A DNA stretch of 64,000 nucleotides. Source: Brevibacterium paucivorans. GTDB taxonomy: Bacteria > Actinomycetota > Actinomycetes > Actinomycetales > Brevibacteriaceae. Position 1 is the first letter of the stretch. Each line of letters opens with the position of its first letter. The position numbers and the translations under genes were made by a program. Below, piece by piece: positions 1 to 64,000 of the stretch. The DNA lies in the NCBI RefSeq assembly GCF_016907735.1, contig NZ_JAFBCP010000001.1:682001-746000 (forward strand). The letters are read 5' to 3'. The notes beneath the pieces are model-generated. The model was given only the letters and a program-made list of their open reading frames with translations. It had not been told where the DNA came from and searched no databases.

Positions 1-343
1 GAACCGCATGCGTCGCTTCCTCATACGTGGCAAACGTATGGGTTACCGTAATGCGGGTTGAATCGGGCTTTTCGCCACTGACACTCAAGCCCACTCGCCC
101 AAAAGGAAGTTCCAACAAGAAAAACCGCTGATCTTCGCACCCAATGATTTCTCCGGTGAGCTTTTCACCGTCGAAGTCGAACGTCAGGATGTCCGCGTCA
201 CGGCTCCACGGAGCAAACCAGTGAGTCGCTTGTTGGGGGTCCGTCACGTAGTTCCACACGGTTGCACGGTCCACGGGGGCGTCTGCGCTGATCACCAAGT
301 CACAGCCGTCTTCCCATTCAGTGAGTGTGGCCTCAATGTCCAT
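1..343 (-). CDS. SRPBCC / AHSA1-like domain protein (3' end beyond window)
   Basis: The minus strand is open from an ATG at 343-341 to the left edge, giving about 114 residues beginning MDIEATLTEWEDGCDLVI. The early segment (APVDRATVWNYVTDPQQATHW, read in two parts: APVDRATVWNYV then TDPQQATHWFAPW) is the helix and strand pattern of the START/SRPBCC fold, as in Hsp90-ATPase-activator-homology (AHSA1) proteins, which hold hydrophobic ligands in a cavity. The C-terminus lies off the window, so length and ligand cannot be judged. It follows rimI by 2 nt on the same strand, suggesting cotranscription at the end of the alr-tsaE-tsaB-rimI run, but no functional link is evident. Family assignment is from overall pattern, not from catalytic residues. 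Confidence 0.65.
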   Translation of the reverse strand, partial: MDIEATLTEWEDGCDLVISADAPVDRATVWNYVTDPQQATHWFAPWSRDADILTFDFDGEKLTGEIIGCEDQRFFLLELPFGRVGLSVSGEKPDSTRITVTHTFATYEEATHAV

Positions 344-345
344 AC

Positions 346-762
346 TCACAGGCTACTACGCATGATGAGGGCGTCTGCGCCCGCATAGTAGCCGGCCCGC
401 CGGTTTATCTCTTCAAACCCGCGCGAAGCGTATAAGAATATGGCGCGTTCGTTGTCGTCACGCACGTCCAGATACAAGGCTTCAACTCCTGCTTCGCGCG
501 CAGCGTCCATGGCGACATCCAAGAGCCGACTGCCGACACCTCGGCGGTCACTGGCCAGCGTCAGAATGTCACCTTGGGGGCCGGAAACTGAGAGCCCCAC
601 ATACCCCAGAACCTGGCCACCGTCGCGCTCGACCCAAAACCGGTTACCCGGGACGGCCATTTGCGACCAAAAGAACTCCACAGTCCAGGCCTGGCTTCCA
701 AAACTCTTCTCATCCAGGACAGCCACGGGGGCGATGTCCATCCACCGCATGCGTTCGATCAT
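346..762 (-). CDS. rimI: Ribosomal-protein-alanine N-acetyltransferase RimI
   Basis: 138-residue GNAT-fold acetyltransferase expected to acetylate the N-terminus of ribosomal protein S18 using acetyl-CoA. The acetyl-CoA pyrophosphate loop is DRRGVGSRLL at residues 72-81, and the C-terminal signature RDDNERAIFLYASRGF (101-116) matches the usual RxxN..A..LY...GF pattern. I chose the ATG at 762 rather than an upstream start because it forms a 4-nt ATGA overlap with the tsaB stop codon, a coupling repeated through this operon. tsaB-rimI adjacency is widespread in bacteria and supports the name; another GNAT substrate cannot be excluded from sequence alone. Confidence 0.85.
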   Translation of the reverse strand: MIERMRWMDIAPVAVLDEKSFGSQAWTVEFFWSQMAVPGNRFWVERDGGQVLGYVGLSVSGPQGDILTLASDRRGVGSRLLDVAMDAAREAGVEALYLDVRDDNERAIFLYASRGFEEINRRAGYYAGADALIMRSSL

Positions 763-1400
763 TGCCGGGGCTGGGCGTCCGGTTCGCGCAAGTACAGCGG
801 CGAGGTGTCGAGAAGCGCCCCAAGTTCCTCCAGGTTGCCTGGTTCCAGCTGGGCGCACAGGCCGAGGTCGCCGGCCGTGGGTTCGGTGAATTCGTCTTCC
901 GTACGTGCTAGGTTCCCCAGGGTTTCCGCGTAGAGCGCAAAACCTCGCCCAATCCGGGTGGCCGCCGGCGTGAGGCCGGCCGGGAGGACCACGCGCGGTC
1001 CGTCGATCACGGTCACGGTTGACCCCAAATGGTAAGTGGTTGCGTACACCTCTTTGCGGCGGGCGTCGGTGGCGACCGTGACGTCGCCGGTGATTCCGTG
1101 GGCTGCCGCGCGGAACGCTAACGCGTCGTGGCTGCGCACACCATAGATGGGAATACCCAAACCAAGCGCGTATCCGATCCCGGTGGCGATCCCAGCGCGC
1201 AAGCCGGTGAAGGGCCCGGGCCCCACGCCCACGATCACCCGCTGCGGCTTCACGTCTTGGGTGATTTCGCGGATTGCGGGGCCTACGAATTCGGCGTGTT
1301 TGCGGGCGCTGAACGTGGTGCGCTGGGCGCGTACTTCCCCGTTTGAGTCCACCAGCGCCACGCTCGCCGCCGCCGAGGTGTCAATCGCCAGAGTGATCAC
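759..1400 (-). CDS. tsaB: tRNA threonylcarbamoyladenosine biosynthesis protein TsaB
   Basis: 213 residues of the ASKHA (actin/Hsp70-like) fold. The start ITLAIDTSAAASVAL is the TsaB/YeaZ phosphate-1 strand, and VGVGPGPFTGLRAG (near residue 65) is the conserved GPGxFTGLR motif. TsaB is the non-catalytic partner of TsaD in making the universal t6A37 modification of ANN-decoding tRNAs; TsaD itself is not in the window. The GTG at 1400 is preferred over an upstream ATG because AGGAGG lies 5 nt before it and it forms a GTGA overlap with tsaE. Slightly shorter than many homologues but complete. Confidence 0.9.
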   Translation of the reverse strand: MITLAIDTSAAASVALVDSNGEVRAQRTTFSARKHAEFVGPAIREITQDVKPQRVIVGVGPGPFTGLRAGIATGIGYALGLGIPIYGVRSHDALAFRAAAHGITGDVTVATDARRKEVYATTYHLGSTVTVIDGPRVVLPAGLTPAATRIGRGFALYAETLGNLARTEDEFTEPTAGDLGLCAQLEPGNLEELGALLDTSPLYLREPDAQPRQ

Positions 1401-1882
1401 AGCGCCTCCTGGCATGCGGTTGTCAGCTGTTCGACACGGCCTTCCCACCGTGGGCCGTGCGCGCCCAGCGTGTAGGTGCGGGCTTCGGATTCGGGGTCGG
1501 GTTCGGGCCTGTCGATGAAGATGTCCAAGTACGAATCGCTCAGCTGTTCCGCCTTGCCCCGGCCCCATTCGATGATGGTGACCATGTCGTCAAGTTCAGA
1601 GTCGAGGTCCAGGTCGTCCAGCTCCATCGCGTCTTCTAAACGATACGCGTCGACGTGGACAAGCCCCGGCCCGTCGCCCACCGCTTGGTGTTCACGAGCA
1701 ATGACGAACGTGGGCGAGGTGATCCGGCCACGCACGTTGAGCTCCTTCCCGATCATCTGGGTAAGCGTCGTTTTCCCGGCACCCAGGTTCCCGGTCAGCA
1801 GAATCACGTCCCCAGCCTGCACATGGGCGGCCAGCACGCGGGCAAAAATGGCTGTCTGTTCCACGGACGACGTGCGGATCAC
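1397..1882 (-). CDS. tsaE: tRNA threonylcarbamoyladenosine biosynthesis ATPase TsaE
   Basis: 161-residue P-loop ATPase that works with TsaB and TsaD in t6A synthesis. Walker A is GNLGAGKTT at residues 31-39, followed by TSPTFVIAREH, the conserved TsaE switch region, and later VDAYRLEDAMELDDLDL (HxDxYR-like motif) and TIIEWG. The GTG start at 1882 overlaps the alr stop as GTGA and has CAGGAG a few bases upstream. An in-frame extension of about 120 codons upstream runs antiparallel to alr coding sequence and is rejected. Neighbouring tsaB and rimI complete a translation-maintenance operon. Confidence 0.9.
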   Translation of the reverse strand: MIRTSSVEQTAIFARVLAAHVQAGDVILLTGNLGAGKTTLTQMIGKELNVRGRITSPTFVIAREHQAVGDGPGLVHVDAYRLEDAMELDDLDLDSELDDMVTIIEWGRGKAEQLSDSYLDIFIDRPEPDPESEARTYTLGAHGPRWEGRVEQLTTACQEAL

Positions 1883-3015
1883 GTGTGCTCCTGTTCTACG
1901 CGCGGCACGCGAGCTCCCAAGCGAGTGACGATGTCGTAGTTGATGGTGCCCGCCCACTGCGCCCATTCGTCGACGTGCGGGCCACCGTTGCCCCAGACCA
2001 CCACGGGGTCCCCTGGCGACACCTGCGCATCGCCCACGTCGGCAATCATCTGGTCCATTGCGATCGACCCCACGACGGGGAACGCTTTGCCGTGAATAGC
2101 CACGTGCGCTTTTTGGGAGGCTTGGCGCGGGATTCCGTCCCCGTACCCGCCGGCAATGAGCGCAAATTTGGACGGCGCCGAGGTGGTGTACCGCAACCCG
2201 TATGAGGCACCTTGGCCGGCAGGCACGTCCTTGGCTGCGCACACGTGCGAGACGAGCGTCATCGCAGGTTGGAGGCCTTCAGAGTAGGCGCGGTTCGCTC
2301 CTTCAAAAGGGCTGAGCCCGTACATGGCCACACCGGCACGCACCGTGTTTCCGGGCACCGGATCCATGGAGAGGATCGCTGGTGAGTTGGCGATGTGCTC
2401 CATGAGGCTGTCGATTCCGAGCGTTGTTTTTACGGTTTCAACGTCCTGGTTGAATCGCTCAACTTGGATCGTGTTGAAGTCATTTTTGGGTTCGTCAGCA
2501 CACGCGAGGTGTGTCATGACACCGCACACCTGCACACCGTGAGCGGTGGACAGTTGTTCGAGCACCAGCTGCAGTTGCGTGCGGTTGAGACCGTTGCGTC
2601 CCAGACCCGTGTCGACTTTGAGGTGGATACGCGCGGTTTTCCCGGTGGTGTGAGCCGCGTTGAAAATTGCTTCGAGTGCCGCCGGTGATCCCACGCCCAG
2701 TTCAATTCCGCGTTCAACGGGTTCAGAGAGGTCAGCCTGCGGTTCATACAGCCAGCACATGACGGTGTGGTCGCGCTGATCGCTGAGGTCACCAAGAATG
2801 TCTTTCACGGCTAGCGCTTCGGGGATCGTCGCGGTGCCAAAGTGTGTCACCCCCGCGCGAGCCAGAGCAGGCACAACCAGGTTCACGCCGTGCCCATAGG
2901 CATCGGCTTTGACGATTGCGACGAGTTGTTTTCCTGCCGCACGGTCCTGCAACAGTTGCACATTGTGGACGAGTGCGCGCGTATCAATCACGGCCGTCAG
3001 CGGTGCAGACGTCAT
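1879..3015 (-). CDS. alr: Alanine racemase
   Basis: 378-residue fold-type III PLP enzyme interconverting L- and D-alanine, supplying D-Ala for peptidoglycan. The PLP lysine sits in AIVKADAYGHG (Lys36). The C-terminal beta-domain contains GASYGLRYTT and AGGYGDGIPR, the segment carrying the second catalytic base and the conserved GYxDGxPR motif. The ATG at 3015 overlaps the nnr stop codon as ATGA. Placement between nnr and tsaE is the common actinobacterial arrangement. Confidence 0.95.
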   Translation of the reverse strand: MTSAPLTAVIDTRALVHNVQLLQDRAAGKQLVAIVKADAYGHGVNLVVPALARAGVTHFGTATIPEALAVKDILGDLSDQRDHTVMCWLYEPQADLSEPVERGIELGVGSPAALEAIFNAAHTTGKTARIHLKVDTGLGRNGLNRTQLQLVLEQLSTAHGVQVCGVMTHLACADEPKNDFNTIQVERFNQDVETVKTTLGIDSLMEHIANSPAILSMDPVPGNTVRAGVAMYGLSPFEGANRAYSEGLQPAMTLVSHVCAAKDVPAGQGASYGLRYTTSAPSKFALIAGGYGDGIPRQASQKAHVAIHGKAFPVVGSIAMDQMIADVGDAQVSPGDPVVVWGNGGPHVDEWAQWAGTINYDIVTRLGARVPRVEQEHT

Positions 3016-4424
3016 GAATCCTCCCTGTGTGAACGTGCGACTTCCAGAATAGTCTGAGCGGTTTCCAATGCGCGGGTTCCGGCAGCTGCGTGGTGAATCA
3101 GAACAGCGTTCGCCGCGACCACTGCGGCACTTCGCGAACCACCCGGCTGTTCGGTTGCCATGAGGGCACCCATGATGCCGGCCAAAACGTCGCCGCTGCC
3201 CGCTGTTGCCAAGCGCGCCGGTCCTACTGGTGTTGCGTGGACGGTGCCATCGGGTTCACTAATGACAGTGCGCGCACCTTTCAACAGCACACAACAACCC
3301 AGTTCAGAGGCCAAACGCCGTGCCCAGTGCGCAGGCGCTGACTCAATCTCTTCACGTGTCACGGCCCACCCGCGTGACTCGCACAGCGCTTGGGCTTCTC
3401 CTGCGTGTGGAGTGAGGGCCCAGTTGTTGCGCACCTTGTTCACACGTGCCAGCGCGCCTGCGTCGATTACGGCAGGCAACGAGTTCTCATACGCCTGATC
3501 CAACACCGCATCGACCAGTTCATCTTCCGGCGCCCCGGGACCCACAACCCAGGCTTGAACGCGACCCCACCCGGTAACGACCTCAGGCACGGACTGCATG
3601 ACCAGCCCAGCCGCGTCACCCACGTACCGCACCATGCCCACGCCGGTGTTCTGCGCGGAAAGCGAGGTCAACACCGCCGCACCGGGGTACTGCCGTGACC
3701 CGGCTGCAACGCCAAGGACGCCGCGCGAGTACTTGTGGTCGCTCTCCCCCGGCGCTGGCACACGTGCCGTGGTGTGCAAGTAGCCCGCAGGAGCGTCCGC
3801 GCTGGTCAAGCCGATATCCACGCACTCAACCCGCCCGCAATACGCAGCCCCGGGCTGCACAAATAGACCGGCTTTCAACATGCCAAAAGTCACCGTGTGA
3901 GTCGCGCGCACCGCGTGCGGATCGACCTCACCCGTCGACGCGTTCACACCCGTGGGGGCATCGACGGCAATGCACAACTGATCGCACGCCTCGTTTTGCC
4001 ACGCAGTCAGCTGGCTCGCCAACGGTTCGCGCAGCGCCCCAGACGCGCCGGTCCCTAAGATCCCGTCGATGACCACGTCGGCTTCCAGCGCCCCGTCCCA
4101 CTCTGTAGTGACGCGCACGCCCGCAGCCACAGCGGCGGCCACCCCTTCCTCGTGCGCAGATTGGGCGACGGTCACGGCTTGGCAACGGACACCTCGGCGG
4201 GCTAAAAACGCCAGCGCGTACAGCGCGTCCCCACCGTTGTTGCCCGAACCCACCAACGCGACCGCCCGGGTCCCATACACGTTCCCGTGCCTGTTCCGCA
4301 GTTCCCGCACCACCACGTGCGCCAGCCCCGTTGCCGCCTTGAGCATGAGTTCCTTGCCCTGCCCAGCGGCCAGAAGAGGCGCTTCCGCGTCGCGCACGTG
4401 TTGTGAGGTATACAGCGGTTGCAT
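3012..4424 (-). CDS. nnr: Bifunctional NAD(P)H-hydrate epimerase / ADP-dependent hydrate dehydratase
   Basis: 470-residue two-domain nicotinamide-cofactor repair enzyme. The N-terminal YjeF domain (about 1-210) has GSGNNGGDALYAL (about 60-71) and TGASGALREPL; it epimerises damaged R-NAD(P)HX. The C-terminal carbohydrate-kinase-like domain (about 220-470) has LTPHAGEAQAL and TAGSGDVLAGIMGAL, the ADP/ATP-binding dehydratase motifs, and regenerates NAD(P)H. Both halves look intact. It starts an operon-like run into alr through an ATGA overlap and begins 2 nt downstream of the M20 peptidase stop on the same strand. Confidence 0.93.
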   Translation of the reverse strand: MQPLYTSQHVRDAEAPLLAAGQGKELMLKAATGLAHVVVRELRNRHGNVYGTRAVALVGSGNNGGDALYALAFLARRGVRCQAVTVAQSAHEEGVAAAVAAGVRVTTEWDGALEADVVIDGILGTGASGALREPLASQLTAWQNEACDQLCIAVDAPTGVNASTGEVDPHAVRATHTVTFGMLKAGLFVQPGAAYCGRVECVDIGLTSADAPAGYLHTTARVPAPGESDHKYSRGVLGVAAGSRQYPGAAVLTSLSAQNTGVGMVRYVGDAAGLVMQSVPEVVTGWGRVQAWVVGPGAPEDELVDAVLDQAYENSLPAVIDAGALARVNKVRNNWALTPHAGEAQALCESRGWAVTREEIESAPAHWARRLASELGCCVLLKGARTVISEPDGTVHATPVGPARLATAGSGDVLAGIMGALMATEQPGGSRSAAVVAANAVLIHHAAAGTRALETAQTILEVARSHREDS

Positions 4425-4425
4425 G

Positions 4426-5640
4426 TTAGTCCTTGCTCAAACGGTTGAGTGCCAGCGCGGCAAGAAACGCCGCCTGGTCACCTAGCGCTGTGTCCGTGTG
4501 CCGCGCCCGAGGTGAATGGTTAGCTTCCCACGTATCTTCCGGCCCGTATGCCGCACCGAAGTGGCCATACGATCCGGGGACGAGGTCGAGGATGCGGGAA
4601 AAGTCTTCAGACCCCACCCGCGGGTGGTCCATGAGGTGGACGCGTTCAGAGCCGAACAGTGCTTCAGCGGTTTCGAGGAACAAAGCGTTCTCGTCGTTGT
4701 TATTGGTGGTGGCCGGCAGCAGGCGGTACATGTTGGCTTCCGCGGTCAGGCCGTGAGCCTGCGCAATCCCTTCCACCAGGGCGGGGAGCACCCGTTCGCA
4801 TTCGCTGGTGGTTTCTTCCGAAAACGTGCGTACGCTCGCCGCTAGATACGCGGAATCCGGGATGACGTTGGGCGCAGTTCCTGCCTGGAACTGACCTACC
4901 GTGAGCACCACGGGGTCCCACGCAAAGAAGTGCCGGGACACAAACTCTTGCAACTGGCCCACGATCGCTGCCCCAACCTGCACCGGATCCAAGGCGGCTT
5001 CCGGACGGGCGGCGTGACCACCTCGGCCGCGGACAGTGATTTCCAGGTTGTTCGCAGACGCCATGTACGAACCCGGTTTGGAGTACACATGACCTGGGGG
5101 CTGATCGGCGGAAACGTGGACTCCGAACGCCGCGACTACCGGGACACCGGTGGCGTCGAGTACGCCTTCGTCGACCATCTTTCCGGCCCCGTCGTAGCCT
5201 TCTTCACCCGGTTGGAACATGAACACCACGTCACCGGCCAGTTCGCTCTTGCAGGCGTGCAAAACGTGGGCGGCTCCAATGAGCCCAGTGACGTGCAGGT
5301 CGTGACCGCACGCGTGCATGTTTCCGTTTGTCGAGGCGAACTCAAACCCGGTCGCTTCGGTCACGGGCAATGCGTCCATGTCACCGCGCAGGAGCACCGC
5401 TTGAGGGTTGTCACCACGCTTGTCACCACGTAACACGGCTACGACCGAATCCAGATTCGTTCCGGTCGTTATTTCAAGATCCAAACCGTGAAGCGCGTCC
5501 AACACGGTCTTTTGTGTGGCGGGAAGTTTGAGTCCCAGTTCGGGGTTCTGGTGAATACGCGTGCGAATGTCACGCAACCGGGGAGCCAACTGCTCCGAAA
5601 CTTCCACAACCTTCTTGAATAAGTTTTCGTTCGCCGTCAT
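4426..5640 (-). CDS. M20-family amidohydrolase (aminoacyl/indole-acetyl-amino-acid hydrolase-like)
   Basis: 404-residue zinc or manganese amidohydrolase. The catalytic domain shows RTRIHQNPELGLKLPAT (near 30), LLRGDMDALPVTE, NMHACGHDLHVTGLIGAA and FQPGEEGYDGAGKM, the metal-ligand and general-base motifs of the HipO/AmhX branch. A dimerisation domain lies in the middle (NNLEITVRGRGGHAARP) and the last ligand is in VGSEDFS. It removes acyl groups from amino acids or small amides; the substrate is unclear. I start at the ATG at 5640 (MTANENLF) because the longer frame has no support; no clear Shine-Dalgarno precedes it. Divergent from the GH65 gene across a 119-bp gap. Confidence 0.85.
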   Translation of the reverse strand: MTANENLFKKVVEVSEQLAPRLRDIRTRIHQNPELGLKLPATQKTVLDALHGLDLEITTGTNLDSVVAVLRGDKRGDNPQAVLLRGDMDALPVTEATGFEFASTNGNMHACGHDLHVTGLIGAAHVLHACKSELAGDVVFMFQPGEEGYDGAGKMVDEGVLDATGVPVVAAFGVHVSADQPPGHVYSKPGSYMASANNLEITVRGRGGHAARPEAALDPVQVGAAIVGQLQEFVSRHFFAWDPVVLTVGQFQAGTAPNVIPDSAYLAASVRTFSEETTSECERVLPALVEGIAQAHGLTAEANMYRLLPATTNNNDENALFLETAEALFGSERVHLMDHPRVGSEDFSRILDLVPGSYGHFGAAYGPEDTWEANHSPRARHTDTALGDQAAFLAALALNRLSKD

Positions 5641-5759
5641 GACGTTAAGCCTAGTAAACCTGGTCGCGGGCAGAACACAGTGGTCAAACAAACACAAAAA
5701 GTTCTGAACAAGGCAGGCACGTTCACCCACACGTCACTCATTCGTGATGAGCTAGATAT

Positions 5760-8700
5760 ATGACTGAGGTTCTCACAGCCACCCCACCGTACGACGCAGT
5801 GATCTTCGACATGGACGGAGTCGTCACCGACACCGCTTCACTCCATGCGGCCGCGTGGAAGCAACTGTTTGACTCCGCCCTGGCCAACCCCAAGCTCAAA
5901 GACGCAGCAGTCGAGTTCCCGGAAGAACTCGACGCATCGGAGTTCTCTATCGCCACCGACTACCGGGCGTACGTCGACGGGCGCCCACGCGAAGACGGCG
6001 TCCGTGAGTTCTTCGCGTCCCGTGGCATCACGCTTCCGGAAGGCGATGACGACGACCCGGCAGGCGCCCTGACCGTTCACGGGCTTGCCCGTCACAAGAA
6101 CGACGCGTTCAACGACGAACTCAAGAAACAAGGTGTGCGCACCTTCCCAGGGACCATCAACCTCATCGAGCGTCTGCGGGCAGGTGGACGCAAGATCGGC
6201 CTCGTCACTGCCAGCCGCAACGCGCCCGCCCTCTTAGACAACGCGCAGATCACCGAACTCTTCGACACGATCGTCGACGGGCAGACCGCTCGGGACGAAA
6301 ACCTCCCAGGCAAACCCCAACCCGACACGTTCCTCCGAGCCGCCAACGACCTCGGCGTAGAACCCCGCAACGCCGTTGTCGTTGAAGACGCAATCTCTGG
6401 TGTGCAAGCGGGGCGAGCCGGAAAATTTGGGCTAGTTATTGGTGTTGACCGCCACGGTAACCGCGACGAACTCATAGACGCTGGCGCCGATGTGGTCATC
6501 GGCGACCTGCACGAACTCGACCTGGGCGAGCGTCGCGACCGCCCCCGCACGCTCGTCTACGTGGGTGGCGAAGACCACCACAAAGGCAAGCGCGCCACCC
6601 TCACCACCCTGGGCAACGGGTACATGGCTATCCGAGGAACCGCCTCGGAGATCAAAACAGGACACCGCGGGGCACCCGGGGCATACATCGCTGGGATCTT
6701 CAACCGACTGACCTCAACCGTTCAAGGGCGCACCCAAGTTCACGAATCCATGGTGAACCTGCCACACTGGGCCGCCCTGGATGTGAAGTTCGCTGACGGG
6801 GAATGGCTGTCGGACCGCGGACTCACCGTGGTGTCCGAAGAACGCACCCTCAACTTTGACGACGGCGCGCTGGTGCGTCACTTGGTCGTTCAGGACCCGC
6901 ATGGGCGTTCCCTCAAACTGTGCCAGCGTCGCATCGTGTCCATGGACAAACAGCACTTGAGTGCCACGCTCACCCGGGTGGAGGCACTGAGCGACGAACC
7001 GCAAAAGGTGCATGTGCGGTTGGGGATTGACGCGCGCGTCAACAACGACAACGTGGCCGAATACGACCAGCTGGCCAAACAGCACATTGAGACCCGCCAC
7101 GCGAAGGTACTCGACGACGGCACACTGCTCACCGAAGTCATCACCGAACAGAGCCGGACTCGCGTGGCCATGGCCCAGCGCACCCGCGTGACAGAACAGC
7201 GCGTGGATTTCTCCACCCAGCGCGTTCCCGGGGAGACCATGGGATACGACGTCGAAACGGTGAGCGAAGAAAACGAGCGTGGAAAAGCGATCTACCGTGA
7301 ACACGCGTTTACTGTTTACCCTGGTCACGCTTACGACTTCGACACGGTGACCGCGACCGTCCATTCCCGTGACCCCGCCTTGAGTTCAGTGCGCGGAGGT
7401 GCAGTCCAGCACCTCGACTGGCTACCCGACTGCAGCTTTACAGCGCTCCTCCCGGGGCACCGAGCAGCCCTTGCCAAGCTGTGGGACCGGTTCGGAGTGG
7501 AGGTGGAGACCACCTCGGGATCAGCAACCCAAACACAGCTCATGGTGGATCTGCACACGTTCCACCTCATCCAGTCCATGTCGCCGCACACCGTGGCACA
7601 GGACGTGGGAACCACAGCGCGCGGTATGACCGGCGAGGGGTACCGCGGGCACATTTTCTGGGACGAAGTATTCGTCATGCCGTTGCTGAACATGAGGTTC
7701 CCCGAAATCTCCAAATCCCTGCTCATGTACAGATGGCGCCGGCTCGACGCTGCCCGCCAGCTAGCACGCGAATCCGGTTTCAAGGGAGCTCAGTTCCCAT
7801 GGCAGTCAGGTTCAGACGGGCGTGAAGAAACGCCCGAGGAACTGTGGAACCACCGCTCCAACCGGTGGATGCCAGACAACTCGCGCAGGCAATACCATGT
7901 GGGGCTTGCCGTGGCGTACAACGCGTGGCAGCACTACCGCGCGACTGCCGACACTAAGTGGTTGGCAGAGCAGGGTGGTGAACTCATCATCGAAATTGTG
8001 CGCCTGTTCGCCTCGATGACCGAGTACGACGCGGCCGAAGACCGCTACCACATCCGCAAGGTGATGGGACCCGACGAATACCACGACGGGTACCCGGGAA
8101 CACCTGGTTCCGGTGTTGACGACAATGCCTATACCAATGTCATGGTTGCGTGGCTGGCACGCCACGCGGTGCGCATTTTTGAAGTGCTGTCCTCCCACGA
8201 AGCCGATGAACTGGAGTTCAGGCTCAACATCGACCCAGAAGAAGTCACCTTGTGGGAACGCATGGCCGCACGCCTGTACGTGCCGTTCGCACCGGATGGG
8301 CGGATCAGCCAGTTCGCGGGGTACGAAGACCTCAAGGACCTGGACTTCGACGCGTACCGTCGCAGGTACGGAAACATCGGGCGTATGGATCTGATCTTGG
8401 AATCAGAAGACGATTCGACCAACAATTACAAGCTGTCCAAGCAGGCTGACGTCAACATGTTGTTCTACCTGCTGGGACCCACGGGTGTGGTCAAAGAACT
8501 GCGTCGCATGGGCTACGACATGAGCGACGAAGAAGTTGAACGCACCATCGACTACTACGTGGCACATTCCACCAACGGGTCCAGCTTGTCCCGGGTCGCT
8601 AACGCCGCCGTTCTGGGCATGATTGGTCGCGAAGACGCATGGAACGAATGGCAAGAAGCCCTGCGTATCGACATCGACGACACCCAGTGGGGATCAACCG

Positions 8701-8990
8701 CAGAAGGTATCCACCTGGGTGCCATGGCGGGAACCGTCGACGTCATTGTGCGCGCGTTCGCCGGCGTGCTCATCCGGTTCAACCGGATCGAGTTCTACCC
8801 GAACCTGCCAAAACACGTTGCCGACGCTCGTTTCCGAGTTCTGTTCCAGGGCCAGATCATCGAGGTGTACGTCACGCACACCGAGCTCACGCTGGTGTCT
8901 CGTTCACGCGAAACCCACTCCGTGAACGTGTTCGTCAACGGAGAGTCGCACACCTTGGAAGGTGGCGCGCGCCTGACCTTCCAGCTGTAA
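5760..8990 (+). CDS. HAD-superfamily beta-phosphoglucomutase / GH65 disaccharide phosphorylase fusion
   Basis: 1076 residues in two catalytic modules. Residues about 10-265 form a HAD domain of the beta-phosphoglucomutase branch, with nucleophile motif FDMDGVVTD (Asp17/Asp19) and PDTFLRAANDLGV...VVEDAISGVQAG. Residues about 270-1076 are glycoside hydrolase family 65: the N-terminal beta-sandwich, then the (alpha/alpha)6 barrel with FWDEVFVMPLLNMRFPE, FPWQSGSDGREETPE, and catalytic acid Glu773 in MGPDEYHD followed by DDNAYTN; HSTNGSSLSRVAN carries the phosphate-loop residues. GH65 phosphorolysis of an alpha-glucobiose (maltose, trehalose or kojibiose type) would give beta-glucose-1-phosphate, which the HAD half could isomerise to glucose-6-phosphate in the same chain. 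Fusions of this order are known in actinobacteria. The exact disaccharide is not readable. No clear Shine-Dalgarno. Confidence 0.9.
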   Translation: MTEVLTATPPYDAVIFDMDGVVTDTASLHAAAWKQLFDSALANPKLKDAAVEFPEELDASEFSIATDYRAYVDGRPREDGVREFFASRGITLPEGDDDDPAGALTVHGLARHKNDAFNDELKKQGVRTFPGTINLIERLRAGGRKIGLVTASRNAPALLDNAQITELFDTIVDGQTARDENLPGKPQPDTFLRAANDLGVEPRNAVVVEDAISGVQAGRAGKFGLVIGVDRHGNRDELIDAGADVVIGDLHELDLGERRDRPRTLVYVGGEDHHKGKRATLTTLGNGYMAIRGTASEIKTGHRGAPGAYIAGIFNRLTSTVQGRTQVHESMVNLPHWAALDVKFADGEWLSDRGLTVVSEERTLNFDDGALVRHLVVQDPHGRSLKLCQRRIVSMDKQHLSATLTRVEALSDEPQKVHVRLGIDARVNNDNVAEYDQLAKQHIETRHAKVLDDGTLLTEVITEQSRTRVAMAQRTRVTEQRVDFSTQRVPGETMGYDVETVSEENERGKAIYREHAFTVYPGHAYDFDTVTATVHSRDPALSSVRGGAVQHLDWLPDCSFTALLPGHRAALAKLWDRFGVEVETTSGSATQTQLMVDLHTFHLIQSMSPHTVAQDVGTTARGMTGEGYRGHIFWDEVFVMPLLNMRFPEISKSLLMYRWRRLDAARQLARESGFKGAQFPWQSGSDGREETPEELWNHRSNRWMPDNSRRQYHVGLAVAYNAWQHYRATADTKWLAEQGGELIIEIVRLFASMTEYDAAEDRYHIRKVMGPDEYHDGYPGTPGSGVDDNAYTNVMVAWLARHAVRIFEVLSSHEADELEFRLNIDPEEVTLWERMAARLYVPFAPDGRISQFAGYEDLKDLDFDAYRRRYGNIGRMDLILESEDDSTNNYKLSKQADVNMLFYLLGPTGVVKELRRMGYDMSDEEVERTIDYYVAHSTNGSSLSRVANAAVLGMIGREDAWNEWQEALRIDIDDTQWGSTAEGIHLGAMAGTVDVIVRAFAGVLIRFNRIEFYPNLPKHVADARFRVLFQGQIIEVYVTHTELTLVSRSRETHSVNVFVNGESHTLEGGARLTFQL

Positions 8991-9006
8991 AGGCAGCCCG
9001 CGCACC

Positions 9007-9534
9007 TTACTCCGCGTTACGACGTGCTTCCTCGCGCGCCTTGCGACGCGCCTCCCGACTCTCTTCAGCACGCTGGCGGAATTCAGCGAGAGCCGCCAAC
9101 GCCTCGGGCGAACCTGGAAGCAAAGGAGCCGGCTGGTCAACGGGCGGGTGACTGCGCACCGGGTTCCCTTCAGCTACGACGAACGTCACCGTCCGGCCCG
9201 CGTCGTGGGTAATTGAGACGTGGATCGTCTCGCCTCCCATGTCGCGAAAGTGCTGAAGAACCCAACCGGAGAGCCGGAAACTGGGCGCACCCGAAAACGC
9301 AGACACGATTTCAGCTTCCTGCCACGGAATGATCTGAGGCAGCTGCAGGGCCTTCACCAGGGCCTCTTTAGCAGAAAATCGGGCGGCCAGGGACTCCGGG
9401 GTGCGTCGCTGGCCGTTCTTCTTTAACTGCTCAGCAGGCGTGAGTAGCCGGTCCAGCAGTTCCGGAACCCTCTCAATGTGTTCGCGGAACCGCTCGACAT
9501 CGGCAATATCGACTCCGATCCCAATGATGGCCAC
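9007..9534 (-). CDS. acpS: Holo-[acyl-carrier-protein] synthase with extended charged tail
   Basis: 175 residues; transfers 4'-phosphopantetheine from CoA to acyl carrier protein. The core (about 1-130) has GIGVDIADVERF (metal-binding Asp9) and RFSAKEALVKAL (Glu57), the two AcpS signatures. The start is a GTG at 9534. The family is normally about 120-130 residues; here about 45 extra residues follow, rich in Arg, Glu and Ala (RQRAEESREARRKAREEA), predicted as a charged helix. It sits between the convergent GH65 gene (16 bp away) and glmS upstream on the same strand. Confidence 0.92.
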   Translation of the reverse strand: MAIIGIGVDIADVERFREHIERVPELLDRLLTPAEQLKKNGQRRTPESLAARFSAKEALVKALQLPQIIPWQEAEIVSAFSGAPSFRLSGWVLQHFRDMGGETIHVSITHDAGRTVTFVVAEGNPVRSHPPVDQPAPLLPGSPEALAALAEFRQRAEESREARRKAREEARRNAE

Positions 9535-9567
9535 GGTTACGATTCAGCCTTGAAGTGTTGTTGAAGT

Positions 9568-11472
9568 TTACTCGACCGTGACTGACTTGGCGAGGTTACG
9601 TGGCTGGTCAACGTCCAAGCCCTTGGCAGACGCCAGTTCCATCGCGAAGATCTGTAGCGGGATCGTGGTCAGCAGTGGGGCCAAAAGCGTAGGCGTTGCA
9701 GGCACGTAGATGACGTCGGATGCAAACTGCTCAACTGCAGTGTCGCCTTCTTCTGCGATCACGATCGTGTTGGCGCCACGAGCGCGGACTTCCTGGATGT
9801 TGGAAACCACTTTGTCGTGCAGCGAGTAACGCGAAGCACGGCTTGGCACCACGATGAACACCGGCTGACCTTCGTCGATCAGGGCGATAGGACCGTGCTT
9901 GAGTTCACCCGCAGCAAAGCCTTCAGCGTGGATGTAGGCGAGCTCCTTGAGCTTGAGCGCACCTTCCATAGCAACGGGGAAGCCCACGTGGCGTCCCAAG
10001 AACAGGACCGAGGAGGTGTCCCGCATGGACTGCGCGAGGTCGAGTACCTGCTTCTTGTTTTCGTCCAGAAGGCGTTCGATCTTGCCGGGCATCTGTTCAA
10101 GTTCGTCCAGGATGACCTTGATTTCGTCCTGGTATTTGTTGCCACGTAGCTGCGCCAAGTACAGACCAAGCAGGTAGCAGGCGACGATCTGGGCCAAGAA
10201 CGCCTTGGTAGAAGCAACCGCGATTTCTGGGCCAGCGTGGGTGTAGAGCACGCCGTCAGATTCACGCGGAATGGTGGAACCGTACGTGTTGCAAATCGCA
10301 ATCACCTTAGCGCCCTGTTCGCGTGCGTGACGCACGGCCATGAGCGTGTCCATGGTTTCACCCGACTGGCTGATCGCCACAACCAAGGTCTTCTCTGTAA
10401 CAACAGGGTCGCGGTAACGGAACTCGTGAGCCAGCTCGACCTCGGTGGGGATACGGCACCAGTGCTCGATTGCGTAACGAGCAACCTGGCCGGCGTACGC
10501 GGCCGTTCCACACGCAATCACAACAATCTTGTCGATGTTCTTCAGCACCGATTCATCGATGTTCATCTCTGATAGCTGCAGGTTGCCGTTCTGGTCGGTG
10601 CGGCCCAGCAGAGTGTCAGCAACAGCCTGGGGCTGGTCGTGGATTTCCTTATCCATGAACGACGCAAAGCCACCCTTTTCAGCGGTCGCTGGGTCCCAGT
10701 CAACCGTGTATGACTTGCCTTCGACCGGGTTGTTGTCAGTGTCGATGATGTCGACTGATTCCGGCGTGATGGTCACGACCTGGTCCTGACCAATTTCAAC
10801 CGCATTGCGCGTGTAGTCAATGAACGCTGCAACGTCAGATCCCAGGAAGTTTTCACCGTCGCCCAGACCAATGACCAGTGGGCTGTTACGGCGAGCAGCC
10901 ACAACAGTGTCAGGGACGTCTTGGTGAATCGCTAGGAGTGTGAACGCACCTTCAAGCTGGGAAGCGGTGATGCGCATGGCTTCGGTCAAGTTGCCGGTTT
11001 CCCGGTAGTTCTTGGCGAGCTGCTGAGCGGCGACTTCCGTGTCGGTTTCGGAAGCAAACTGAGCGCCTTCAGCTTCAAGGCGTTCTTTCAGCGGCGCGAA
11101 GTTCTCAATGATTCCGTTGTGAATGAGCGCCAGCTTACCGTCGTCAGCCAGGTGAGGGTGCGCGTTCTGGTCGGTGGGTCCACCGTGGGTAGCCCAGCGT
11201 GTGTGGCCAATTCCTGTTGTGGCATCCGGAATCTGGTGAGTTTCCAACGCGTCCTTGAGGTTGGCCAATTTACCGGACTTCTTCTCGCTAAACATTGGCT
11301 GTCCAGGGGTCGCAAGCGCAACACCTGCGGAGTCGTAACCCCGGTATTCCATACGTTTGAGACCACCCATGACAACGTCAATGGCTGAATGGTCGCGATT
11401 GGTTACTGCCTGCTCAGCTCCATTTACAGACTGGGCACGGGTAGAAGATACATATCCCACAATTCCACACAT
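9568..11472 (-). CDS. glmS: Glutamine--fructose-6-phosphate aminotransferase (isomerizing)
   Basis: 634 residues making glucosamine-6-phosphate, the first step to UDP-GlcNAc. The N-terminal glutaminase domain begins MCGIVGYV, so Cys2 becomes the N-terminal nucleophile; this fixes the start at 11472, not the longer frame. Further motifs are HTRWATHGGPTDQNAHPH and EGAFTLLAI. Two SIS isomerase domains follow (ACGTAAYAGQVARYAIE, SQSGETMDTLMA, GRHVGFPVAMEGALKLKE), ending in AKSVTVE as in the family. A preceding insertion in the glutaminase domain is slightly longer than in E. coli. No Shine-Dalgarno is present and a TANNNT box lies 7 nt before the ATG (see promoter entry). glmM lies about 3.5 kb away. 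Confidence 0.97.
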   Translation of the reverse strand: MCGIVGYVSSTRAQSVNGAEQAVTNRDHSAIDVVMGGLKRMEYRGYDSAGVALATPGQPMFSEKKSGKLANLKDALETHQIPDATTGIGHTRWATHGGPTDQNAHPHLADDGKLALIHNGIIENFAPLKERLEAEGAQFASETDTEVAAQQLAKNYRETGNLTEAMRITASQLEGAFTLLAIHQDVPDTVVAARRNSPLVIGLGDGENFLGSDVAAFIDYTRNAVEIGQDQVVTITPESVDIIDTDNNPVEGKSYTVDWDPATAEKGGFASFMDKEIHDQPQAVADTLLGRTDQNGNLQLSEMNIDESVLKNIDKIVVIACGTAAYAGQVARYAIEHWCRIPTEVELAHEFRYRDPVVTEKTLVVAISQSGETMDTLMAVRHAREQGAKVIAICNTYGSTIPRESDGVLYTHAGPEIAVASTKAFLAQIVACYLLGLYLAQLRGNKYQDEIKVILDELEQMPGKIERLLDENKKQVLDLAQSMRDTSSVLFLGRHVGFPVAMEGALKLKELAYIHAEGFAAGELKHGPIALIDEGQPVFIVVPSRASRYSLHDKVVSNIQEVRARGANTIVIAEEGDTAVEQFASDVIYVPATPTLLAPLLTTIPLQIFAMELASAKGLDVDQPRNLAKSVTVE

Positions 11473-11485
11473 GTGACTAATCGTA
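11473..11485 (-). promoter_or_regulatory. Candidate leaderless promoter -10 box of glmS
   Basis: Reading the minus strand, TACGAT (11485-11480) ends 7 nt before the glmS ATG with the spacer TAGTCAC. This is the spacing of actinobacterial leaderless transcripts (TANNNT-N6/7-ATG), and no purine-rich ribosome site precedes the start. The -35 (TTTCTC, 18-bp spacer) is weak. Inference from spacing only. Confidence 0.4.
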
Positions 11486-11594
11486 CCGATTACGTAGCCA
11501 GTCGAGAAATAGAGCATGACATGGATGAGTGGAATCAAGCAGGAATGTGACGTTAAAGGTGGAAGGGTGTGGGAAAAGTGGGAGAATGTGGGCT

Positions 11595-12617
11595 ATGAAT
11601 GCGCTGACCCATCTTGATCCCGCACGTCGACTCGCCGGTTTGCGACCGGATTCGGACTCACTTCCGTCACCCTATTGGCTGTTCGATCGGGAGTCGTGGG
11701 CAGGACTTGCGGAATCGACCTCTTTGCCATTGACGGAGAAGGAAGTTGAGCGAGTGCGCGGTTTGGGTGAACGCATCGACTTGGACGAAGTCCGTTCCGT
11801 CTACCTTCCACTGTCTGAACTCTTGAGCGTGTACGTTGCTGCCCGTGGCAACAAGTATCAGATGACGCGCGAATTCTTCACGCCCCTACGAGAAAAGGGC
11901 AAGGATCTGACTCCCAAGCGCACCCCATTTGTCATCGGAGTTGCAGGTTCCGTGGCGGTTGGAAAATCGACAACAGCGCGTGTGTTGCGTGAAATGTTGT
12001 CCAGGTGGCCCGACACTCCCCGCGTCGAACTCATCACCACTGATGGATTCCTGTTCCCTAACGCGGAACTTGAGCGTCGCGGAATTGCTGACCGAAAAGG
12101 TTTCCCCGAGTCCTATGACCGCCGGCGGTTATTGCGGTTCTTGGCGAAGATCAAGGCGGGCGCACCGGAAGCACGCGCACCCGTGTATTCGCACCACACG
12201 TACGACATCATTGAGGGCGCCGAGGTGACCGTCCGCTCCCCCGACGTCGTGATCGTTGAGGGGCTGAACGTTCTCCAGGCTCCGCGTCCGCGCACTGACG
12301 GCCGGATTGGTGTAGCCGTGAGCGACTACTTTGACTTCTCCGTTTACGTCGATGCCAACACAAGCGACATCCGCGAGTGGTACATCCGCCGTTTCTTGAG
12401 CCTGCAGGAGGGTGCGTTTACGCGCCCTGACTCGTACTTCCACAAGTATTCGCAGCTGACACGCGAGGAAGCTGTCACCTTGGCAGGCGAAATTTGGGAC
12501 TCTATTAACGCACCTAACTTGACGCAGAATGTTCTTCCCAGCCGAGGTCGTGCGGACCTGATTCTGAAAAAGGCAAGTGATCACAAGGTAAAGAGCATCC
12601 AGTTGCGCAAGTTGTGA
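11595..12617 (+). CDS. coaA: Type I pantothenate kinase
   Basis: 340 residues; phosphorylates pantothenate at the committed step of CoA synthesis. The P-loop is GVAGSVAVGKSTT (Gly115 to Ser125 with Lys124), followed by ELITTDGFLFPN and KGFPESYDRRRLLRFL, all typical of prokaryotic type I PanK, and YSHHTYDI near the CoA/pantothenate site. I start at the ATG at 11595 (MNALTHLDPARRLAG) because GGGAG lies about 10 nt upstream; an ATG 9 nt earlier has no room for a ribosome site. Divergent from glmS. Confidence 0.95.
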   Translation: MNALTHLDPARRLAGLRPDSDSLPSPYWLFDRESWAGLAESTSLPLTEKEVERVRGLGERIDLDEVRSVYLPLSELLSVYVAARGNKYQMTREFFTPLREKGKDLTPKRTPFVIGVAGSVAVGKSTTARVLREMLSRWPDTPRVELITTDGFLFPNAELERRGIADRKGFPESYDRRRLLRFLAKIKAGAPEARAPVYSHHTYDIIEGAEVTVRSPDVVIVEGLNVLQAPRPRTDGRIGVAVSDYFDFSVYVDANTSDIREWYIRRFLSLQEGAFTRPDSYFHKYSQLTREEAVTLAGEIWDSINAPNLTQNVLPSRGRADLILKKASDHKVKSIQLRKL

Positions 12618-12653
12618 ACGCGGCTGCTTGAGAGATCTGCTTTAGGTATCTGA

Positions 12654-14531
12654 ATGTCGAACATTTCGCCGCACATGGTGTTGCGCCGTGCCACGGCTGC
12701 ACAGAAGTACGGTGGTAAGTCGCAGTCGGTGAGCTGGTCCACGGTGGGCAGGATCCTCAGGTTTGCCCGCCGTCACCGCGGTCGCATGGTGGCGTACATT
12801 TCGCTTTCCGCTCTGGCCGCGCTCGTAGGCGTCATCACACCAATCTTGTCTGGTCGCGTGGTCAACGCGATCACGGAAGGTGGGCCGGTGTCCACGATTG
12901 TGTGGCTTGCTGTTGCGATGGGTGTCATTGCGCTTGTGGACGCCGCATTGTCGTTGATCAACAGGTGGTTTTCCGCTCAAGTGGGCGAAGGGCTCATTTT
13001 CGATTTGCGTACAGCGGTTTTCGACCACGTGCAGACCATGCCAGTGGCGTTCTTTAACCGAACGCGCACTGGGGCCTTGATTTCTCGTTTGAGCACCGAC
13101 GTCATGGGAGCTCAGCGCGCCTTTGCGAACACACTTCCGTCCGTTGCGTCCAACCTGGTGTCGCTCCTACTCACGTTGGGTGTCATGTTTGCGTATTCGT
13201 GGCAGGTCACTGTTTTGTCGCTCATTTTGCTACCGATCTACCTGTTGCCGGCACGGTTCTTGGCGTCGAAGTTGGCCAAGCTTCAGTTCGAGGCGTCTGA
13301 CCTCAACGCGGCGATGTCCACCCGCATGACGGAACGTTTCAACGCCGGAGGTGCCACACTGGTGAAGCTGTTCGGCTCACCGAGGCGGGAGTCTGAGCAG
13401 TTCGCTCAGCGTGCTGACCGGGTCCGAGCGATTGGCGTCCGCACCGCCATGTTGCAGACCACGTTCGTGACGGCACTGACCTTGGTGTCGGCTTTGGCAC
13501 TGGCCTTGGTGTACGGTTTGGGCGGTTTCGAGGCGGTGAAAGGTCAGCTCAACGCGGGCATGGTGGTGACCTTGGCGATGCTTCTGACGCGCCTGTATGC
13601 CCCGCTGACCATGCTTGCGAATGCGCGGATGGACTTCGTGAGTGCCGTGGTGAGCTTTGAGCGGATCTTTGAGGTTTTGGACCTCAAACCTGTCATTACT
13701 GAGCCTGAGCACCCACGTCCCTTGCCGTCAGGCGCCCTGTCCGTGGAGTTCACCCGCGTGCATTTCACGTACCCGTCGGCCGCCCAGGTGTCGCTTGCGT
13801 CGTTGGAAGATGTGACTGCGTTGGATACGCGGGAACCCGCCGAGGTGTTGCACGGTATTTCGTTTACGGTTCCTGCCGGGTCGACGGTTGCGCTCGTGGG
13901 TTCGTCTGGGGCGGGCAAGTCGACGATCGCGTCCTTGGTGCCACGTTTGTATGATCCGTCTTCGGGCTGTGTGCGACTGGGCGGCGTAGATGCCCGCGAG
14001 GTTGCTTTTGCCGATCTCAAGGCGGGTGTGGGCATGGTGACGCAGGACGGGCACCTGTTCCACGATTCGATTCGTGAAAATCTTTTGCTTGCCAAACCGG
14101 ATGCCACGGACCAAGAAATCCAGTCCGCCCTACAACGAGCCCGCATGTCCGGCGTTGTCGACGCATTGCCTGACGGCGTCGACACGGTCATTGGCGAACG
14201 CGGGTATCGGCTTTCTGGAGGCGAACGACAACGTTTGACGATTGCGCGTTTGCTTCTAGCCGCTCCTCCGGTTGTGGTGCTAGATGAGGCGACGAGTGCT
14301 TTGGATTCCACCAACGAGGTGGCGGTCCAGCAGGCGCTAAACGAGGCAATGACCGGTCGCACGGCTATTGTGATCGCACACCGCCTGTCTACCGTGCGTT
14401 CGGCTTCGCAGATTTTGGTGGTGGAAGACGGGCGTATTGTGGAGCGTGGTTCGCACTCCGAGTTGCTGTCGGCCGGTGGCCGGTATTCCGAGCTATATGA
14501 GACGCAGTTCGCGGACCAAGAAACCACGTGA
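12654..14531 (+). CDS. ABC exporter, fused permease-ATPase
   Basis: 625 residues. Residues about 40-350 form a six-helix exporter transmembrane domain (MsbA/LmrA-like; FFNRTRTGALISRLSTDV is the usual coupling region). The nucleotide-binding domain has Walker A GSSGAGKST (about 416-424), signature LSGGERQRL (about 520), Walker B VVVLDEAT and the H-loop IVIAHRLSTV. An insertion of about 35 residues precedes the NBD (ASLEDVTALDTREPAEV). Such half-transporters dimerise to export lipids, peptides or drugs; nothing adjacent shows the cargo. It starts 36 nt after coaA on the same strand. Confidence 0.88.
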   Translation: MSNISPHMVLRRATAAQKYGGKSQSVSWSTVGRILRFARRHRGRMVAYISLSALAALVGVITPILSGRVVNAITEGGPVSTIVWLAVAMGVIALVDAALSLINRWFSAQVGEGLIFDLRTAVFDHVQTMPVAFFNRTRTGALISRLSTDVMGAQRAFANTLPSVASNLVSLLLTLGVMFAYSWQVTVLSLILLPIYLLPARFLASKLAKLQFEASDLNAAMSTRMTERFNAGGATLVKLFGSPRRESEQFAQRADRVRAIGVRTAMLQTTFVTALTLVSALALALVYGLGGFEAVKGQLNAGMVVTLAMLLTRLYAPLTMLANARMDFVSAVVSFERIFEVLDLKPVITEPEHPRPLPSGALSVEFTRVHFTYPSAAQVSLASLEDVTALDTREPAEVLHGISFTVPAGSTVALVGSSGAGKSTIASLVPRLYDPSSGCVRLGGVDAREVAFADLKAGVGMVTQDGHLFHDSIRENLLLAKPDATDQEIQSALQRARMSGVVDALPDGVDTVIGERGYRLSGGERQRLTIARLLLAAPPVVVLDEATSALDSTNEVAVQQALNEAMTGRTAIVIAHRLSTVRSASQILVVEDGRIVERGSHSELLSAGGRYSELYETQFADQETT

Positions 14532-14575
14532 AAGCCTCAAACGTCAGCCGGCAATGCCCGCTAAAAGTGTGCCGT

Positions 14576-15025
14576 CTACGACTTCTTTCCCGAAGGCCCG
14601 GGTTCGCGAATGAGGCGCCCAATGGGGCGGATTGCGATCGCAAAGAGCGGCCCAGCAACGAGACCAACCAACAGGGCGAGCGCCCCTACATACATGGCGT
14701 TGGTGAGCCACATGACTGTGAGCATGTACATGATGACCGCAGGTCCGAATGCAACAAACAACGCGGTGAGCGCGAGCCATTTGGGACGTCCAGGCGTGTT
14801 CGCCACCGGGTGCCCCGGGTAATTGGCGCGCACGAAACCGATGACAAACGCCAGGGCAGTAGCGATTGCACCCACGACCAACATCGAGGTGGTTAAACGG
14901 CTGAATACGTAGAGGATACCGTCCTGTGTGACGGGCCGGAGTGCCAGCGACACAGCCGAAACGATGAGAGTCGCGACGGCTGTAACTCCGGCTGTTGCGA
15001 TGGCGGTCGCAAACTTGGGTGTCAT
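14576..15025 (-). CDS. Four-helix integral membrane protein
   Basis: 149 residues with four predicted membrane segments at about 8-30, 42-65, 84-106 and 110-132, and a basic, Pro/Gly-rich tail (REPGPSGKKS). No catalytic motif or known family is recognised. It begins at the ATG directly before the glmM stop region; the glmM TAA at 15026-15028 abuts its start, so it is probably cotranscribed downstream of glmM. It converges on the ABC exporter with a 44-bp gap. Confidence 0.7.
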   Translation of the reverse strand: MTPKFATAIATAGVTAVATLIVSAVSLALRPVTQDGILYVFSRLTTSMLVVGAIATALAFVIGFVRANYPGHPVANTPGRPKWLALTALFVAFGPAVIMYMLTVMWLTNAMYVGALALLVGLVAGPLFAIAIRPIGRLIREPGPSGKKS

Positions 15026-16378
15026 TTACAGTGCCAAGTGAGTCTTTACGACATCGGCCAAGCGCTGCGCCTGCTGCTGAGCTACTTCTTCGCTTTCGGC
15101 TTCTACCATGACGCGGATAACGGGTTCGGTTCCCGAAGCACGAAGAAGGACGCGACCAGTTGCTCCCAGTTCATTTTCGACGGCTGTCACTTCTGCCGCA
15201 ACGGCAGGGTCTGCAGTGCGACTCTTGTCAACGTCTTTCACATTGATAAGGACCTGAGGCAGGTTAGGGATTTCTGCTGCAAGGTCCGCGAGTGTGCGCT
15301 TCGAGGTGGCCATACGGTGCATGAGGTGCAGAGCAGTCTGGACACCGTCACCGGTTGAACCGTGGTCGAGCATGAGGATGTGGCCGGACTGTTCACCACC
15401 CAAGGAGTAACCGTCCGCTTTCATGCGCTCAAGCACGTACCGGTCCCCTACCGCGGTCTGTACGGTGTCAATGCCGTAGCGTTCCATGGCAAGGCGGAGG
15501 CCCAGGTTGCTCATGACGGTGGTCACCAACGTGTCGTGTGCGAGCTTCCCGTCTTCTTTCAGACCGATCGCTAGGATTCCCATGATTTGGTCGCCGTTGA
15601 CTTCACGTCCGCGGGCGTCCACTGCCAAGCACCGGTCGGCGTCACCGTCGAATGCCACACCCAAATCGGCGGACTGTTCCAGGACCGCACGCTGGAGGTT
15701 ATCAATGTGCGTGGAGCCCACCCCGTCGTTGATGTTCAAACCTGTGGGTTCGGCAGCGGTCACGATGACTTCGGCACCTGCTTGGCGCAAAGCCGCTGGT
15801 CCCACAACAGATGCGGCACCGTGGGCACAGTCAACGACAACGGTGAGGCCCTGAAGTGGTGTCACCTTGTCGCCCAGACCGGCGACCAGGTGTTCTGTAA
15901 ATTCGTCGGCAGCAGCCGGGTAGCGCTGAATCCGTCCAACGTTTTCGGCAATGGGGCGCTGCCAGTTCACGTCGACAAGGGCCGTGATTTCGTCTTCAAC
16001 AGCGTCGTCGAGTTTGGTTCCACCAGGACCAAAGAACTTGATTCCGTTGTCGGGCATGGGGTTGTGAGAAGCGGAAAGAACCACACCGAATTCTGCCCCC
16101 GTGGCCTTCACAGCGTAGGCAACACCGGGGGTTGGGAGGACTCCTGCGTCCCACACGTCTACACCAGTCGAAGCGATTCCCGCCGCTACTGCAGCCGACA
16201 AGAAGTCTCCACTGATTCGGGTGTCGCGTCCAACAATTGCGCGCGGACGGTGATTTCCTGATTGTTCAGGCTTTCCTAGCACGCGACTCGCTGCAACCGA
16301 CAGTTGGAGAGCTAACCGTGCTGTAATGTCTCGGTTTGCGCATCCACGTACTCCGTCGGTTCCAAACAGACGACCCAT
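15026..16378 (-). CDS. glmM: Phosphoglucosamine mutase
   Basis: 450 residues converting glucosamine-6-phosphate to glucosamine-1-phosphate for UDP-GlcNAc. The start [12 protein letters not shown] fixes the ATG at 16378. The phosphoserine loop is [17 protein letters not shown] (Ser104), the metal loop [12 protein letters not shown], and the sugar-binding loop GGEQSGHI. The C-terminal phosphate-binding motif [15 protein letters not shown] is intact. Close to rpsI-rplM, as in most actinobacteria, and functionally paired with glmS in this window. Confidence 0.97.
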
Positions 16379-16576
16379 GAGTCCCACTTTCACATCTACT
16401 GCAGTTTGTTCAAGTGTAGCCAGAGGCACTGACACAATTCGGTTACCACTTGCCCGGCTGTTACACGTAACGGAACTTTACCCAACCGATACCACTTTTG
16501 AAACAAAAGCCATGTGACTCGGTGCGATAGTAAATTTAACCACTCGCATATCCGCGAGTCTCGAGAAAGAGGCAAC

Positions 16577-17344
16577 ATGAGCCGGTCATACGTTCTCACC
16601 TCAGTTACGACGCTCTTCGCATCGGTAGCACTTGCAATCTTTTGTGCCTCGTCGTTCTATCCACAAGAAACGGCCACGCCAATTATCAATGGCTTTGGAG
16701 TTGGACTACTGACTCTCATACCGGGGGTGATTGCGTGCGTTCCGTATCTTTTTCACCTCACGAACTCTCTTCACCGCTTGACCTGGGCCGGGGGCAGTTT
16801 GCTCGCTCTTGTAGCTGTGAGTATGTTTACGCTTGTCATCGAAGCTGATTCTGAACAATGGCTTTTCTTTATCGGCCAGGCGTTCGTTCTTGCTGGGTAC
16901 GCGTTTTCGCAATCAATTGAACTGCGTTCGGAACGTGTTCGACGCATCGCCCTGCTGGTCACCCGCGTGGTGGGAGTGCTGGCTATAGTCCTCCCCACCA
17001 TTGGCGCTTTGCTGATCTCGATGCCTACCGCTACGTCCTTCATCACTCCCACGATTTTGCTAATATGCGCCGCCTGCTTCGGCCTTAACCTCCGTATCAA
17101 CGGCGCTCCGGTGGGCTATGCGCTTCCATTGGTTATGGGAGTGATCGCGATCCTCACTGTGGCAGTGACGAGCAGTTTCCTTGTGCTGGGAGTCTGGATC
17201 GTGGCAACGGGGTGTCTGGCCATCGGAATGGTTGCCACCACCATCGACGCTTCACTCACCCAGGCGACGCACGACGCAAAGCCTGAGGCACCTCGGGCAC
17301 CCAAATCTAAGACACCCCAAACCTCTGGTTCAGCGTCTGCCTAA
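16577..17344 (+). CDS. Multi-pass membrane protein of unknown function
   Basis: 255 residues with about seven to eight hydrophobic segments between residues 5 and 225 and a hydrophilic Pro/Ala/Lys tail (KPEAPRAPKSKTPQTSGSASA). No family motif is recognised. I start at the ATG at 16577 (MSRSYVLTSV), preceded by a weak AGAGG. It is divergent from glmM across 198 bp and converges with rpsI on a strong hairpin. Confidence 0.65.
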   Translation: MSRSYVLTSVTTLFASVALAIFCASSFYPQETATPIINGFGVGLLTLIPGVIACVPYLFHLTNSLHRLTWAGGSLLALVAVSMFTLVIEADSEQWLFFIGQAFVLAGYAFSQSIELRSERVRRIALLVTRVVGVLAIVLPTIGALLISMPTATSFITPTILLICAACFGLNLRINGAPVGYALPLVMGVIAILTVAVTSSFLVLGVWIVATGCLAIGMVATTIDASLTQATHDAKPEAPRAPKSKTPQTSGSASA

Positions 17345-17375
17345 GCACCCACTCCAGAAGCGCACCCATAAACAC

Positions 17376-17403
17376 GTGTGGCCCCGGTACATACCGGGGC
17401 CAC
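17376..17403. terminator. Bidirectional terminator hairpin between convergent genes
   Basis: TGTGGCCCCGGTA pairs perfectly with TACCGGGGCCACA around a 2-nt CA loop, a 13-bp GC-rich stem. It lies between the stop of the plus-strand membrane protein (17344) and the stop of rpsI (17420), where both genes need termination. There is no strong T-run on either side, so the mode is not certain. Confidence 0.75.
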
Positions 17404-17419
17404 ATGCGCGTAAGACGTA

Positions 17420-17911
17420 TTAACGCTTCGAGAACTGAGGAGCCTTACGTGCCTTCTTCAGACCAGCCTTCTTACGCTCAGGTACACGAGCGTCGCGGGT
17501 CAGGAATCCAGCCTTCTTCAGTTCTGGGCGGTTGTTTTCGCGGTCAATCTCGTTGAGCGAACGAGCAATTCCCAAACGAACAGCACCAGCCTGACCGGAA
17601 GGTCCACCACCCTGCAGGCGGACGAACACGTCAAAGCGGCCTTCCAGGTCCAGCAGACGGAATGGTTCGTTGACCAGCTGCTGGTGGAGCTTGTTGGGGA
17701 AGTAGGTTGCAAGGTCGCGACCGTTAATGTTCCATTCGCCGGAGCCAGGAACCAAGCGCACGCGAGCAATAGCCTGCTTGCGACGGCCAACTCCGGAACC
17801 TGGAGCAGTGAGCGACTGTCCACGGCCACCGGATGCTGATTCGCCCTGGCCAGCAGGGGTTTCGGTCGAGTATTCAGTCAGTTCGACTTCTTCGTTGATG
17901 TTTTCAGCCAT
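17420..17911 (-). CDS. rpsI: 30S ribosomal protein S9
   Basis: 163 residues. The S9 core (about 40-163) begins [19 protein letters not shown] and ends in the basic tail [11 protein letters not shown], which reaches the P-site tRNA. The roughly 38-residue acidic and Ser/Gly-rich N-terminal extension ([14 protein letters not shown]) is common in actinobacterial S9. Downstream of rplM on the same transcript, 26 nt apart. Confidence 0.97.
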
Positions 17912-17937
17912 GATTCTCCTGTCAGTGCCTGGGGCGC

Positions 17938-18381
17938 TTACTGCGCAACCTGGCTGATTTCGTAGGTCTGCGGGTTGTGTGATGCGTGTGGGTGTTCAGG
18001 ACCCGCATACACCTTCAACTTGCGCATTTGTTCACGGCCGAGGCGGTTCTTAGGAACCATACCTGCAACGGCTTTTTCAACTGCCAGTACGGGCTTGGTA
18101 GCCAGCAGTTCTGCATAGTTCACGCTCTTGATTCCGCCAGGGTAGTTGGAGTGGCGGTATGCGCGCTTCTGTTCCAGCTTGGCGCCGGTCAGAGCAACTT
18201 TTTCAGCGTTGATGATGATCACGTAGTCGCCCGTGTCAACGTGTGGGGCAAACGTCACCTTGTGCTTGCCGCGAAGCAGACGAGCTGCCTGCGAAGCAAG
18301 TCGACCAAGAACGACGTCAGTGGCATCAATGACGTGCCACTGGCGATCGATGTCGCCGGGCTTCGGAGTATAGGTACGCAA
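17938..18381 (-). CDS. rplM: 50S ribosomal protein L13
   Basis: 147 residues starting [18 protein letters not shown], with [19 protein letters not shown] as the L13 signature. I choose a TTG start at 18381 with AGAAGG 8 nt upstream; it gives the exact usual length, whereas the longer in-frame ATG adds 17 residues not seen in the family. Cotranscribed with rpsI. The 288-bp upstream region holds the promoter and untranslated leader, which I cannot resolve further. Confidence 0.95.
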
Positions 18382-18566
18382 GTGTAGCCTTCTTTTCGTC
18401 TCTAGTTTGTGCGGCACCGCGCGTGTTCTCAAAGGTCGTGATCTTTAGAGATCGCCAGTGCAGTTCTGTCATGTTGTACGAAGAGCACCTTCGCCTCAAC
18501 CTGCAACGCGACTAGAGGTTTTGTGGCATGTGCATTGACGTACGCAACGACTACCTAATCTAATGC

Positions 18567-18606
18567 ATTCGACCCCTCCCAAGCAAATGCATGGGAGGGG
18601 TCGAAT
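18567..18606. terminator. Long perfect hairpin downstream of the LPXTG nucleotidase
   Basis: ATTCGACCCCTCCCA and TGGGAGGGGTCGAAT form a perfect 15-bp stem with a 10-nt loop. It lies 63 nt past the nucleotidase stop on the minus strand and 186 nt upstream of rplM, so it most likely ends the nucleotidase transcript. The rest of the 18382-18669 gap has no gene that I can support; a copy of the CCGAGGT motif sits at 18644-18650. Confidence 0.65.
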
Positions 18607-18669
18607 CGTGTGTTCGCTCACGGGGTGAGTGGGTCCACCTTCGCCGAGGTGTCTCTCACCTGTGTGCGC

Positions 18670-21090
18670 TTACTTGCGACGTGCGCGGGTCAGTCCAACT
18701 GCGGTTGCACCAACAGCAAGCAACGCGATTCCTGCGGCAATCATGCCAGCGGTTTCGATACCGGTGCGTGGCAGTGGCTTGCCGTTACCGCTGTTTGCTG
18801 GTTCGTCCTGTGCGTTGTTGGAACCGTCCTTGTCAAGGGTTCCCTGACCGGGTTCTTCCTGACCTTCGTCAGATCCACCCTTGTCAGTACCTTCTTCAGT
18901 GCCTTCGCCGGTACCTTCGTCAGATCCGCCACGGTCCGAGCCCTCTTCTGAGCCCTCACCAGTTCCTTCGTCGGAGCCACCCTTGTCAGGGTCACCCATG
19001 TCTCCCGAGGAGTCGTCACCAGGCTTGGTGCCGTTTGAGGAGTCATCTGGCTTTTCTTCAGCGACGAAGCCCATCTTGGTTTCACGCATGATTGGGAGTG
19101 GGTTGTTGTCCCACCACTCAGCGTCTGGGTCGGCAACCAGGGTGCTGTTGAACTCTTTCGCACCGTCGGTCTTGTCGGAGTTACGGACCAGGTGGAACTT
19201 CACCTCAGTTTCGCCGGCCTTAACCTTGTCGACGCGAACGGTGTTTTCAGTACCTTCGATAACCTTGGCGTCGTCCCATTTCACGTCGAAGCCCTTAGGG
19301 GCTTCAACCGTGAAGAGCAGGTTCTCAGCTTCGACCTTCGACTTAATCTTGAGGGAGAAGTCGTTCTTCGTCTTGTCTGGAGCGTAAACTTCTGCGGTTG
19401 CGTCTCCGCTACGCAGAATGTCTTTTGCGAAGTCAGCCTGGCGTTCCTTCTTGTCAGGCGATACCGGCGAGTTCTTTTCGAAGTACTTCTGCCAGATTTC
19501 AAAGTCGGTCAGACCGGACTGTTCGAATGTACCCTTTGCGAAGGCTCCGAAGTTGTCACCGCCGTTTGCCAGGAACGACAGGGTAGCTACACGGTATTCC
19601 TTTGCAGGGTCAATGTCTTCTCCGTTGACCTTGACTGACTTAACCCGCTTAGCTGGGTCTTCAGCGCTCGAGTCGTAGATAACGCTCAGTTCTTTCGAGA
19701 TACCCAAGTGCAGGAATGGGCGCGATGCTTCAGCCGGTTGCCACTGCTGAGCGAAGAGTTCGATGACGTCTTCACCCTTCATGGTGACAACACCGTGGTC
19801 GTTAGCAAACGGAAGAACCTGGTTGAGTTCACCGTCGGTGACAACACCCTTGCCTTCCTTCAGCTTGCCTTTGCCAAAGTAGTCGTCCATCTTCATGTCA
19901 GTGCGCAGACCACCTGGGTTGGTGATACCGAAGTCAGCTTCTTTCAGGTTGGAGTACGTGACACCTTCCTTCAGAGCGTCTGCAACCAGGTTCCCCAGGG
20001 TGCTTTCTGCACCGCGGTCTTCTGAACCGTCTTCTTTGAATGCACGCGTGATGTCTTCGGTGATTTCACCGGCTTTAACCGATCCGACCTTTTGAGCTTT
20101 CGCTTCTGCGTCGTCGATGATCTTCTTGGCACCTGCAGGCACGTTGTCCTTGTAGGCGGTCACCTTTCCGCGGTCATCGCGTTCGGTTCCAACACCTTCA
20201 ACTTCGATCAGTTCAGAGGACTTAACGGTCCAGTCGCCGTTACCTTCTGACGTGAGGCGCACATCAGCAAGTGCTTCACCGTAGTTAGCGGCCTGAACCA
20301 CTGGGCGGGTGCGGTCGGTGCCTGGAATCTTAGCCTTCAGGTTCATCTCGATGTGCGAGTGACCAAAGAACATTGCGTCGATAGAAGGGTCAGCTTCTTC
20401 TACCAGCGAACCGAACTCGTCGTTTGAAGCAACAGCTTCTTTGATACTGCCAGCGGACGAAGGCCCGGTGTGCGCTTCCAGAATCGTGATGTCAGGCTTT
20501 TCGTCTGAAGCTTCGAGTTCTTTAGCTGCCTTGTTGACTGCCTTGACGGGGTCGATGAAGTCGATCTTCGAGATTCCGTCCGGCGATACCAGAGCCTTGG
20601 TGTCCTTGGTGACTACACCAATAACAGCCACCTTGACGCCGTTGACATCGTACGTGGTGTAAGCGGGGAACGCCGGTTCGTCGGTTCCCTTCTTCACAAC
20701 ATTGGCACCCAGGTGCTGGAACTTGGTGTCACGGCTAGTGATGTCGTCGTATCCGCGGTCGAATTCGTGGTTACCCACAGCCGAAGCGTCAAGGCCCAGT
20801 TCGTCGAGGTACTCAAGGGTGGGGTTGTCCTTCTGCGAGGAGGATGCGTAGGTGGATGCACCAATGTTGTCACCAGCAGACAGGAACGTGGAGGTTTCCT
20901 GGCGGTTGTCAGAGACAGCGGCGGCGAGGTCGGCACCCACACCCGACCCGATTCGTCCGTGGAAGTCGGTGATGTTCAGAATCTGGAATTCGGTGCCCTT
21001 GTCGGCTACACCGAACGCAGGGAGCGCTCCAAGTGGCGACACGACAGCGAGAGCTGACACAGCCGCAAATGCGCGGGTTGTTCGCTTCAT
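18670..21090 (-). CDS. LPXTG-anchored bifunctional 5'-nucleotidase / metallophosphatase (UshA-like)
   Basis: 806 residues. Signal peptide 1-29; metallophosphoesterase domain about 33-300 with ITDFHGRIGSG, AGDNIGAS, GNHEFDRGYDD and FFGHSHIEMN; 5'-nucleotidase C-terminal domain about 335-560 (NLVADALKEG, NPGGLRTDM, GGDNFGAF). After an Ig-like stretch comes a Gly/Ser/Asp/Glu wall-spanning segment and the sorting signal LPRTG (773-777), a hydrophobic helix and RARRK. It should hydrolyse nucleotides or related phosphate esters at the cell surface, releasing nucleosides and phosphate. GATGAGGAC lies before the ATG at 21090. The gene interrupts the usual truA-rplM adjacency. Confidence 0.92.
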   Translation of the reverse strand: MKRTTRAFAAVSALAVVSPLGALPAFGVADKGTEFQILNITDFHGRIGSGVGADLAAAVSDNRQETSTFLSAGDNIGASTYASSSQKDNPTLEYLDELGLDASAVGNHEFDRGYDDITSRDTKFQHLGANVVKKGTDEPAFPAYTTYDVNGVKVAVIGVVTKDTKALVSPDGISKIDFIDPVKAVNKAAKELEASDEKPDITILEAHTGPSSAGSIKEAVASNDEFGSLVEEADPSIDAMFFGHSHIEMNLKAKIPGTDRTRPVVQAANYGEALADVRLTSEGNGDWTVKSSELIEVEGVGTERDDRGKVTAYKDNVPAGAKKIIDDAEAKAQKVGSVKAGEITEDITRAFKEDGSEDRGAESTLGNLVADALKEGVTYSNLKEADFGITNPGGLRTDMKMDDYFGKGKLKEGKGVVTDGELNQVLPFANDHGVVTMKGEDVIELFAQQWQPAEASRPFLHLGISKELSVIYDSSAEDPAKRVKSVKVNGEDIDPAKEYRVATLSFLANGGDNFGAFAKGTFEQSGLTDFEIWQKYFEKNSPVSPDKKERQADFAKDILRSGDATAEVYAPDKTKNDFSLKIKSKVEAENLLFTVEAPKGFDVKWDDAKVIEGTENTVRVDKVKAGETEVKFHLVRNSDKTDGAKEFNSTLVADPDAEWWDNNPLPIMRETKMGFVAEEKPDDSSNGTKPGDDSSGDMGDPDKGGSDEGTGEGSEEGSDRGGSDEGTGEGTEEGTDKGGSDEGQEEPGQGTLDKDGSNNAQDEPANSGNGKPLPRTGIETAGMIAAGIALLAVGATAVGLTRARRK
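18862..18987 (-). repeat. In-frame 51-bp tandem repeat in the wall-spanning region
   Basis: About two and a half copies of a 17-residue unit (GGSDEGTGEGSEEGSDR, then GGSDEGTGEGTEEGTDK) lie just before the sorting signal of the nucleotidase. The acidic, flexible unit fits a wall spacer. Such repeats change copy number readily, so length may vary between strains. Confidence 0.75.
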
Positions 21091-21233
21091 AATGTCCTCA
21101 TCAAGGGAGTGAAATTAACAAATGTTCTCAATTCCTATCAGCGGAGCATGAACTTGAGGTAAACCACAGCAATGACTGCGTAAATGATGTGAGCCGGTCA
21201 CGCGAACAACTCACATCGCCACCCCAACTCGCG

Positions 21234-22160
21234 CTACTCAGCGTCTCTTCGAGCGCGGGTTTGCTGATTGCGCACGGCCCACTCGCCAGGCTCGGGGTAC
21301 CCCACGTCTTCCAAAACCAGCCCGTGAGCTGGGAAAACAAACATGGGGAACTCGGAACGACCTCGGCGGGCTTCTTCGCACATGCCAACCAACCCATCCG
21401 GCGCCCACTTACCCTCCCCCACCTTGACGAGGCCGCCCACCAGGGCGCGCACCATGTGGTGGCAGAATGCGTCGGCGCGTAGGAAGAACTCGATCACGCC
21501 GTTGCAATCGCGCGCCACCCGCAGTTCTTCCAACGTGCGAATGGTGGTCGAACCTTCTCGTGGCTTGCAGAAGGGAAGGAAGTCGCGCAGTCCGCACGCC
21601 TGTTGGGCAGCCGCACTCATCGCAGCAACATCCAGGTCCATTCTGTGCGCCACGGTGAAAGCAGCGGTGAGCGGGTCGGTAAACGCTTGCGGATCGGCCA
21701 GTCGGTACGTGTAGGAGCGCCACAGAGCAGAAAAACGGGCGTCGAAATCGGAATGCACGACCGCGACGTCGTGGATCACAATGTCACCGGCGTCCTGGTG
21801 GGCAAGCACACCGCGCAACCGAGACTTCAACCCTTGAGCCGGCGTTCGTTGCTCGCCCCGCGCCCGAGGTTGCCCCACCAACCGCGGAAAGTCGCCTTGG
21901 GCAATGTCCACATGGACGACCTGCCTGCGTGCGTGAACTCCCGCGTCCGTACGGCCGGCTACCGTCACGCGAACCGGGGTGCTGAGAATCCGGGCGAGCG
22001 CAGTTTCGAGTTCCCCTTGCACGGTGCGCAGATGTGGTTGAAGCGCCCACCCGTGGAAGTTGGTGCCTACGTACCCCAGGCCGATCCGAAAGCGTTGGTG
22101 CTGATCAGCCTGGCTCGGCACCTCTGTTTGGCGCGACTCCTCAGCGTTGCGAGCCGTCAC
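21234..22160 (-). CDS. truA: tRNA pseudouridine(38-40) synthase
   Basis: 308 residues; isomerises U38-U40 in the anticodon arm of tRNAs. The catalytic aspartate is in AGRTDAGVHARRQVVHVD, with GLGYVGTNFHGWA at the N-terminus and FLRADAFCHHMVRALVGGLVKVGEG in the C-terminal half, all TruA hallmarks. An insertion of about 20 residues (RARGEQRTPAQGLKSRL) follows the catalytic loop. The GTG start at 22160 abuts the LemA stop. The truA-rplM-rpsI order is conserved, here with the nucleotidase inserted. Confidence 0.93.
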   Translation of the reverse strand: MTARNAEESRQTEVPSQADQHQRFRIGLGYVGTNFHGWALQPHLRTVQGELETALARILSTPVRVTVAGRTDAGVHARRQVVHVDIAQGDFPRLVGQPRARGEQRTPAQGLKSRLRGVLAHQDAGDIVIHDVAVVHSDFDARFSALWRSYTYRLADPQAFTDPLTAAFTVAHRMDLDVAAMSAAAQQACGLRDFLPFCKPREGSTTIRTLEELRVARDCNGVIEFFLRADAFCHHMVRALVGGLVKVGEGKWAPDGLVGMCEEARRGRSEFPMFVFPAHGLVLEDVGYPEPGEWAVRNQQTRARRDAE

Positions 22161-22865
22161 TTAGCCGAACACGCTTCCTGGCCGGTACCCCGTGCCTTTT
22201 TCACGCTCGGATGTGCGGTTGGCGATGGGCACGTCATCGGTAAGTTCGTTGGGCGTGTAAGCGATGTACGCGAAGTTCCGATACACCCGCATCAGCGGGC
22301 GCGAGATCCACGAGGAACGCATCGTCGAATACTGCATAACAACCAGGTTGTAATAGCGCACGGCCGCTGACAGGCGGTGCTCCACCATGAGGAGGTGTTC
22401 GTAGAGGTCGTGGAGTTGGACGTGGCACCGTTCGTGGGTTTGGTTGGTTTCGCCTCGCACCTTCGCAATCTGCGCTAATGCGTCAATCGCCGAGGTGAGT
22501 TGGTCTTCCGCTGGCCCCACACTGGCCGTTGTGTCACCTGGAGTTGCAGGCTCTTCCGTGCCCACCGAGACGGCCTGGGTGAGGGCAGATGAAAGTTCAC
22601 GGCAGGCCACGTCTCGTTCCGCAGTTGAGCCGATTGCCGCACCGTCGCCGACATCAACACTGCTATTACCGCGACACGCGCGCGCAAGGCTCACAAATTC
22701 CGGAACGAGTGCGTGACGTTGTTCGCGTTGCACATTGACCTGGCGTAACGCTTCTAGGCACAGGTCTCGGGCGAGTGACAGCTGGTTGTTGCGGATCACA
22801 AGAACGATCGCAGACGCAGCGACAACGACCAGGACAATCAGAAGAATTGCCAAAGCCCACGCCAC
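22161..22865 (-). CDS. LemA-family membrane-anchored protein
   Basis: 234 residues. One N-terminal membrane helix (about 3-25) is followed by RNNQLSLARDLCLEALRQVNVQ and REQRHALVPEFVSLA, the LemA pattern of a helical bundle exposed outside the cytoplasm, and later RYYNLVVMQYSTMRSSW. The middle (about 70-125) is a low-similarity insertion. The biochemical role of LemA proteins is not established. It lies directly upstream of truA and divergent from the mannosyltransferase. Confidence 0.75.
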   Translation of the reverse strand: MAWALAILLIVLVVVAASAIVLVIRNNQLSLARDLCLEALRQVNVQREQRHALVPEFVSLARACRGNSSVDVGDGAAIGSTAERDVACRELSSALTQAVSVGTEEPATPGDTTASVGPAEDQLTSAIDALAQIAKVRGETNQTHERCHVQLHDLYEHLLMVEHRLSAAVRYYNLVVMQYSTMRSSWISRPLMRVYRNFAYIAYTPNELTDDVPIANRTSEREKGTGYRPGSVFG

Positions 22866-22976
22866 CGTTTGCTCCTTTAGTTCAATGACACTTTCGCCGG
22901 ATATGACTGGATATCAATCGCGACGTCTGCACGCCCCGTTATTACCCACCGGTTAAGTTTACCGTTTAGTTAGCCA

Positions 22977-23004
22977 TTGTTCGTACTGACACCGTCTTTA
23001 TGTT
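22977..23004 (+). promoter_or_regulatory. Candidate sigma-70-type promoter for the GT4 gene
   Basis: TTGTTC (22977-22982) and TATGTT (22999-23004) are separated by 16 bp, close to the vegetative consensus, and would start transcription about 15-20 nt before the GTG at 23029. The rest of the 163-bp divergent gap shows no gene. Confidence 0.45.
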
Positions 23005-23028
23005 ACTTCACTGAGGTCTAATGCAGGT

Positions 23029-24204
23029 GTGAGAGTTGCGATTATTGCTGAGTCCTTCTTGCCCCAGACCAACGGCGTCGTTCACACGGTCGTTCGAGTC
23101 CTTGAACACTTGGCTGAGCGAGGTGACGACGTCATCGTGATCGCCCCCGGCTCTCGTCACGACTCCCCCACCGAACTTTCGGGCGCTCGTATTGTGCGAG
23201 TGCCCTCTTTTGCGATGCCTAAGTACCGCAAGGTTCGGGTTGCTCCTGGTGGCGTTCCTCGCATCCGCCGCATTCTGGCCGACTACGACCCAGACGTCGT
23301 TCACCTGGCTTCCCCGTTCGTCCTGGGATGGCGCGGTGTGCTCGCAGCTCAGGACCTGGGCATCCCGTCAGTAGCTGTGTACCAGACTGAAGTACCCGCC
23401 TACGCCGCACGCTACGGTCTGCGCGGAGTGGAAAACCTCATGTGGAACCACGTGCGCAACATCCACCAGCACGCATCGCTGACTCTCGCTCCGTCTTCGT
23501 TCACGATCGACCAGCTCCAAAGCCACGGGGTAGCTAATGTGCGGTTGTGGGCCCGAGGTGTTGACTCGACCCGCTTTGACCCCAGCCACCGCTCGGAAGA
23601 GTGGCGGGCGCGCATGTCCCCTGAAGGCAAGAAGATCGTTGGTTTCGTTGGGCGCCTAGCAGTCGAGAAGCAGGTCGAAGACTTGGTGCGATTGGGCAAC
23701 ATTCCCAACGTTCAGTTGGTCATTGTGGGTGAGGGACCACAGCGTGCCCGCCTGCAACAACTCCTGCCAAACGCCGTTTTCACTGGCTTCCTGGGTGGGG
23801 CCGCTTTGGCTCAGGCAGTTGCGAGCTTTGACGTCATGGTGTCCCCAGGCGAGTTTGAAACGTTCTGCCAGACCATCCAAGAGGCAATGGCAAGCGCCGT
23901 TCCCGTGGTGGCCCCAGCCCGAGGTGGCCCACTGGACTTGGTCGACCACTCCCGCACCGGATGGCTGTACACACCAGGCGATCTCAGCGCTATGGAACGT
24001 CACGTCCGTGACCTGGTAGGTGACGACGCTAAGCGAGCAGCGTTCGGTGAAGCGGCTCGCAAGGTGGTCTTGGGACGTACGTGGAAGAGCGTGTGCTCAC
24101 AGCTGGTGGGTCACTACGCTTCAGCGATCGATTCGCCTGCCCCACAGGTGATCGGCCGGTCGCTCATCGGCGCCCCTCGCTGGGCACAGGACCGCGTCAG
24201 CTAA
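23029..24204 (+). CDS. GT4 glycosyltransferase, MgtA/PimB-like alpha-mannosyltransferase
   Basis: 391 residues in two Rossmann-like GT-B domains. The N-terminus RVAIIAESFLPQTNGVV carries the glycine-rich acceptor loop; the C-terminal donor domain has VGRLAVEKQVEDLV, FTGFLGG and SPGEFETFCQTIQEAMASAVPVVA (the EX7E retaining motif, split here for length: GEFETFCQTIQEAM). Close to mycobacterial MgtA and PimB', which mannosylate a glucuronosyl- or phosphatidylinositol-based lipid from GDP-mannose for lipoglycans. Exact acceptor not determinable. GTG start with little leader; divergent from the LemA gene. Confidence 0.82.
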   Translation: MRVAIIAESFLPQTNGVVHTVVRVLEHLAERGDDVIVIAPGSRHDSPTELSGARIVRVPSFAMPKYRKVRVAPGGVPRIRRILADYDPDVVHLASPFVLGWRGVLAAQDLGIPSVAVYQTEVPAYAARYGLRGVENLMWNHVRNIHQHASLTLAPSSFTIDQLQSHGVANVRLWARGVDSTRFDPSHRSEEWRARMSPEGKKIVGFVGRLAVEKQVEDLVRLGNIPNVQLVIVGEGPQRARLQQLLPNAVFTGFLGGAALAQAVASFDVMVSPGEFETFCQTIQEAMASAVPVVAPARGGPLDLVDHSRTGWLYTPGDLSAMERHVRDLVGDDAKRAAFGEAARKVVLGRTWKSVCSQLVGHYASAIDSPAPQVIGRSLIGAPRWAQDRVS

Positions 24205-24216
24205 ACAAGGACCGCA

Positions 24217-24831
24217 CTAATCCAGGATCCCGCGAGCTTCAAGTGCGCGACCGGTGTCTTGTGCGTACTTCACGGCGCCTAACATGACCGGAACGGTGCG
24301 GGCGCGGATATCATTTTCTAATCCGCGCGCGCTCGCCGCGTCTTGTGCCGTGTCGGCCAAGTCTGCCAGGTAAGAAACACTGCGCACCGCGATCGCTGCT
24401 GCGAGCGCCGGCACCTGCGGGCGGATCCCTACGAGCTTCAAGGGTTGCACCAGCATGCTGAAAAGATCCAGCAACATCGACAAAGGCGTCGACAGCATGA
24501 AGATCTGAGCACTCACGACGCACGTGATCATCACCGTGATGATGCGCGCGGCATTCCACCAGTCGCTCAAGAACACGTGGACTACCACCAGCAACAAGAA
24601 AATGAGCCACATCCGTCGAATGGGCCCCAGAATCTGACCCAGGCTCATCTTGGCTGTCAACCCAATCAGAACCAGCATCACGATGAGACCAGCGTTCACA
24701 AACGGGTTGCGAGCCAGCATCACCACCAAAGTCAACACCGTCAGTGAAGCGAATTTCACGCCCACTGGAGCCGCGTGCAACCACCCACGACGAGGCGAGC
24801 ACACCCCCAAAAACTGTTGCCGACGCCTCAT
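24217..24831 (-). CDS. bioN: Energy-coupling factor transmembrane protein EcfT/BioN
   Basis: 204-residue CbiQ/EcfT-type membrane protein with five or so helices and the cytoplasmic coupling motifs AASARGLEND and ALEARGILD, which contact the ATPase. Together with BioM and BioY it forms a three-part ECF biotin importer. The ATG at 24831 overlaps the bioM stop as ATGA; a longer in-frame start lies inside bioM and is rejected. The order bioY-bioM-bioN is the classical operon. Confidence 0.88.
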   Translation of the reverse strand: MRRRQQFLGVCSPRRGWLHAAPVGVKFASLTVLTLVVMLARNPFVNAGLIVMLVLIGLTAKMSLGQILGPIRRMWLIFLLLVVVHVFLSDWWNAARIITVMITCVVSAQIFMLSTPLSMLLDLFSMLVQPLKLVGIRPQVPALAAAIAVRSVSYLADLADTAQDAASARGLENDIRARTVPVMLGAVKYAQDTGRALEARGILD

Positions 24832-25523
24832 GCGACACTCGCTCGGTACTCGGCAACCACCTCGGCCGGGGCGCCCATGCCACACACCTGCCCGCTGTCG
24901 ATAAACACACACTCATGCCCGTCCAGCGCAAAATCCAGGTCGTGGGTAGAAAACACCACCTGGACACCGCGCCGGTCCACCAGATCACGTAGCGTGCGCC
25001 GCAGAAGAAGCGTGTTCTTCAAGTCCAGCAGGGTCGCCGGCTCATCGAGCACCAGAACCTCGGGGTCCACCGCCAACACCGTCGCCAACGCGACCAGCTG
25101 GCGCTGCCCGCCAGACAGTTCGTAAACGGAGCGACTGGCGAGGTCCTCCACCCCGAGTTCGGCGAGCATGGCCATCGCGGCCGGTTTGCGTTCAGCCTTG
25201 GGCAGGTGACGCAGGGACAGCTGCACGTCCTCGACCACCGTAGGCATGACCAGCTGGGCGGCGGGGTCGCTGAAGACGAACCCCACGCGCTTGCGCACTT
25301 CCTTGAGGTTTTGCGTGACGCTGAGCTCACCTACGCGAACATCGCCCGAGGTGGGTGTCATCAGACCGTTGATCATCTGGAGGAAGGTGGTCTTGCCCGA
25401 TCCGTTGGGGCCAATGACTGACGTCATTGGCTGTGTGAGCGTGACCGAGGTGGTGTCGAGGAGGACCCTTTCGGGCCCTCCAACTTCGTCGATCGCCACC
25501 CGCGCGGCGTCAAACGTGATCAC
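24828..25523 (-). CDS. bioM: Biotin ECF transporter ATP-binding protein BioM
   Basis: 231 residues. Walker A GPNGSGKTT (38-46), Q-loop FVFSDPAAQLV, signature LSGGQRQLVALA, Walker B VLVLDEPA and H-loop FSTHDLDFAL are all present, so the ATPase should be active. The SDPAAQLV Q-loop is typical of ECF ATPases. The GTG at 25523 overlaps bioY as GTGA and the stop overlaps bioN. Confidence 0.92.
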   Translation of the reverse strand: MITFDAARVAIDEVGGPERVLLDTTSVTLTQPMTSVIGPNGSGKTTFLQMINGLMTPTSGDVRVGELSVTQNLKEVRKRVGFVFSDPAAQLVMPTVVEDVQLSLRHLPKAERKPAAMAMLAELGVEDLASRSVYELSGGQRQLVALATVLAVDPEVLVLDEPATLLDLKNTLLLRRTLRDLVDRRGVQVVFSTHDLDFALDGHECVFIDSGQVCGMGAPAEVVAEYRASVA

Positions 25524-26128
25524 CGGCGCACCAGCACGGTGGGGAAGGCACGGTGAACCATGAGTGCAATTGCACCGGCGAGAATGTTCTTCACAAGGTC
25601 GCCAGGCCAGAATGGAATGTCCGCCAAGAACGCTGCACCCAGTGGAACGTCAGCGTTGAAGTGAATACCGAACGCACCAATGGGCCACACAATGAGGTAA
25701 CGGGCAACCAGAGCCGCACCGACCAGGGCGAGCCACAGTTTCACACCGGTGAGCTTCTTAACAGACATCTGCGCCAGTAGACCAATGAGACCTGCAAAGA
25801 ATGGGAAAGACACCAGGTAGCCTGCGCTGGGTCCTGCGAGTGCACCCAGGCCCCCAGAACCGCCAGCAAACACGGGAAGTCCGATCAGGCCCAGCACCAG
25901 GTACAGGCCGGTTGCTGCGAATGCGCGCCATGCGCCCAAGACCATTCCGGAGATCGCGATCGTGAGGGTTTGCACCGTGATTGGTACGCCGACTCCGCCG
26001 ACCGGAATAGGCGGGATCAGCGCGGATACCCAAATGAGGGCCGCGAAGACCGCGATATAAGCGACGTCCATGCCCACGCTACGCGCTTGTGGCGCGCGGC
26101 GTGCTTCAGCCGAAGTGGAAGTAGACAT
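25520..26128 (-). CDS. bioY: Biotin-binding ECF S-component BioY
   Basis: 202 residues with six predicted helices. VYIAVFAALI-like first helix (DVAYIAVFAALIWVSA), PIPVGGVGVPITVQTL and LGLPVFAGGSGGLGALAGPSAGYLV-type segments (in pieces: LIGLPVFAGGSGG, GALAGPSAGYLVSFP) are the BioY signature. It binds biotin in the membrane and docks on BioMN. The start at 26128 has AAGGAG 7 nt upstream. A BioQ-like palindrome upstream suggests repression in biotin-replete cells. Confidence 0.93.
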   Translation of the reverse strand: MSTSTSAEARRAPQARSVGMDVAYIAVFAALIWVSALIPPIPVGGVGVPITVQTLTIAISGMVLGAWRAFAATGLYLVLGLIGLPVFAGGSGGLGALAGPSAGYLVSFPFFAGLIGLLAQMSVKKLTGVKLWLALVGAALVARYLIVWPIGAFGIHFNADVPLGAAFLADIPFWPGDLVKNILAGAIALMVHRAFPTVLVRR

Positions 26129-26149
26129 TTCATTCTCCTTGTACACAGG

Positions 26150-26198
26150 TTCACCCACCCTGGGTGAAATCTCACCTAGTGTAACTGAACGGCGTTCA
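26150..26198 (-). promoter_or_regulatory. Two palindromic operators upstream of bioY, one BioQ-like
   Basis: TGAAC-GGC-GTTCA at 26186-26198 is a perfect 13-bp palindrome with the 5-3-5 layout of the BioQ (TetR family) operator reported for actinobacterial biotin genes. Nearer bioY, TTCACCCA-CCC-TGGGTGAA at 26150-26168 is a perfect 8-3-8 palindrome, immediately followed by a further half-site (TCACC). Position 20-70 bp upstream of the start suits repression. Confidence 0.6.
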
Positions 26199-26257
26199 GG
26201 AGATGTAACTGGGGCGCGGGGTGCCTCAGTTTGGGCCCACGGTTGGGGCTTTGTGGT

Positions 26258-27838
26258 TTACTCCCATTCGATGGTGCCGGGTGGCTTCGACGTGATGTCG
26301 AGGACCACCCGGTTGATTTCGTCCACCTCGTTGGTGATGCGGTTGGAAATTGTGGAGAGCACGTCGTACGGCACGCGAGTCCAGTCGGCTGTCATAGCGT
26401 CTTCGCTGGATACTGGGCGCAACACGATGGGGTGGCCATAGGTACGACCGTCGCCCTGCACACCCACCGAACGCACATCGGCCAGGAGTACCACAGGGCA
26501 CTGCCAAATGCTGTCATCCAGCCCTGCTCGCGTGAGTTCTTCGCGGGCAATTGCGTCTGCTTCGCGAAGCACGTCGAGGCGGTCACGTGTCACTTCACCA
26601 ATGATGCGGATACCCAGACCAGGGCCGGGGAACGGCTGGCGTCCCACAATGACTTCAGGCAAGCCCAATTCGCGTCCGATCGCACGGACTTCGTCTTTAA
26701 ACAGCGCGCGCAGAGGTTCGACCAGCTTGAACTGGAGGTCTTCAGGCAATCCACCCACATTGTGGTGGCTCTTAATGTTGGCGGTTCCCGAACCACCTCC
26801 GGATTCCACCACGTCTGGGTACAGCGTGCCCTGCACCAAAAATTCGATGGGTTCTGCGTCGTTGCGCGACTGGGCAACCAAGTCAGCAGCGGCCGTTTCA
26901 AACACACGGATGAACTCGCGCCCAATGATCTTGCGCTTCGCTTCAGGGTCAGTGACACCGGCCAGCTCATTCAGGAACTGGTCTGCGGCATCGACGGTCA
27001 CCAACCGCACGCCTGTCGAAGCCACGTAGTCCTGTTCGACCTGCTTGCGTTCGTCTTTTCGCAGCAACCCGTGGTCAACAAAAACACACGTGAGCTGATC
27101 GCCCACCGCTTTGTGGACGAGAGCAGCTGCAACCGCGGAGTCGACTCCACCGGACAACGCGCAGATCACCTGCTTGTCCCCCACCTGCTGGCGGATCAGT
27201 TCAACCTGTTCGTCAATGACATTTCCAGCAGTCCACGTAGGTTCAAGTCCAGCGATTGAGTGCAAGAAGTTTTCCAGGGTTGCCTGGCCATACTCGGAGT
27301 GGAGCACTTCCGGGTGCCACTGCACACCGGCGAGTTTACGCTCAACACATTCAAACGCCGCAACGGGAGCCCCCGGAGTGGACGCAACAACGGTGAAACC
27401 TTCAGGCGCTTGCGCCACAGAATCGGAGTGCGACATCCATACGGTCTGATTTTCTGGCTGACCCTTTAGCAGCTGGGACGGCTCAGACACGCTCAAGGGC
27501 GTTGAGCCGTACTCACGCGACCCCGTGTGGGCAACCTTGCCACCGAAGTTGTGAGCCATCGACTGGAACCCGTAACAGATGCCAAACATGGGCACACCCA
27601 GTTCATACACCTCGGGATCCAAACTGGGAGCCCCTTCCGCGTACACGGAAGACGGCCCGCCAGACAGCACAACGGCAACTGGGTCACGGTCAGCGAACTC
27701 TTGAGCGGAAGCAGTGTGCGGAATAACTTCAGAGAACAAGCCAGCTTCACGAACGCGACGCGCAATCAGCTGAGCGTACTGTGCTCCGAAATCCACCACC
27801 AAGACGGGGCGTGAAGAAGTGGGAATGGAAGGTTGCAT
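26258..27838 (-). CDS. guaA: GMP synthase (glutamine-hydrolysing)
   Basis: 526 residues converting XMP to GMP. The class I glutamine amidotransferase domain (about 12-200) has FGICYGFQ (Cys88) and [13 protein letters not shown]; the ATP pyrophosphatase domain has [18 protein letters not shown] and the C-terminal dimerisation domain ends [13 protein letters not shown], an exact family ending. guaB3 and guaB lie 1.4 and 7 kb away on the same strand, so guanine nucleotide synthesis is concentrated here. Confidence 0.97.
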
Positions 27839-27870
27839 ACCGTCATCCTATCGAGCAAATACCAGGAAAA

Positions 27871-28326
27871 TTAATCTGCCGGCGCAATAACGACAGCTTC
27901 GTCCAAACGCTTTTCAACTTCGTGGTGAACCTTGCGCTCCCAAATAAACGACATGACCGGGACAACACCCGCAAGAGCCAGCACGAGCATCCGGCGAAGC
28001 GACCACTTCATGGAGGTGGTCAGCCACCAGCTGGCCACCAGGTACACCACGTAGCACCATCCGTGCGAGATCGCGATCGCCGCACCCAGGTTGAAGTTAC
28101 CGATGAGGAGCGCGGTTGAAGGGTCACCGCCCATCAGCGGGGTAATGATGTACTTGTAAATCATTTCAAGCGTCAGAATCATCAGCATGGTACCCGTAAT
28201 CAGGGCCATGACACGGTAGAAACGTTCCGCATTACGCGCCGAGGTGTATCGCGAAACCGTAAACACCGTTTCCGGATCGTGCGAGTTTTCGTCAAACTCG
28301 GGTCGTTGATCTTGCGGATCCTGCAC
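27871..28326 (-). CDS. DUF3817 integral membrane protein
   Basis: 151 residues. After a hydrophilic N-terminus the segment RFYRVMALITGTMLMILTLEM starts the DUF3817 core (read as RFYRVMALITG and MILTLEMIYKY), followed by HGWCYVVYLVASWW and a basic loop; three to four helices. Function unknown; it commonly neighbours guaA or SURF1 in actinobacteria. I start at the GTG at 28326, with GAGAGGA 8 nt upstream, rather than at a TTG five codons earlier. Confidence 0.78.
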   Translation of the reverse strand: MQDPQDQRPEFDENSHDPETVFTVSRYTSARNAERFYRVMALITGTMLMILTLEMIYKYIITPLMGGDPSTALLIGNFNLGAAIAISHGWCYVVYLVASWWLTTSMKWSLRRMLVLALAGVVPVMSFIWERKVHHEVEKRLDEAVVIAPAD

Positions 28327-28356
28327 TGTGTGTCCTCTCAAATAGCTAGCGCGACG

Positions 28357-29166
28357 CTAGTTGCCCAGGTTTTTCTGCCCTGGCTTTTTTACCACAACGA
28401 AGTTTTGGTGCTGGTTGTGCGTTTGTTGACGGTATGCGTCGCGCAAGAGTCGCCACCAGATATAGAAAGCGAACCCGGCGAACACTAACCATTCCACCGC
28501 ATAAAACGCTGACTGCACATCTAAACCACCGGATTCTTGCGCGTGAAATGTCACGTGTTCAAGTTCGGGCCCTGAGGCTTGAGCGCGTTGGTCCGGTTCA
28601 GGGAACAGGATCGCGCCGTAAGAATACACGTCAAAATAGTTCACCAGCTGCGCTGTTGAAACCGTACTCACGACCTTATCCCCCACAGCTGGCTCAGGCG
28701 CTTCGGTGGGGCCCATACGTGCAACCAGCGTGTGTTTCCCGCTTGGGGCTTGCGAGCTACGCGCGGTTGCTTCATCGGGGGTAAAACCGCGGATCACAGG
28801 GATCGCAACGGACTTCTTTCCGCTCAAACCACCACCCAGACGCGCCTTGTCGACTGCGAACATGGTGACGACCCAGTATCCGCGTTGGCCATCCTGGTGA
28901 CGTCCTTCAACCAACACTGTGGCTTCCGGGACATATGAGCCGGACACTTCTACCAAGCGGTCAGCTTCGCGCGACGCCATGGGAACTTGAGCCGACACCA
29001 CTTCGTTGAGTGGCGTCTTGTCATTGGCAAACGCGCTGGTATGCACGTCGTTCTTGTGTTGCGCACGGTCTACTTGCCACATGGACAGGAACACAAAAGT
29101 GGTCGCCAAAACAAGGACCAGAACAAACCCCCCAATCCATTTAGGGGTGAAAGCCAAACGCAACAT
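28357..29166 (-). CDS. SURF1-family cytochrome oxidase biogenesis protein
   Basis: 269 residues with one helix at each end (about 10-30 and 218-238) and an extracytoplasmic core containing SREADRLVEVSGSYVPE, LVEGRHQDGQRGYWVVT and IPVIRGF, the SURF1 pattern. SURF1/Shy1 proteins assist haem-copper oxidase assembly. The oxidase genes are not in the window. Same strand as DUF3817 and guaB3, with short gaps. Confidence 0.85.
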   Translation of the reverse strand: MLRLAFTPKWIGGFVLVLVLATTFVFLSMWQVDRAQHKNDVHTSAFANDKTPLNEVVSAQVPMASREADRLVEVSGSYVPEATVLVEGRHQDGQRGYWVVTMFAVDKARLGGGLSGKKSVAIPVIRGFTPDEATARSSQAPSGKHTLVARMGPTEAPEPAVGDKVVSTVSTAQLVNYFDVYSYGAILFPEPDQRAQASGPELEHVTFHAQESGGLDVQSAFYAVEWLVFAGFAFYIWWRLLRDAYRQQTHNQHQNFVVVKKPGQKNLGN

Positions 29167-29191
29167 GAAGCGACAGTACCCTTACACGTTT

Positions 29192-30310
29192 TTAGACGTA
29201 CGGAGCAACCGTCACGTCAACCCGCTGGAACTCCTTGAGATCCAGGTAACCGGTTGTGGCCATGGCCCGGCGGAGCGCTCCGGCCAGGTTAACTTCACCT
29301 ACAGCGGAGTGGCCGGGGCCGAAGAGCAACTGCTCAAGCGGGGCAACCGTACCCATTTCGACGCGACGGCCACGTGGCAAGTGAGAGTGGTGAGCTTCGG
29401 CTCCCCAGTGGAAACCTTGACCGGGCGCCTCTTCTGCACGCGAAAGAGTAGAACCGAGCATCACAGCGTCGGCCCCCATGGCAAATGCCTTCACGATGTC
29501 ACCGGATGTTCCCAAACCGCCGTCGGCGATCACGTGAACATAGCGACCACCCGATTCGTCCATGTAGTCACGGCGGGCCGCGTGAACGTCGGCAATCGCG
29601 GTAGCCATGGGCACGTGGATACCCAAAGTACGGCGCGTGGTCGATGCGGCACCGCCACCGAACCCGACAAGAACACCGGCGGCTCCAGTACGCATGAGGT
29701 GCAGGCTCGCCGTGTACGTAGCGGCGCCTCCGACGATGACTGGAACGTCGAGTTCATAAATGAAGCGTTTGAGGTTGAGTGGTTCTGCTTCGCTTGAAAC
29801 GTGCTCCGCGGAGACCGTGGTTCCGCGAATCACAAACAAGTCAACTCCGGCTTCGACGACGGTCTTCCAGAATTCTTGCGTGCGTTGCGGAGTCAGCGCA
29901 CCAGCGACGGTGACTCCCGCTTCACGGATTTCTTTCAACCGTGCCGTGATGAGTTCGGCCTTGATGGGTTCAGAATAGATTTCTTGCATGCGGACGGTCG
30001 CCTGGTTTTCCGGAAGCGACGCGATTTCGTCCAAGTACGGCTGTGGGTCTTCGTAACGCGTCCACAGCCCTTCAAGGTCCAGGACGCCCAGGCCACCGAA
30101 CTTACCCAATGCAATCGCAGTTGCGGGCGACACAACCGAGTCCATGGGTGCGCCGATGAATGGGAGCTCAAAGTGGTAGGCGTCGATCTGCCATGCCAGC
30201 GAAACGTCTTGAGGGTCGCGAGTTCGCCGAGCGGGAATCACCGCTACGTCGTCAAGAGAATAGGAGCGACGCCCCCGCTTACCGCGACCAATTTCAACTT
30301 CGTTACTCAC
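29192..30310 (-). CDS. guaB3: GuaB3 family IMP dehydrogenase-related protein
   Basis: 372-residue IMPDH/GMP-reductase barrel lacking CBS domains. GRGKRGRRSYSLDDVAVIP and LPFIGAPMDSVVSP match the family start; the barrel ends with ADGGLGTSGDIVKAFAMGADAVMLG. Where true IMPDH has the catalytic GSICTTR loop, this protein reads GGGAASTTR, with no cysteine, so ordinary IMPDH chemistry is unlikely. Similar cysteine-less GuaB3 proteins are standard in actinobacteria; their role is not settled here. The true IMPDH is guaB at 34982-36508. Confidence 0.88.
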   Translation of the reverse strand: MSNEVEIGRGKRGRRSYSLDDVAVIPARRTRDPQDVSLAWQIDAYHFELPFIGAPMDSVVSPATAIALGKFGGLGVLDLEGLWTRYEDPQPYLDEIASLPENQATVRMQEIYSEPIKAELITARLKEIREAGVTVAGALTPQRTQEFWKTVVEAGVDLFVIRGTTVSAEHVSSEAEPLNLKRFIYELDVPVIVGGAATYTASLHLMRTGAAGVLVGFGGGAASTTRRTLGIHVPMATAIADVHAARRDYMDESGGRYVHVIADGGLGTSGDIVKAFAMGADAVMLGSTLSRAEEAPGQGFHWGAEAHHSHLPRGRRVEMGTVAPLEQLLFGPGHSAVGEVNLAGALRRAMATTGYLDLKEFQRVDVTVAPYV

Positions 30311-30330
30311 CCTTCAAGGGTATCTCACGG

Positions 30331-31476
30331 TCAGTCAAAGAGAATCACCTGTCGAACAGCTTGACCATCTGCAAGAGTATCCATGGCCGCGTTGATGTCG
30401 TCCAGGCGCACGATTCCAGACACCAGTTCTTCAACCGGAAGCTTCCCGTCCCGCCACATCTGTTCGTACTTTGGAATGTCGCGTGAAGGAACAGCGGACC
30501 CTAAGTATGAGCCCACAACGGTGCGGGCTTCAGCGGTCAAGGTCAGCGGGTGAATCTGCGAAAGCGCATCAGGAGCAGGCAGACCCACCGTCACGGTTGT
30601 TCCGCCCACAGCCGTGGCTGAATACGCGGTTTCAAACGCCTTGGGGTGCCCAGCCGCCTCGATCACAACGGGGGCTTTGACGCCAGCTTCTGCCACCTCG
30701 GCCGGGGTGTACACCTGGGACGCACCCAACTTGCGCGCCCTCTCCAACTTCTCCGGGTTGGCATCCACGCCAATCACTTCCCCGGTCCCCACGCTCAACG
30801 CGGTGAGCAACGCGGCCATACCCACGCCGCCCAGGCCCACCACCATGATGTCGTCGCCAGGGCCCGGTTTACCCGCGTTCAGCACGGCACCTCCCCCGGT
30901 GAGAACGGCACAACCCAGGGGCGCCGCAATTTGGGGTGGGACGTCCGAACCCACCTTGACGATCGAGGCGACGTTGACCACTGCATGGGTGGCGAACACG
31001 CTCACACCCAGGTGGTGGTTGATGGGTTCGCCTGCGTGACCGGCTCGCGGGTGGGTGGTTTCGCCGGATTCGCTGAGCCTGCGCACGTCTCCGTCAAAAG
31101 GCAGAACGCCGGCGTTGTTCGACGCGGTCCCCGGGGTACACGGGAGCTTTCCGTCGGTCGCACAGTTGGCGCACTGCCCGCACCGAGGCAAGAACACCGT
31201 CACCACGTGGTCGCCGGGGGAAAATCCGGTGACGCCCGCGCCCACCTGCTCGACGACCCCGGCGCCTTCGTGCCCCAGCAACATAGGAAGGGGCCGAGGT
31301 CGGTTACCGTCCACCACAGACAGGTCAGAGTGGCACAGCCCGGCTGCGGTCATGCGGATGAGTACCTCGTGCGGGCCGGGTTCGTCCAGTTCCACTGACG
31401 TGACGTCGAGTGGACGGGACTGCGCGTATGGACGTTGGGCTCGCATTTCGCGTAAGACCGCACCGGTGATTTTCAT
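30331..31476 (-). CDS. Zinc-dependent alcohol dehydrogenase (MDR family)
   Basis: 381 residues. Catalytic zinc ligands in GLCHSDL and GHEGAGVVE; structural zinc loop CGQCANCATDGKLPC with four cysteines; NAD-binding VGLGGVGMAALLTA. These place it in class III-like medium-chain dehydrogenases acting on alcohols, aldehydes or S-adducts of low-molecular thiols. Substrate not readable. AAGGAGGG lies 4-5 nt before the ATG at 31476, deciding the start. Two inverted repeats upstream suggest its own regulation (see operator entry). Confidence 0.88.
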   Translation of the reverse strand: MKITGAVLREMRAQRPYAQSRPLDVTSVELDEPGPHEVLIRMTAAGLCHSDLSVVDGNRPRPLPMLLGHEGAGVVEQVGAGVTGFSPGDHVVTVFLPRCGQCANCATDGKLPCTPGTASNNAGVLPFDGDVRRLSESGETTHPRAGHAGEPINHHLGVSVFATHAVVNVASIVKVGSDVPPQIAAPLGCAVLTGGGAVLNAGKPGPGDDIMVVGLGGVGMAALLTALSVGTGEVIGVDANPEKLERARKLGASQVYTPAEVAEAGVKAPVVIEAAGHPKAFETAYSATAVGGTTVTVGLPAPDALSQIHPLTLTAEARTVVGSYLGSAVPSRDIPKYEQMWRDGKLPVEELVSGIVRLDDINAAMDTLADGQAVRQVILFD

Positions 31477-31485
31477 GAACCCTCC

Positions 31486-31535
31486 TTGACCCAAGTCAAC
31501 CTGCGTTGAACTCATGGTATGCGCAACTCAACGCA
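31486..31535 (-). promoter_or_regulatory. Inverted repeats upstream of the alcohol dehydrogenase
   Basis: TTGAC-CCAA-GTCAA (31486-31499) is a perfect palindrome directly upstream of the ribosome site, and TGCGTTGA (31502-31509) is repeated inverted as TCAACGCA (31528-31535) with an 18-nt spacer. They lie within 60 bp of the start, where a repressor or MerR-type activator would bind. No regulator gene is adjacent, so the binding protein is unknown. Confidence 0.4.
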
Positions 31536-31558
31536 AAGTGAGGGGTTCTAGCGGACTT

Positions 31559-32314
31559 TTACTTCACCAGTTCAAAACGCTCCACAACGCGTGCGGACGC
31601 CCAGAAGTGCAGTTCGTACATGCACGCCTGACGGAACGTCTTTTCCATCTTTTCGCGTTCAGCGGGGCGCGCGTTTTCCAGCTCGCGTTCCAGAATTTCG
31701 ACGGCCTGGCGGGTTCCAGCGTCGAACTCTTCCGAGTCGTATTCTTCGATCCACTGCTTGTATGGGTGCGCGTCCATCCCGTCGCCTACCAGGCGGGTGA
31801 GCACCTTACCTACGTGGGCATATACCCAGAAGCATGGGAGAACGCCGGCCACTCCCACCTCGTACGGTTCGGTGGTCGCAGTCGCCATGAGGAATGATAC
31901 GTATCCCAAGGTCGTGGGCGAAGCGACTGGTTTTCCGTTCTCGTCGTTGAGTTCGGCAATGTGGCTTGAAAATTCGGTCGATTCGAGTAGCGCTTCGTGC
32001 ATTTCGTTTTCTACCGCAACGGCCGTTCCCGCCGAGGTTGCCCAGAACCGCATGTCTTCGTTGTTAGCGGCCCGGTGCCCCAGCAGGAGCATGGTGCGCG
32101 CGTACCCGTCCAGGTAGATTTCGTCCTGGATGAGGTAGTTGGTGAATGCGCGTGCGTCCAGGTCACCGGCTGCGAGTTCCTGTAGGTAGGTGAGGTTTTC
32201 GGTTGCGGTGATGATGTCGTCGCAGGAGTCCCACAGGGCTTGCGTGCGGGGGCCTGCAACGTAAAGGTTGCGTAGTTCACGACCAATTTCGGCGGCCGAG
32301 GTCGTCGTAGTCAT
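31559..32314 (-). CDS. tenA: TenA-like thiaminase II / HMP salvage protein
   Basis: 251 residues of the all-helical TenA fold. ACxxCF-type motif appears as GVLPCFWVYAHVG with the presumed nucleophilic cysteine, and NYLIQDEIYLDGYAR and EYDSEEFDAGTRQAVEIL match the family. TenA hydrolyses aminopyrimidine degradation products of thiamin to HMP, which ThiD then phosphorylates. It ends the thi operon. GAAAGGA precedes the ATG. Confidence 0.88.
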   Translation of the reverse strand: MTTTTSAAEIGRELRNLYVAGPRTQALWDSCDDIITATENLTYLQELAAGDLDARAFTNYLIQDEIYLDGYARTMLLLGHRAANNEDMRFWATSAGTAVAVENEMHEALLESTEFSSHIAELNDENGKPVASPTTLGYVSFLMATATTEPYEVGVAGVLPCFWVYAHVGKVLTRLVGDGMDAHPYKQWIEEYDSEEFDAGTRQAVEILERELENARPAEREKMEKTFRQACMYELHFWASARVVERFELVK

Positions 32315-32378
32315 GAGTGTTCCTTTCAGTGGGTTGGGTTTGAGTGAGATGGGTTTCAGGGAGGCTGTCAGTCAGACT

Positions 32379-33233
32379 TCACGGAGATGGGATCGTCACC
32401 ATGTGGTCAACGGGGCCGTGGGCCCCGTTGGGGTCGAGTGACAGTGTCCAGTCTTTGCCGGATTCCAAAGCGCGAGCGAGGTAGTCAAGGGCGGTGCCGA
32501 CGACCTCGGGAACATCCAGGGTTCCTTCCAGAGCCTGCCGGGCCGCCAGCGCGGTAATCGCAGCCGAGAGCGTGCACCCGGTTCCGTGGGTGTTGGGGGT
32601 GGTGATGCGCTGGTGGCGATATTCGGTGAGAGTGACGTCGGTGCCGTCGTTGAGCGCCAGCACGTCGAGTACCTCGTCGCCGTCACCGTGGCCGCCTTTG
32701 ACCAGAACACCTCGGGCGCCGCGTTCGATCAGTTCGCGTGCCTGGTAGCGCATGGTGTCGAGGTCGTGGGCGGGTTCAACGTCGTCACCTAAGAGAAGTG
32801 CGGCTTCGGGAAGGTTGGGAGTGATGACGTGGGCGGCGGGCACCATGAGCGTGCGCACGGCATCCACGGCGTCTTCTTCAAGCAGTCGGTGCCCGGAGGT
32901 GGCCACCATGACAGGGTCGACGACCAGGAAGCCTAAACCACCTCGGCCGGCGCGTTCTGCAACCAACTCAACGAGTTGGCGTGTGCCCAGCATCCCGGTT
33001 TTGGTCGCGTCTACGGGCATATCCGTGAGGACCGAATCGAACTGGTCAGACACGAAATCGTTGTCGATCCCGTACACGCGGGAGACTCCGTGTGTGTTCT
33101 GTGCGAGCAGCGCGGTAATCACTGAGGTTCCGTATGCGCGCAGGGCCGTGAAGGTTTTTAGGTCGGCGTGAACGCCTGCTCCACCGGAGGGGTCTGTTCC
33201 AGCGATACTCAACGCGACAGGGGGTCGTGACAT
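32379..33233 (-). CDS. thiD: HMP/HMP-phosphate kinase
   Basis: 284 residues. VALSIAGTDPSGGAGVHADLKTF (in parts: LSIAGTDPSGGAG) is the ThiD N-terminal signature; VVDPVMVATSG and HGTGCTLSAAITALAA (anion hole GTGC) complete the ribokinase-fold active site. It phosphorylates hydroxymethylpyrimidine twice for thiamin synthesis. I start at the ATG at 33233 (MSRPPVAL) with AAGGAG upstream; the frame continues 97 codons further but overlaps thiE and lacks family similarity. Confidence 0.95.
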   Translation of the reverse strand: MSRPPVALSIAGTDPSGGAGVHADLKTFTALRAYGTSVITALLAQNTHGVSRVYGIDNDFVSDQFDSVLTDMPVDATKTGMLGTRQLVELVAERAGRGGLGFLVVDPVMVATSGHRLLEEDAVDAVRTLMVPAAHVITPNLPEAALLLGDDVEPAHDLDTMRYQARELIERGARGVLVKGGHGDGDEVLDVLALNDGTDVTLTEYRHQRITTPNTHGTGCTLSAAITALAARQALEGTLDVPEVVGTALDYLARALESGKDWTLSLDPNGAHGPVDHMVTIPSP

Positions 33234-33279
33234 GTCGATCTCCTTAACTGGTTTGGGTTCCCCACAGGGGGTCAGAGGG

Positions 33280-33981
33280 TCAGTTCTGAAACGCGTGGTG
33301 GATTTTGCGTGCCTCGACTTGCGGGTCGGTGGCAAGGCAGATTGCTGATACCACGCATACCCCCGCGACCGAGGTGTCCTTAAGTTGCGCTGCCCGCTCT
33401 GCTGTAATTCCGCCAATGGCAAAGACCGGGATCGCCGAGGTGGCAATGAGGTTTTTGAGTGTGTCGACACCCAACCCGGCTGGGGCACCTTCTTTGGTTG
33501 CGGTGTCCCACACGGGACCCACACCCAGGAGGTCCACTCCCCCGTTGCCGAAGTCGCCGTGGACGCGGGCGGCTTCGATTTCTTCCGGGGTGTTGGCGGA
33601 CAGGCCTATCAGTGGGGTGTTTCCGATGAGTTCACGCACTTGAGGCACGCTCGTGTCGTCTTGTCCTACGTGGACGTGAACGTCGTGACCGTCATTGATG
33701 AGGCTGGCAGCGACCTTGACGCGGTCGTTGACGAACACGGGCACTGGGCGGGTGATGTTGTTGGTGTGGCGGGCGTTTTCGACGGCTTCGAGAACACTCA
33801 ACGTGAGTGTGGCGAACGTGTCGTCGGTGGCGTGTTTGTCGCGTACTTGCACGATTCCGGCACCCCCGGCCACGGCCAGTTCAACCGTTTGTGCCACCGT
33901 GCGTCCTGCCTGTTCGCACATTTTGGTGTCGGTGATGAAGTACAGGGACGCGTCGATGTCGCTCAAACGAGGGTTGGTCAC
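33280..33981 (-). CDS. thiE: Thiamin-phosphate synthase
   Basis: 233-residue TIM barrel coupling HMP-PP and thiazole phosphate. VQVRDKHATDD, VFVNDRVKVA, VHVGQDD (HLGQxD-type) and LLGVGPVWDTATKEGAPAGLGV are conserved substrate loops, and VFAIGGIT the phosphate-binding end. GTG start at 33981 overlaps thiM as GTGA. There is no thiC, thiG or thiS in the window, so the operon as seen supports salvage of HMP and thiazole. Confidence 0.94.
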   Translation of the reverse strand: MTNPRLSDIDASLYFITDTKMCEQAGRTVAQTVELAVAGGAGIVQVRDKHATDDTFATLTLSVLEAVENARHTNNITRPVPVFVNDRVKVAASLINDGHDVHVHVGQDDTSVPQVRELIGNTPLIGLSANTPEEIEAARVHGDFGNGGVDLLGVGPVWDTATKEGAPAGLGVDTLKNLIATSAIPVFAIGGITAERAAQLKDTSVAGVCVVSAICLATDPQVEARKIHHAFQN

Positions 33982-34862
33982 AGTTCCTCCGTGGTCACGT
34001 TGATTGCGTGCAGATCAGTTTCGGTAACTGCGTGAAGTTGGTCCAGGAAATGAACTTTGAAGCTACCTGGCCCGTCTGCCAGTTCGTGTGCGCGCAGACC
34101 GGCTGCCGCAAAGTGTGCGTGCGCGGTCACGGTGGCTTGGTGGTAGCGGGTGAGTTTTTCTTCCGTGGTAGTTGATTCGCCGAGGAGGTGGTGGGCTGTT
34201 CCTGCATACCCTGCTACGAGCGCTCCCAGGGAGCACCCGGTTCCTACGACGAGTGGCATGTAGGTGGACCCGCCTGAAACGTGGCTGACATAGGTGGTTT
34301 CGCCGATCGTGGTGACGATCGCGTCTGTAGGCCCAGAGATGGCCACCACGGACCCGAACTTGCGGCTGAGCTCACGTGCGGCAGGCAAAGCCGACTCAAC
34401 ATCGTCCACTGCTTCGATACCTCGGGCGCCCTGACCCATTCCGGCGAGCCCCGCCACCTCGGACGCGTTTCCACGCACCACGGTGGGGCGTTCGCTTAAG
34501 GCCCGGAAAACCCGGGCAGTTCGGAACGGAGCCACTCCCAAACCAACGGGGTCTAACACCCAGGTGGTTCCGTCCTCGGTGCGCTGTTGCACGGCAGCGT
34601 CAATGGATAAGTACGTGTGCGAGCTGGGAGTCCCAAAGTTCACCGATACACCGTTGGCGACTTTGGCGAAAGCTGCAGCGTCGGCTTCGTGGTCGATCAT
34701 GGCAGGTGATGCACCCGATGCAAGCAGAATGTTCGCGGCAACTTCTTGCACCACAGTGTTGGTGATGCATTGCACCAGTGGCGTGAGCTCACGCATGTGG
34801 GTGAGAAACGCGGGAGTGAATTCCGGCGCGTTTCCGGTACGACTGTCAGATACAGGCGTCAC
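33978..34862 (-). CDS. thiM: Hydroxyethylthiazole kinase
   Basis: 294 residues. LVQCITNTVVQEVAANILLA (in parts: VQCITNTVVQ, ANILLASGASPAM) is the ThiM signature; LDPVGLGV and VVGTGCSLGALVAGY carry the active-site glycine-cysteine loop. It phosphorylates the thiazole moiety for salvage. First gene of thiM-thiE-thiD-tenA. The GTG start at 34862 lies 4 nt after the riboswitch aptamer, so its ribosome site (GAAGGGAAG) is part of the aptamer's 3' side. Confidence 0.95.
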   Translation of the reverse strand: MTPVSDSRTGNAPEFTPAFLTHMRELTPLVQCITNTVVQEVAANILLASGASPAMIDHEADAAAFAKVANGVSVNFGTPSSHTYLSIDAAVQQRTEDGTTWVLDPVGLGVAPFRTARVFRALSERPTVVRGNASEVAGLAGMGQGARGIEAVDDVESALPAARELSRKFGSVVAISGPTDAIVTTIGETTYVSHVSGGSTYMPLVVGTGCSLGALVAGYAGTAHHLLGESTTTEEKLTRYHQATVTAHAHFAAAGLRAHELADGPGSFKVHFLDQLHAVTETDLHAINVTTEEL

Positions 34863-34865
34863 GCT

Positions 34866-34937
34866 GACTTCCCTTCGCAGGCATTAACCAAACAGGTTCA
34901 CGGGTATGATCTCAGCCTTTAAAAGGCACCCCGAGTC
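34866..34937 (-). ncRNA. TPP riboswitch
   Basis: On the minus strand the segment reads GACTCGGGGTGCC, then GGCTGAGATCATACCC, then GAACCTGTTTGGTTAATGCC and GCGAAGGGAAGTC. These are the conserved THI-box elements in order: CUGAGA, ACCC, GAACCUGAUCUGGUUAAU-like and GCGnAGGGA. GACT and AGTC close P1. It sits immediately upstream of thiM, and the GAAGGGAAG ribosome site overlaps its 3' strand, so TPP binding should block translation initiation of the operon. Confidence 0.95.
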
Positions 34938-34981
34938 TGAACCACACTGTACATGTGGTGTGTGAGTTTCGCGAACTACCT

Positions 34982-36658
<1,677 letters not shown>

Positions 36659-36677
36659 CTAAGAGCACACTGAAGTT

Positions 36678-37073
36678 ATGTTGATTTTTGCTATTGCTTT
36701 CATCACTGCAGCCCTGGTTTTCTACACCATGGGTGTGTGGGCAGAACATAAGAAAAAAGTTCTCACGTGGCCTCATGTGATCCTGTTTGGGCTGGGATTG
36801 GTGTGCGACGCAACTGGAACCGAGTTCATGCGCCGAATCGCGCAGTCCGACTCTTTCTCTTTTGGTGGCGAGGCCGCCCAGATCTTGGGGCTCATCATGG
36901 CTGTCACCGGAGCGTTGGCGCTTCTGCTCATGGCCATCCACTTTGTGTGGGCGCTTTACGTCATGATCAAAGGTTCGGACCGTGCGCGTGCAGTGTTCCA
37001 CAAATTTTCTCTTGTGGTGTGGGGTATTTGGCTGGTCCCCTACTTCACCGGAATGGTTGGCGGAATGCTGTAG
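36678..37073 (+). CDS. Small four-helix membrane protein, TIGR03987/HsmA-like
   Basis: 131 residues with four membrane helices. The first, LIFAIAFITAALVFYTMGVWAE, ends with the polar KKKVLTWPHVILFGLGLVCD; then TGTEFM, GLIMAVTGALALLLMAIHFVWA and WGIWLVPYFTGMVGGM (given in parts). The WxHxxxFxxGxxxDxxGT pattern fits the HsmA/TIGR03987 family, whose role is unknown. Weak ribosome site. Its stop lies 8 nt before palindromic element A. Confidence 0.65.
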   Translation: MLIFAIAFITAALVFYTMGVWAEHKKKVLTWPHVILFGLGLVCDATGTEFMRRIAQSDSFSFGGEAAQILGLIMAVTGALALLLMAIHFVWALYVMIKGSDRARAVFHKFSLVVWGIWLVPYFTGMVGGML

Positions 37074-37080
37074 TGTAACG

Positions 37081-37135
37081 GCGCAAAACGAGCGAAACTA
37101 CGCAATATATTGCGCCGTCATGCTCACTTTGCGCC
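37081..37135. repeat. 55-bp imperfect palindrome, copy A
   Basis: Begins GCGCAAAACGAGCG, has a central TATA, and ends TTTGCGCC. The outer arms are inverted repeats (GCGCAAA / TTTGCGC and CGAGC / GCTCA). 50 of 55 positions equal copy B at 38139-38193, in the same orientation. It contains the stop codon and last four codons of the RluA-type gene and lies between convergent genes, where it could form a terminator hairpin. Confidence 0.8.
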
Positions 37136-38083
37136 GTTTGGACTCAATTTGATCCTGGACGCAAAGCGGCGTTCCTCACCACTGAGCGGGTCTCGGAACT
37201 CAAGCCCAACGGCACACAAACGCAGCGGGTGCGAAAAGTCGTACGGGTCCTGGTCCAGGTCGTGTGGGTAAACGGGATCACCCAGGATCGGCACGCCTGC
37301 GCCTAACATGTGAACCCGCAACTGATGAGTTTTGCCCGTGTGCGGAGTGAGCACAAACCGGCCAACAGGATCACCCTCATACGTGCCAACCACGTGTGAA
37401 AACTCGATACGAGAACGCGCGTTGATGGGCCCGTCGACTTCTCTAACACCACGTGTTCCCTTGTCTTTTTCGATCCGCGACTCGCACTCACGCGGAAACG
37501 CCGCCGGGTCAAAGTCGCCCGGAAGAATCGCTAAGGCCTCATAGGTTTTATCCACTTTTCGGTCTTGAAAAAGCCGCTGATACGCCCCGCGCGTGCCCGG
37601 ATTGCGCGATAAAATCAAGAGCCCGGCCGTCACACGGTCAAGCCGGTGAATGGCCACCAGGTCCGGTTCGTCACGTTCTACCCGCAACCGTGTGACCACG
37701 CATTCGCGTACAAATCGCCCATTTGGTGTCGAGGCCAGGAAGTGAGGTTTGTCCACTACCAGCAGGTGTTCGTCCTCATGCACCACGGTCACGTCGAACG
37801 GCACGCGCGCTTCCGGCGGCACGATCCGGTGGAAGAAGTAGAAGCCGCCCGGGGTCACAGGTGTCTCCAGGGTGACCGGCCTGCCGTTTTCGTCTACGAG
37901 CCCACCCCCGGCAGGATCGGCGATGTAGTCGAGCTCCTCACGCGAATCCGGGAAGTCGGCTAACAGCCAGTCGCGGACAGTCGCGGGAACTGGTTCGTGT
38001 TGGCGGGAGTGCGTCTGATTGCCGCCAGGTGCGCGCAACCGGGTTGCGCTGATCCCTTCCCGAGGTCGTAGCGGGCTTCTCAT
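37124..38083 (-). CDS. RluA-family pseudouridine synthase
   Basis: 319 residues. The catalytic aspartate is in AIHRLDRVTAGLLILS; LLVVDKPHFLASTPNG and HTGKTHQLRVHMLGAGVPILGDPVY (in parts) match the RluA branch acting on rRNA or tRNA. An N-terminal region of about 90 residues (VRDWLLADFPDS...) resembles the extra domain of actinobacterial members rather than an S4 domain. I start at the ATG at 38083; 13 more codons are possible. The C-terminal SPNGAK and stop fall inside repeat copy A. Confidence 0.88.
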   Translation of the reverse strand: MRSPLRPREGISATRLRAPGGNQTHSRQHEPVPATVRDWLLADFPDSREELDYIADPAGGGLVDENGRPVTLETPVTPGGFYFFHRIVPPEARVPFDVTVVHEDEHLLVVDKPHFLASTPNGRFVRECVVTRLRVERDEPDLVAIHRLDRVTAGLLILSRNPGTRGAYQRLFQDRKVDKTYEALAILPGDFDPAAFPRECESRIEKDKGTRGVREVDGPINARSRIEFSHVVGTYEGDPVGRFVLTPHTGKTHQLRVHMLGAGVPILGDPVYPHDLDQDPYDFSHPLRLCAVGLEFRDPLSGEERRFASRIKLSPNGAK

Positions 38084-38138
38084 GCCCCTTACCCTACCGA
38101 CACCTCGGGCGCCATCAGCCAAACGGCCTGACGAAACA

Positions 38139-38193
38139 GCGCAAAACGAGCGAGACTACGCACTATATTGCGCCGTTTTGCTCGCTTTGCGCC
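38139..38193. repeat. 55-bp imperfect palindrome, copy B
   Basis: Same element as copy A with five substitutions. Arms GCGCAAA / TTTGCGC and CGAGC / GCTCG pair around a central TATA. It holds the stop codon and final codons (SEQNGAI) of the lytic transglycosylase, and ends a gene just as copy A does. No further copy was found by eye in the window. Confidence 0.8.
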
Positions 38194-39062
38194 GGCTGAC
38201 CCACGACTTGGGCAATGCGTTGCGCTTCATTCGCTACGTCGCGCACGTATTGATCGGACGGGTTGTAGGCCTTGATCGCGTCCGTGTACCCGTTCAGGTC
38301 GCTCAGGTTCCGGTTGTTCGCGCACAGAAAAGCCGCCGCTGACGCTGTCGCGTCGTCAATGTTGTGCGGATCTTTCGTGCCGTCGCCGTTGCCGTCCACT
38401 GCCACCTGATTCCATGTTGCGGGGATGAACTGCATGGGGCCCACAGCTCGGTCGTGTGTGCGGTCGCCGTCGAGTCGCCCTCCGTCAGTGTCGCGGATAT
38501 GCGCCGTACCTTCACCACGCAGTTGAACACCAAAAAGGTGGGGCGTAACCTCGCCGGAGTCGTTCACGCTGGCACCTTTGTAGCGCCCGTGATCGGTCTC
38601 GATTTTGCCGATTCCAGCCAACGTATTCCACGACAACCCGCACTGCGGACTGCGCTGAGCAGCCCACACCGTTGCCGCGACATACGCCTGCAAGACACGC
38701 TTGGGGATCCCCGATTTCTCACTCGTCTCGCGCAACCACGGGTTATCGACGGCAACCCCACCTGCCACTGGGTCAACGGCAGGCATGGAGGGCACAACCG
38801 GCGCTGGAATCTCCACAACTTCCTCGGCCTGGCTGTCCGCCCCGTCCGTGCGGAGGTTTACAAACACCAGCCCTGCAAGTACGACCATCGCAATCGACAT
38901 CGCCATGAGCGGGATTGCCCACCACCGTGATACCCCCGCCGAGGTCGTCGCCGCCTTCGTACTGACCTTGGCTTTCGTACTGGCCTTGGGTTTCGTCGTG
39001 ACCTTGGGGATTTCGACGGTGTCGTGCAGGCTGCTGGCGTAGCGTTCGTCTTCACGGTGCAT
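38163..39062 (-). CDS. Membrane-anchored lytic murein transglycosylase
   Basis: 299 residues. A Lys/Thr-rich cytoplasmic tail (about 18-42) precedes one membrane helix (about 47-68); the extracellular domain is a lysozyme-like fold with catalytic Glu in AGIGKIETDHGRYKG and GPMQFIPATWNQVAVDGNGDG, DDATASAAAFLCANN typical of MltB-type enzymes. It should cleave peptidoglycan glycan strands. AGGGAGGA precedes the ATG, which overlaps the preceding stop as TAATG, tying it to the anchored-repeat ABC operon; opening the wall for surface proteins is a possible role. Confidence 0.88.
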   Translation of the reverse strand: MHREDERYASSLHDTVEIPKVTTKPKASTKAKVSTKAATTSAGVSRWWAIPLMAMSIAMVVLAGLVFVNLRTDGADSQAEEVVEIPAPVVPSMPAVDPVAGGVAVDNPWLRETSEKSGIPKRVLQAYVAATVWAAQRSPQCGLSWNTLAGIGKIETDHGRYKGASVNDSGEVTPHLFGVQLRGEGTAHIRDTDGGRLDGDRTHDRAVGPMQFIPATWNQVAVDGNGDGTKDPHNIDDATASAAAFLCANNRNLSDLNGYTDAIKAYNPSDQYVRDVANEAQRIAQVVGQPAQSEQNGAI

Positions 39063-40987
39063 TATGAGTCCTCCCTGACCCACACGCGGGCGGCCAAGAT
39101 GGCCAGTGCAACGCTGCATGCGAGCGCTGCCCCAAAGACTCCCCACCACCAGTTCGACGGCCCTTCGACCGAGCGCGTTTCTGGGGCCGCTTGGCGAGGT
39201 TCCGCCGGCGGGTTAGCACGCACAATGTCGCCAGTAATCGAGGCCGCTTGGCAGTGACCAATGAGCGCGCCCAGGGGCGAGCCGGCCACCTGAGCTGGCA
39301 GTTTCTTACCCACGTTGAACCGAAGGAGAACTGTGGCCCGGCGTTCGTGCCCGTGAACTTCGCGAGTCAGCGTTTCAAACTCCACGTCATACGCACCCGG
39401 TTGGTTAAACATGAAGGTGGGGGTGCTGAACTGCCCAGGTGTGACCGTCGACTGTGACCCTTGACGAAGGTTCTTGGTGTTTTTCCCTAGCGCATCTTTT
39501 TGCTGAATGAGGACGCTGCCCGGTCCGCTCACACGGGTGAGCGTCACCTCCATAGACTTCACGAGCGCCGGGTCCAGGTCGTTTGCGCTCCACCCCACTG
39601 CGGGCGCGTTTTGGCCACCGGTTGCCCATACCTGAGATCCGGGGGTGGCGAATTCTTTGTCCTGCGTTGTTGAAGGTGTGAACGCGGTGCGCGCTGAATC
39701 TGGCACGGTGACGTTGACGGTTGAGGGTGCGCGTTCTGCCCCGTTCACTTTGACCTGGGTGGGGTTGATGAGCACCTGACCTTGAGTCACGTCAACCATT
39801 TGCCCGTCACCTGCCGGTGCGCACACGTTGGCAGCAACCGGCTGGAAGGGCAGTGCGGCGGGAGTCGGCACGGTCACGCCCGGCGCGGCGCCGTATTGGC
39901 CAGGCATGTTGCCCGAGGTGTCACCCGCCTCCCCAGGGTCCGTTGCGTCTTCGTTGTCGGCGCCTTTGTCGTCGGTCGACGTGTCGTGAGAATCGGAGGG
40001 GCTTTCGGCAGGGTCCCGAGGTACCGGGCTCGTGGGGCCACACTGTGAGTCCGCCACCTGACCTTCTGCCTCCCGGTTGCCCGTATCCCCGCCATCAGCA
40101 TCCCCGTCACCAGCATCCTGGCCGTCCGCCGCCCGGTCGTCAGCCACCTCGGCCCCTTTTGCGGTGACCGTCAGCATCCCGTTGCGCGCCGGTTTCGTGG
40201 CGTCGTCCCTGTACATGGAGTAGGCGACGCAGTGGGTTCCCGGCTCTGAAAACGTCAAGTGCAGCGGCTCGATCGTTGGGGCCGAAATGTCGTAGGCGAA
40301 CGCGTCCCCACGGGCCGCGATGTTCCCGCCTTTAGTGCGGTTGGGGTTGATGACGCCCATGGTTCCGTGTCCGTCGTGTCGGAATGCCATGCGCACGCGC
40401 CCATCCAGTCCGCGTGCGTCAAAATCGGCGTTGGCAACGTACCCCGCCGAGGTGTTTTCTGCCTTGACCGTGTGTTGTTTGGCTCCCGGCTCAGGGGGTT
40501 TGATGCGGTACTTCTCGTCGAGGTCGGTTGGGCAGTCTGCTGGGTCGGTGTCGATCGTGGTGGTGTCGTCTGTGGATTCGACCCGGATGGTTTGGGTGTG
40601 CTGCCGTGGCTCCGTTTTGCCAAGAGAGTGCGCGTGGATGCTCAAGCAGTAGGTGCCAGGGGTGGCTTTCACCTGCACACTCACCGGTTGCGACGGCTTC
40701 GTCTGCACCGCAAACGGCAAGTGTTCCCCGTCGAAGGTCACTTCGTCAGAGATGGTGCGAGGGTCAGTGTCACCCGCGGGCTCAGAGGTGCCAGAATCAC
40801 CTACTTTCGCACCGGCAGACACGCTCAGTGTCACTGGCCCCGCCACCTTCCACTCTTTCGCATTCAGAGTGAGTTCGTTGTCACGTGCTTCAAACACTGC
40901 GTTGGCGTACGCCGGTTGAGGTGTCACGTGTGGCCCAAACACCAGCGCCATGACAGCACAGATTGCTACCCAGAATCGACTTGTCAC
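39062..40987 (-). CDS. Membrane-anchored surface protein with degenerate wall-repeat domains
   Basis: 641 residues: signal peptide (about 1-29), several beta-rich domains, an acidic Asp/Gly/Ala linker (about 285-365), and a C-terminal membrane helix (NWWWGVFGAALACSVALAI) with a short basic end but no LPXTG. The domain from about 395 to 570 (VDVTQGQVLI, PGSQVWATGG, VGWSANDLD, VSGPGSVLI, FMFNQPGAYDVEFE, LRFNVG) follows the actinobacterial wall-repeat pattern strand by strand, but the H-x-H present in its siblings is replaced by STP. GTG start at 40987 overlaps the permease stop. Likely an accessory receptor of the same transporter. Confidence 0.75.
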   Translation of the reverse strand: MTSRFWVAICAVMALVFGPHVTPQPAYANAVFEARDNELTLNAKEWKVAGPVTLSVSAGAKVGDSGTSEPAGDTDPRTISDEVTFDGEHLPFAVQTKPSQPVSVQVKATPGTYCLSIHAHSLGKTEPRQHTQTIRVESTDDTTTIDTDPADCPTDLDEKYRIKPPEPGAKQHTVKAENTSAGYVANADFDARGLDGRVRMAFRHDGHGTMGVINPNRTKGGNIAARGDAFAYDISAPTIEPLHLTFSEPGTHCVAYSMYRDDATKPARNGMLTVTAKGAEVADDRAADGQDAGDGDADGGDTGNREAEGQVADSQCGPTSPVPRDPAESPSDSHDTSTDDKGADNEDATDPGEAGDTSGNMPGQYGAAPGVTVPTPAALPFQPVAANVCAPAGDGQMVDVTQGQVLINPTQVKVNGAERAPSTVNVTVPDSARTAFTPSTTQDKEFATPGSQVWATGGQNAPAVGWSANDLDPALVKSMEVTLTRVSGPGSVLIQQKDALGKNTKNLRQGSQSTVTPGQFSTPTFMFNQPGAYDVEFETLTREVHGHERRATVLLRFNVGKKLPAQVAGSPLGALIGHCQAASITGDIVRANPPAEPRQAAPETRSVEGPSNWWWGVFGAALACSVALAILAARVWVREDS

Positions 40988-41826
40988 AGACGCGCCACCA
41001 TCCCGTGTCGTGGGGCAAACAGCCATGCGAGCAGGAAGAAGCTGGTGAGCACCAGGACGATCGTTCCACCTACGGGGAAGTCAGCGGTCCATGAAATATA
41101 GAGACCAATGAACGCCGACACTGCTCCCAGCGCGGGTGCCAGGAACATCATGGTGGAGAGTTTGTCGGTGAGCAGCCGCGCGGTTGCCGCCGGGGTGATG
41201 AGCAACGACAGTACCAGGATGTTTCCAATGGTCCTGATCGAGACAACGATTGCCAAGGTCACCGCAATGTAGAGGACGATGTCCAGCCAGAAGACTCGGA
41301 GCCCCAACGCTCGCGCGTATTCACGGTCAATGCTCACCGTGACCAGGTCGCGCAAGAAAACCATGAGCACCGCGATCACGACGCAAGCGGTGATAGCCAC
41401 AACGTAGACGTCTGATGTGGGGATACCTGTGATCGACCCGAACAGAAAGTCCGTGAGCGACCCTGCGTAGCCGGGGGACTGCGAAATGATGACGATTCCC
41501 AACGCGAACGCCGCCACGAAGAACACACCAATGACCGAGTCTTCTTTGAGCCTGCGGAACTGCGAAAAGATCGCCACCAAAAGTGCCGTCACAACACCGG
41601 CGATCGCGCCACCCACGACCAAGTTTCCGCCTACCACGAACGCGACGGCAAGCCCCGGAAACACCGAGTGAGCCACCGCGTCACCAATGAAGCTCATGCC
41701 GCGCAACACCACGAAGCAGCCCACGACACCGCACAGAATGCTCGCCATCGTAGCGACCATGAGTGCCTTGGGCAGAAAAACCAGCAGCGGGTTGGTGAGG
41801 TCTGCGAAGAAGTCGAACACGCTCAT
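40984..41826 (-). CDS. Anchored-repeat-type ABC transporter permease (metal ABC-3 family)
   Basis: 280 residues with about eight helices of the ZnuB/MntB (ABC-3) type: GMSFIGDAVAHSVFPGLAVA is the conserved coupling segment, with FFVAAFALGIV and REYARALGL further on. It would move the ligand delivered by the substrate-binding protein through the membrane. ATG at 41826 overlaps the ATPase stop as ATGA. Confidence 0.88.
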   Translation of the reverse strand: MSVFDFFADLTNPLLVFLPKALMVATMASILCGVVGCFVVLRGMSFIGDAVAHSVFPGLAVAFVVGGNLVVGGAIAGVVTALLVAIFSQFRRLKEDSVIGVFFVAAFALGIVIISQSPGYAGSLTDFLFGSITGIPTSDVYVVAITACVVIAVLMVFLRDLVTVSIDREYARALGLRVFWLDIVLYIAVTLAIVVSIRTIGNILVLSLLITPAATARLLTDKLSTMMFLAPALGAVSAFIGLYISWTADFPVGGTIVLVLTSFFLLAWLFAPRHGMVARL

Positions 41827-42560
41827 GCGCTCACCCCCAGTGCAGTCAGCAGAGGTGACTGCGGTTTGAGGCTGAACACATCGCACCACAGTTGCGGGTC
41901 GGTCAGGTTGTGTGGTGAGTCGTACGCTCGGATGTTGCCTTTGAGCATCGCAATGTGTGTACACGTGTGCATGGCCGCCACCAGATCGTGGGTGGCCATG
42001 AGCACCACGGTGCCTTCCTTTGCAAGGGAGATAAACAGGTCAGTGAGCAGTTCCTGGGTGGGCACGTCAACGCCGGTGAAGGGTTCGTCCAGCACCAGCA
42101 ACTGCGGATGCGAGACAAGTGCGCGAGCCACCAAGACACGTTGCTTTTGCCCCCCAGACAATTCGGCAACGGGACGGTCCTTGACCTCTGAAAGATGTAC
42201 TTGTTTGAGCGCGTTATTGACCGCTTTGTAATCCTCGACGGTGGGGCGTTGCCACAGCTTGAAGCGCTTTCCGGTCAGCACGGTGTCTTCAACCGAAATC
42301 GGGAAGTCCCACGCGAACTCGTGCTTTTGGGGCACGTACCCAACACCCACCTCGGCCTGCAAAGTCACCTTCCCGCGGCACGGAATCAGCCCCAGGATGG
42401 AGCGCAACAGGGTGGTCTTTCCAGCCCCGTTGGGACCCACGAGACCTACGAAGCTGCCCGCGGAGATCTCCAGGTTGAGGTTCTCAAGAACCGACCGCCC
42501 GCCCAGTTTTGTACACAGGTCGCGGACGTCTAAAACGGTGGTCGTGTCGTGTGCGCTCAC
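41823..42560 (-). CDS. Anchored-repeat-type ABC transporter ATP-binding protein
   Basis: 245 residues. Walker A GPNGAGKTT, Q-loop VGYVPQKHEFAWDFP, signature LSGGQKQRVLVARAL, Walker B LLVLDEPF and H-loop MATHDL are intact; the overall sequence resembles ZnuC/MntA-type metal importer ATPases. GTG at 42560 overlaps the stop of the upstream surface protein as GTGA. A 68-codon upstream extension overlaps that gene and is rejected. Confidence 0.9.
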   Translation of the reverse strand: MSAHDTTTVLDVRDLCTKLGGRSVLENLNLEISAGSFVGLVGPNGAGKTTLLRSILGLIPCRGKVTLQAEVGVGYVPQKHEFAWDFPISVEDTVLTGKRFKLWQRPTVEDYKAVNNALKQVHLSEVKDRPVAELSGGQKQRVLVARALVSHPQLLVLDEPFTGVDVPTQELLTDLFISLAKEGTVVLMATHDLVAAMHTCTHIAMLKGNIRAYDSPHNLTDPQLWCDVFSLKPQSPLLTALGVSA

Positions 42561-43552
42561 TCGTCCATCCCTGCGGCCTTCTTGCGCTTGCGTGCGTTCG
42601 CTGACATGACGACGACTGAGATCACGGCGATGAGGAAAACGCCGCCCACTCCCGCCGCGATCAGCGGCAGCGCAGAGTTGCCGTCCGACTTCCCGGCGGC
42701 TTTGTTGTCTTCCGCGTTTTCGTTCTGCCCGGATTCGTTGGAAGCGTCGTCTGAGCCCTCCCACTGCATGCTGGCGGCTTTGTCTACGTCAGCTTGGTCT
42801 CCCACGGCAAGGCGAATGGTTTGGGTATCTTCTAATTTTTCGCCCGAGGTGGTTTTCGCACTCACGGACATCTTCACCAAATACTCCCCCGGCTTGGTGA
42901 ATACCCAGTTGGCGTGCGTGTGAGTGTTGAGGTCCACCGAGGCGTCGCGCTGCTGGTCATCCCACACGACCTGTGGGGCACCAAATCCGCCGTTTTGCAG
43001 GTACACGACCATGTCGCCGGGACCCTGCACGCCACGTAGAGACAAGGTGACGTTTCCATCGACTTCGTTGACGAAGCTGGGGTTCTGAGTGTTCCACCCC
43101 AGCCACACGACACCGGGTTGTTCGACCTGCGGGATCACCCACACGTCATCGCCCGCGTTGGCTGGAATGAACGAGTACTGTTCATCGTCTGGCATCTGAA
43201 TCTTGCCGCCCTGATCAACGACTTTGAGCACGGTCTTGTCCAGGTGTCGCCACACGGGTGGGTTAGCGGTGTCGTCGCGAGCCACGAGTTCAGTCTTGCC
43301 GTCCGTAAGGCGTGGGCCAATGTCCACGTGACCGGCGTCGATCGTCGCCTGGTCCTCGCTGAGCTCTTCGGAATCGGAGACGTTCTGTTTGAGCTTTTCT
43401 TCTTCGTCTTCAGCACCGTTGCCTGCAGGTTGGTTTCCCGTGGCATGAGCCGCGGTCGCTGTGAGGGTGGAGGAAGCGGTAACCGCGGCGGGGCTCATTA
43501 CCCCTACAGCTAGTAACGTGCATGCGATCGCTGTCAGTCGAATCGCTTTCAT
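42557..43552 (-). CDS. Membrane-anchored surface protein with one wall-repeat (choice-of-anchor M) domain
   Basis: 331 residues: signal peptide (about 1-30), acidic linker, then one complete repeat domain at about 68-252 running from TIDAGHVDIGPRL through DDVWVIPQ, VVWLGWNTQ, VQGPGDMVVYL and NTHTHANWVFTKPGEY to TIRLAVG. The H-x-H in NTHTH is a candidate metal site. A Ser/Asn/Glu stretch leads to a C-terminal helix and basic tail (SANARKRKK) without LPXTG, so it is membrane-held. ATG at 43552 overlaps the upstream stop as ATGA. Probably an intermediate receptor between wall protein and lipoprotein. Confidence 0.85.
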   Translation of the reverse strand: MKAIRLTAIACTLLAVGVMSPAAVTASSTLTATAAHATGNQPAGNGAEDEEEKLKQNVSDSEELSEDQATIDAGHVDIGPRLTDGKTELVARDDTANPPVWRHLDKTVLKVVDQGGKIQMPDDEQYSFIPANAGDDVWVIPQVEQPGVVWLGWNTQNPSFVNEVDGNVTLSLRGVQGPGDMVVYLQNGGFGAPQVVWDDQQRDASVDLNTHTHANWVFTKPGEYLVKMSVSAKTTSGEKLEDTQTIRLAVGDQADVDKAASMQWEGSDDASNESGQNENAEDNKAAGKSDGNSALPLIAAGVGGVFLIAVISVVVMSANARKRKKAAGMDE

Positions 43553-45126
43553 GTCAGGCATCCTTTCAATGATTGTGCGTTGAACCGCATGAGCTCTTCG
43601 TATGTGGTGACGCGGGAGTCAAACGCGTCCGAGTAGATGTCGCACACGCTCACATTCGCTTCGTCCGCGACTGTTCTGAGCGTGAGCGACCTACCCAATT
43701 GCGGTTCAACGAAGACCGCTGGGACTTTAAGGTTGCGAATGGTGTCGGCGAGCCGAATTCGATCAGTGACACTGGGTTCTACGGCGGGGTTGGGGGTGAC
43801 GAACCCGGCAATGTCCACGTCGTATGCCGCGCCGAGGTACGCAAACGCGTCATGCGTGGTGATGAGGTGGCGTTTGTCTTTGGGGATAGACGCAAGGGTG
43901 TCGCGTACTTCGCGGTCTAGTGCGTCCAACCTGTCCACGTACCGTTTGGCGTTCGCCTCATATGTGCGTGCGTTGTCTGGGTCGGCGTGGGCAAGCGTGT
44001 CACGGATGAGTTTGACGTATGCGATTGCGTTGCTCACGTCATGCCACAGGTGCGGGTCCATTTCGCCGTGTACGTGCTTCCCTAGAACCGCTTGCGGCAA
44101 CAGGTACGTGGACGACCCTGGTTCGCCTAAGAACTTCGAACCGCGTGGGATTTCCTGCCACGCTTTGTTGGTCACGGAAATAACAGTGTCGTCTGGGTCC
44201 AGACTGTCGTGGCCGGCAACGTTGCGTTCGTATGAGCTTTCGCCGAGGTCGGAGCTGGTTTCCTTTTCCGAGTCGGCAAACACGGTGAGGCGTTTGGTGT
44301 CGAGGTCGGTGGTGAGGTCCGCGTGGCCTTCGTCGATGATGCGTTTGTTTTTCAGCTGTGGGTCGGAGTGAGGGTCGACCCCAACGGCGAAGGTGTACGT
44401 ACCCTTTCCGATGTAGGTTTCGTTTTCCGGGTCGGTGGCGAGGTGTGTTTCGAACGTGACCTTGTACACCCCGGGCTTGGAAAACGCCCAGCTCAAGTGG
44501 GTGTGTGCATTGACCGGCAGGGTCGCCACGTCAGAGTCTCCCGCACCGTCTGAGCTGTCAAAGTACAGGGTGTTCTGCCCCAACGCTTGCGTGAGAAACC
44601 CGTGGACGGTGCCCCCGGAAGGGGCAACGACCTCGGTCATTTTCATCCGTACTTCACTGGCACGGTCCGCACCCAACTCACTACCGGCACCTGAAACGCG
44701 CAACCCCAGCCACACGGTGTCAAGAGTCACGTCCTCGACCAATGGGATGACGCGCGCGGAGTACTTGGTAGCACCTTCCGCCAGCCCAATGTTGGGCGCG
44801 TCCGGTGGGATGTTTGCGTCCAGGGTTTTGATGAGTTTGTGTTCTTCCAGCATGACGTAGTTGGAGAAGGCGACGTCGGAATACACGATGTTGCGGACAT
44901 CGCGCAGGGTGGGTTCGTAGGAGTGCGGGTCCGCGTTGGCAGGTACCAACGGAACCACGTTCGCCGCATCACCGGCAACGTTCTTCACCAGGTCAGCGAT
45001 GATGCCGGTCGTGGCAACCACCTGAAGCTGGTCTGTGTTCCGGTGGGTGTACGCACTCCCCTGACACCCCGCGGCCAGCACCGTCACAAGGACAGCGCTG
45101 ACCGCGAGGAACGTACGCCTGATCAT
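43549..45126 (-). CDS. Anchored-repeat ABC transporter substrate-binding lipoprotein
   Basis: 525 residues. Lipobox VLAAGC with Cys21. Cluster-9 (ZnuA-like) halves: about 35-112 (ATTGIIADLVKNV, PHSYEPTLRDV with His68) and about 352-525 (MDPHLWHDV, TTHDAFAYLGAAYDV, FVEPQLGRSL). Between them, about 120-345, is a wall-repeat domain whose order is reversed relative to the neighbours: the WLGL...NAHTHLSWAFSKPGVY...FAVG half (138-249) comes before the IDEGHADL...FLGEPGSSTYLLPQ half (264-345). His208 and His210 form the H-x-H. The canonical ligand histidines of the scaffold (His68, His in DPHLWHD, His in TTHD) remain, so transition metal binding is plausible. Confidence 0.88.
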   Translation of the reverse strand: MIRRTFLAVSAVLVTVLAAGCQGSAYTHRNTDQLQVVATTGIIADLVKNVAGDAANVVPLVPANADPHSYEPTLRDVRNIVYSDVAFSNYVMLEEHKLIKTLDANIPPDAPNIGLAEGATKYSARVIPLVEDVTLDTVWLGLRVSGAGSELGADRASEVRMKMTEVVAPSGGTVHGFLTQALGQNTLYFDSSDGAGDSDVATLPVNAHTHLSWAFSKPGVYKVTFETHLATDPENETYIGKGTYTFAVGVDPHSDPQLKNKRIIDEGHADLTTDLDTKRLTVFADSEKETSSDLGESSYERNVAGHDSLDPDDTVISVTNKAWQEIPRGSKFLGEPGSSTYLLPQAVLGKHVHGEMDPHLWHDVSNAIAYVKLIRDTLAHADPDNARTYEANAKRYVDRLDALDREVRDTLASIPKDKRHLITTHDAFAYLGAAYDVDIAGFVTPNPAVEPSVTDRIRLADTIRNLKVPAVFVEPQLGRSLTLRTVADEANVSVCDIYSDAFDSRVTTYEELMRFNAQSLKGCLT

Positions 45127-47837
45127 GAACGGCGGCGACGTTGCGAAACTACGGCAACGATTCCGATCCCTACGAGCAGACCACCACCGATCAGACCGGC
45201 GGAGATTCCGGAAACACCTGTGCGTGGCAAGGATGGGCGGGCACAGTTGTCCATGTTGCCGGCATCCGCGTTGCTGACGGGAGCGGTTGAGTCACCGCCG
45301 TTGGCGTCAGCGGTTGCCTGGTCCGAGGTGGCCGGATCGCCCTGCTGGTCCGCTGGCTGGTCGCCGGACTGTGCGTCAGCGTTCTGATCGGGCGCCGACT
45401 GGCCAGTTGGGGTGATGTTTCCAGCTCCGGCCTTCGCAGACTGCCCCACTTCGAAGTTCAGGGTTCCGGTGGCCTGGCTGGTGGATCCGTCCTTGAGTTT
45501 CACGGTGAACGTCAGAGTCGCGGTGTAATTACCGGGGGCCGAGAACACCCAGTTGCCGTGTTCGTGTGTGCGCAGAGGAATGTCGTAGGAGTCCCCGGCG
45601 TTACGGAATACGTGTTTCACGCTTCCGCCACCTAGACCACCGCCGCCAACAAACACGTTGAGTTTGCCGGGACCGTTGAGCGAATCGAGTCGCATGGTGA
45701 CTTTCGTTGCGTTATTCACGAGTTGTTCGTCTTGCGTGTTCCATCCCAACCATGGAACTTGCGACTCTTGCGTTTGGCCGATCATGTAAATGTCGGCTCC
45801 TGGTTTGCCCAAGAATCCGAATTCGGCTGGGACCTTCTTCTTCGACGCGTCTCCCAGGACGAACGTCATGTCTGATGGGTTGCGCCACACGGGTGGCGAG
45901 GTGCGGTCGTCTTTCACTTCCGCGGTTGCGCGCTTCCCGTTGAGGCGGGCACCAAAGTCGAAGTGACCGTCAGTCACGCGAACACGCTGGCCTGCGGGGG
46001 CTTGCTGGCCGCTTCCACCGCCTGTGCTCCCGTTGTTTCCTTGGCTCGCACCGGAGTTGCTTTGGCCACTGGCGTCAGTGCCCTGGCCGGCTGCACCAGA
46101 TGCGTCGGTTGGGACACATACAACGGGAGCCTGTGCGGGTGCGGAGTTGTTGTTGGCACCTGCGCCACCGCTGTTGCCGGCGTTGGCGTTGTCGGCATTT
46201 CCGCCGTTCCCCTCAGCGTCGTCACCTGAGCCAACTTTAAGGGTGACTGGTTCAGATTCGACGCGTTCGTCGCCTGATGTGTGTACAGCACGAAACTGAA
46301 CGCCGTCGAACTCTTTAGTCAGAGACGGAATGATGATCTGGCGTGAGGATACTGCCTTCTTACCGTCTTTGTATTCCATCCATTTTTCAGACTCCGACGC
46401 GCGGGTTTCCCACACCAGTTTTCCTGCGACTTTAAGCGGTTGACCGCCGTTATCTGAGGTTTGGCTGTAGGTGGCTTCTGCGCGTGCGTCTTGGCCTTCG
46501 ACGTATTCGTCTTGGTCCAAGGTCGTGGTGAGTGTGAAGTCGTACTGAGAGTCGTCCTCGTCGGATGGGGATTCCGAGGTGGAAGGCTCTGGTTCCTGTG
46601 GCTCTTGGGGCTCCTGCGGAGCCTCGGATTCACCTGGTTCGACCTTCAGTTCTACTTCGTTTGACCGTGTTTCCCCGGCATAGACGGCGCGAAACGCGGT
46701 GCCCGAGTCAGTTGCTTCGAGGTTTTCGATGCGGAGTTCTTTTCCTTGAGCCGCTTCAACGGGTTCCCACGTGTCTGAACCAGGTGCTTTGCGTTCCCAC
46801 GACACTAGTCCGTTTTCGTCGCCACCGTTCACCGTGGCGCTAAGTACCGCTGTGTCACCGGCGGCGTATTGCTCTTTGTCAGCTTTCGCCTCGATGGCGA
46901 CACCCGGTTGTTGTGGTGCCGGCTGTTCTGGTTTGCCGCTTGGTGAGGGGGCGGGCTTATCAGTGGCTGGCGCTGATGGTGGTGTCGTTGGTTCCGAGGT
47001 GGGAGCTGGTTTTGGTGTTTGGGTTGTGGGTTTTGGTGCTGGTTTGGGCTTGTCGAGGTCTTCAAGTTCAGCTTTGTTCAGTTTGCCTACAACGAACACG
47101 TACTCTTGTTCGCCAGCGACGTCTTTGCCCTTGACTTCTGCGTTTGACTCGAAAACAAGGCGGTAGACACCCGGTTTAGTGAAAACCCAGTTCGCGTGAA
47201 CGTGAGCGTTTGCGATCTGTTCGTAGCTGGAGTGCTTGGGATCGGTGAGTGAGAAAACTCGTTGCGGTCCACCAAACAAACCGTCTTGGAATACCTCGAC
47301 GTTGGCACCCTTTGGTGCTTGAGACTTCTTTTGGTTCAGCTGCATGGTGACTTTGCCGCCTTTGACATCCTTTTCAGCGATGTCTTGGGTGTTCCAGCCT
47401 GCCCAGAGGCCGTCGTGGTTCTGGCCCTGTGGGATCATCCATGCTTGTTTTCCTGCCGCGTGAGTAAACTCGAATCCTTTGGCAGGTATTTTTCTTTTAA
47501 GTGCGTCGTTGACGTGGAAGAGCAGTTCGTTGGCCGGTTCGCGTGCGTGCTCGTACTTGCCATTGGAAGGCGCCCAGTCGACCTTGGAGAACATGTGCAT
47601 TTTCCCGCCACGAATGCACATGGAAACTGCGTCAGCGTGTTCGGTCTCAACGACGTTGCGTTTACCGATTTTGGGTACGTCTGCACGAAGCCCGGTGGCG
47701 TCGGCGCCACAGACGGGTGCAGATGAAGCAGTGTAGGTATTGTCAGTTGGGGTGGCGTGGGCTGCGGTGCCCAGCGCTGATGCTATGAGAGCGACAGAGG
47801 TGGCGAATCCCGCCACAGCACGACCAAGAAACAGCAC
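45123..47837 (-). CDS. Large LPXTG-anchored surface protein with duplicated wall-repeat domain
   Basis: 904 residues. Signal peptide about 1-28; repeat domain 1 about 62-251 (H212-V-H214 in NAHVHANWVFTKPG); Pro/Thr/Lys-rich linker about 255-318; two Ig-like domains about 318-408 and 435-555; Asn/Gly/Ser linker with one VVCVPT stretch; repeat domain 2 about 650-820 (THEHGNWVFSAPG); Asp/Gln/Gly linker; LPRTG at 870-874, hydrophobic helix and RRRRS. Known pattern of the TIGR03769 family: a sortase-anchored protein with two copies beside an importer whose binding protein has one, read as a ligand relay. First gene of the operon; GTG start, weak ribosome site. Confidence 0.87.
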   Translation of the reverse strand: MLFLGRAVAGFATSVALIASALGTAAHATPTDNTYTASSAPVCGADATGLRADVPKIGKRNVVETEHADAVSMCIRGGKMHMFSKVDWAPSNGKYEHAREPANELLFHVNDALKRKIPAKGFEFTHAAGKQAWMIPQGQNHDGLWAGWNTQDIAEKDVKGGKVTMQLNQKKSQAPKGANVEVFQDGLFGGPQRVFSLTDPKHSSYEQIANAHVHANWVFTKPGVYRLVFESNAEVKGKDVAGEQEYVFVVGKLNKAELEDLDKPKPAPKPTTQTPKPAPTSEPTTPPSAPATDKPAPSPSGKPEQPAPQQPGVAIEAKADKEQYAAGDTAVLSATVNGGDENGLVSWERKAPGSDTWEPVEAAQGKELRIENLEATDSGTAFRAVYAGETRSNEVELKVEPGESEAPQEPQEPQEPEPSTSESPSDEDDSQYDFTLTTTLDQDEYVEGQDARAEATYSQTSDNGGQPLKVAGKLVWETRASESEKWMEYKDGKKAVSSRQIIIPSLTKEFDGVQFRAVHTSGDERVESEPVTLKVGSGDDAEGNGGNADNANAGNSGGAGANNNSAPAQAPVVCVPTDASGAAGQGTDASGQSNSGASQGNNGSTGGGSGQQAPAGQRVRVTDGHFDFGARLNGKRATAEVKDDRTSPPVWRNPSDMTFVLGDASKKKVPAEFGFLGKPGADIYMIGQTQESQVPWLGWNTQDEQLVNNATKVTMRLDSLNGPGKLNVFVGGGGLGGGSVKHVFRNAGDSYDIPLRTHEHGNWVFSAPGNYTATLTFTVKLKDGSTSQATGTLNFEVGQSAKAGAGNITPTGQSAPDQNADAQSGDQPADQQGDPATSDQATADANGGDSTAPVSNADAGNMDNCARPSLPRTGVSGISAGLIGGGLLVGIGIVAVVSQRRRRS

Positions 47838-47954
47838 AGTTTCGTCTTTCTATCTCTATTGTCTTTTCCTCCCAAACAGTAAAAACGAAACGTCGTAGTG
47901 TCATAGCTTTATGTAAATATACGTGCATATGCGGGGTGAGTGACGGCAGACAAA

Positions 47955-47989
47955 AATCGGGCCCCAAGCGTGATGCTTGAGGCCCGATT
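47955..47989 (-). terminator. Rho-independent terminator of groEL
   Basis: On the minus strand AATCGGGCCTCAAGC pairs with GCTTGGGGCCCGATT (one G-T wobble) around a 5-nt loop, followed by TTTTTG. It lies 15 nt past the groEL stop. Bases 47838-47954 between it and the LPXTG gene contain that operon's AT-richer promoter region and no supported gene. Confidence 0.88.
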
Positions 47990-48004
47990 CTTTAGAAGTG
48001 ACGT

Positions 48005-49606
<1,602 letters not shown>

Positions 49607-49645
49607 TCACTTCCTTCTAATGAGTGTGAGTGTGTGAAGGTGTGA

Positions 49646-49939
49646 TTAGCCGATTACTGCGAGAACGTCGCGAGCCGAGAGCACCAGGTATTCAGCACCC
49701 TGGTACTTCACTTCGGTTCCGCCGTACTTGGAGTAGATGACCTTGTCGCCGACGTTCACGTCAACAGGTACACGGTTTCCGTTGTCTGCTACGCGACCGG
49801 GGCCAACTGCGACAACTTCGCCTTCCTGTGGCTTTTCCTTAGCGGTGTCTGGGATAACCAGGCCGGAAGCAGTGGTCTGTTCTGCTTCGAGCTGACGGAT
49901 TACGATGCGGTCTTCGAGTGGCTTGATAGCTACCGACAT
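49646..49939 (-). CDS. groES: 10 kDa co-chaperonin
   Basis: 97 residues: [19 protein letters not shown], the mobile loop with [15 protein letters not shown] and [18 protein letters not shown]. Caps the GroEL ring. The ATG at 49939 has AAGGAGAC upstream; a 34-codon extension is rejected because it is poorly conserved. The 167-nt leader reaches to the two CIRCE operators. Confidence 0.97.
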
Positions 49940-50105
49940 GTGACAGTCTCCTTTTGAGTCTGTGTCGAGATGTGTTTTGTGTGCTCTTTGGGCAAGCTCA
50001 CTCGGTGTTGTTCGTCGTCGCGGGTGCCGAATCAGCATCAAGTTTTAGTGCATCTTGCCGGTGTCTCTAGGTGCCGCCGAGTGCGACACTCACCTCACCG
50101 TACGG

Positions 50106-50132
50106 TTAGCACTCGCATTGCCCAAGTGCTAA
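50106..50132. promoter_or_regulatory. CIRCE operator 1 (HrcA site)
   Basis: TTAGCACTC-N9-AAGTGCTAA, one mismatch from the CIRCE consensus. About 170 bp upstream of groES, so HrcA repression of groESL is expected. Confidence 0.93.
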
Positions 50133-50151
50133 CTGAAACTCTATTCCGCAG

Positions 50152-50178
50152 TTGGCACTCTTTCAACTCGAGTGCCAA
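50152..50178. promoter_or_regulatory. CIRCE operator 2 (HrcA site)
   Basis: TTGGCACTC-N9-GAGTGCCAA, a symmetrical variant with one changed position per arm and the exact 9-nt spacer. It is 19 bp from CIRCE 1, so two HrcA dimers could bind in tandem. Confidence 0.85.
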
Positions 50179-50208
50179 TGTTTCGTCATCCTTGAGCGAA
50201 CTTTCAGC

Positions 50209-51147
50209 TCAGAGCGTCAGCTCCCACGGACCGACCGCACGCACGGCGTTCGCGGTGACACGTTCGGCCAGCTCGTCCTCGCTGACTCCGCGCACCTGGG
50301 CAAGCGTCCGCACCACGTGCGCAACCATGTATGGCCCACCGGGCTTTCCGCGGTGAGGGTGCGGGGTCAAAAATGGCGCGTCGGTTTCTGTCAGAAGCAG
50401 ATCAGGCGGGACCACCTCGGCGGCTTCCCTTAACCCATGAGCATTCTTAAAGGTGACGTTGCCAGCAAAGGAGCAGAAGATCCCCAACTTGCCAGCCTCC
50501 CTAGCCATGTCAGCGTCACCGGAAAAGCAGTGCAGAATAGTGCGGTCCGGAACACCCGTGTCACGCAGAACCCGGAAAACATCCGCGTGCGCTTCACGGT
50601 CGTGGATCTGGAGCGTCAGCCCGTTCCTTTGCGCGATCTCAATGTGCGCCCTAAACGACTCTTCCTGCGCTTTCATATCGCGCGCGGAATCAGCATCCGT
50701 GCGGAAGAAATCAAGCCCGGTCTCCCCCACCACGCGCATGCGTTCATGGGACGTGACCAACTCTTCAATCTCGTCCAGCGACTCTTCCAAGATGCCGGCC
50801 CGCGCCAGTCTGGGCGCCTCGTTGGGGTGGATCGCAACCCCACCCAGCATCCAGTCACGGCCAGCCTGCGCCTGTTCTTCCACCACACGAGTCGTCCACC
50901 GGGCTGCACCCATTTCGCACCCGATTTGCACCACACGGGTCACACCAGTGGCCATTGCGGTGTCATAGAAGAAGTCCAGCGGTGGGAACTTTTCGTCCTC
51001 TTCGGGCTCGACTTCCGGGGCAGGTTCGCCTGACTTGATAGGACCGCGAGCGCCGGTACACATATCCAGGTGCGTGTGCGTGTCCACGGCCGGAACCGCG
51101 AGTGGTTCCGGCACCGGTGGATATTCTCCGGCAGCGCGAGATGCCAT
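50209..51147 (-). CDS. tatD: TatD-family metal-dependent DNase
   Basis: 312 residues, amidohydrolase barrel. Metal ligands in VDTHTHLD, GETGLDFFR, LQIHDREAH, HCFSGDADMA and TETDAPFL. An acidic insertion of about 30 residues (EPAPEVEPEEDEKF) follows the first motif, as in some actinobacteria. Start overlaps the metG stop as TAATG; the metG-tatD pair is conserved. Confidence 0.92.
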   Translation of the reverse strand: MASRAAGEYPPVPEPLAVPAVDTHTHLDMCTGARGPIKSGEPAPEVEPEEDEKFPPLDFFYDTAMATGVTRVVQIGCEMGAARWTTRVVEEQAQAGRDWMLGGVAIHPNEAPRLARAGILEESLDEIEELVTSHERMRVVGETGLDFFRTDADSARDMKAQEESFRAHIEIAQRNGLTLQIHDREAHADVFRVLRDTGVPDRTILHCFSGDADMAREAGKLGIFCSFAGNVTFKNAHGLREAAEVVPPDLLLTETDAPFLTPHPHRGKPGGPYMVAHVVRTLAQVRGVSEDELAERVTANAVRAVGPWELTL

Positions 51148-52730
51148 TACTTGGCCCCTCCTGCAGTCCCGGCGTCACCTTCGTTCGGGGCTTCGTACCG
51201 TGGGAACACGGGTGCCGGTGCGGGCAATTCCGTTCCAGCTGGCAACCATTGGCCGAGGTCGTTAAACGTCCGCGAGTCCTCGGCAACTCCCAGCTGGGTG
51301 AGGACCTTCCCGGTAGATTCGGGCATGACTGGTTGAGCCAGAATCGATACCCGGCGTAGGACTTCGAGCGTGACGTAAAGAACGACACCCATGCGGTCCG
51401 GGTCGGTTTTCTTCAGCTTCCACGGCTCTTGAGCCGAGAAGTAGCGGTTCGTTTCCTCCAGCACTCGCCACAGTGCTTCCACGTAACGGTGCAGTTCCTG
51501 TACGTCGACGAACGCAGTGACACGCTCCAGCAGGCCGTCGGTGCGTGCAAGCAGAGCACGGTCGTCGTCCGTCAGATCAGCCTCACCCACCTCGGGCACT
51601 ATTCCGCCCAGGTTCTTGGCGATCATCGAGGTGGAACGCTGAACCAGGTTGCCGTACTCATTGGCCAGGTCTGCGTTCTTGCGCGCAATGATCGACTCGG
51701 CTGAGTATGAGCCATCCTGGCCGTAGGAGATTTCGCGAAGCAGGAAGTAACGGAGCGTGTCTAGGCCAAATGCGTCAATGAGATCGTACGGGTCGACAAC
51801 GTTGCCCACAGATTTGGACATCTTTTCGCCCTTATTGAACAAGAATCCGTGGGCGTGAACGCGCTTGGGCAGTTCCAGCCCTGCGCTAATCAGGAAAGCT
51901 GGCCAGTACACGGTGTGGAAACGCAGAATGTCCTTACCCACAACATGCAGCTCAGCCGGCCAGCGGTTCTGGAACTCTTCCGAATCCACCTGCGGATACC
52001 CCGCACCCGTGAGGTAGTTGGTCAAAGCGTCGACCCACACGTACATCACGTGCTTGTCGTTGCCGGGTACCGGCACACCCCAGTCGAACGTGGTGCGTGA
52101 AATCGACAGGTCTTTCAGGCCGCCTTTGATAAATGACACGACTTCGTTGCGACGCACATCTGGCCCCACCGGGTGCCTACCGAACTCATCGACCGTGTCC
52201 AGCCATTCCAACAACCGGTCTTCGTAGGCGGAAAGTTTAAAGAAGTACGATTCTTCTTCCGTCCATTCCACGGGAGTGCCGGTGGAAATCGCGTAACGTT
52301 CGCCGTCTTCCCGAACTTCGGTTTCGTCTTCTGTGTAGTAGGCCTCATCGCGCACGGAGTACCAGCCTGCGTAGGCATCGAGGTAAATGTCCCCGGCCTC
52401 TTCCATTTTCTTCCACAGCGTTTGGCTGGCTGTGTAGTGATCGGCGTCAGTTGTACGAATGAACCTGTCGTATGACGACCCCAGCGCATCTTGCAGTGCG
52501 CGGAAACCTGCCGCGTTCTGGTCAGCAAGTTCCCGTGGCGTAATTCCAGCCTTCTGCGCCGCCTGCTGCATCTTCAGTCCGTGCTCATCTGTTCCGGTCA
52601 GCATGAACACGTCTTCGCCACTCAGGCGTTTAAAACGAGCGATCGTGTCAGACGCGATGTATTCGTACGCGTGCCCAATGTGTGGCGAACCGTTGGGGTA
52701 TGCAATTGCCGTGGTCATGTAGAACGTCAT
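51147..52730 (-). CDS. metG: Methionyl-tRNA synthetase
   Basis: 527 residues of class Ia synthetase. HIGH-type motif [17 protein letters not shown] near the start, KMSKS in [11 protein letters not shown], and the anticodon-binding helical domain from about 370. No cysteine zinc knuckle is visible in the connective domain ([11 protein letters not shown] region), consistent with the zinc-free subtype. I start at the ATG at 52730 ([11 protein letters not shown]). Confidence 0.96.
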
Positions 52731-52748
52731 GGCTTCTAGTCTATGCAC

Positions 52749-53588
52749 TCACTTTGCGTGGATGTATTCCTCGTACACGTCGCGGGATTTCAGCCCGTGG
52801 ATCTTCGCAATATGGGCGGCCGCGTCCTTTGCCCGCATGCCAGACTCCACTAACTGGGCAACGTCTCCAGTGAGGTCCGCCGCCGAGGTGGCACTCACCT
52901 CGGGCGCGCCTGCCACCACCAACGTGAGCTCACCTTTCAGACCGTCCCTGGCGACCACTTGTTCGTGGATGCTCTGGGTCGTCCCTCGCAGGGTTTCTTC
53001 ATACGTTTTGGTGAGTTCCCGGCTCAGCGTCATAGGCCGGTCTGCCCCAAAGTGGGTGACGAAGTCGGCCAGGGTTGTGTGGATCCGGTGTGGGCTTTCG
53101 AAGAAGACCATGGTGCGCCGTTCGCTGGCAAGATCTGTTAGCAAGCGCCCGCGTTCCCCAGCCTTGCGAGGAACGAAGCCTTCGAACGTGAAGCGGTCGG
53201 ACGGCAGACCAGACAGGGCAATAGCAGTAAACACTGCCGACGGCCCCGGAACTGCTGTCACAGGCAAATCGCGTGAAACGACCTCTTTGACCACGTGGTA
53301 GCCGGGGTCTGACACTGCCGGCATTCCCGCGTCGGTGAGTAGCACAACCCTGGCACCGTTCTCCACCTGCTGAGCGATCTCACTGGCTTTGGATCGTTCG
53401 TTGTGATCAAAAAGGCTCACTAACTTGCCTGAGTACGTGATCCCTAAGCGGGAAGCCAGGCCCATAAAGCGACGGGTATCTTCAGCCGCGATGACGTCGG
53501 CAGCTTCGATCTCTGCCCGCATTCGGGGACTCGCGTCGTCGAGATTGCCAATCGGAGTCCCCACAAGCACCAAAGCCGGGCCAGTCAT
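52749..53588 (-). CDS. rsmI: 16S rRNA (cytidine-1402-2'-O)-methyltransferase
   Basis: 279 residues of the SAM-dependent tetrapyrrole-methylase fold: LVGTPIGNLDDASPR, AAEDTRRFMGL, LLTDAGMPAVSDPGY, VPGPSAVFTAIALSGLP. Modifies C1402 in the decoding site. The C-terminal tail (about 230-279) is the usual helical extension. Directly downstream of the DUF4190 gene and opposite the mannosyltransferase; the rsmI/PMT neighbourhood is conserved in actinobacteria. Confidence 0.94.
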   Translation of the reverse strand: MTGPALVLVGTPIGNLDDASPRMRAEIEAADVIAAEDTRRFMGLASRLGITYSGKLVSLFDHNERSKASEIAQQVENGARVVLLTDAGMPAVSDPGYHVVKEVVSRDLPVTAVPGPSAVFTAIALSGLPSDRFTFEGFVPRKAGERGRLLTDLASERRTMVFFESPHRIHTTLADFVTHFGADRPMTLSRELTKTYEETLRGTTQSIHEQVVARDGLKGELTLVVAGAPEVSATSAADLTGDVAQLVESGMRAKDAAAHIAKIHGLKSRDVYEEYIHAK

Positions 53589-53650
53589 GCACGTGCCCGT
53601 GGGTTACAGGTCAACTGGTCCGTCACTCGCTGTGTTCTGTTTCTCAAGCT

Positions 53651-54310
53651 TCAGCTGGATGCGAGCCCGGCTAGACCGAACATCAAAATGAAGAACAGGA
53701 TGATCAAAATAAAGCCACCGATCGCAATGTACCCGGTGACGAGCCCACCAATTGCCAGCCCTTTTCCTTCTTGGTCACGTTCCCTACATTGCTTGACCGC
53801 AATGTGACCCATGATGACAGGAGCAATACCAGCCCACCCGAGGGGCCAGACGGCCACCAGACTCACGATCCCTGTAATCAGCGCTGCAATAGCCAAGCCG
53901 TTTGTTCCGCGACGCACGGGCTGGCCGGGAGCCCCATAGGGCGCCCCGTACGGGGAGGACTGTGAGTCATATGTTGGCGCAGGATTGTATGCCGGGGTGG
54001 GGTTAGCTGGTTCGTTCGCAGACGCCCCGTAGTTGCCCGAGGAGTAGTCGCCACCACCGTACGTACTACTTTGGCTACTGCCGTAGTCGCTGGGCGACGA
54101 ACCGTAGGAAGAAGAACCGTATGCCGGTGAACCAGAGGACGCTGCCCCTGGAGTTGCAGTTCCATACGCCGAACCGCCTGAACCGTGCGAAGCCCCGGGC
54201 TTGAAGCTGGCGGGACCCTGACCGCTGGACGATGGGCCAGAATCGTACGAGGGGAGGTCGTTGTACGGGCGGCTCGAGCCCCCACTAGAACCGGGAGTGT
54301 TCGACGACAT
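53651..54310 (-). CDS. DUF4190 membrane protein with Ser/Tyr/Gly-rich N-terminus
   Basis: 219 residues. Residues 1-130 are disordered and rich in Ser, Gly, Tyr and Pro (repeats of the form YGSSSYGSS); residues about 135-215 hold two membrane helices with LAIAALITGIVSLV and GHIAVKQCRERDQEGKGLAIGGLVTG (in parts), the DUF4190 pattern. Function unknown; the low-complexity tail may mediate protein contacts at the membrane. Confidence 0.8.
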   Translation of the reverse strand: MSSNTPGSSGGSSRPYNDLPSYDSGPSSSGQGPASFKPGASHGSGGSAYGTATPGAASSGSPAYGSSSYGSSPSDYGSSQSSTYGGGDYSSGNYGASANEPANPTPAYNPAPTYDSQSSPYGAPYGAPGQPVRRGTNGLAIAALITGIVSLVAVWPLGWAGIAPVIMGHIAVKQCRERDQEGKGLAIGGLVTGYIAIGGFILIILFFILMFGLAGLASS

Positions 54311-54372
54311 AGTTTCCTTCCTAAGACTGCTAAAACCAAGACTAGTGGAAGTGACATGCGTAAACTAGGCGC

Positions 54373-55920
54373 GTGGTTTCTTCTAAGCGAATTCCTACTA
54401 AACACGTGCTTTCGCATGACGCGCTCCGCAACCCGATTGGGTGGGCGATTGCCACTGGGCTGGCGGTTATTGCGGCGATCTTGCGCATGATTGGTCTGGG
54501 CCACCCCAAAGAACTGATTTTTGACGAAACTTACTATGTCAAAGACGCATACTCGCTGTGGAAGTACGGAACGGAACGCGCGTGGCCAGAAGAACCTAAC
54601 CCCGATTTTGTCACAGGCAACCCCATGCCTTTGGATGATCCCGGATACGTCGTCCACCCGCCGTTAGGCAAGTGGATGCTGTCCGTGGGGCAAATGATTT
54701 TTGGCCAGGATTCGTCATTCGGGTGGCGGTTTTCAGCGGCGATAGTTGGCGCATTGACCGTCTTCATCATTGTGCGCTTAGCGATCCGTCTGTTCGGTTC
54801 AGTGTGGATGGGCTTCATCGCGGGACTCCTCCTCATGACCGACGGGGAACACTTCGTCCACTCACGCACCGCTCTACTGGACCTGTTCCTCATGTTCTTC
54901 GTGCTCCTGGGGTTTTGGCTGCTGGTAATCGACCGTGACTACGCCCGTTCCCGAATGGTGGAACTCACCACCGGCAGTTCGCAAAAGGAATCCGCGGCCC
55001 TTTCGACTTTCGGCCCTCACCTGGGGTGGCGCCCGTGGCGTTTGGCTGCCGGCGTTGCACTGGGATGCGCGATGGGCGTCAAATGGTCCGGACTCTACGC
55101 TCTTGCCGTGTTCGGGATCATGATCGTGGTGTGGGACGTCCGGAACCGTTACCTGGCGCGGGTGAAGTATCCAGTGCGTGGCATGCTGGTCCGCGATTCC
55201 GTTCCCGCCTTTATGTCGCTCGTCCCCGTGGCATTTGTAGCCTATGTTCTGTGCTGGTCGGGATGGATCTTTACGGGCAAGGGCTACGACAGACACTGGG
55301 CACAAGAGCATCAGGGCTGGTGGAGCTGGCTCCCCGACTGGATCCCTTCCCTGGCGCATTACCACCATTCGGCGTATAAGTTCCACGTTGGATTGAGTTC
55401 CGAACACCCCTATGCGTCAAACCCATGGGGCTGGATTGTGCAGTGGCGACCCACCAGTTTCTATTACCGCTCCCCCGAACCCGGCCAGGACGGTTGCGTT
55501 TGGGACAAGTGCTCGGCGGCCATCACCTCGGTGGGCAACCCTGCCTTGTGGGGAGTTGCCACGATCGCGCTAGTGATCGTCGTCCTTGCGTGGTTGGTGC
55601 GTCAAGACTGGCGGGCCGGAGGCATTATTGCGGGCATGGTCGCTACCTGGGCTCCGTGGTTTACGTATCAAGACCGCACTATTTTTACTTTCTACACAAT
55701 CGTCATGGTGCCATTCGTAGTTTTGGCAGTGACGTACTGTTTGGGGCTTGTGTGGGGCCGAGGTCGCCCCACCGGCTCCTTGCGCGCCCGGCGCGTCGTT
55801 GTGGGCGTGTTCCTCGCAGTCGCAGTGATACTTTTCGCTTACTTTTGGCCGTTGTATACGGGCATTACCGTGCCGTATGACAGCTGGCGACAGCACATGT
55901 TCAACCCGTCGTGGATCTGA
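54373..55920 (+). CDS. pmt: Dolichyl-phosphate-mannose-type protein O-mannosyltransferase
   Basis: 515 residues, GT39 family, about 11 membrane helices. ELIFDETYYVKDAYSLW carries the catalytic Asp-Glu in the first external loop; VHPPLGKWML and DGEHFVHSRTALLDLFLM follow. It transfers mannose from a polyprenyl phosphate carrier to Ser/Thr of proteins crossing the membrane; the Ser/Thr-rich surface proteins in this window are possible targets. GTG start at 54373. Divergent from the DUF4190 gene. Confidence 0.93.
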   Translation: MVSSKRIPTKHVLSHDALRNPIGWAIATGLAVIAAILRMIGLGHPKELIFDETYYVKDAYSLWKYGTERAWPEEPNPDFVTGNPMPLDDPGYVVHPPLGKWMLSVGQMIFGQDSSFGWRFSAAIVGALTVFIIVRLAIRLFGSVWMGFIAGLLLMTDGEHFVHSRTALLDLFLMFFVLLGFWLLVIDRDYARSRMVELTTGSSQKESAALSTFGPHLGWRPWRLAAGVALGCAMGVKWSGLYALAVFGIMIVVWDVRNRYLARVKYPVRGMLVRDSVPAFMSLVPVAFVAYVLCWSGWIFTGKGYDRHWAQEHQGWWSWLPDWIPSLAHYHHSAYKFHVGLSSEHPYASNPWGWIVQWRPTSFYYRSPEPGQDGCVWDKCSAAITSVGNPALWGVATIALVIVVLAWLVRQDWRAGGIIAGMVATWAPWFTYQDRTIFTFYTIVMVPFVVLAVTYCLGLVWGRGRPTGSLRARRVVVGVFLAVAVILFAYFWPLYTGITVPYDSWRQHMFNPSWI

Positions 55921-55948
55921 TGGAGCAATCGGCAAAACGCCATGTCAC

Positions 55949-55971
55949 GACCATGGGACGCGTCCACGGTC
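55949..55971 (+). terminator. Hairpin after the mannosyltransferase
   Basis: GACC-A-TGGGACGCGTCCA-C-GGTC folds into a near-perfect stem 29 nt past the pmt stop. No T-run follows, so termination is a guess. Confidence 0.4.
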
Positions 55972-56001
55972 TTGTATGGTGAAGGAAACTCTGCGCATAA
56001 T
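55972..56001 (+). promoter_or_regulatory. Candidate promoter of the nonulosonate locus
   Basis: TTGTAT (55972-55977) and CATAAT (55996-56001) lie 18 bp apart, directly upstream of the GGAGG and GTG of the first gene at 56010. The very short leader makes the assignment tentative. Confidence 0.4.
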
Positions 56002-56009
56002 GGAGGCCT

Positions 56010-57191
56010 GTGACTACTCAACAGAAAACGCCTAGTACCGTAGCGATCATCCCTGCCCGAGGTGGCTCAAAAGGGGTTCCGCTCAAGAACCTGCAAAAGA
56101 TTGCCGGTAAGTCTTTGCTCGCACGTGCAATCGAATCTGCTCAGGCTACTCACGGAATCGATTTGGTCGTGGTTTCGACTGATCACGACGGAATTGCAGC
56201 GGAAGCTGAGCGACACGGAGCAACAGTAGTTAGGCGCCCTGACGCGATTTCAGGTGACACCGCAACCAGTGAATCTGCGCTCATTTACACATTGGAGCAG
56301 CTGGAGAAGCTTCGTGGCACGCAGTTCGACATCACTGTGTTCATGCAGTGCACTTCCCCATTTATTAACCCGCAGAACATGGACAATGCGATCGCTCGCG
56401 TCCAGCGCAATGCAGCAGATGTTGTGTTCTCAGCTGTTGAAGACCACAGTTTCCTTTGGACATTGGACGAAGCACACCATGCTGTCGCTGTGGGCCACAG
56501 CATGGATTACCGTCCACGCCGTCAAGACCGTCAAAAGCACTTCAACGAAACCGGCGCCTTCTATGTCATGCGCACCGCAGGGTTCATAGAACGCAACCAC
56601 CGTTTCTTTGGCCGTGTCGAGATCGAGGAAGTTCCGCCAGAAGATGCGCGCGAAATCGACACGATGTCTGACCTCACGCTTTTGCGTGCGATGGCTGCCG
56701 GGCGCACGGAAACAACTCACCTGGAGATCGACGCTTTGGTCACCGACTTTGACGGGGTACACACTGACGACGCCGTGCACGTGGATCAAAACGGCGTCGA
56801 ATCAGTTCGTGTCCACCGAGGCGATGGCATGGGTGTCAGCCGGCTTGTCAAAGCTGAGTTCCCGTTCCTCATTCTTTCCAAAGAACGCAATCCCGTGGTC
56901 ACGAAGCGTGCAGAAAAACTGCGTGTCGAGGTGGCTCAGGGAATTGACAACAAAGCTCAGGTAATCTCGGAATGGATGGCGGACAAGGGTCTGAATCCTG
57001 AACGTGTTGCCTATGTAGGAAATGACATTAACGACTTGGAAGCTTTTAGTGCCGTAGGGTGGCCCATCGCAGTAGCGGATGCGCACCCCAAGGTATTGGC
57101 TGCTGCCAGGTTTATCCTCAAGAAGAACGGCGGTCACGGGGCTGTTCGCGAAGTCTGCGACTTGGTGAGCATTCCTGAGGCCACTCAATGA
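56010..57191 (+). CDS. CMP-nonulosonate synthetase / HAD phosphatase fusion (NeuA-KdsC-like)
   Basis: 393 residues. The N-terminal cytidylyltransferase (about 1-230) starts VAIIPARGGSKGVPLKNL, the CTP loop, with FMQCTSPFINPQNM and FNETGAFYVM later. The C-terminal HAD domain (about 240-385) has nucleophile motif DFDGVHTDD (Asp246/Asp248), LSKERNP and VAYVGNDINDLEAF, so it looks catalytically intact. One chain would thus dephosphorylate a nonulosonate-9-phosphate and activate the product as a CMP sugar. GGAGG 3 nt before the GTG. First gene of a cluster with NeuB and polysialyltransferase-like enzymes. Confidence 0.88.
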   Translation: MTTQQKTPSTVAIIPARGGSKGVPLKNLQKIAGKSLLARAIESAQATHGIDLVVVSTDHDGIAAEAERHGATVVRRPDAISGDTATSESALIYTLEQLEKLRGTQFDITVFMQCTSPFINPQNMDNAIARVQRNAADVVFSAVEDHSFLWTLDEAHHAVAVGHSMDYRPRRQDRQKHFNETGAFYVMRTAGFIERNHRFFGRVEIEEVPPEDAREIDTMSDLTLLRAMAAGRTETTHLEIDALVTDFDGVHTDDAVHVDQNGVESVRVHRGDGMGVSRLVKAEFPFLILSKERNPVVTKRAEKLRVEVAQGIDNKAQVISEWMADKGLNPERVAYVGNDINDLEAFSAVGWPIAVADAHPKVLAAARFILKKNGGHGAVREVCDLVSIPEATQ

Positions 57192-57245
57192 CAGTTGTAC
57201 TGGGAACCCATGGTTCTTGAACACAAAAGGAAGCGAGAGTCTGAA

Positions 57246-58127
57246 ATGACCGCTGAAATTACACCAGTATCGATCGGCGAACACACCGTAGGCGCCGGTC
57301 ACCCCGTATACCTGATTGGTGAAATTGGCATCAACCACAACGGTGATGTCGAAATCGCTAAGCAGCTCATGGATGTGGCTAAGAAGGCCGGCGCTCAAGC
57401 TGTTAAGTTCCAGAAGCGCAACCCTGACGTTGCTGTTCCGGAAGACCAGAAGTCAAAGCCACGGAGCACCCCATGGGGCGAAATGACCTACTTGGAGTAC
57501 AAATTCCGAGTGGAGTTTGAAGACGCTGAGTACGCAGAGATCGACGCATATGCAAAGGAACTCGGCCTCCAGTGGTTCGCATCCCCATGGGACATTGATT
57601 CGGTGAACTTCTTGGAGAAATTCGACGCTGTGACCTACAAGATCGCGTCGGCTTCCATTACTGACGTTCCACTCCTCGAAGCTGTTCGCAACACTGGAAA
57701 GCCCGTCATCATGTCCACCGGGATGTCCACGCTGGAACAGATCGACAAGGCTGTTGAGGTCATGGGCAAGGACAACCTGGTGCTCATGCACGCAACCTCC
57801 ACATACCCGCTTCCGCCTGAAGAAGTGAACCTGTTGGCAATCCCTGCTCTGCGCGAACGTTACGGTGTTCCAGTTGGATACTCTGGCCACGAAATTGGTA
57901 CTGCAATCTCCGTCGCTGCCGTTGCTCTGGGTGCTGTGACTGTTGAGCGTCACATCACTCTGGACAACGACATGTGGGGATCGGACCAGAAGGCTTCCAT
58001 GGAGCCTGACGAGTTCATCAAGTTGGGCGAAGAGATCCGCGAAGTCACCACTGCTTTGGGTGACGGTAAGAAGCGCGTTATGCCAGGAGAAGAATCAAAG
58101 ATCGCTTCCCTGCGCGTCGTCAAGTAA
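57246..58127 (+). CDS. NeuB-family nonulosonate (9-phosphate) synthase, short form
   Basis: 293-residue TIM barrel condensing PEP with a hexose or hexosamine (or its 6-phosphate). VYLIGEIGINHNGDVEIAKQL, KFQKRNPD, ASPWDIDSVNFLEKF, KIASASITDVPLLEAV, MSTGMSTLEQI and GYSGHEIGTAISVAAVALGA are NeuB signatures; VERHITLD supplies the metal histidine. It stops at KIASLRVVK, where most NeuB proteins continue into a SAF (antifreeze-like) lid domain, which is absent. ATG at 57246 chosen since homology begins at residue 5-10; an upstream ATG at 57210 is possible. Confidence 0.88.
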   Translation: MTAEITPVSIGEHTVGAGHPVYLIGEIGINHNGDVEIAKQLMDVAKKAGAQAVKFQKRNPDVAVPEDQKSKPRSTPWGEMTYLEYKFRVEFEDAEYAEIDAYAKELGLQWFASPWDIDSVNFLEKFDAVTYKIASASITDVPLLEAVRNTGKPVIMSTGMSTLEQIDKAVEVMGKDNLVLMHATSTYPLPPEEVNLLAIPALRERYGVPVGYSGHEIGTAISVAAVALGAVTVERHITLDNDMWGSDQKASMEPDEFIKLGEEIREVTTALGDGKKRVMPGEESKIASLRVVK

Positions 58128-58136
58128 CTGATGCTT

Positions 58137-58167
58137 AAGGTGCGGTCGGTGATCCCGACCGCACCTT
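58137..58167 (+). terminator. Terminator-like hairpin between neuB-like gene and GT2
   Basis: AAGGTGCGGTCGG pairs perfectly with CCGACCGCACCTT around TGATC, ending in TTTCC. It lies 9 nt past the synthase stop and 19 nt before the next gene's start. It may attenuate, so that precursor genes are expressed more than the transferases. Confidence 0.7.
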
Positions 58168-58185
58168 TCCATGTCAAGGAGAACC

Positions 58186-59178
58186 GTGGCAACACCTGAA
58201 CTTTCACTCATCATTCCTGCCATGAATGCGGCGCCCTACCTCAGCACACTGTTTACGTCTCTGCAACTACAGGGCGACATGAGCAAGGTGCAAGTCATCT
58301 TTATCAATGACGGCTCGTCAGATGAAACGCCGCAGATATTGGAAGAGTACGGCCCCCAATTTCCTCACTTTGAGGTCATCACAAATGAAACCAACGTGGG
58401 TCTTTCCCAAGGACGCAATCAGGGGATTGACCGTGCACAGGGTCAGTACATCACGTTCCTTGACGGTGACGACTGGATAGCCAAGAACCATCTGCCCACG
58501 ATTCTTGAGGCTGCACAATCGCTTGATGTGGACTTTCTTCGATTCGATCACACGCAGGTACGGGGAAATAAGCGTGTTTTCCGACGCGCCCCCATGTCCG
58601 TGCGGAACCGGCCCCTAAATCCTCGATACGGGATCCTTCCTGTGCACGACTCCACTATGGTGGACTATCCGAACGCTTGGTCTGGCATTTTCCACCGACG
58701 GCTTAAAGATTCAGGCTTGTTATACTTCTTAAAGGAGTTACACACAGCAGAAGACCGCGAGTGGACCTGGAGACTCCATTTGAATGCTGACTCTTTTGCC
58801 GTGGTTGATGCACCCGGAGTTTTGTACCGTCGCGATGTTGCCGGATCGCTCACTCAGATCGTTGATGAACGTCAGCTAATGTTCACCGATTGCTTCGCCG
58901 CAATTTTTCGGAATGTGGCAGCTGATAGAGAAGCAGACAAATGGTGGCAAAAGGCAGTATGTAATTTCTTCGCAATTCTGCAGTTTCAAGTCGATCGACT
59001 TGCGGTTGAGGCACCCGAGATGATGAAAAAACTTTATGCACGGAGCCGAGAGGTCTGTGCTATGGCACCCAAAGAGATACTTCTTCGTGAATTTGCCATA
59101 TCTAAGCCCGCGCGCCAGCGCGCAGTTCTCCCAGCTCTTGGCCACACTGCAGATGCCCTGAAGGAGCTCATCAAGTGA
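58186..59178 (+). CDS. GT2-family glycosyltransferase
   Basis: 330 residues. GT-A fold: LSLIIPAMNAAPYLSTLF start, INDGSSDETPQILEEY (nucleotide binding), LSQGRNQGIDRAQGQYITFLDGDDW with the DxD metal motif, and AEDREWTWRL as the likely catalytic base region. GTG at 58186 with AAGGAG 5 nt upstream decides the start. Could add the primer or linker sugar of the polymer; acceptor unknown. Stop overlaps the next ATG. Confidence 0.85.
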   Translation: MATPELSLIIPAMNAAPYLSTLFTSLQLQGDMSKVQVIFINDGSSDETPQILEEYGPQFPHFEVITNETNVGLSQGRNQGIDRAQGQYITFLDGDDWIAKNHLPTILEAAQSLDVDFLRFDHTQVRGNKRVFRRAPMSVRNRPLNPRYGILPVHDSTMVDYPNAWSGIFHRRLKDSGLLYFLKELHTAEDREWTWRLHLNADSFAVVDAPGVLYRRDVAGSLTQIVDERQLMFTDCFAAIFRNVAADREADKWWQKAVCNFFAILQFQVDRLAVEAPEMMKKLYARSREVCAMAPKEILLREFAISKPARQRAVLPALGHTADALKELIK

Positions 59179-60605
59179 AGCAGATTTTCCTCGCCTCTAC
59201 TATGTTCCAAATCGCCAACCTGGCTGCCGGCATCGACTCGGGTGCATACGACAAGGGATATTCGCCTGCCGCCACCATTGAAGGCGCCGGCAAGCCTGAC
59301 CCATATTTTGAACCACCCAGTGAGCGGATTCTGTTACTCTCCAACAACGCGGTCGTTCTTGAGGCTGCTACGCCACTCGACCAGGCGCCAGGCGCCGATT
59401 CTCTGCTCACACGTTTTGACCGAGTGATCCATCTCAACGAGTTCCTTGCCCCAAACCACCCAAACACCTGGGCACCACGCGGAGAAGACCTTCCATTGTG
59501 GGAATCGCATTTGCGTTCGCGCTGGGATCTGGGTGACGAAGCCATTGAGCTAGTCGTGGAATCTCCTCAGGTGAATCCTGCGATCGCGCTTGGTCGCATC
59601 TTCTACGACGCAATGATTCGCGTTCATTCGGACGGCCTCATGAGTTACGGTCCTACGCGCAGTTTTATTCCACTGACTAACGGCCAGCGGGTGACGTCTT
59701 TGCATTATCTGCCACTTGTTGAAGGGCTCGTGCCTCGTCTGTTAAACGAGTATGAGGTCACGCCGATTGCTCTTGACCGCCAGGCGTTTGTCAAAGTCGT
59801 TGACGAGATCGTAAACGACACTGATCTGGGTCTAACCGATGAAATCAAAGCGCTTGACTCGTCAACTACGGCCATGGCATTTGGTCAGTATCTTTCCGCA
59901 TTAGGAATCCTGACGCCCCAAGAAGAACACGATCTACACCGGGATTTTATCTCTGTAGCCCACGAGGCAGGAATGACGGCCGTGGTGTTCAAGCCGCATC
60001 CCGCTTCGCCACCAGACATGGTGCAAGCACTGAGCACCCATGCTCAAGAACTGGGAATCAGCTTTTTTGTGTACAGCTCCCCGGTGATTGCCGAAGTTGC
60101 TGTCGCGGTGCTCAAACCGGCGTTAGTTATTGGATGTTTTTCAACGGCACTGGTCACCGCCCGCGCACTGTACGGCATCCCAGCAAAAGCAGTACAGACA
60201 GACCTGCTCTTAGAACGCATCACGCCTTATCAGAACTCCAACCGTATTCCCGTAACGATCGCCGATGCTACACTCGACGGTTCGAATGCGCAGCTCTCAT
60301 CTGAACAGGTCAAGGAGCTACAAGCACTGATCGACTCCGTGTCGTACGCAATGCAACCAAAAATTGCGTTCCGTCTGCGAGAGACAGCCCACGATTTCCT
60401 CAGCAAGAGACGTGGCTCGAACACCATGAAGTACTTTAAGAAACGTCGCCTCACTTCACTCGATTTGCCTGGCGGTCTCCCAAAGCGCAACCGACCTCGC
60501 ACAGTACTTCGCAAATCGCTGTACGCTGGAAAAGCGCTGGCACGTGAGACATACAAATCATTCAAGAAGACGCAAAGTGCCAAACGAGCCACACCGAAGG
60601 GCTGA
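59175..60605 (+). CDS. Polysialyltransferase-like glycosyltransferase (alpha-2,8-polyST family)
   Basis: 476 residues. GT-B-like enzyme with the motifs of bacterial polysialyltransferases and related CMP-sugar transferases: an acidic-x-Gly loop SDGLMSYG (152-159), FKPHP (His275-Pro276, catalytic acid and CMP binding) and GCFSTALVTARALYG (Ser323-Thr324, phosphate binding). KQIFLASTMFQIANL is the usual start. The C-terminus is strongly basic (about 400-476), as expected for membrane contact. With a CMP-nonulosonate synthetase upstream it probably polymerises a nonulosonic acid. Overlaps the GT2 stop as ATGA. Confidence 0.82.
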   Translation: MKQIFLASTMFQIANLAAGIDSGAYDKGYSPAATIEGAGKPDPYFEPPSERILLLSNNAVVLEAATPLDQAPGADSLLTRFDRVIHLNEFLAPNHPNTWAPRGEDLPLWESHLRSRWDLGDEAIELVVESPQVNPAIALGRIFYDAMIRVHSDGLMSYGPTRSFIPLTNGQRVTSLHYLPLVEGLVPRLLNEYEVTPIALDRQAFVKVVDEIVNDTDLGLTDEIKALDSSTTAMAFGQYLSALGILTPQEEHDLHRDFISVAHEAGMTAVVFKPHPASPPDMVQALSTHAQELGISFFVYSSPVIAEVAVAVLKPALVIGCFSTALVTARALYGIPAKAVQTDLLLERITPYQNSNRIPVTIADATLDGSNAQLSSEQVKELQALIDSVSYAMQPKIAFRLRETAHDFLSKRRGSNTMKYFKKRRLTSLDLPGGLPKRNRPRTVLRKSLYAGKALARETYKSFKKTQSAKRATPKG

Positions 60606-60606
60606 C

Positions 60607-62760
60607 ATGATTGCGGTCGTTGAGTCACCACTGCAGTTTCTGGCGGCCCTGGAGACGCACAAAGCCTCGACGCTTTACTGCTATGACTCCACTACCATGC
60701 GCGACTTCGTTGAAAAGTTGCCTTTGTCGTTTCTCTCAGACACCACGGTGAAGTGGGGGCTCCCTCCCACACGGACATTCACCGCCGCTCAGAACGTGAT
60801 CGTAGGAGACCTCAATTCAGGTTCGTTTCAGCAACTTCTCGTCCGCGCTCGTGGCAAGATCCCTGCTCTGACCGTTGTTGACGATGGACGTGCGACCATC
60901 ACAGCGTTCGAAAATGTGGTTTCGAAAGCACCACTCGTGCGTTCGCGCGTGTCGAATTCACCCGCCCGCGTCGCGCTGGGTCATTTAGCCTCTCGTGTGC
61001 TCTACAGACACGCACGGCGTGGCCGTATCATGTGGTTCACAGCGCTCTCCCTCAACGGTTCGCTCCGAGCCCGGCTGGAAAACGCTGGTGTACGCATCGA
61101 GTCGCACAACTTCTCTAACATCCGGTCCTTTGCGTGGGACGATTTGCCAACCTCGGGCCCGTTTGTCATTGGTTCAGCAATGGTTGCAGACGGTCTGATC
61201 GATGAAGACGCATACTTTTGTTGGATCGAAAACCTTGAGCTAGATCAGTTCGCCTATATTGCTCACCGTCGCGAAAGCTCCGCATTTCTGAATCGTGTCA
61301 GAAGTATCCCGGGCGCTACGGTTTATGCGGCAGGGCTACCGGTGGAAATTCGCCTTTCGCAGGCAGATACCGGTTCTGAGGTCTATTCGCTTCCCACGAC
61401 CGCGGCCGAAACGTTGCCACTGACGATGGATGCGCCAAAAGTTTCCACTACTCTTGTCCCTGACAACTGGTGGAAGCCCAACCTCACGCTGAAAACGAAA
61501 ATGGAGCTCAACAAGACAGCAGACCGTACGACCAAGAAACCCGTTCTCGTTTCTATTTCCGACTCAGAGTCCTATCTGAAATGGTCGGCTTCACTCCTCG
61601 ACCACCTACGTGAGGACTTTGATGTCCACGTGTGGCTGGTTGACAACCCGATCCTTCCCACTGGCGAGCAGATCGCAAACGCGTTGGCCGGAAGCGGTTT
61701 CAGCAGTGCGCATGTGCCTGTTGTGAAGAATTCAGAGCTCAAAGCCGTTCTTGAGAACCTGCAGCCCGATGTGATTCTCGCGGCTGCTACGGGGCCCATT
61801 GTGCAGGTCATCTATTCAACTGCCGCCTTTCTCTCGCACCGCCCGGGACTCGTTTCCGGGCTCCCAGGGGTGGGACTTCCGGCGACCTCGAAGGGGCAAC
61901 GGTACAGGCGACTCGGTGACATGTTCATCACGCATTCCGCCTATGAAAAGGAAAGATACGAGCAGGTGTTAGACAAATGCCGCTTCCCTGTCGAAGCGGT
62001 GGTCGCTCGTCTGCCCATGCTGAAATCAAAACAACCGCCTCGTGCTGAGTTCACTCCCGGTGACATACCGACCCGTTTAGTTTTCGCTCCACAGGCGAAA
62101 GTGCCCGTGGAAAGGGCCCAACGCGAACGAATTCTGTTGTCTCTAAACCGCTTCGCATGTAATTTCCCGGAGTCATCAGTTGTTGTGAAGGTGCGTAGCC
62201 GGCCAGGTGAACAAGAAACTCACCACGAAGAACACTCCTACACTGCGCTCTTGGAGGATCTGGAGCGTGCAGGAAAAGTGACGCCGGGACGTCTGTCAGT
62301 TGAGGTTGGGCCCATGGCCGATTTCCTTGAGCCGGGAACAGCTCTGACGACAGTGTCTTCGACGGCTGCTCTTGAAAGCTTGGACCGTGGCCTGGCAACA
62401 CTCATTATTTCTGATTTTGGAGTCAATGAGGACATGCTCAACGAGGCGTTCGCCGATTCTGGGATCGCGCAACCGTTGAGCGATTTAGAGCGGTCACAGT
62501 TTACGTTCCCATCTAAAGAGTGGCTTACAACCAACTATTTCCAACCGTTCACCGACGAATTGCCGCGTGCCCTGCGACTTTTAGCGGAGCGAGCACGCGC
62601 TCAACAGCTTCCAGATATTCGAAATGGTGCACTCCAGCAAAATTACCGTGGGCTACGTGCTACCGTTCGTTCGCGGACTCCAAAACCCGTGGTGCAAGCT
62701 TATCGTCTTGTGCGACGTGAAGTGCCCCGGCGCGTTCGCGACCGTCTTTCCAAGCTTTAG
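60607..62760 (+). CDS. Two-domain glycosyltransferase, DUF6716-like
   Basis: 717 residues. The N-terminal domain (about 1-305) begins IAVVESPLQFLAALE and has VVDDGRATI (DDG at 92-94), features of the polysialyltransferase/GT52 superfamily. The C-terminal domain (about 325-700) has a GT-B appearance: KPVLVSISDSESYLKWSA, GLVSGLPGVGLPATSKGQRYRR and TTVSSTAALESLDRGL (SST donor loop). The tail is basic (RREVPRRVRDRLSKL). Possibly two transferases in one protein, for example initiation and decoration of the polymer. Starts 1 nt after the upstream stop. Its last 101 bp overlap the convergent membrane gene. Confidence 0.75.
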   Translation: MIAVVESPLQFLAALETHKASTLYCYDSTTMRDFVEKLPLSFLSDTTVKWGLPPTRTFTAAQNVIVGDLNSGSFQQLLVRARGKIPALTVVDDGRATITAFENVVSKAPLVRSRVSNSPARVALGHLASRVLYRHARRGRIMWFTALSLNGSLRARLENAGVRIESHNFSNIRSFAWDDLPTSGPFVIGSAMVADGLIDEDAYFCWIENLELDQFAYIAHRRESSAFLNRVRSIPGATVYAAGLPVEIRLSQADTGSEVYSLPTTAAETLPLTMDAPKVSTTLVPDNWWKPNLTLKTKMELNKTADRTTKKPVLVSISDSESYLKWSASLLDHLREDFDVHVWLVDNPILPTGEQIANALAGSGFSSAHVPVVKNSELKAVLENLQPDVILAAATGPIVQVIYSTAAFLSHRPGLVSGLPGVGLPATSKGQRYRRLGDMFITHSAYEKERYEQVLDKCRFPVEAVVARLPMLKSKQPPRAEFTPGDIPTRLVFAPQAKVPVERAQRERILLSLNRFACNFPESSVVVKVRSRPGEQETHHEEHSYTALLEDLERAGKVTPGRLSVEVGPMADFLEPGTALTTVSSTAALESLDRGLATLIISDFGVNEDMLNEAFADSGIAQPLSDLERSQFTFPSKEWLTTNYFQPFTDELPRALRLLAERARAQQLPDIRNGALQQNYRGLRATVRSRTPKPVVQAYRLVRREVPRRVRDRLSKL

Positions 62761-64000
62761 CCGCACCCGCAACGACCGCTACACACGCAACTGAAATCGC
62801 TAGGGCGGGCCAATACGTATAACGGAAGTGATTAGCGGGAATCACTGGAAAGTACGCAAGAATATACAGAGTCGCTGAGCCCGTCAGCATAAGAGCAAAC
62901 GCCCGACTACGGCCCGACCACCACGCACCGATGGATACGATGGCTCCTGCCAGAAGCCAAAACCACGGCTTAAACACAAAGCCAATCGTGTCGGCGCCAA
63001 AGTCCACGACATAGAGCTTCGCGATCTTATCAAACTTCGTGCTTCCCTTGCGAAAACCTACTTCCTTAGCGGGTTTGACCACTTTATTTGGGAAGTAGAT
63101 AAGTATAGAAGTGGTGAGATAAAACTTATACACCGACCATCGATATTCAACATAACGCTTTGGGTGGGTGATGACATGATCCAGCCACAGTTGTTTCAGC
63201 TCGTCTCTATAGCCAAGCGGTGAATAATCACTGCCACTTGATCCGCGACCGTAGCAATTCCAGTAAGCGTCATAAGGCTCGTTCATTTCATAGCACTTGG
63301 GTCGCGCCTTGTTAATTTTGTCCTTGAGTTCCTGGGGCGCCGTTGATTTATTGAGTTCATTTTCTGGAACCGAGAACATGACATCGTCAAGAATGACTTG
63401 ATAAATCTGGTGCGTCGGTTTTACATTCCATTTCTTCGCGATTGCACCGTCCAAAGAAACCGCTGACGTGCCTACAAGTCCCACGATGGCACAACCTATG
63501 ATAAACGCACTTATCGATTGTTTGACTCGCCCTTCTCCCAGCTTCGGGATGAGATTCCGTAGCTTTGGGGCGAAAAGTGGAGCAAGCCGCCAGCCAATAA
63601 AAATGCACATTGGCACAACAGCAGTGGCCGCGTTTTTCCTCACTACTGTCGCAAATATAAGCAACAAAAACGCTGGCACAATAAACCAAAGCGTTTTCTT
63701 GTTCTTGGGAATGACAAGCGCTAAACATCCGGCGGCAAAAAGTAAAAGTGCTGCCATGATGGTGTCTTTCCACATAACAGCCAGCTGGCTATAGGCCCAA
63801 GGCGAAACCAAAATCGCAATCATCGCCAAAGACGCTAATTTACTCTTTAGAATGCGGTGCGCAAACACGGCGAGCAGAAACACCGCCAGGAAATAGATAC
63901 CAAGCTGGAAGGCTAGGAGCGAACCGAGCTTGCCCGTTACTGCATACAGACCCCGCCACAGAATAGCGACGATAGGCGGGTGCCAGTCAGAAAGATTCTT
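62660..64000 (-). CDS. Polytopic membrane protein, DUF6020/GT39-like (5' end beyond window)
   Basis: At least 446 residues; the frame stays open to the right edge, so the N-terminus is missing. The edge-proximal part reads LSDWHPPIVAILWRGLYAV, the Asp-Trp-His-Pro-Pro motif found in the first external loop of many polyprenyl-phosphate-sugar-dependent membrane glycosyltransferases. About eight further helices follow, with a large external loop (about 62,980-63,430) holding DAYWNCYGRGSSGSDYSP. Likely a membrane glycosyltransferase of the wall-polymer locus. The 3' end overlaps the plus-strand gene by 101 bp. Confidence 0.65.
   Translation of the reverse strand, partial: KNLSDWHPPIVAILWRGLYAVTGKLGSLLAFQLGIYFLAVFLLAVFAHRILKSKLASLAMIAILVSPWAYSQLAVMWKDTIMAALLLFAAGCLALVIPKNKKTLWFIVPAFLLLIFATVVRKNAATAVVPMCIFIGWRLAPLFAPKLRNLIPKLGEGRVKQSISAFIIGCAIVGLVGTSAVSLDGAIAKKWNVKPTHQIYQVILDDVMFSVPENELNKSTAPQELKDKINKARPKCYEMNEPYDAYWNCYGRGSSGSDYSPLGYRDELKQLWLDHVITHPKRYVEYRWSVYKFYLTTSILIYFPNKVVKPAKEVGFRKGSTKFDKIAKLYVVDFGADTIGFVFKPWFWLLAGAIVSIGAWWSGRSRAFALMLTGSATLYILAYFPVIPANHFRYTYWPALAISVACVAVVAGAAKAWKDGRERAGALHVAQDDKLAPRVLESANER

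Follow-up and report, generated by a model that had tools for sequence, protein, structure and literature searches.

A circularly permuted HxD/HxH domain inserted in a predicted zinc-binding lipoprotein of Brevibacterium paucivorans

The znu/anchored-repeat gene cluster of Brevibacterium paucivorans encodes a substrate-binding lipoprotein (SBP) of the AztC/ZnuA type, in which a complete but permuted HxD/HxH domain, of the kind found in the neighbouring proteins, takes the place of the loop that precedes the second metal ligand. The whole domain is present once, its native ends are joined and new ends lie elsewhere, which makes it, by sequence, a circular permutant. The HxD/HxH motif was taken as family-defining by our own choice. 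All coordinates below refer to the window, i.e. the whole stretch of 64,000 nucleotides that was analysed, and all features named lie on its minus strand.

The SBP gene (43549..45126) encodes a 525-aa metal-type substrate-binding lipoprotein, assigned as the ZnuA of the cluster from its translation and from matches to TIGR03772 and PF01297. It is part of a gene run, with several genes overlapping, that consists of genes for a 904-aa wall protein, the SBP, a 334-aa ZnuE-like protein, an ATPase, a permease and a 654-aa protein. The 904-aa wall protein (45123..47837) carries an LPRTG sortase signal at residue 870 and two unpermuted domains (47079-47666 and 45438-45992), all recognised through NF038134 matches except the signal itself. 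The ZnuE-like protein (42557..43561; 334 aa from the first start) matches NF038134 at 3.5e-55 and has a C-terminal hydrophobic stretch; its unpermuted domain (42794-43357), located by NF038134 and a structural model, includes H10, D12, H146 and H148 in domain numbering. The ABC ATPase (41823..42764) and ABC permease (40984..41964) were identified with TIGR03771 and TIGR03770, respectively. In the 654-aa protein (39062..41026), the domain is degenerate, matching NF038134 below the cut-off (2e-12), and a motif scan found no HxD/HxH residues in place. A search of the window for a Zur box with up to 2 mismatches, using an actinobacterial palindrome, gave 0 matches. The closest named locus is that of B. 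mcbrellneri, which shares ~91% DNA identity over 12.8 kb.

Two sets of related proteins were used for comparison. The first comprises 80 loci kept from 433 confirmed relatives in a locus scan; as they were fetched by two short patterns from permuted SBPs, which include HTH and PQAV, this set favours query-like SBPs. One SBP per locus and the window's own give 81 SBPs, one of which (L039) is a near copy (99%) of the window protein. The same loci and the window yielded 381 wall domains scoring >40 bits over 90% of the profile, and 140 of the 176 wall domains left after thinning were used in the model alignment. The second set consists of 26 SBPs matched by TIGR03772 in a sample of 394 genomes of the class (27 with matches, counting that of the window), and 25 of these come from families other than that of the window genome, though some of the 26 are possibly close to the 80 loci and TIGR03772 was itself built on such proteins. 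The domain family was found in 23 of 296 sampled genomes; 22 of these also belong to the 27 genomes in which the SBP family occurs, and the remaining one (G516) has a split partial match only.

The arrangement of the cluster is retained across the first set. In all 80 loci, the gene next downstream of the SBP gene encodes a domain protein, with the domain starting within 900 bases, and the ATPase and permease genes follow in 78, the other two loci ending at a contig end. A domain-bearing ORF is also found directly upstream in 64 of the 80.

The SBP has a lipobox (AAGC, Cys21), and a loose lipobox pattern occurs near the N-terminus in 76 of the 80 related SBPs. Residues 35-525 match TIGR03772 with 665.2 bits (4.9e-200), well above the curated cut-off of 350.45 bits, making the protein a member of that family; PF01297 matches at 1.4e-67, and the AztC model is the next best NCBIfam match. 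The AlphaFold2 model of the SBP, when the insert is left aside, is a plain ZnuA fold of two lobes. AztC (5w57) heads the list of solved folds for this model (VIA Z 32.0, rmsd 2.5, 276 residues aligned), a rank that is tied within 1 Z with several manganese/iron SBPs, including YfeA and Listeria MntA (both 31.7), while E. coli ZnuA (2osv) gives Z 27.6.

The N-terminal ZnuA lobe (residues 33-129; 44740..45030) was defined by alignment to AztC and PsaA and by the VIA match to 5w57, and includes the putative ligand H68 in the segment DPHSYEP. The C-terminal ZnuA part (residues 347-525; 43552..44088), defined by alignment to AztC, includes H359, H425 and D500. H359 and H425 align with H138 and H204 of AztC, and D500 with the Asp of the AztC YSDA segment, which we take to be a metal ligand. 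H68, H359 and H425 are invariant in the 81 SBPs, and D500 is present in at least 90%. Judged from these alignments, the SBP is a ZnuA/AztC-type (Cluster A-I) metal-binding lipoprotein with a predicted three-His-plus-Asp pocket of the zinc type. PsaA has Glu at the position where H425 of the SBP aligns with H204 of AztC, which suits zinc, and zinc would be the metal bound.

The inserted choice-of-anchor-M (HxD/HxH) domain occupies residues 133-346 (44089..44730) between the two ZnuA parts, as defined by a doubled-profile test, a residue map and the structural model. The native second half is placed first (residues 133-250; 44377..44730) and contains 9 strands and the HxH residues H208 and H210. 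A linker, residues 251-260 (44347..44376), then joins the native C-terminus to the native N-terminus; it was delimited from the coordinates and from the linker lengths in the 81 SBPs, which have a median of 10 residues and a range of 6-13. The native first half is placed second (residues 261-346; 44089..44346), with 7 strands and the segment G267-H268-x-D270. Both halves were assigned by profile matches, the model and the residue map. The cut falls directly after the vWvlPQ strand, between profile positions 77 and 78. The preliminary description had placed these boundaries close by, and its proposal of a complete circularly permuted domain inside a ZnuA-like loop is borne out by the profile tests, the strand order and the residue map.

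In the SBP gene, the NCBIfam domain model matches first with its positions 57-184 (67.2 bits) and then with positions 2-73 (22.6 bits). Run over the whole genome, the same model matches the 334-aa and 904-aa neighbours with positions 2-184 in one piece per domain. Against NF038134, the SBP totals 86.1 bits in two stretches and in reverse order, and not as a sequential match of >55 bits; on these profile matches, the insert is a permuted relative of NF038134 rather than a colinear member.

The permutation was examined across homologues by means of a profile built from 259 of the wall domains, with no SBP included. The linear profile matched all 81 SBPs in two pieces in the permuted order. With the profile doubled, the pieces were joined into a single path spanning a median of 187 of the 188 positions, and the median best score rose from 78.3 to 129.6 bits; a gain of >5 bits was seen in 81/81 (median gain 51). 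When the insert was re-joined in native order, the linear profile scored it at a median of 123.7 bits. Controls behaved as follows: none of 122 held-out linear wall domains gained >5 bits on the doubled profile, whereas all 122 did so when deliberately cut at residue 80. None of the 81 ZnuA cores gained, with 2.7 bits at most; noise gave a gain of >5 bits in one of 81 shuffled inserts; and no score above 1.7 bits was seen among 27 plain ZnuA-family proteins. The comparison of permuted with sequential alignment across homologues that had been suggested at the outset therefore came out in favour of the permuted one. All 26 SBPs of the second set are likewise permuted.

The ends of the doubled-profile path bear on the further suggestion that the vWvIPQ strand is represented at both ends of the insert. 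In 79 of the 81 full-length rows the path ends at doubled position 265, which corresponds to 77 in the second copy; one row ends at 266 and one at 301. It starts at position 77 or before in 65 rows, most commonly at 73, and at position 78 or later in the other 16. Hence 65/81 rows show a weak, short overlap around VIPL, and the circle is complete without the positions concerned. VIPL itself lies in the ZnuA part, where the model shows a bridge at residue 128 but otherwise no strand over residues 124-129.

Among the 80 loci and the window, 81 ORFs include both a ZnuA lobe and the domain; all are permuted and none has the native order, in a set drawn from loci that were fetched by permuted-SBP patterns, TIGR03772 likewise being a model of such proteins; SBPs with the native order may exist beyond this set. 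A second half followed by a first half alone was found in 0 of 303 non-SBP domain ORFs.

The AlphaFold2 models have a mean pLDDT of 96.9 for the ZnuE-like domain and 83.5 (pTM 0.74) for the SBP. The modelled neighbour domain consists of 16 strands of at least 3 residues, 7 before the position of the cut and 9 after it. In the modelled insert, 9 strands are followed by 7, and 16/16 are in the order expected of a circular permutation. Permuted alignment of the insert with the neighbour domain gave 178 columns with 46 identities and a strand agreement of phi 0.76, compared with phi 0.26 for the best of 158 circular shifts. Sequential global alignment gave 121 columns with 41 identities and phi 0.38; to judge by the alignment length, these identities probably come from one half only. 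Compared by strand assignment, the models are thus consistent with a shared fold in permuted strand order. Block pLDDT of the insert is 80-98, except for residues 281-310 (37-73) and the ends, and the junction blocks 121-140 and 341-360 have low means of 57-69 and appear hinge-like, which makes the modelled orientation of the domain tentative. A Foldseek search of the domain fold against the PDB gave no match at E ≤0.001, an absence that excludes nothing. The best VIA match of the domain is to PAD2 chains with Z 6.6; as this value is within the range of common arrangements, no fold family is named here.

As a result of the permutation, the residues of the HxD and HxH motifs of the SBP, H268 and D270, and H208 and H210, are on opposite sides of the linker. 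All four are present in 81/81 SBPs, the invariance of HxH in the 80 loci being partly due to selection, since the fetch patterns contain HTH and PQAV; they are also present in 26/26 SBPs that were fetched by profile instead. In the 381 wall domains, the four positions are conserved in 340, 370, 340 and 339 cases, and all four residues occur together in 339. H10 and an intact HxH are both missing from 41, of which 31 retain D12, and only one has H10 without HxH. These counts show that in wall domains the three His of the motif are kept or lost as one unit. The 41 site-less domains come from 39 loci, many of Micromonosporaceae, and this concentration in kin may reflect a few losses inherited often, so that the Fisher value on these counts is inflated.

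The position of the insert can be related to a known zinc-receiving element. In AztC of Paracoccus denitrificans, the D-loop spans residues 117-133. In a docking model this flexible arm reaches into the chaperone AztD, and both the loop and each of its three His are described as essential for zinc transfer from AztD; the ligand H138 comes next in the sequence (PMC7463823). The SBP and AztC share the same His set by alignment. In the SBP, H359 corresponds to H138, and the insert ends 13 residues ahead of it; H353 aligns to AztC residue 132 (chain index plus 23, with H138 as anchor). Extrapolation beyond the aligned stretch places H351 at AztC 130 and the end of the insert at about AztC 125. By this arithmetic, which rests on alignment rather than superposition, the permuted domain would occupy the D-loop position. 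The position in the sequence also favours the expectation of the preliminary description that the HxH of the domain may lie close to the importer's ligand site. The segment H351-V-H353-G-E355 (44062..44076), between the insert and H359 and by alignment at the D-loop position, is invariant in the 81 SBPs. Both proteins thus have an arm just before the second ligand, which in AztC is needed to receive zinc from its partner (PMC7463823). They differ in the arm, which in AztC is flexible and 17 residues long and in the SBP is itself an HxD/HxH domain; the AztC partner AztD, moreover, is no HxD/HxH domain but a beta-propeller.

The best explanation of these features, which we consider somewhat better than evenly balanced, is that the permuted domain is a built-in receiving module that does in the SBP what the D-loop does in AztC, and relays zinc from the wall and ZnuE-like proteins to the pocket. 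Zinc would be caught by wall proteins of the 904-aa type and by the ZnuE-like protein, and handed to the SBP's own permuted domain, where it would be held at HxD/HxH. It would then move past the invariant H351 and H353 into the pocket of H68, H359, H425 and D500, and from there reach the permease. Permutation would allow both ends of the domain to fit one surface loop and would fix the orientation of the domain relative to the pocket. We infer zinc binding by the SBP domain, docking with like domains and hand-over to the pocket. A more specific version, for which the case is arguable but falls somewhat short of even, is that a permuted version of the donor domain took the place of the receiving arm in a single event, giving a like-to-like relay with a shared three-His-plus-Asp site, in which permutation aims the acceptor at the pocket.

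Alternatively, the permuted domain may be a docking module only, which pairs with ZnuE or wall domains while zinc goes straight to the ZnuA pocket. The projection of the AztC D-loop into AztD in the docking model (PMC7463823) fits such a role, as does the partner with the same domain adjoining the SBP gene in 80/80 loci. However, conservation of the four motif residues in both SBP sets goes beyond what docking would require, and the 41 wall domains mentioned above exist without the site; hence docking alone appears unlikely, though it is the alternative to be taken most seriously.

Buffering or gating of the pocket by the domain, acting as a second zinc site with no relay from the wall, would be consistent with the complete site and the hinge-like junctions; two-domain zinc SBPs do exist (PMC7858048), and AdcA may work in this manner. 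Against this, the gene cluster is kept together, and the homology of the SBP domain to the partner proteins' own domain points to exchange, which makes buffering or gating improbable.

Derivation of the two stretches from tandem repeats, as leftover half domains that fold separately or not at all, has in its favour that tandems are common in wall proteins, where 107 neighbouring pairs were found. However, the linkers between these pairs are at least 25 residues long, so that every one exceeds the 6-13 residues of the SBPs; the halves together make up nearly the entire profile, all 16 strands are predicted with high block pLDDT over most of the insert, and site residues split across the halves are conserved. 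Such an origin is therefore very improbable. A chance or low-complexity similarity, with which the lack of any Pfam-A model matching the insert at E up to 1 would agree, can be set aside in view of the doubled-profile scores, their controls and the permuted order in all 26 SBPs of the genome sample.

The preferred reading, a receiving module at the D-loop position, concerns an open question in Gram-positive bacteria, namely how zinc travels from binders anchored in the wall to the importer in the membrane. In the present cluster, donor and acceptor seem to use the same domain, permuted in the acceptor so as to fit a loop next to the import pocket. In Corynebacterium diphtheriae, zinc represses, through Zur, a cluster likened to the present one by its family names (PMC6711530). 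Zinc-dependent thermal shifts of ZnuE, ZnuF and ZnuG point to zinc binding, ZnuF and ZnuG are located in the wall, and His residues of ZnuE matter for function in growth tests (PMC12445094). ZnuE with His-to-Ala substitutions still shifts with zinc, which leaves zinc binding at the motif unproven, and deletion of znuA affects growth only modestly, a result that weakens the case for an essential SBP (PMC12445094).

The preliminary description knew of no published account of the arrangement, and this holds only in part. The HxD/HxH motif of ZnuA encoded by znuAECB of C. diphtheriae, a similar cluster, had already been printed as reversed (Peng, Lyman, Schmitt 2025, PMC12445094), with 45 residues in between, as compared with 57 between H210 and H268 here. 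That report speaks of a motif and not of a permuted domain; 'permut' is absent from its main text, the models listed in the legend to its Fig. 1D are those of ZnuE, ZnuF and ZnuG, and the available portion of the text gave no role for the reversed motif in ZnuA. The NCBI models TIGR03772, TIGR03769 and NF038134 also already find the repeat in the SBP: NCBIfam names the family 'anchored repeat' and finds a 41-residue repeat piece in the protein, and NF038134 matches it in two stretches, an order that is unremarked in the model names. In AdcA, the additional domain is ZinT-like and fused at the C-terminus, with no insertion and no permutation. AdcA is otherwise like the SBP in being a zinc SBP of two domains (PMC7858048). 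The part of the statement that stands is that on the permutation itself, since no report of a whole-domain permutation, of its probable single origin or of its D-loop position was found in searches of open-access papers. What is new here is thus the complete whole-domain circular permutation, probably of one origin, set in what would be the D-loop position. It could account for the motif reversal printed in 2025 and provides an example of a natural inserted circular permutant, present in every SBP of both sets; exact constructs for testing transfer can now be defined.

The origin of the insert was assessed by profile scores and phylogeny. The ZnuE profile scores below the mixed wall profile in 81/81 SBP domains, weak evidence as the wall profile is broader, and grouping of the SBP and ZnuE domains together was not rejected (p-AU 0.466). 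In a tree of 30 SBP, 30 ZnuE and 70 wall domains, the 30 SBP domains make up one side of a branch with SH-aLRT 100, which defines a clade only if the root lies outside it. The permuted insert therefore probably arose once. The same SBP branch was recovered, again with SH-aLRT 100, in a second tree, from which 11 long-branched wall rows of the 130 had been removed.

Among the 381 full-length, unpermuted choice-of-anchor-M domains of the wall proteins (wall domains), 41, spread over 39 loci, lack both H10 and an intact HxH motif. Loci holding such site-less domains include L056, L058, L069, L057, L050 and L061. The six site-less domains listed carry G in place of H10 and R in place of H146, so the usual HxD/HxH site is unavailable to some tandem domains.

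The run closes with a 654-aa protein (window 39062-41026, minus strand), which gave a degenerate choice-of-anchor-M match of 47.5 bits, under the cut-off of the profile search. HxD/HxH was absent from the expected places in this domain, and the protein is perhaps a site-less partner or a spacer.

Directly upstream of the run lies a gene that we take to be groEL (window 48005-49603), separated from it by a gap (window 47838-48004) containing a terminator-like hairpin recognised by eye. No match to a candidate Zur palindrome consensus was found anywhere in the window.

Outside the window, profile matches in the same genome revealed a second ORF with two choice-of-anchor-M domains (C1:1321396-1323432; 953-aa open frame), possibly encoding a CmrA-like wall protein. 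A ZnuA-family match covering the C-terminal part only (C1:1225788-1226309, also outside the window) indicates that the genome probably encodes a further metal substrate-binding protein, without the choice-of-anchor-M insert.
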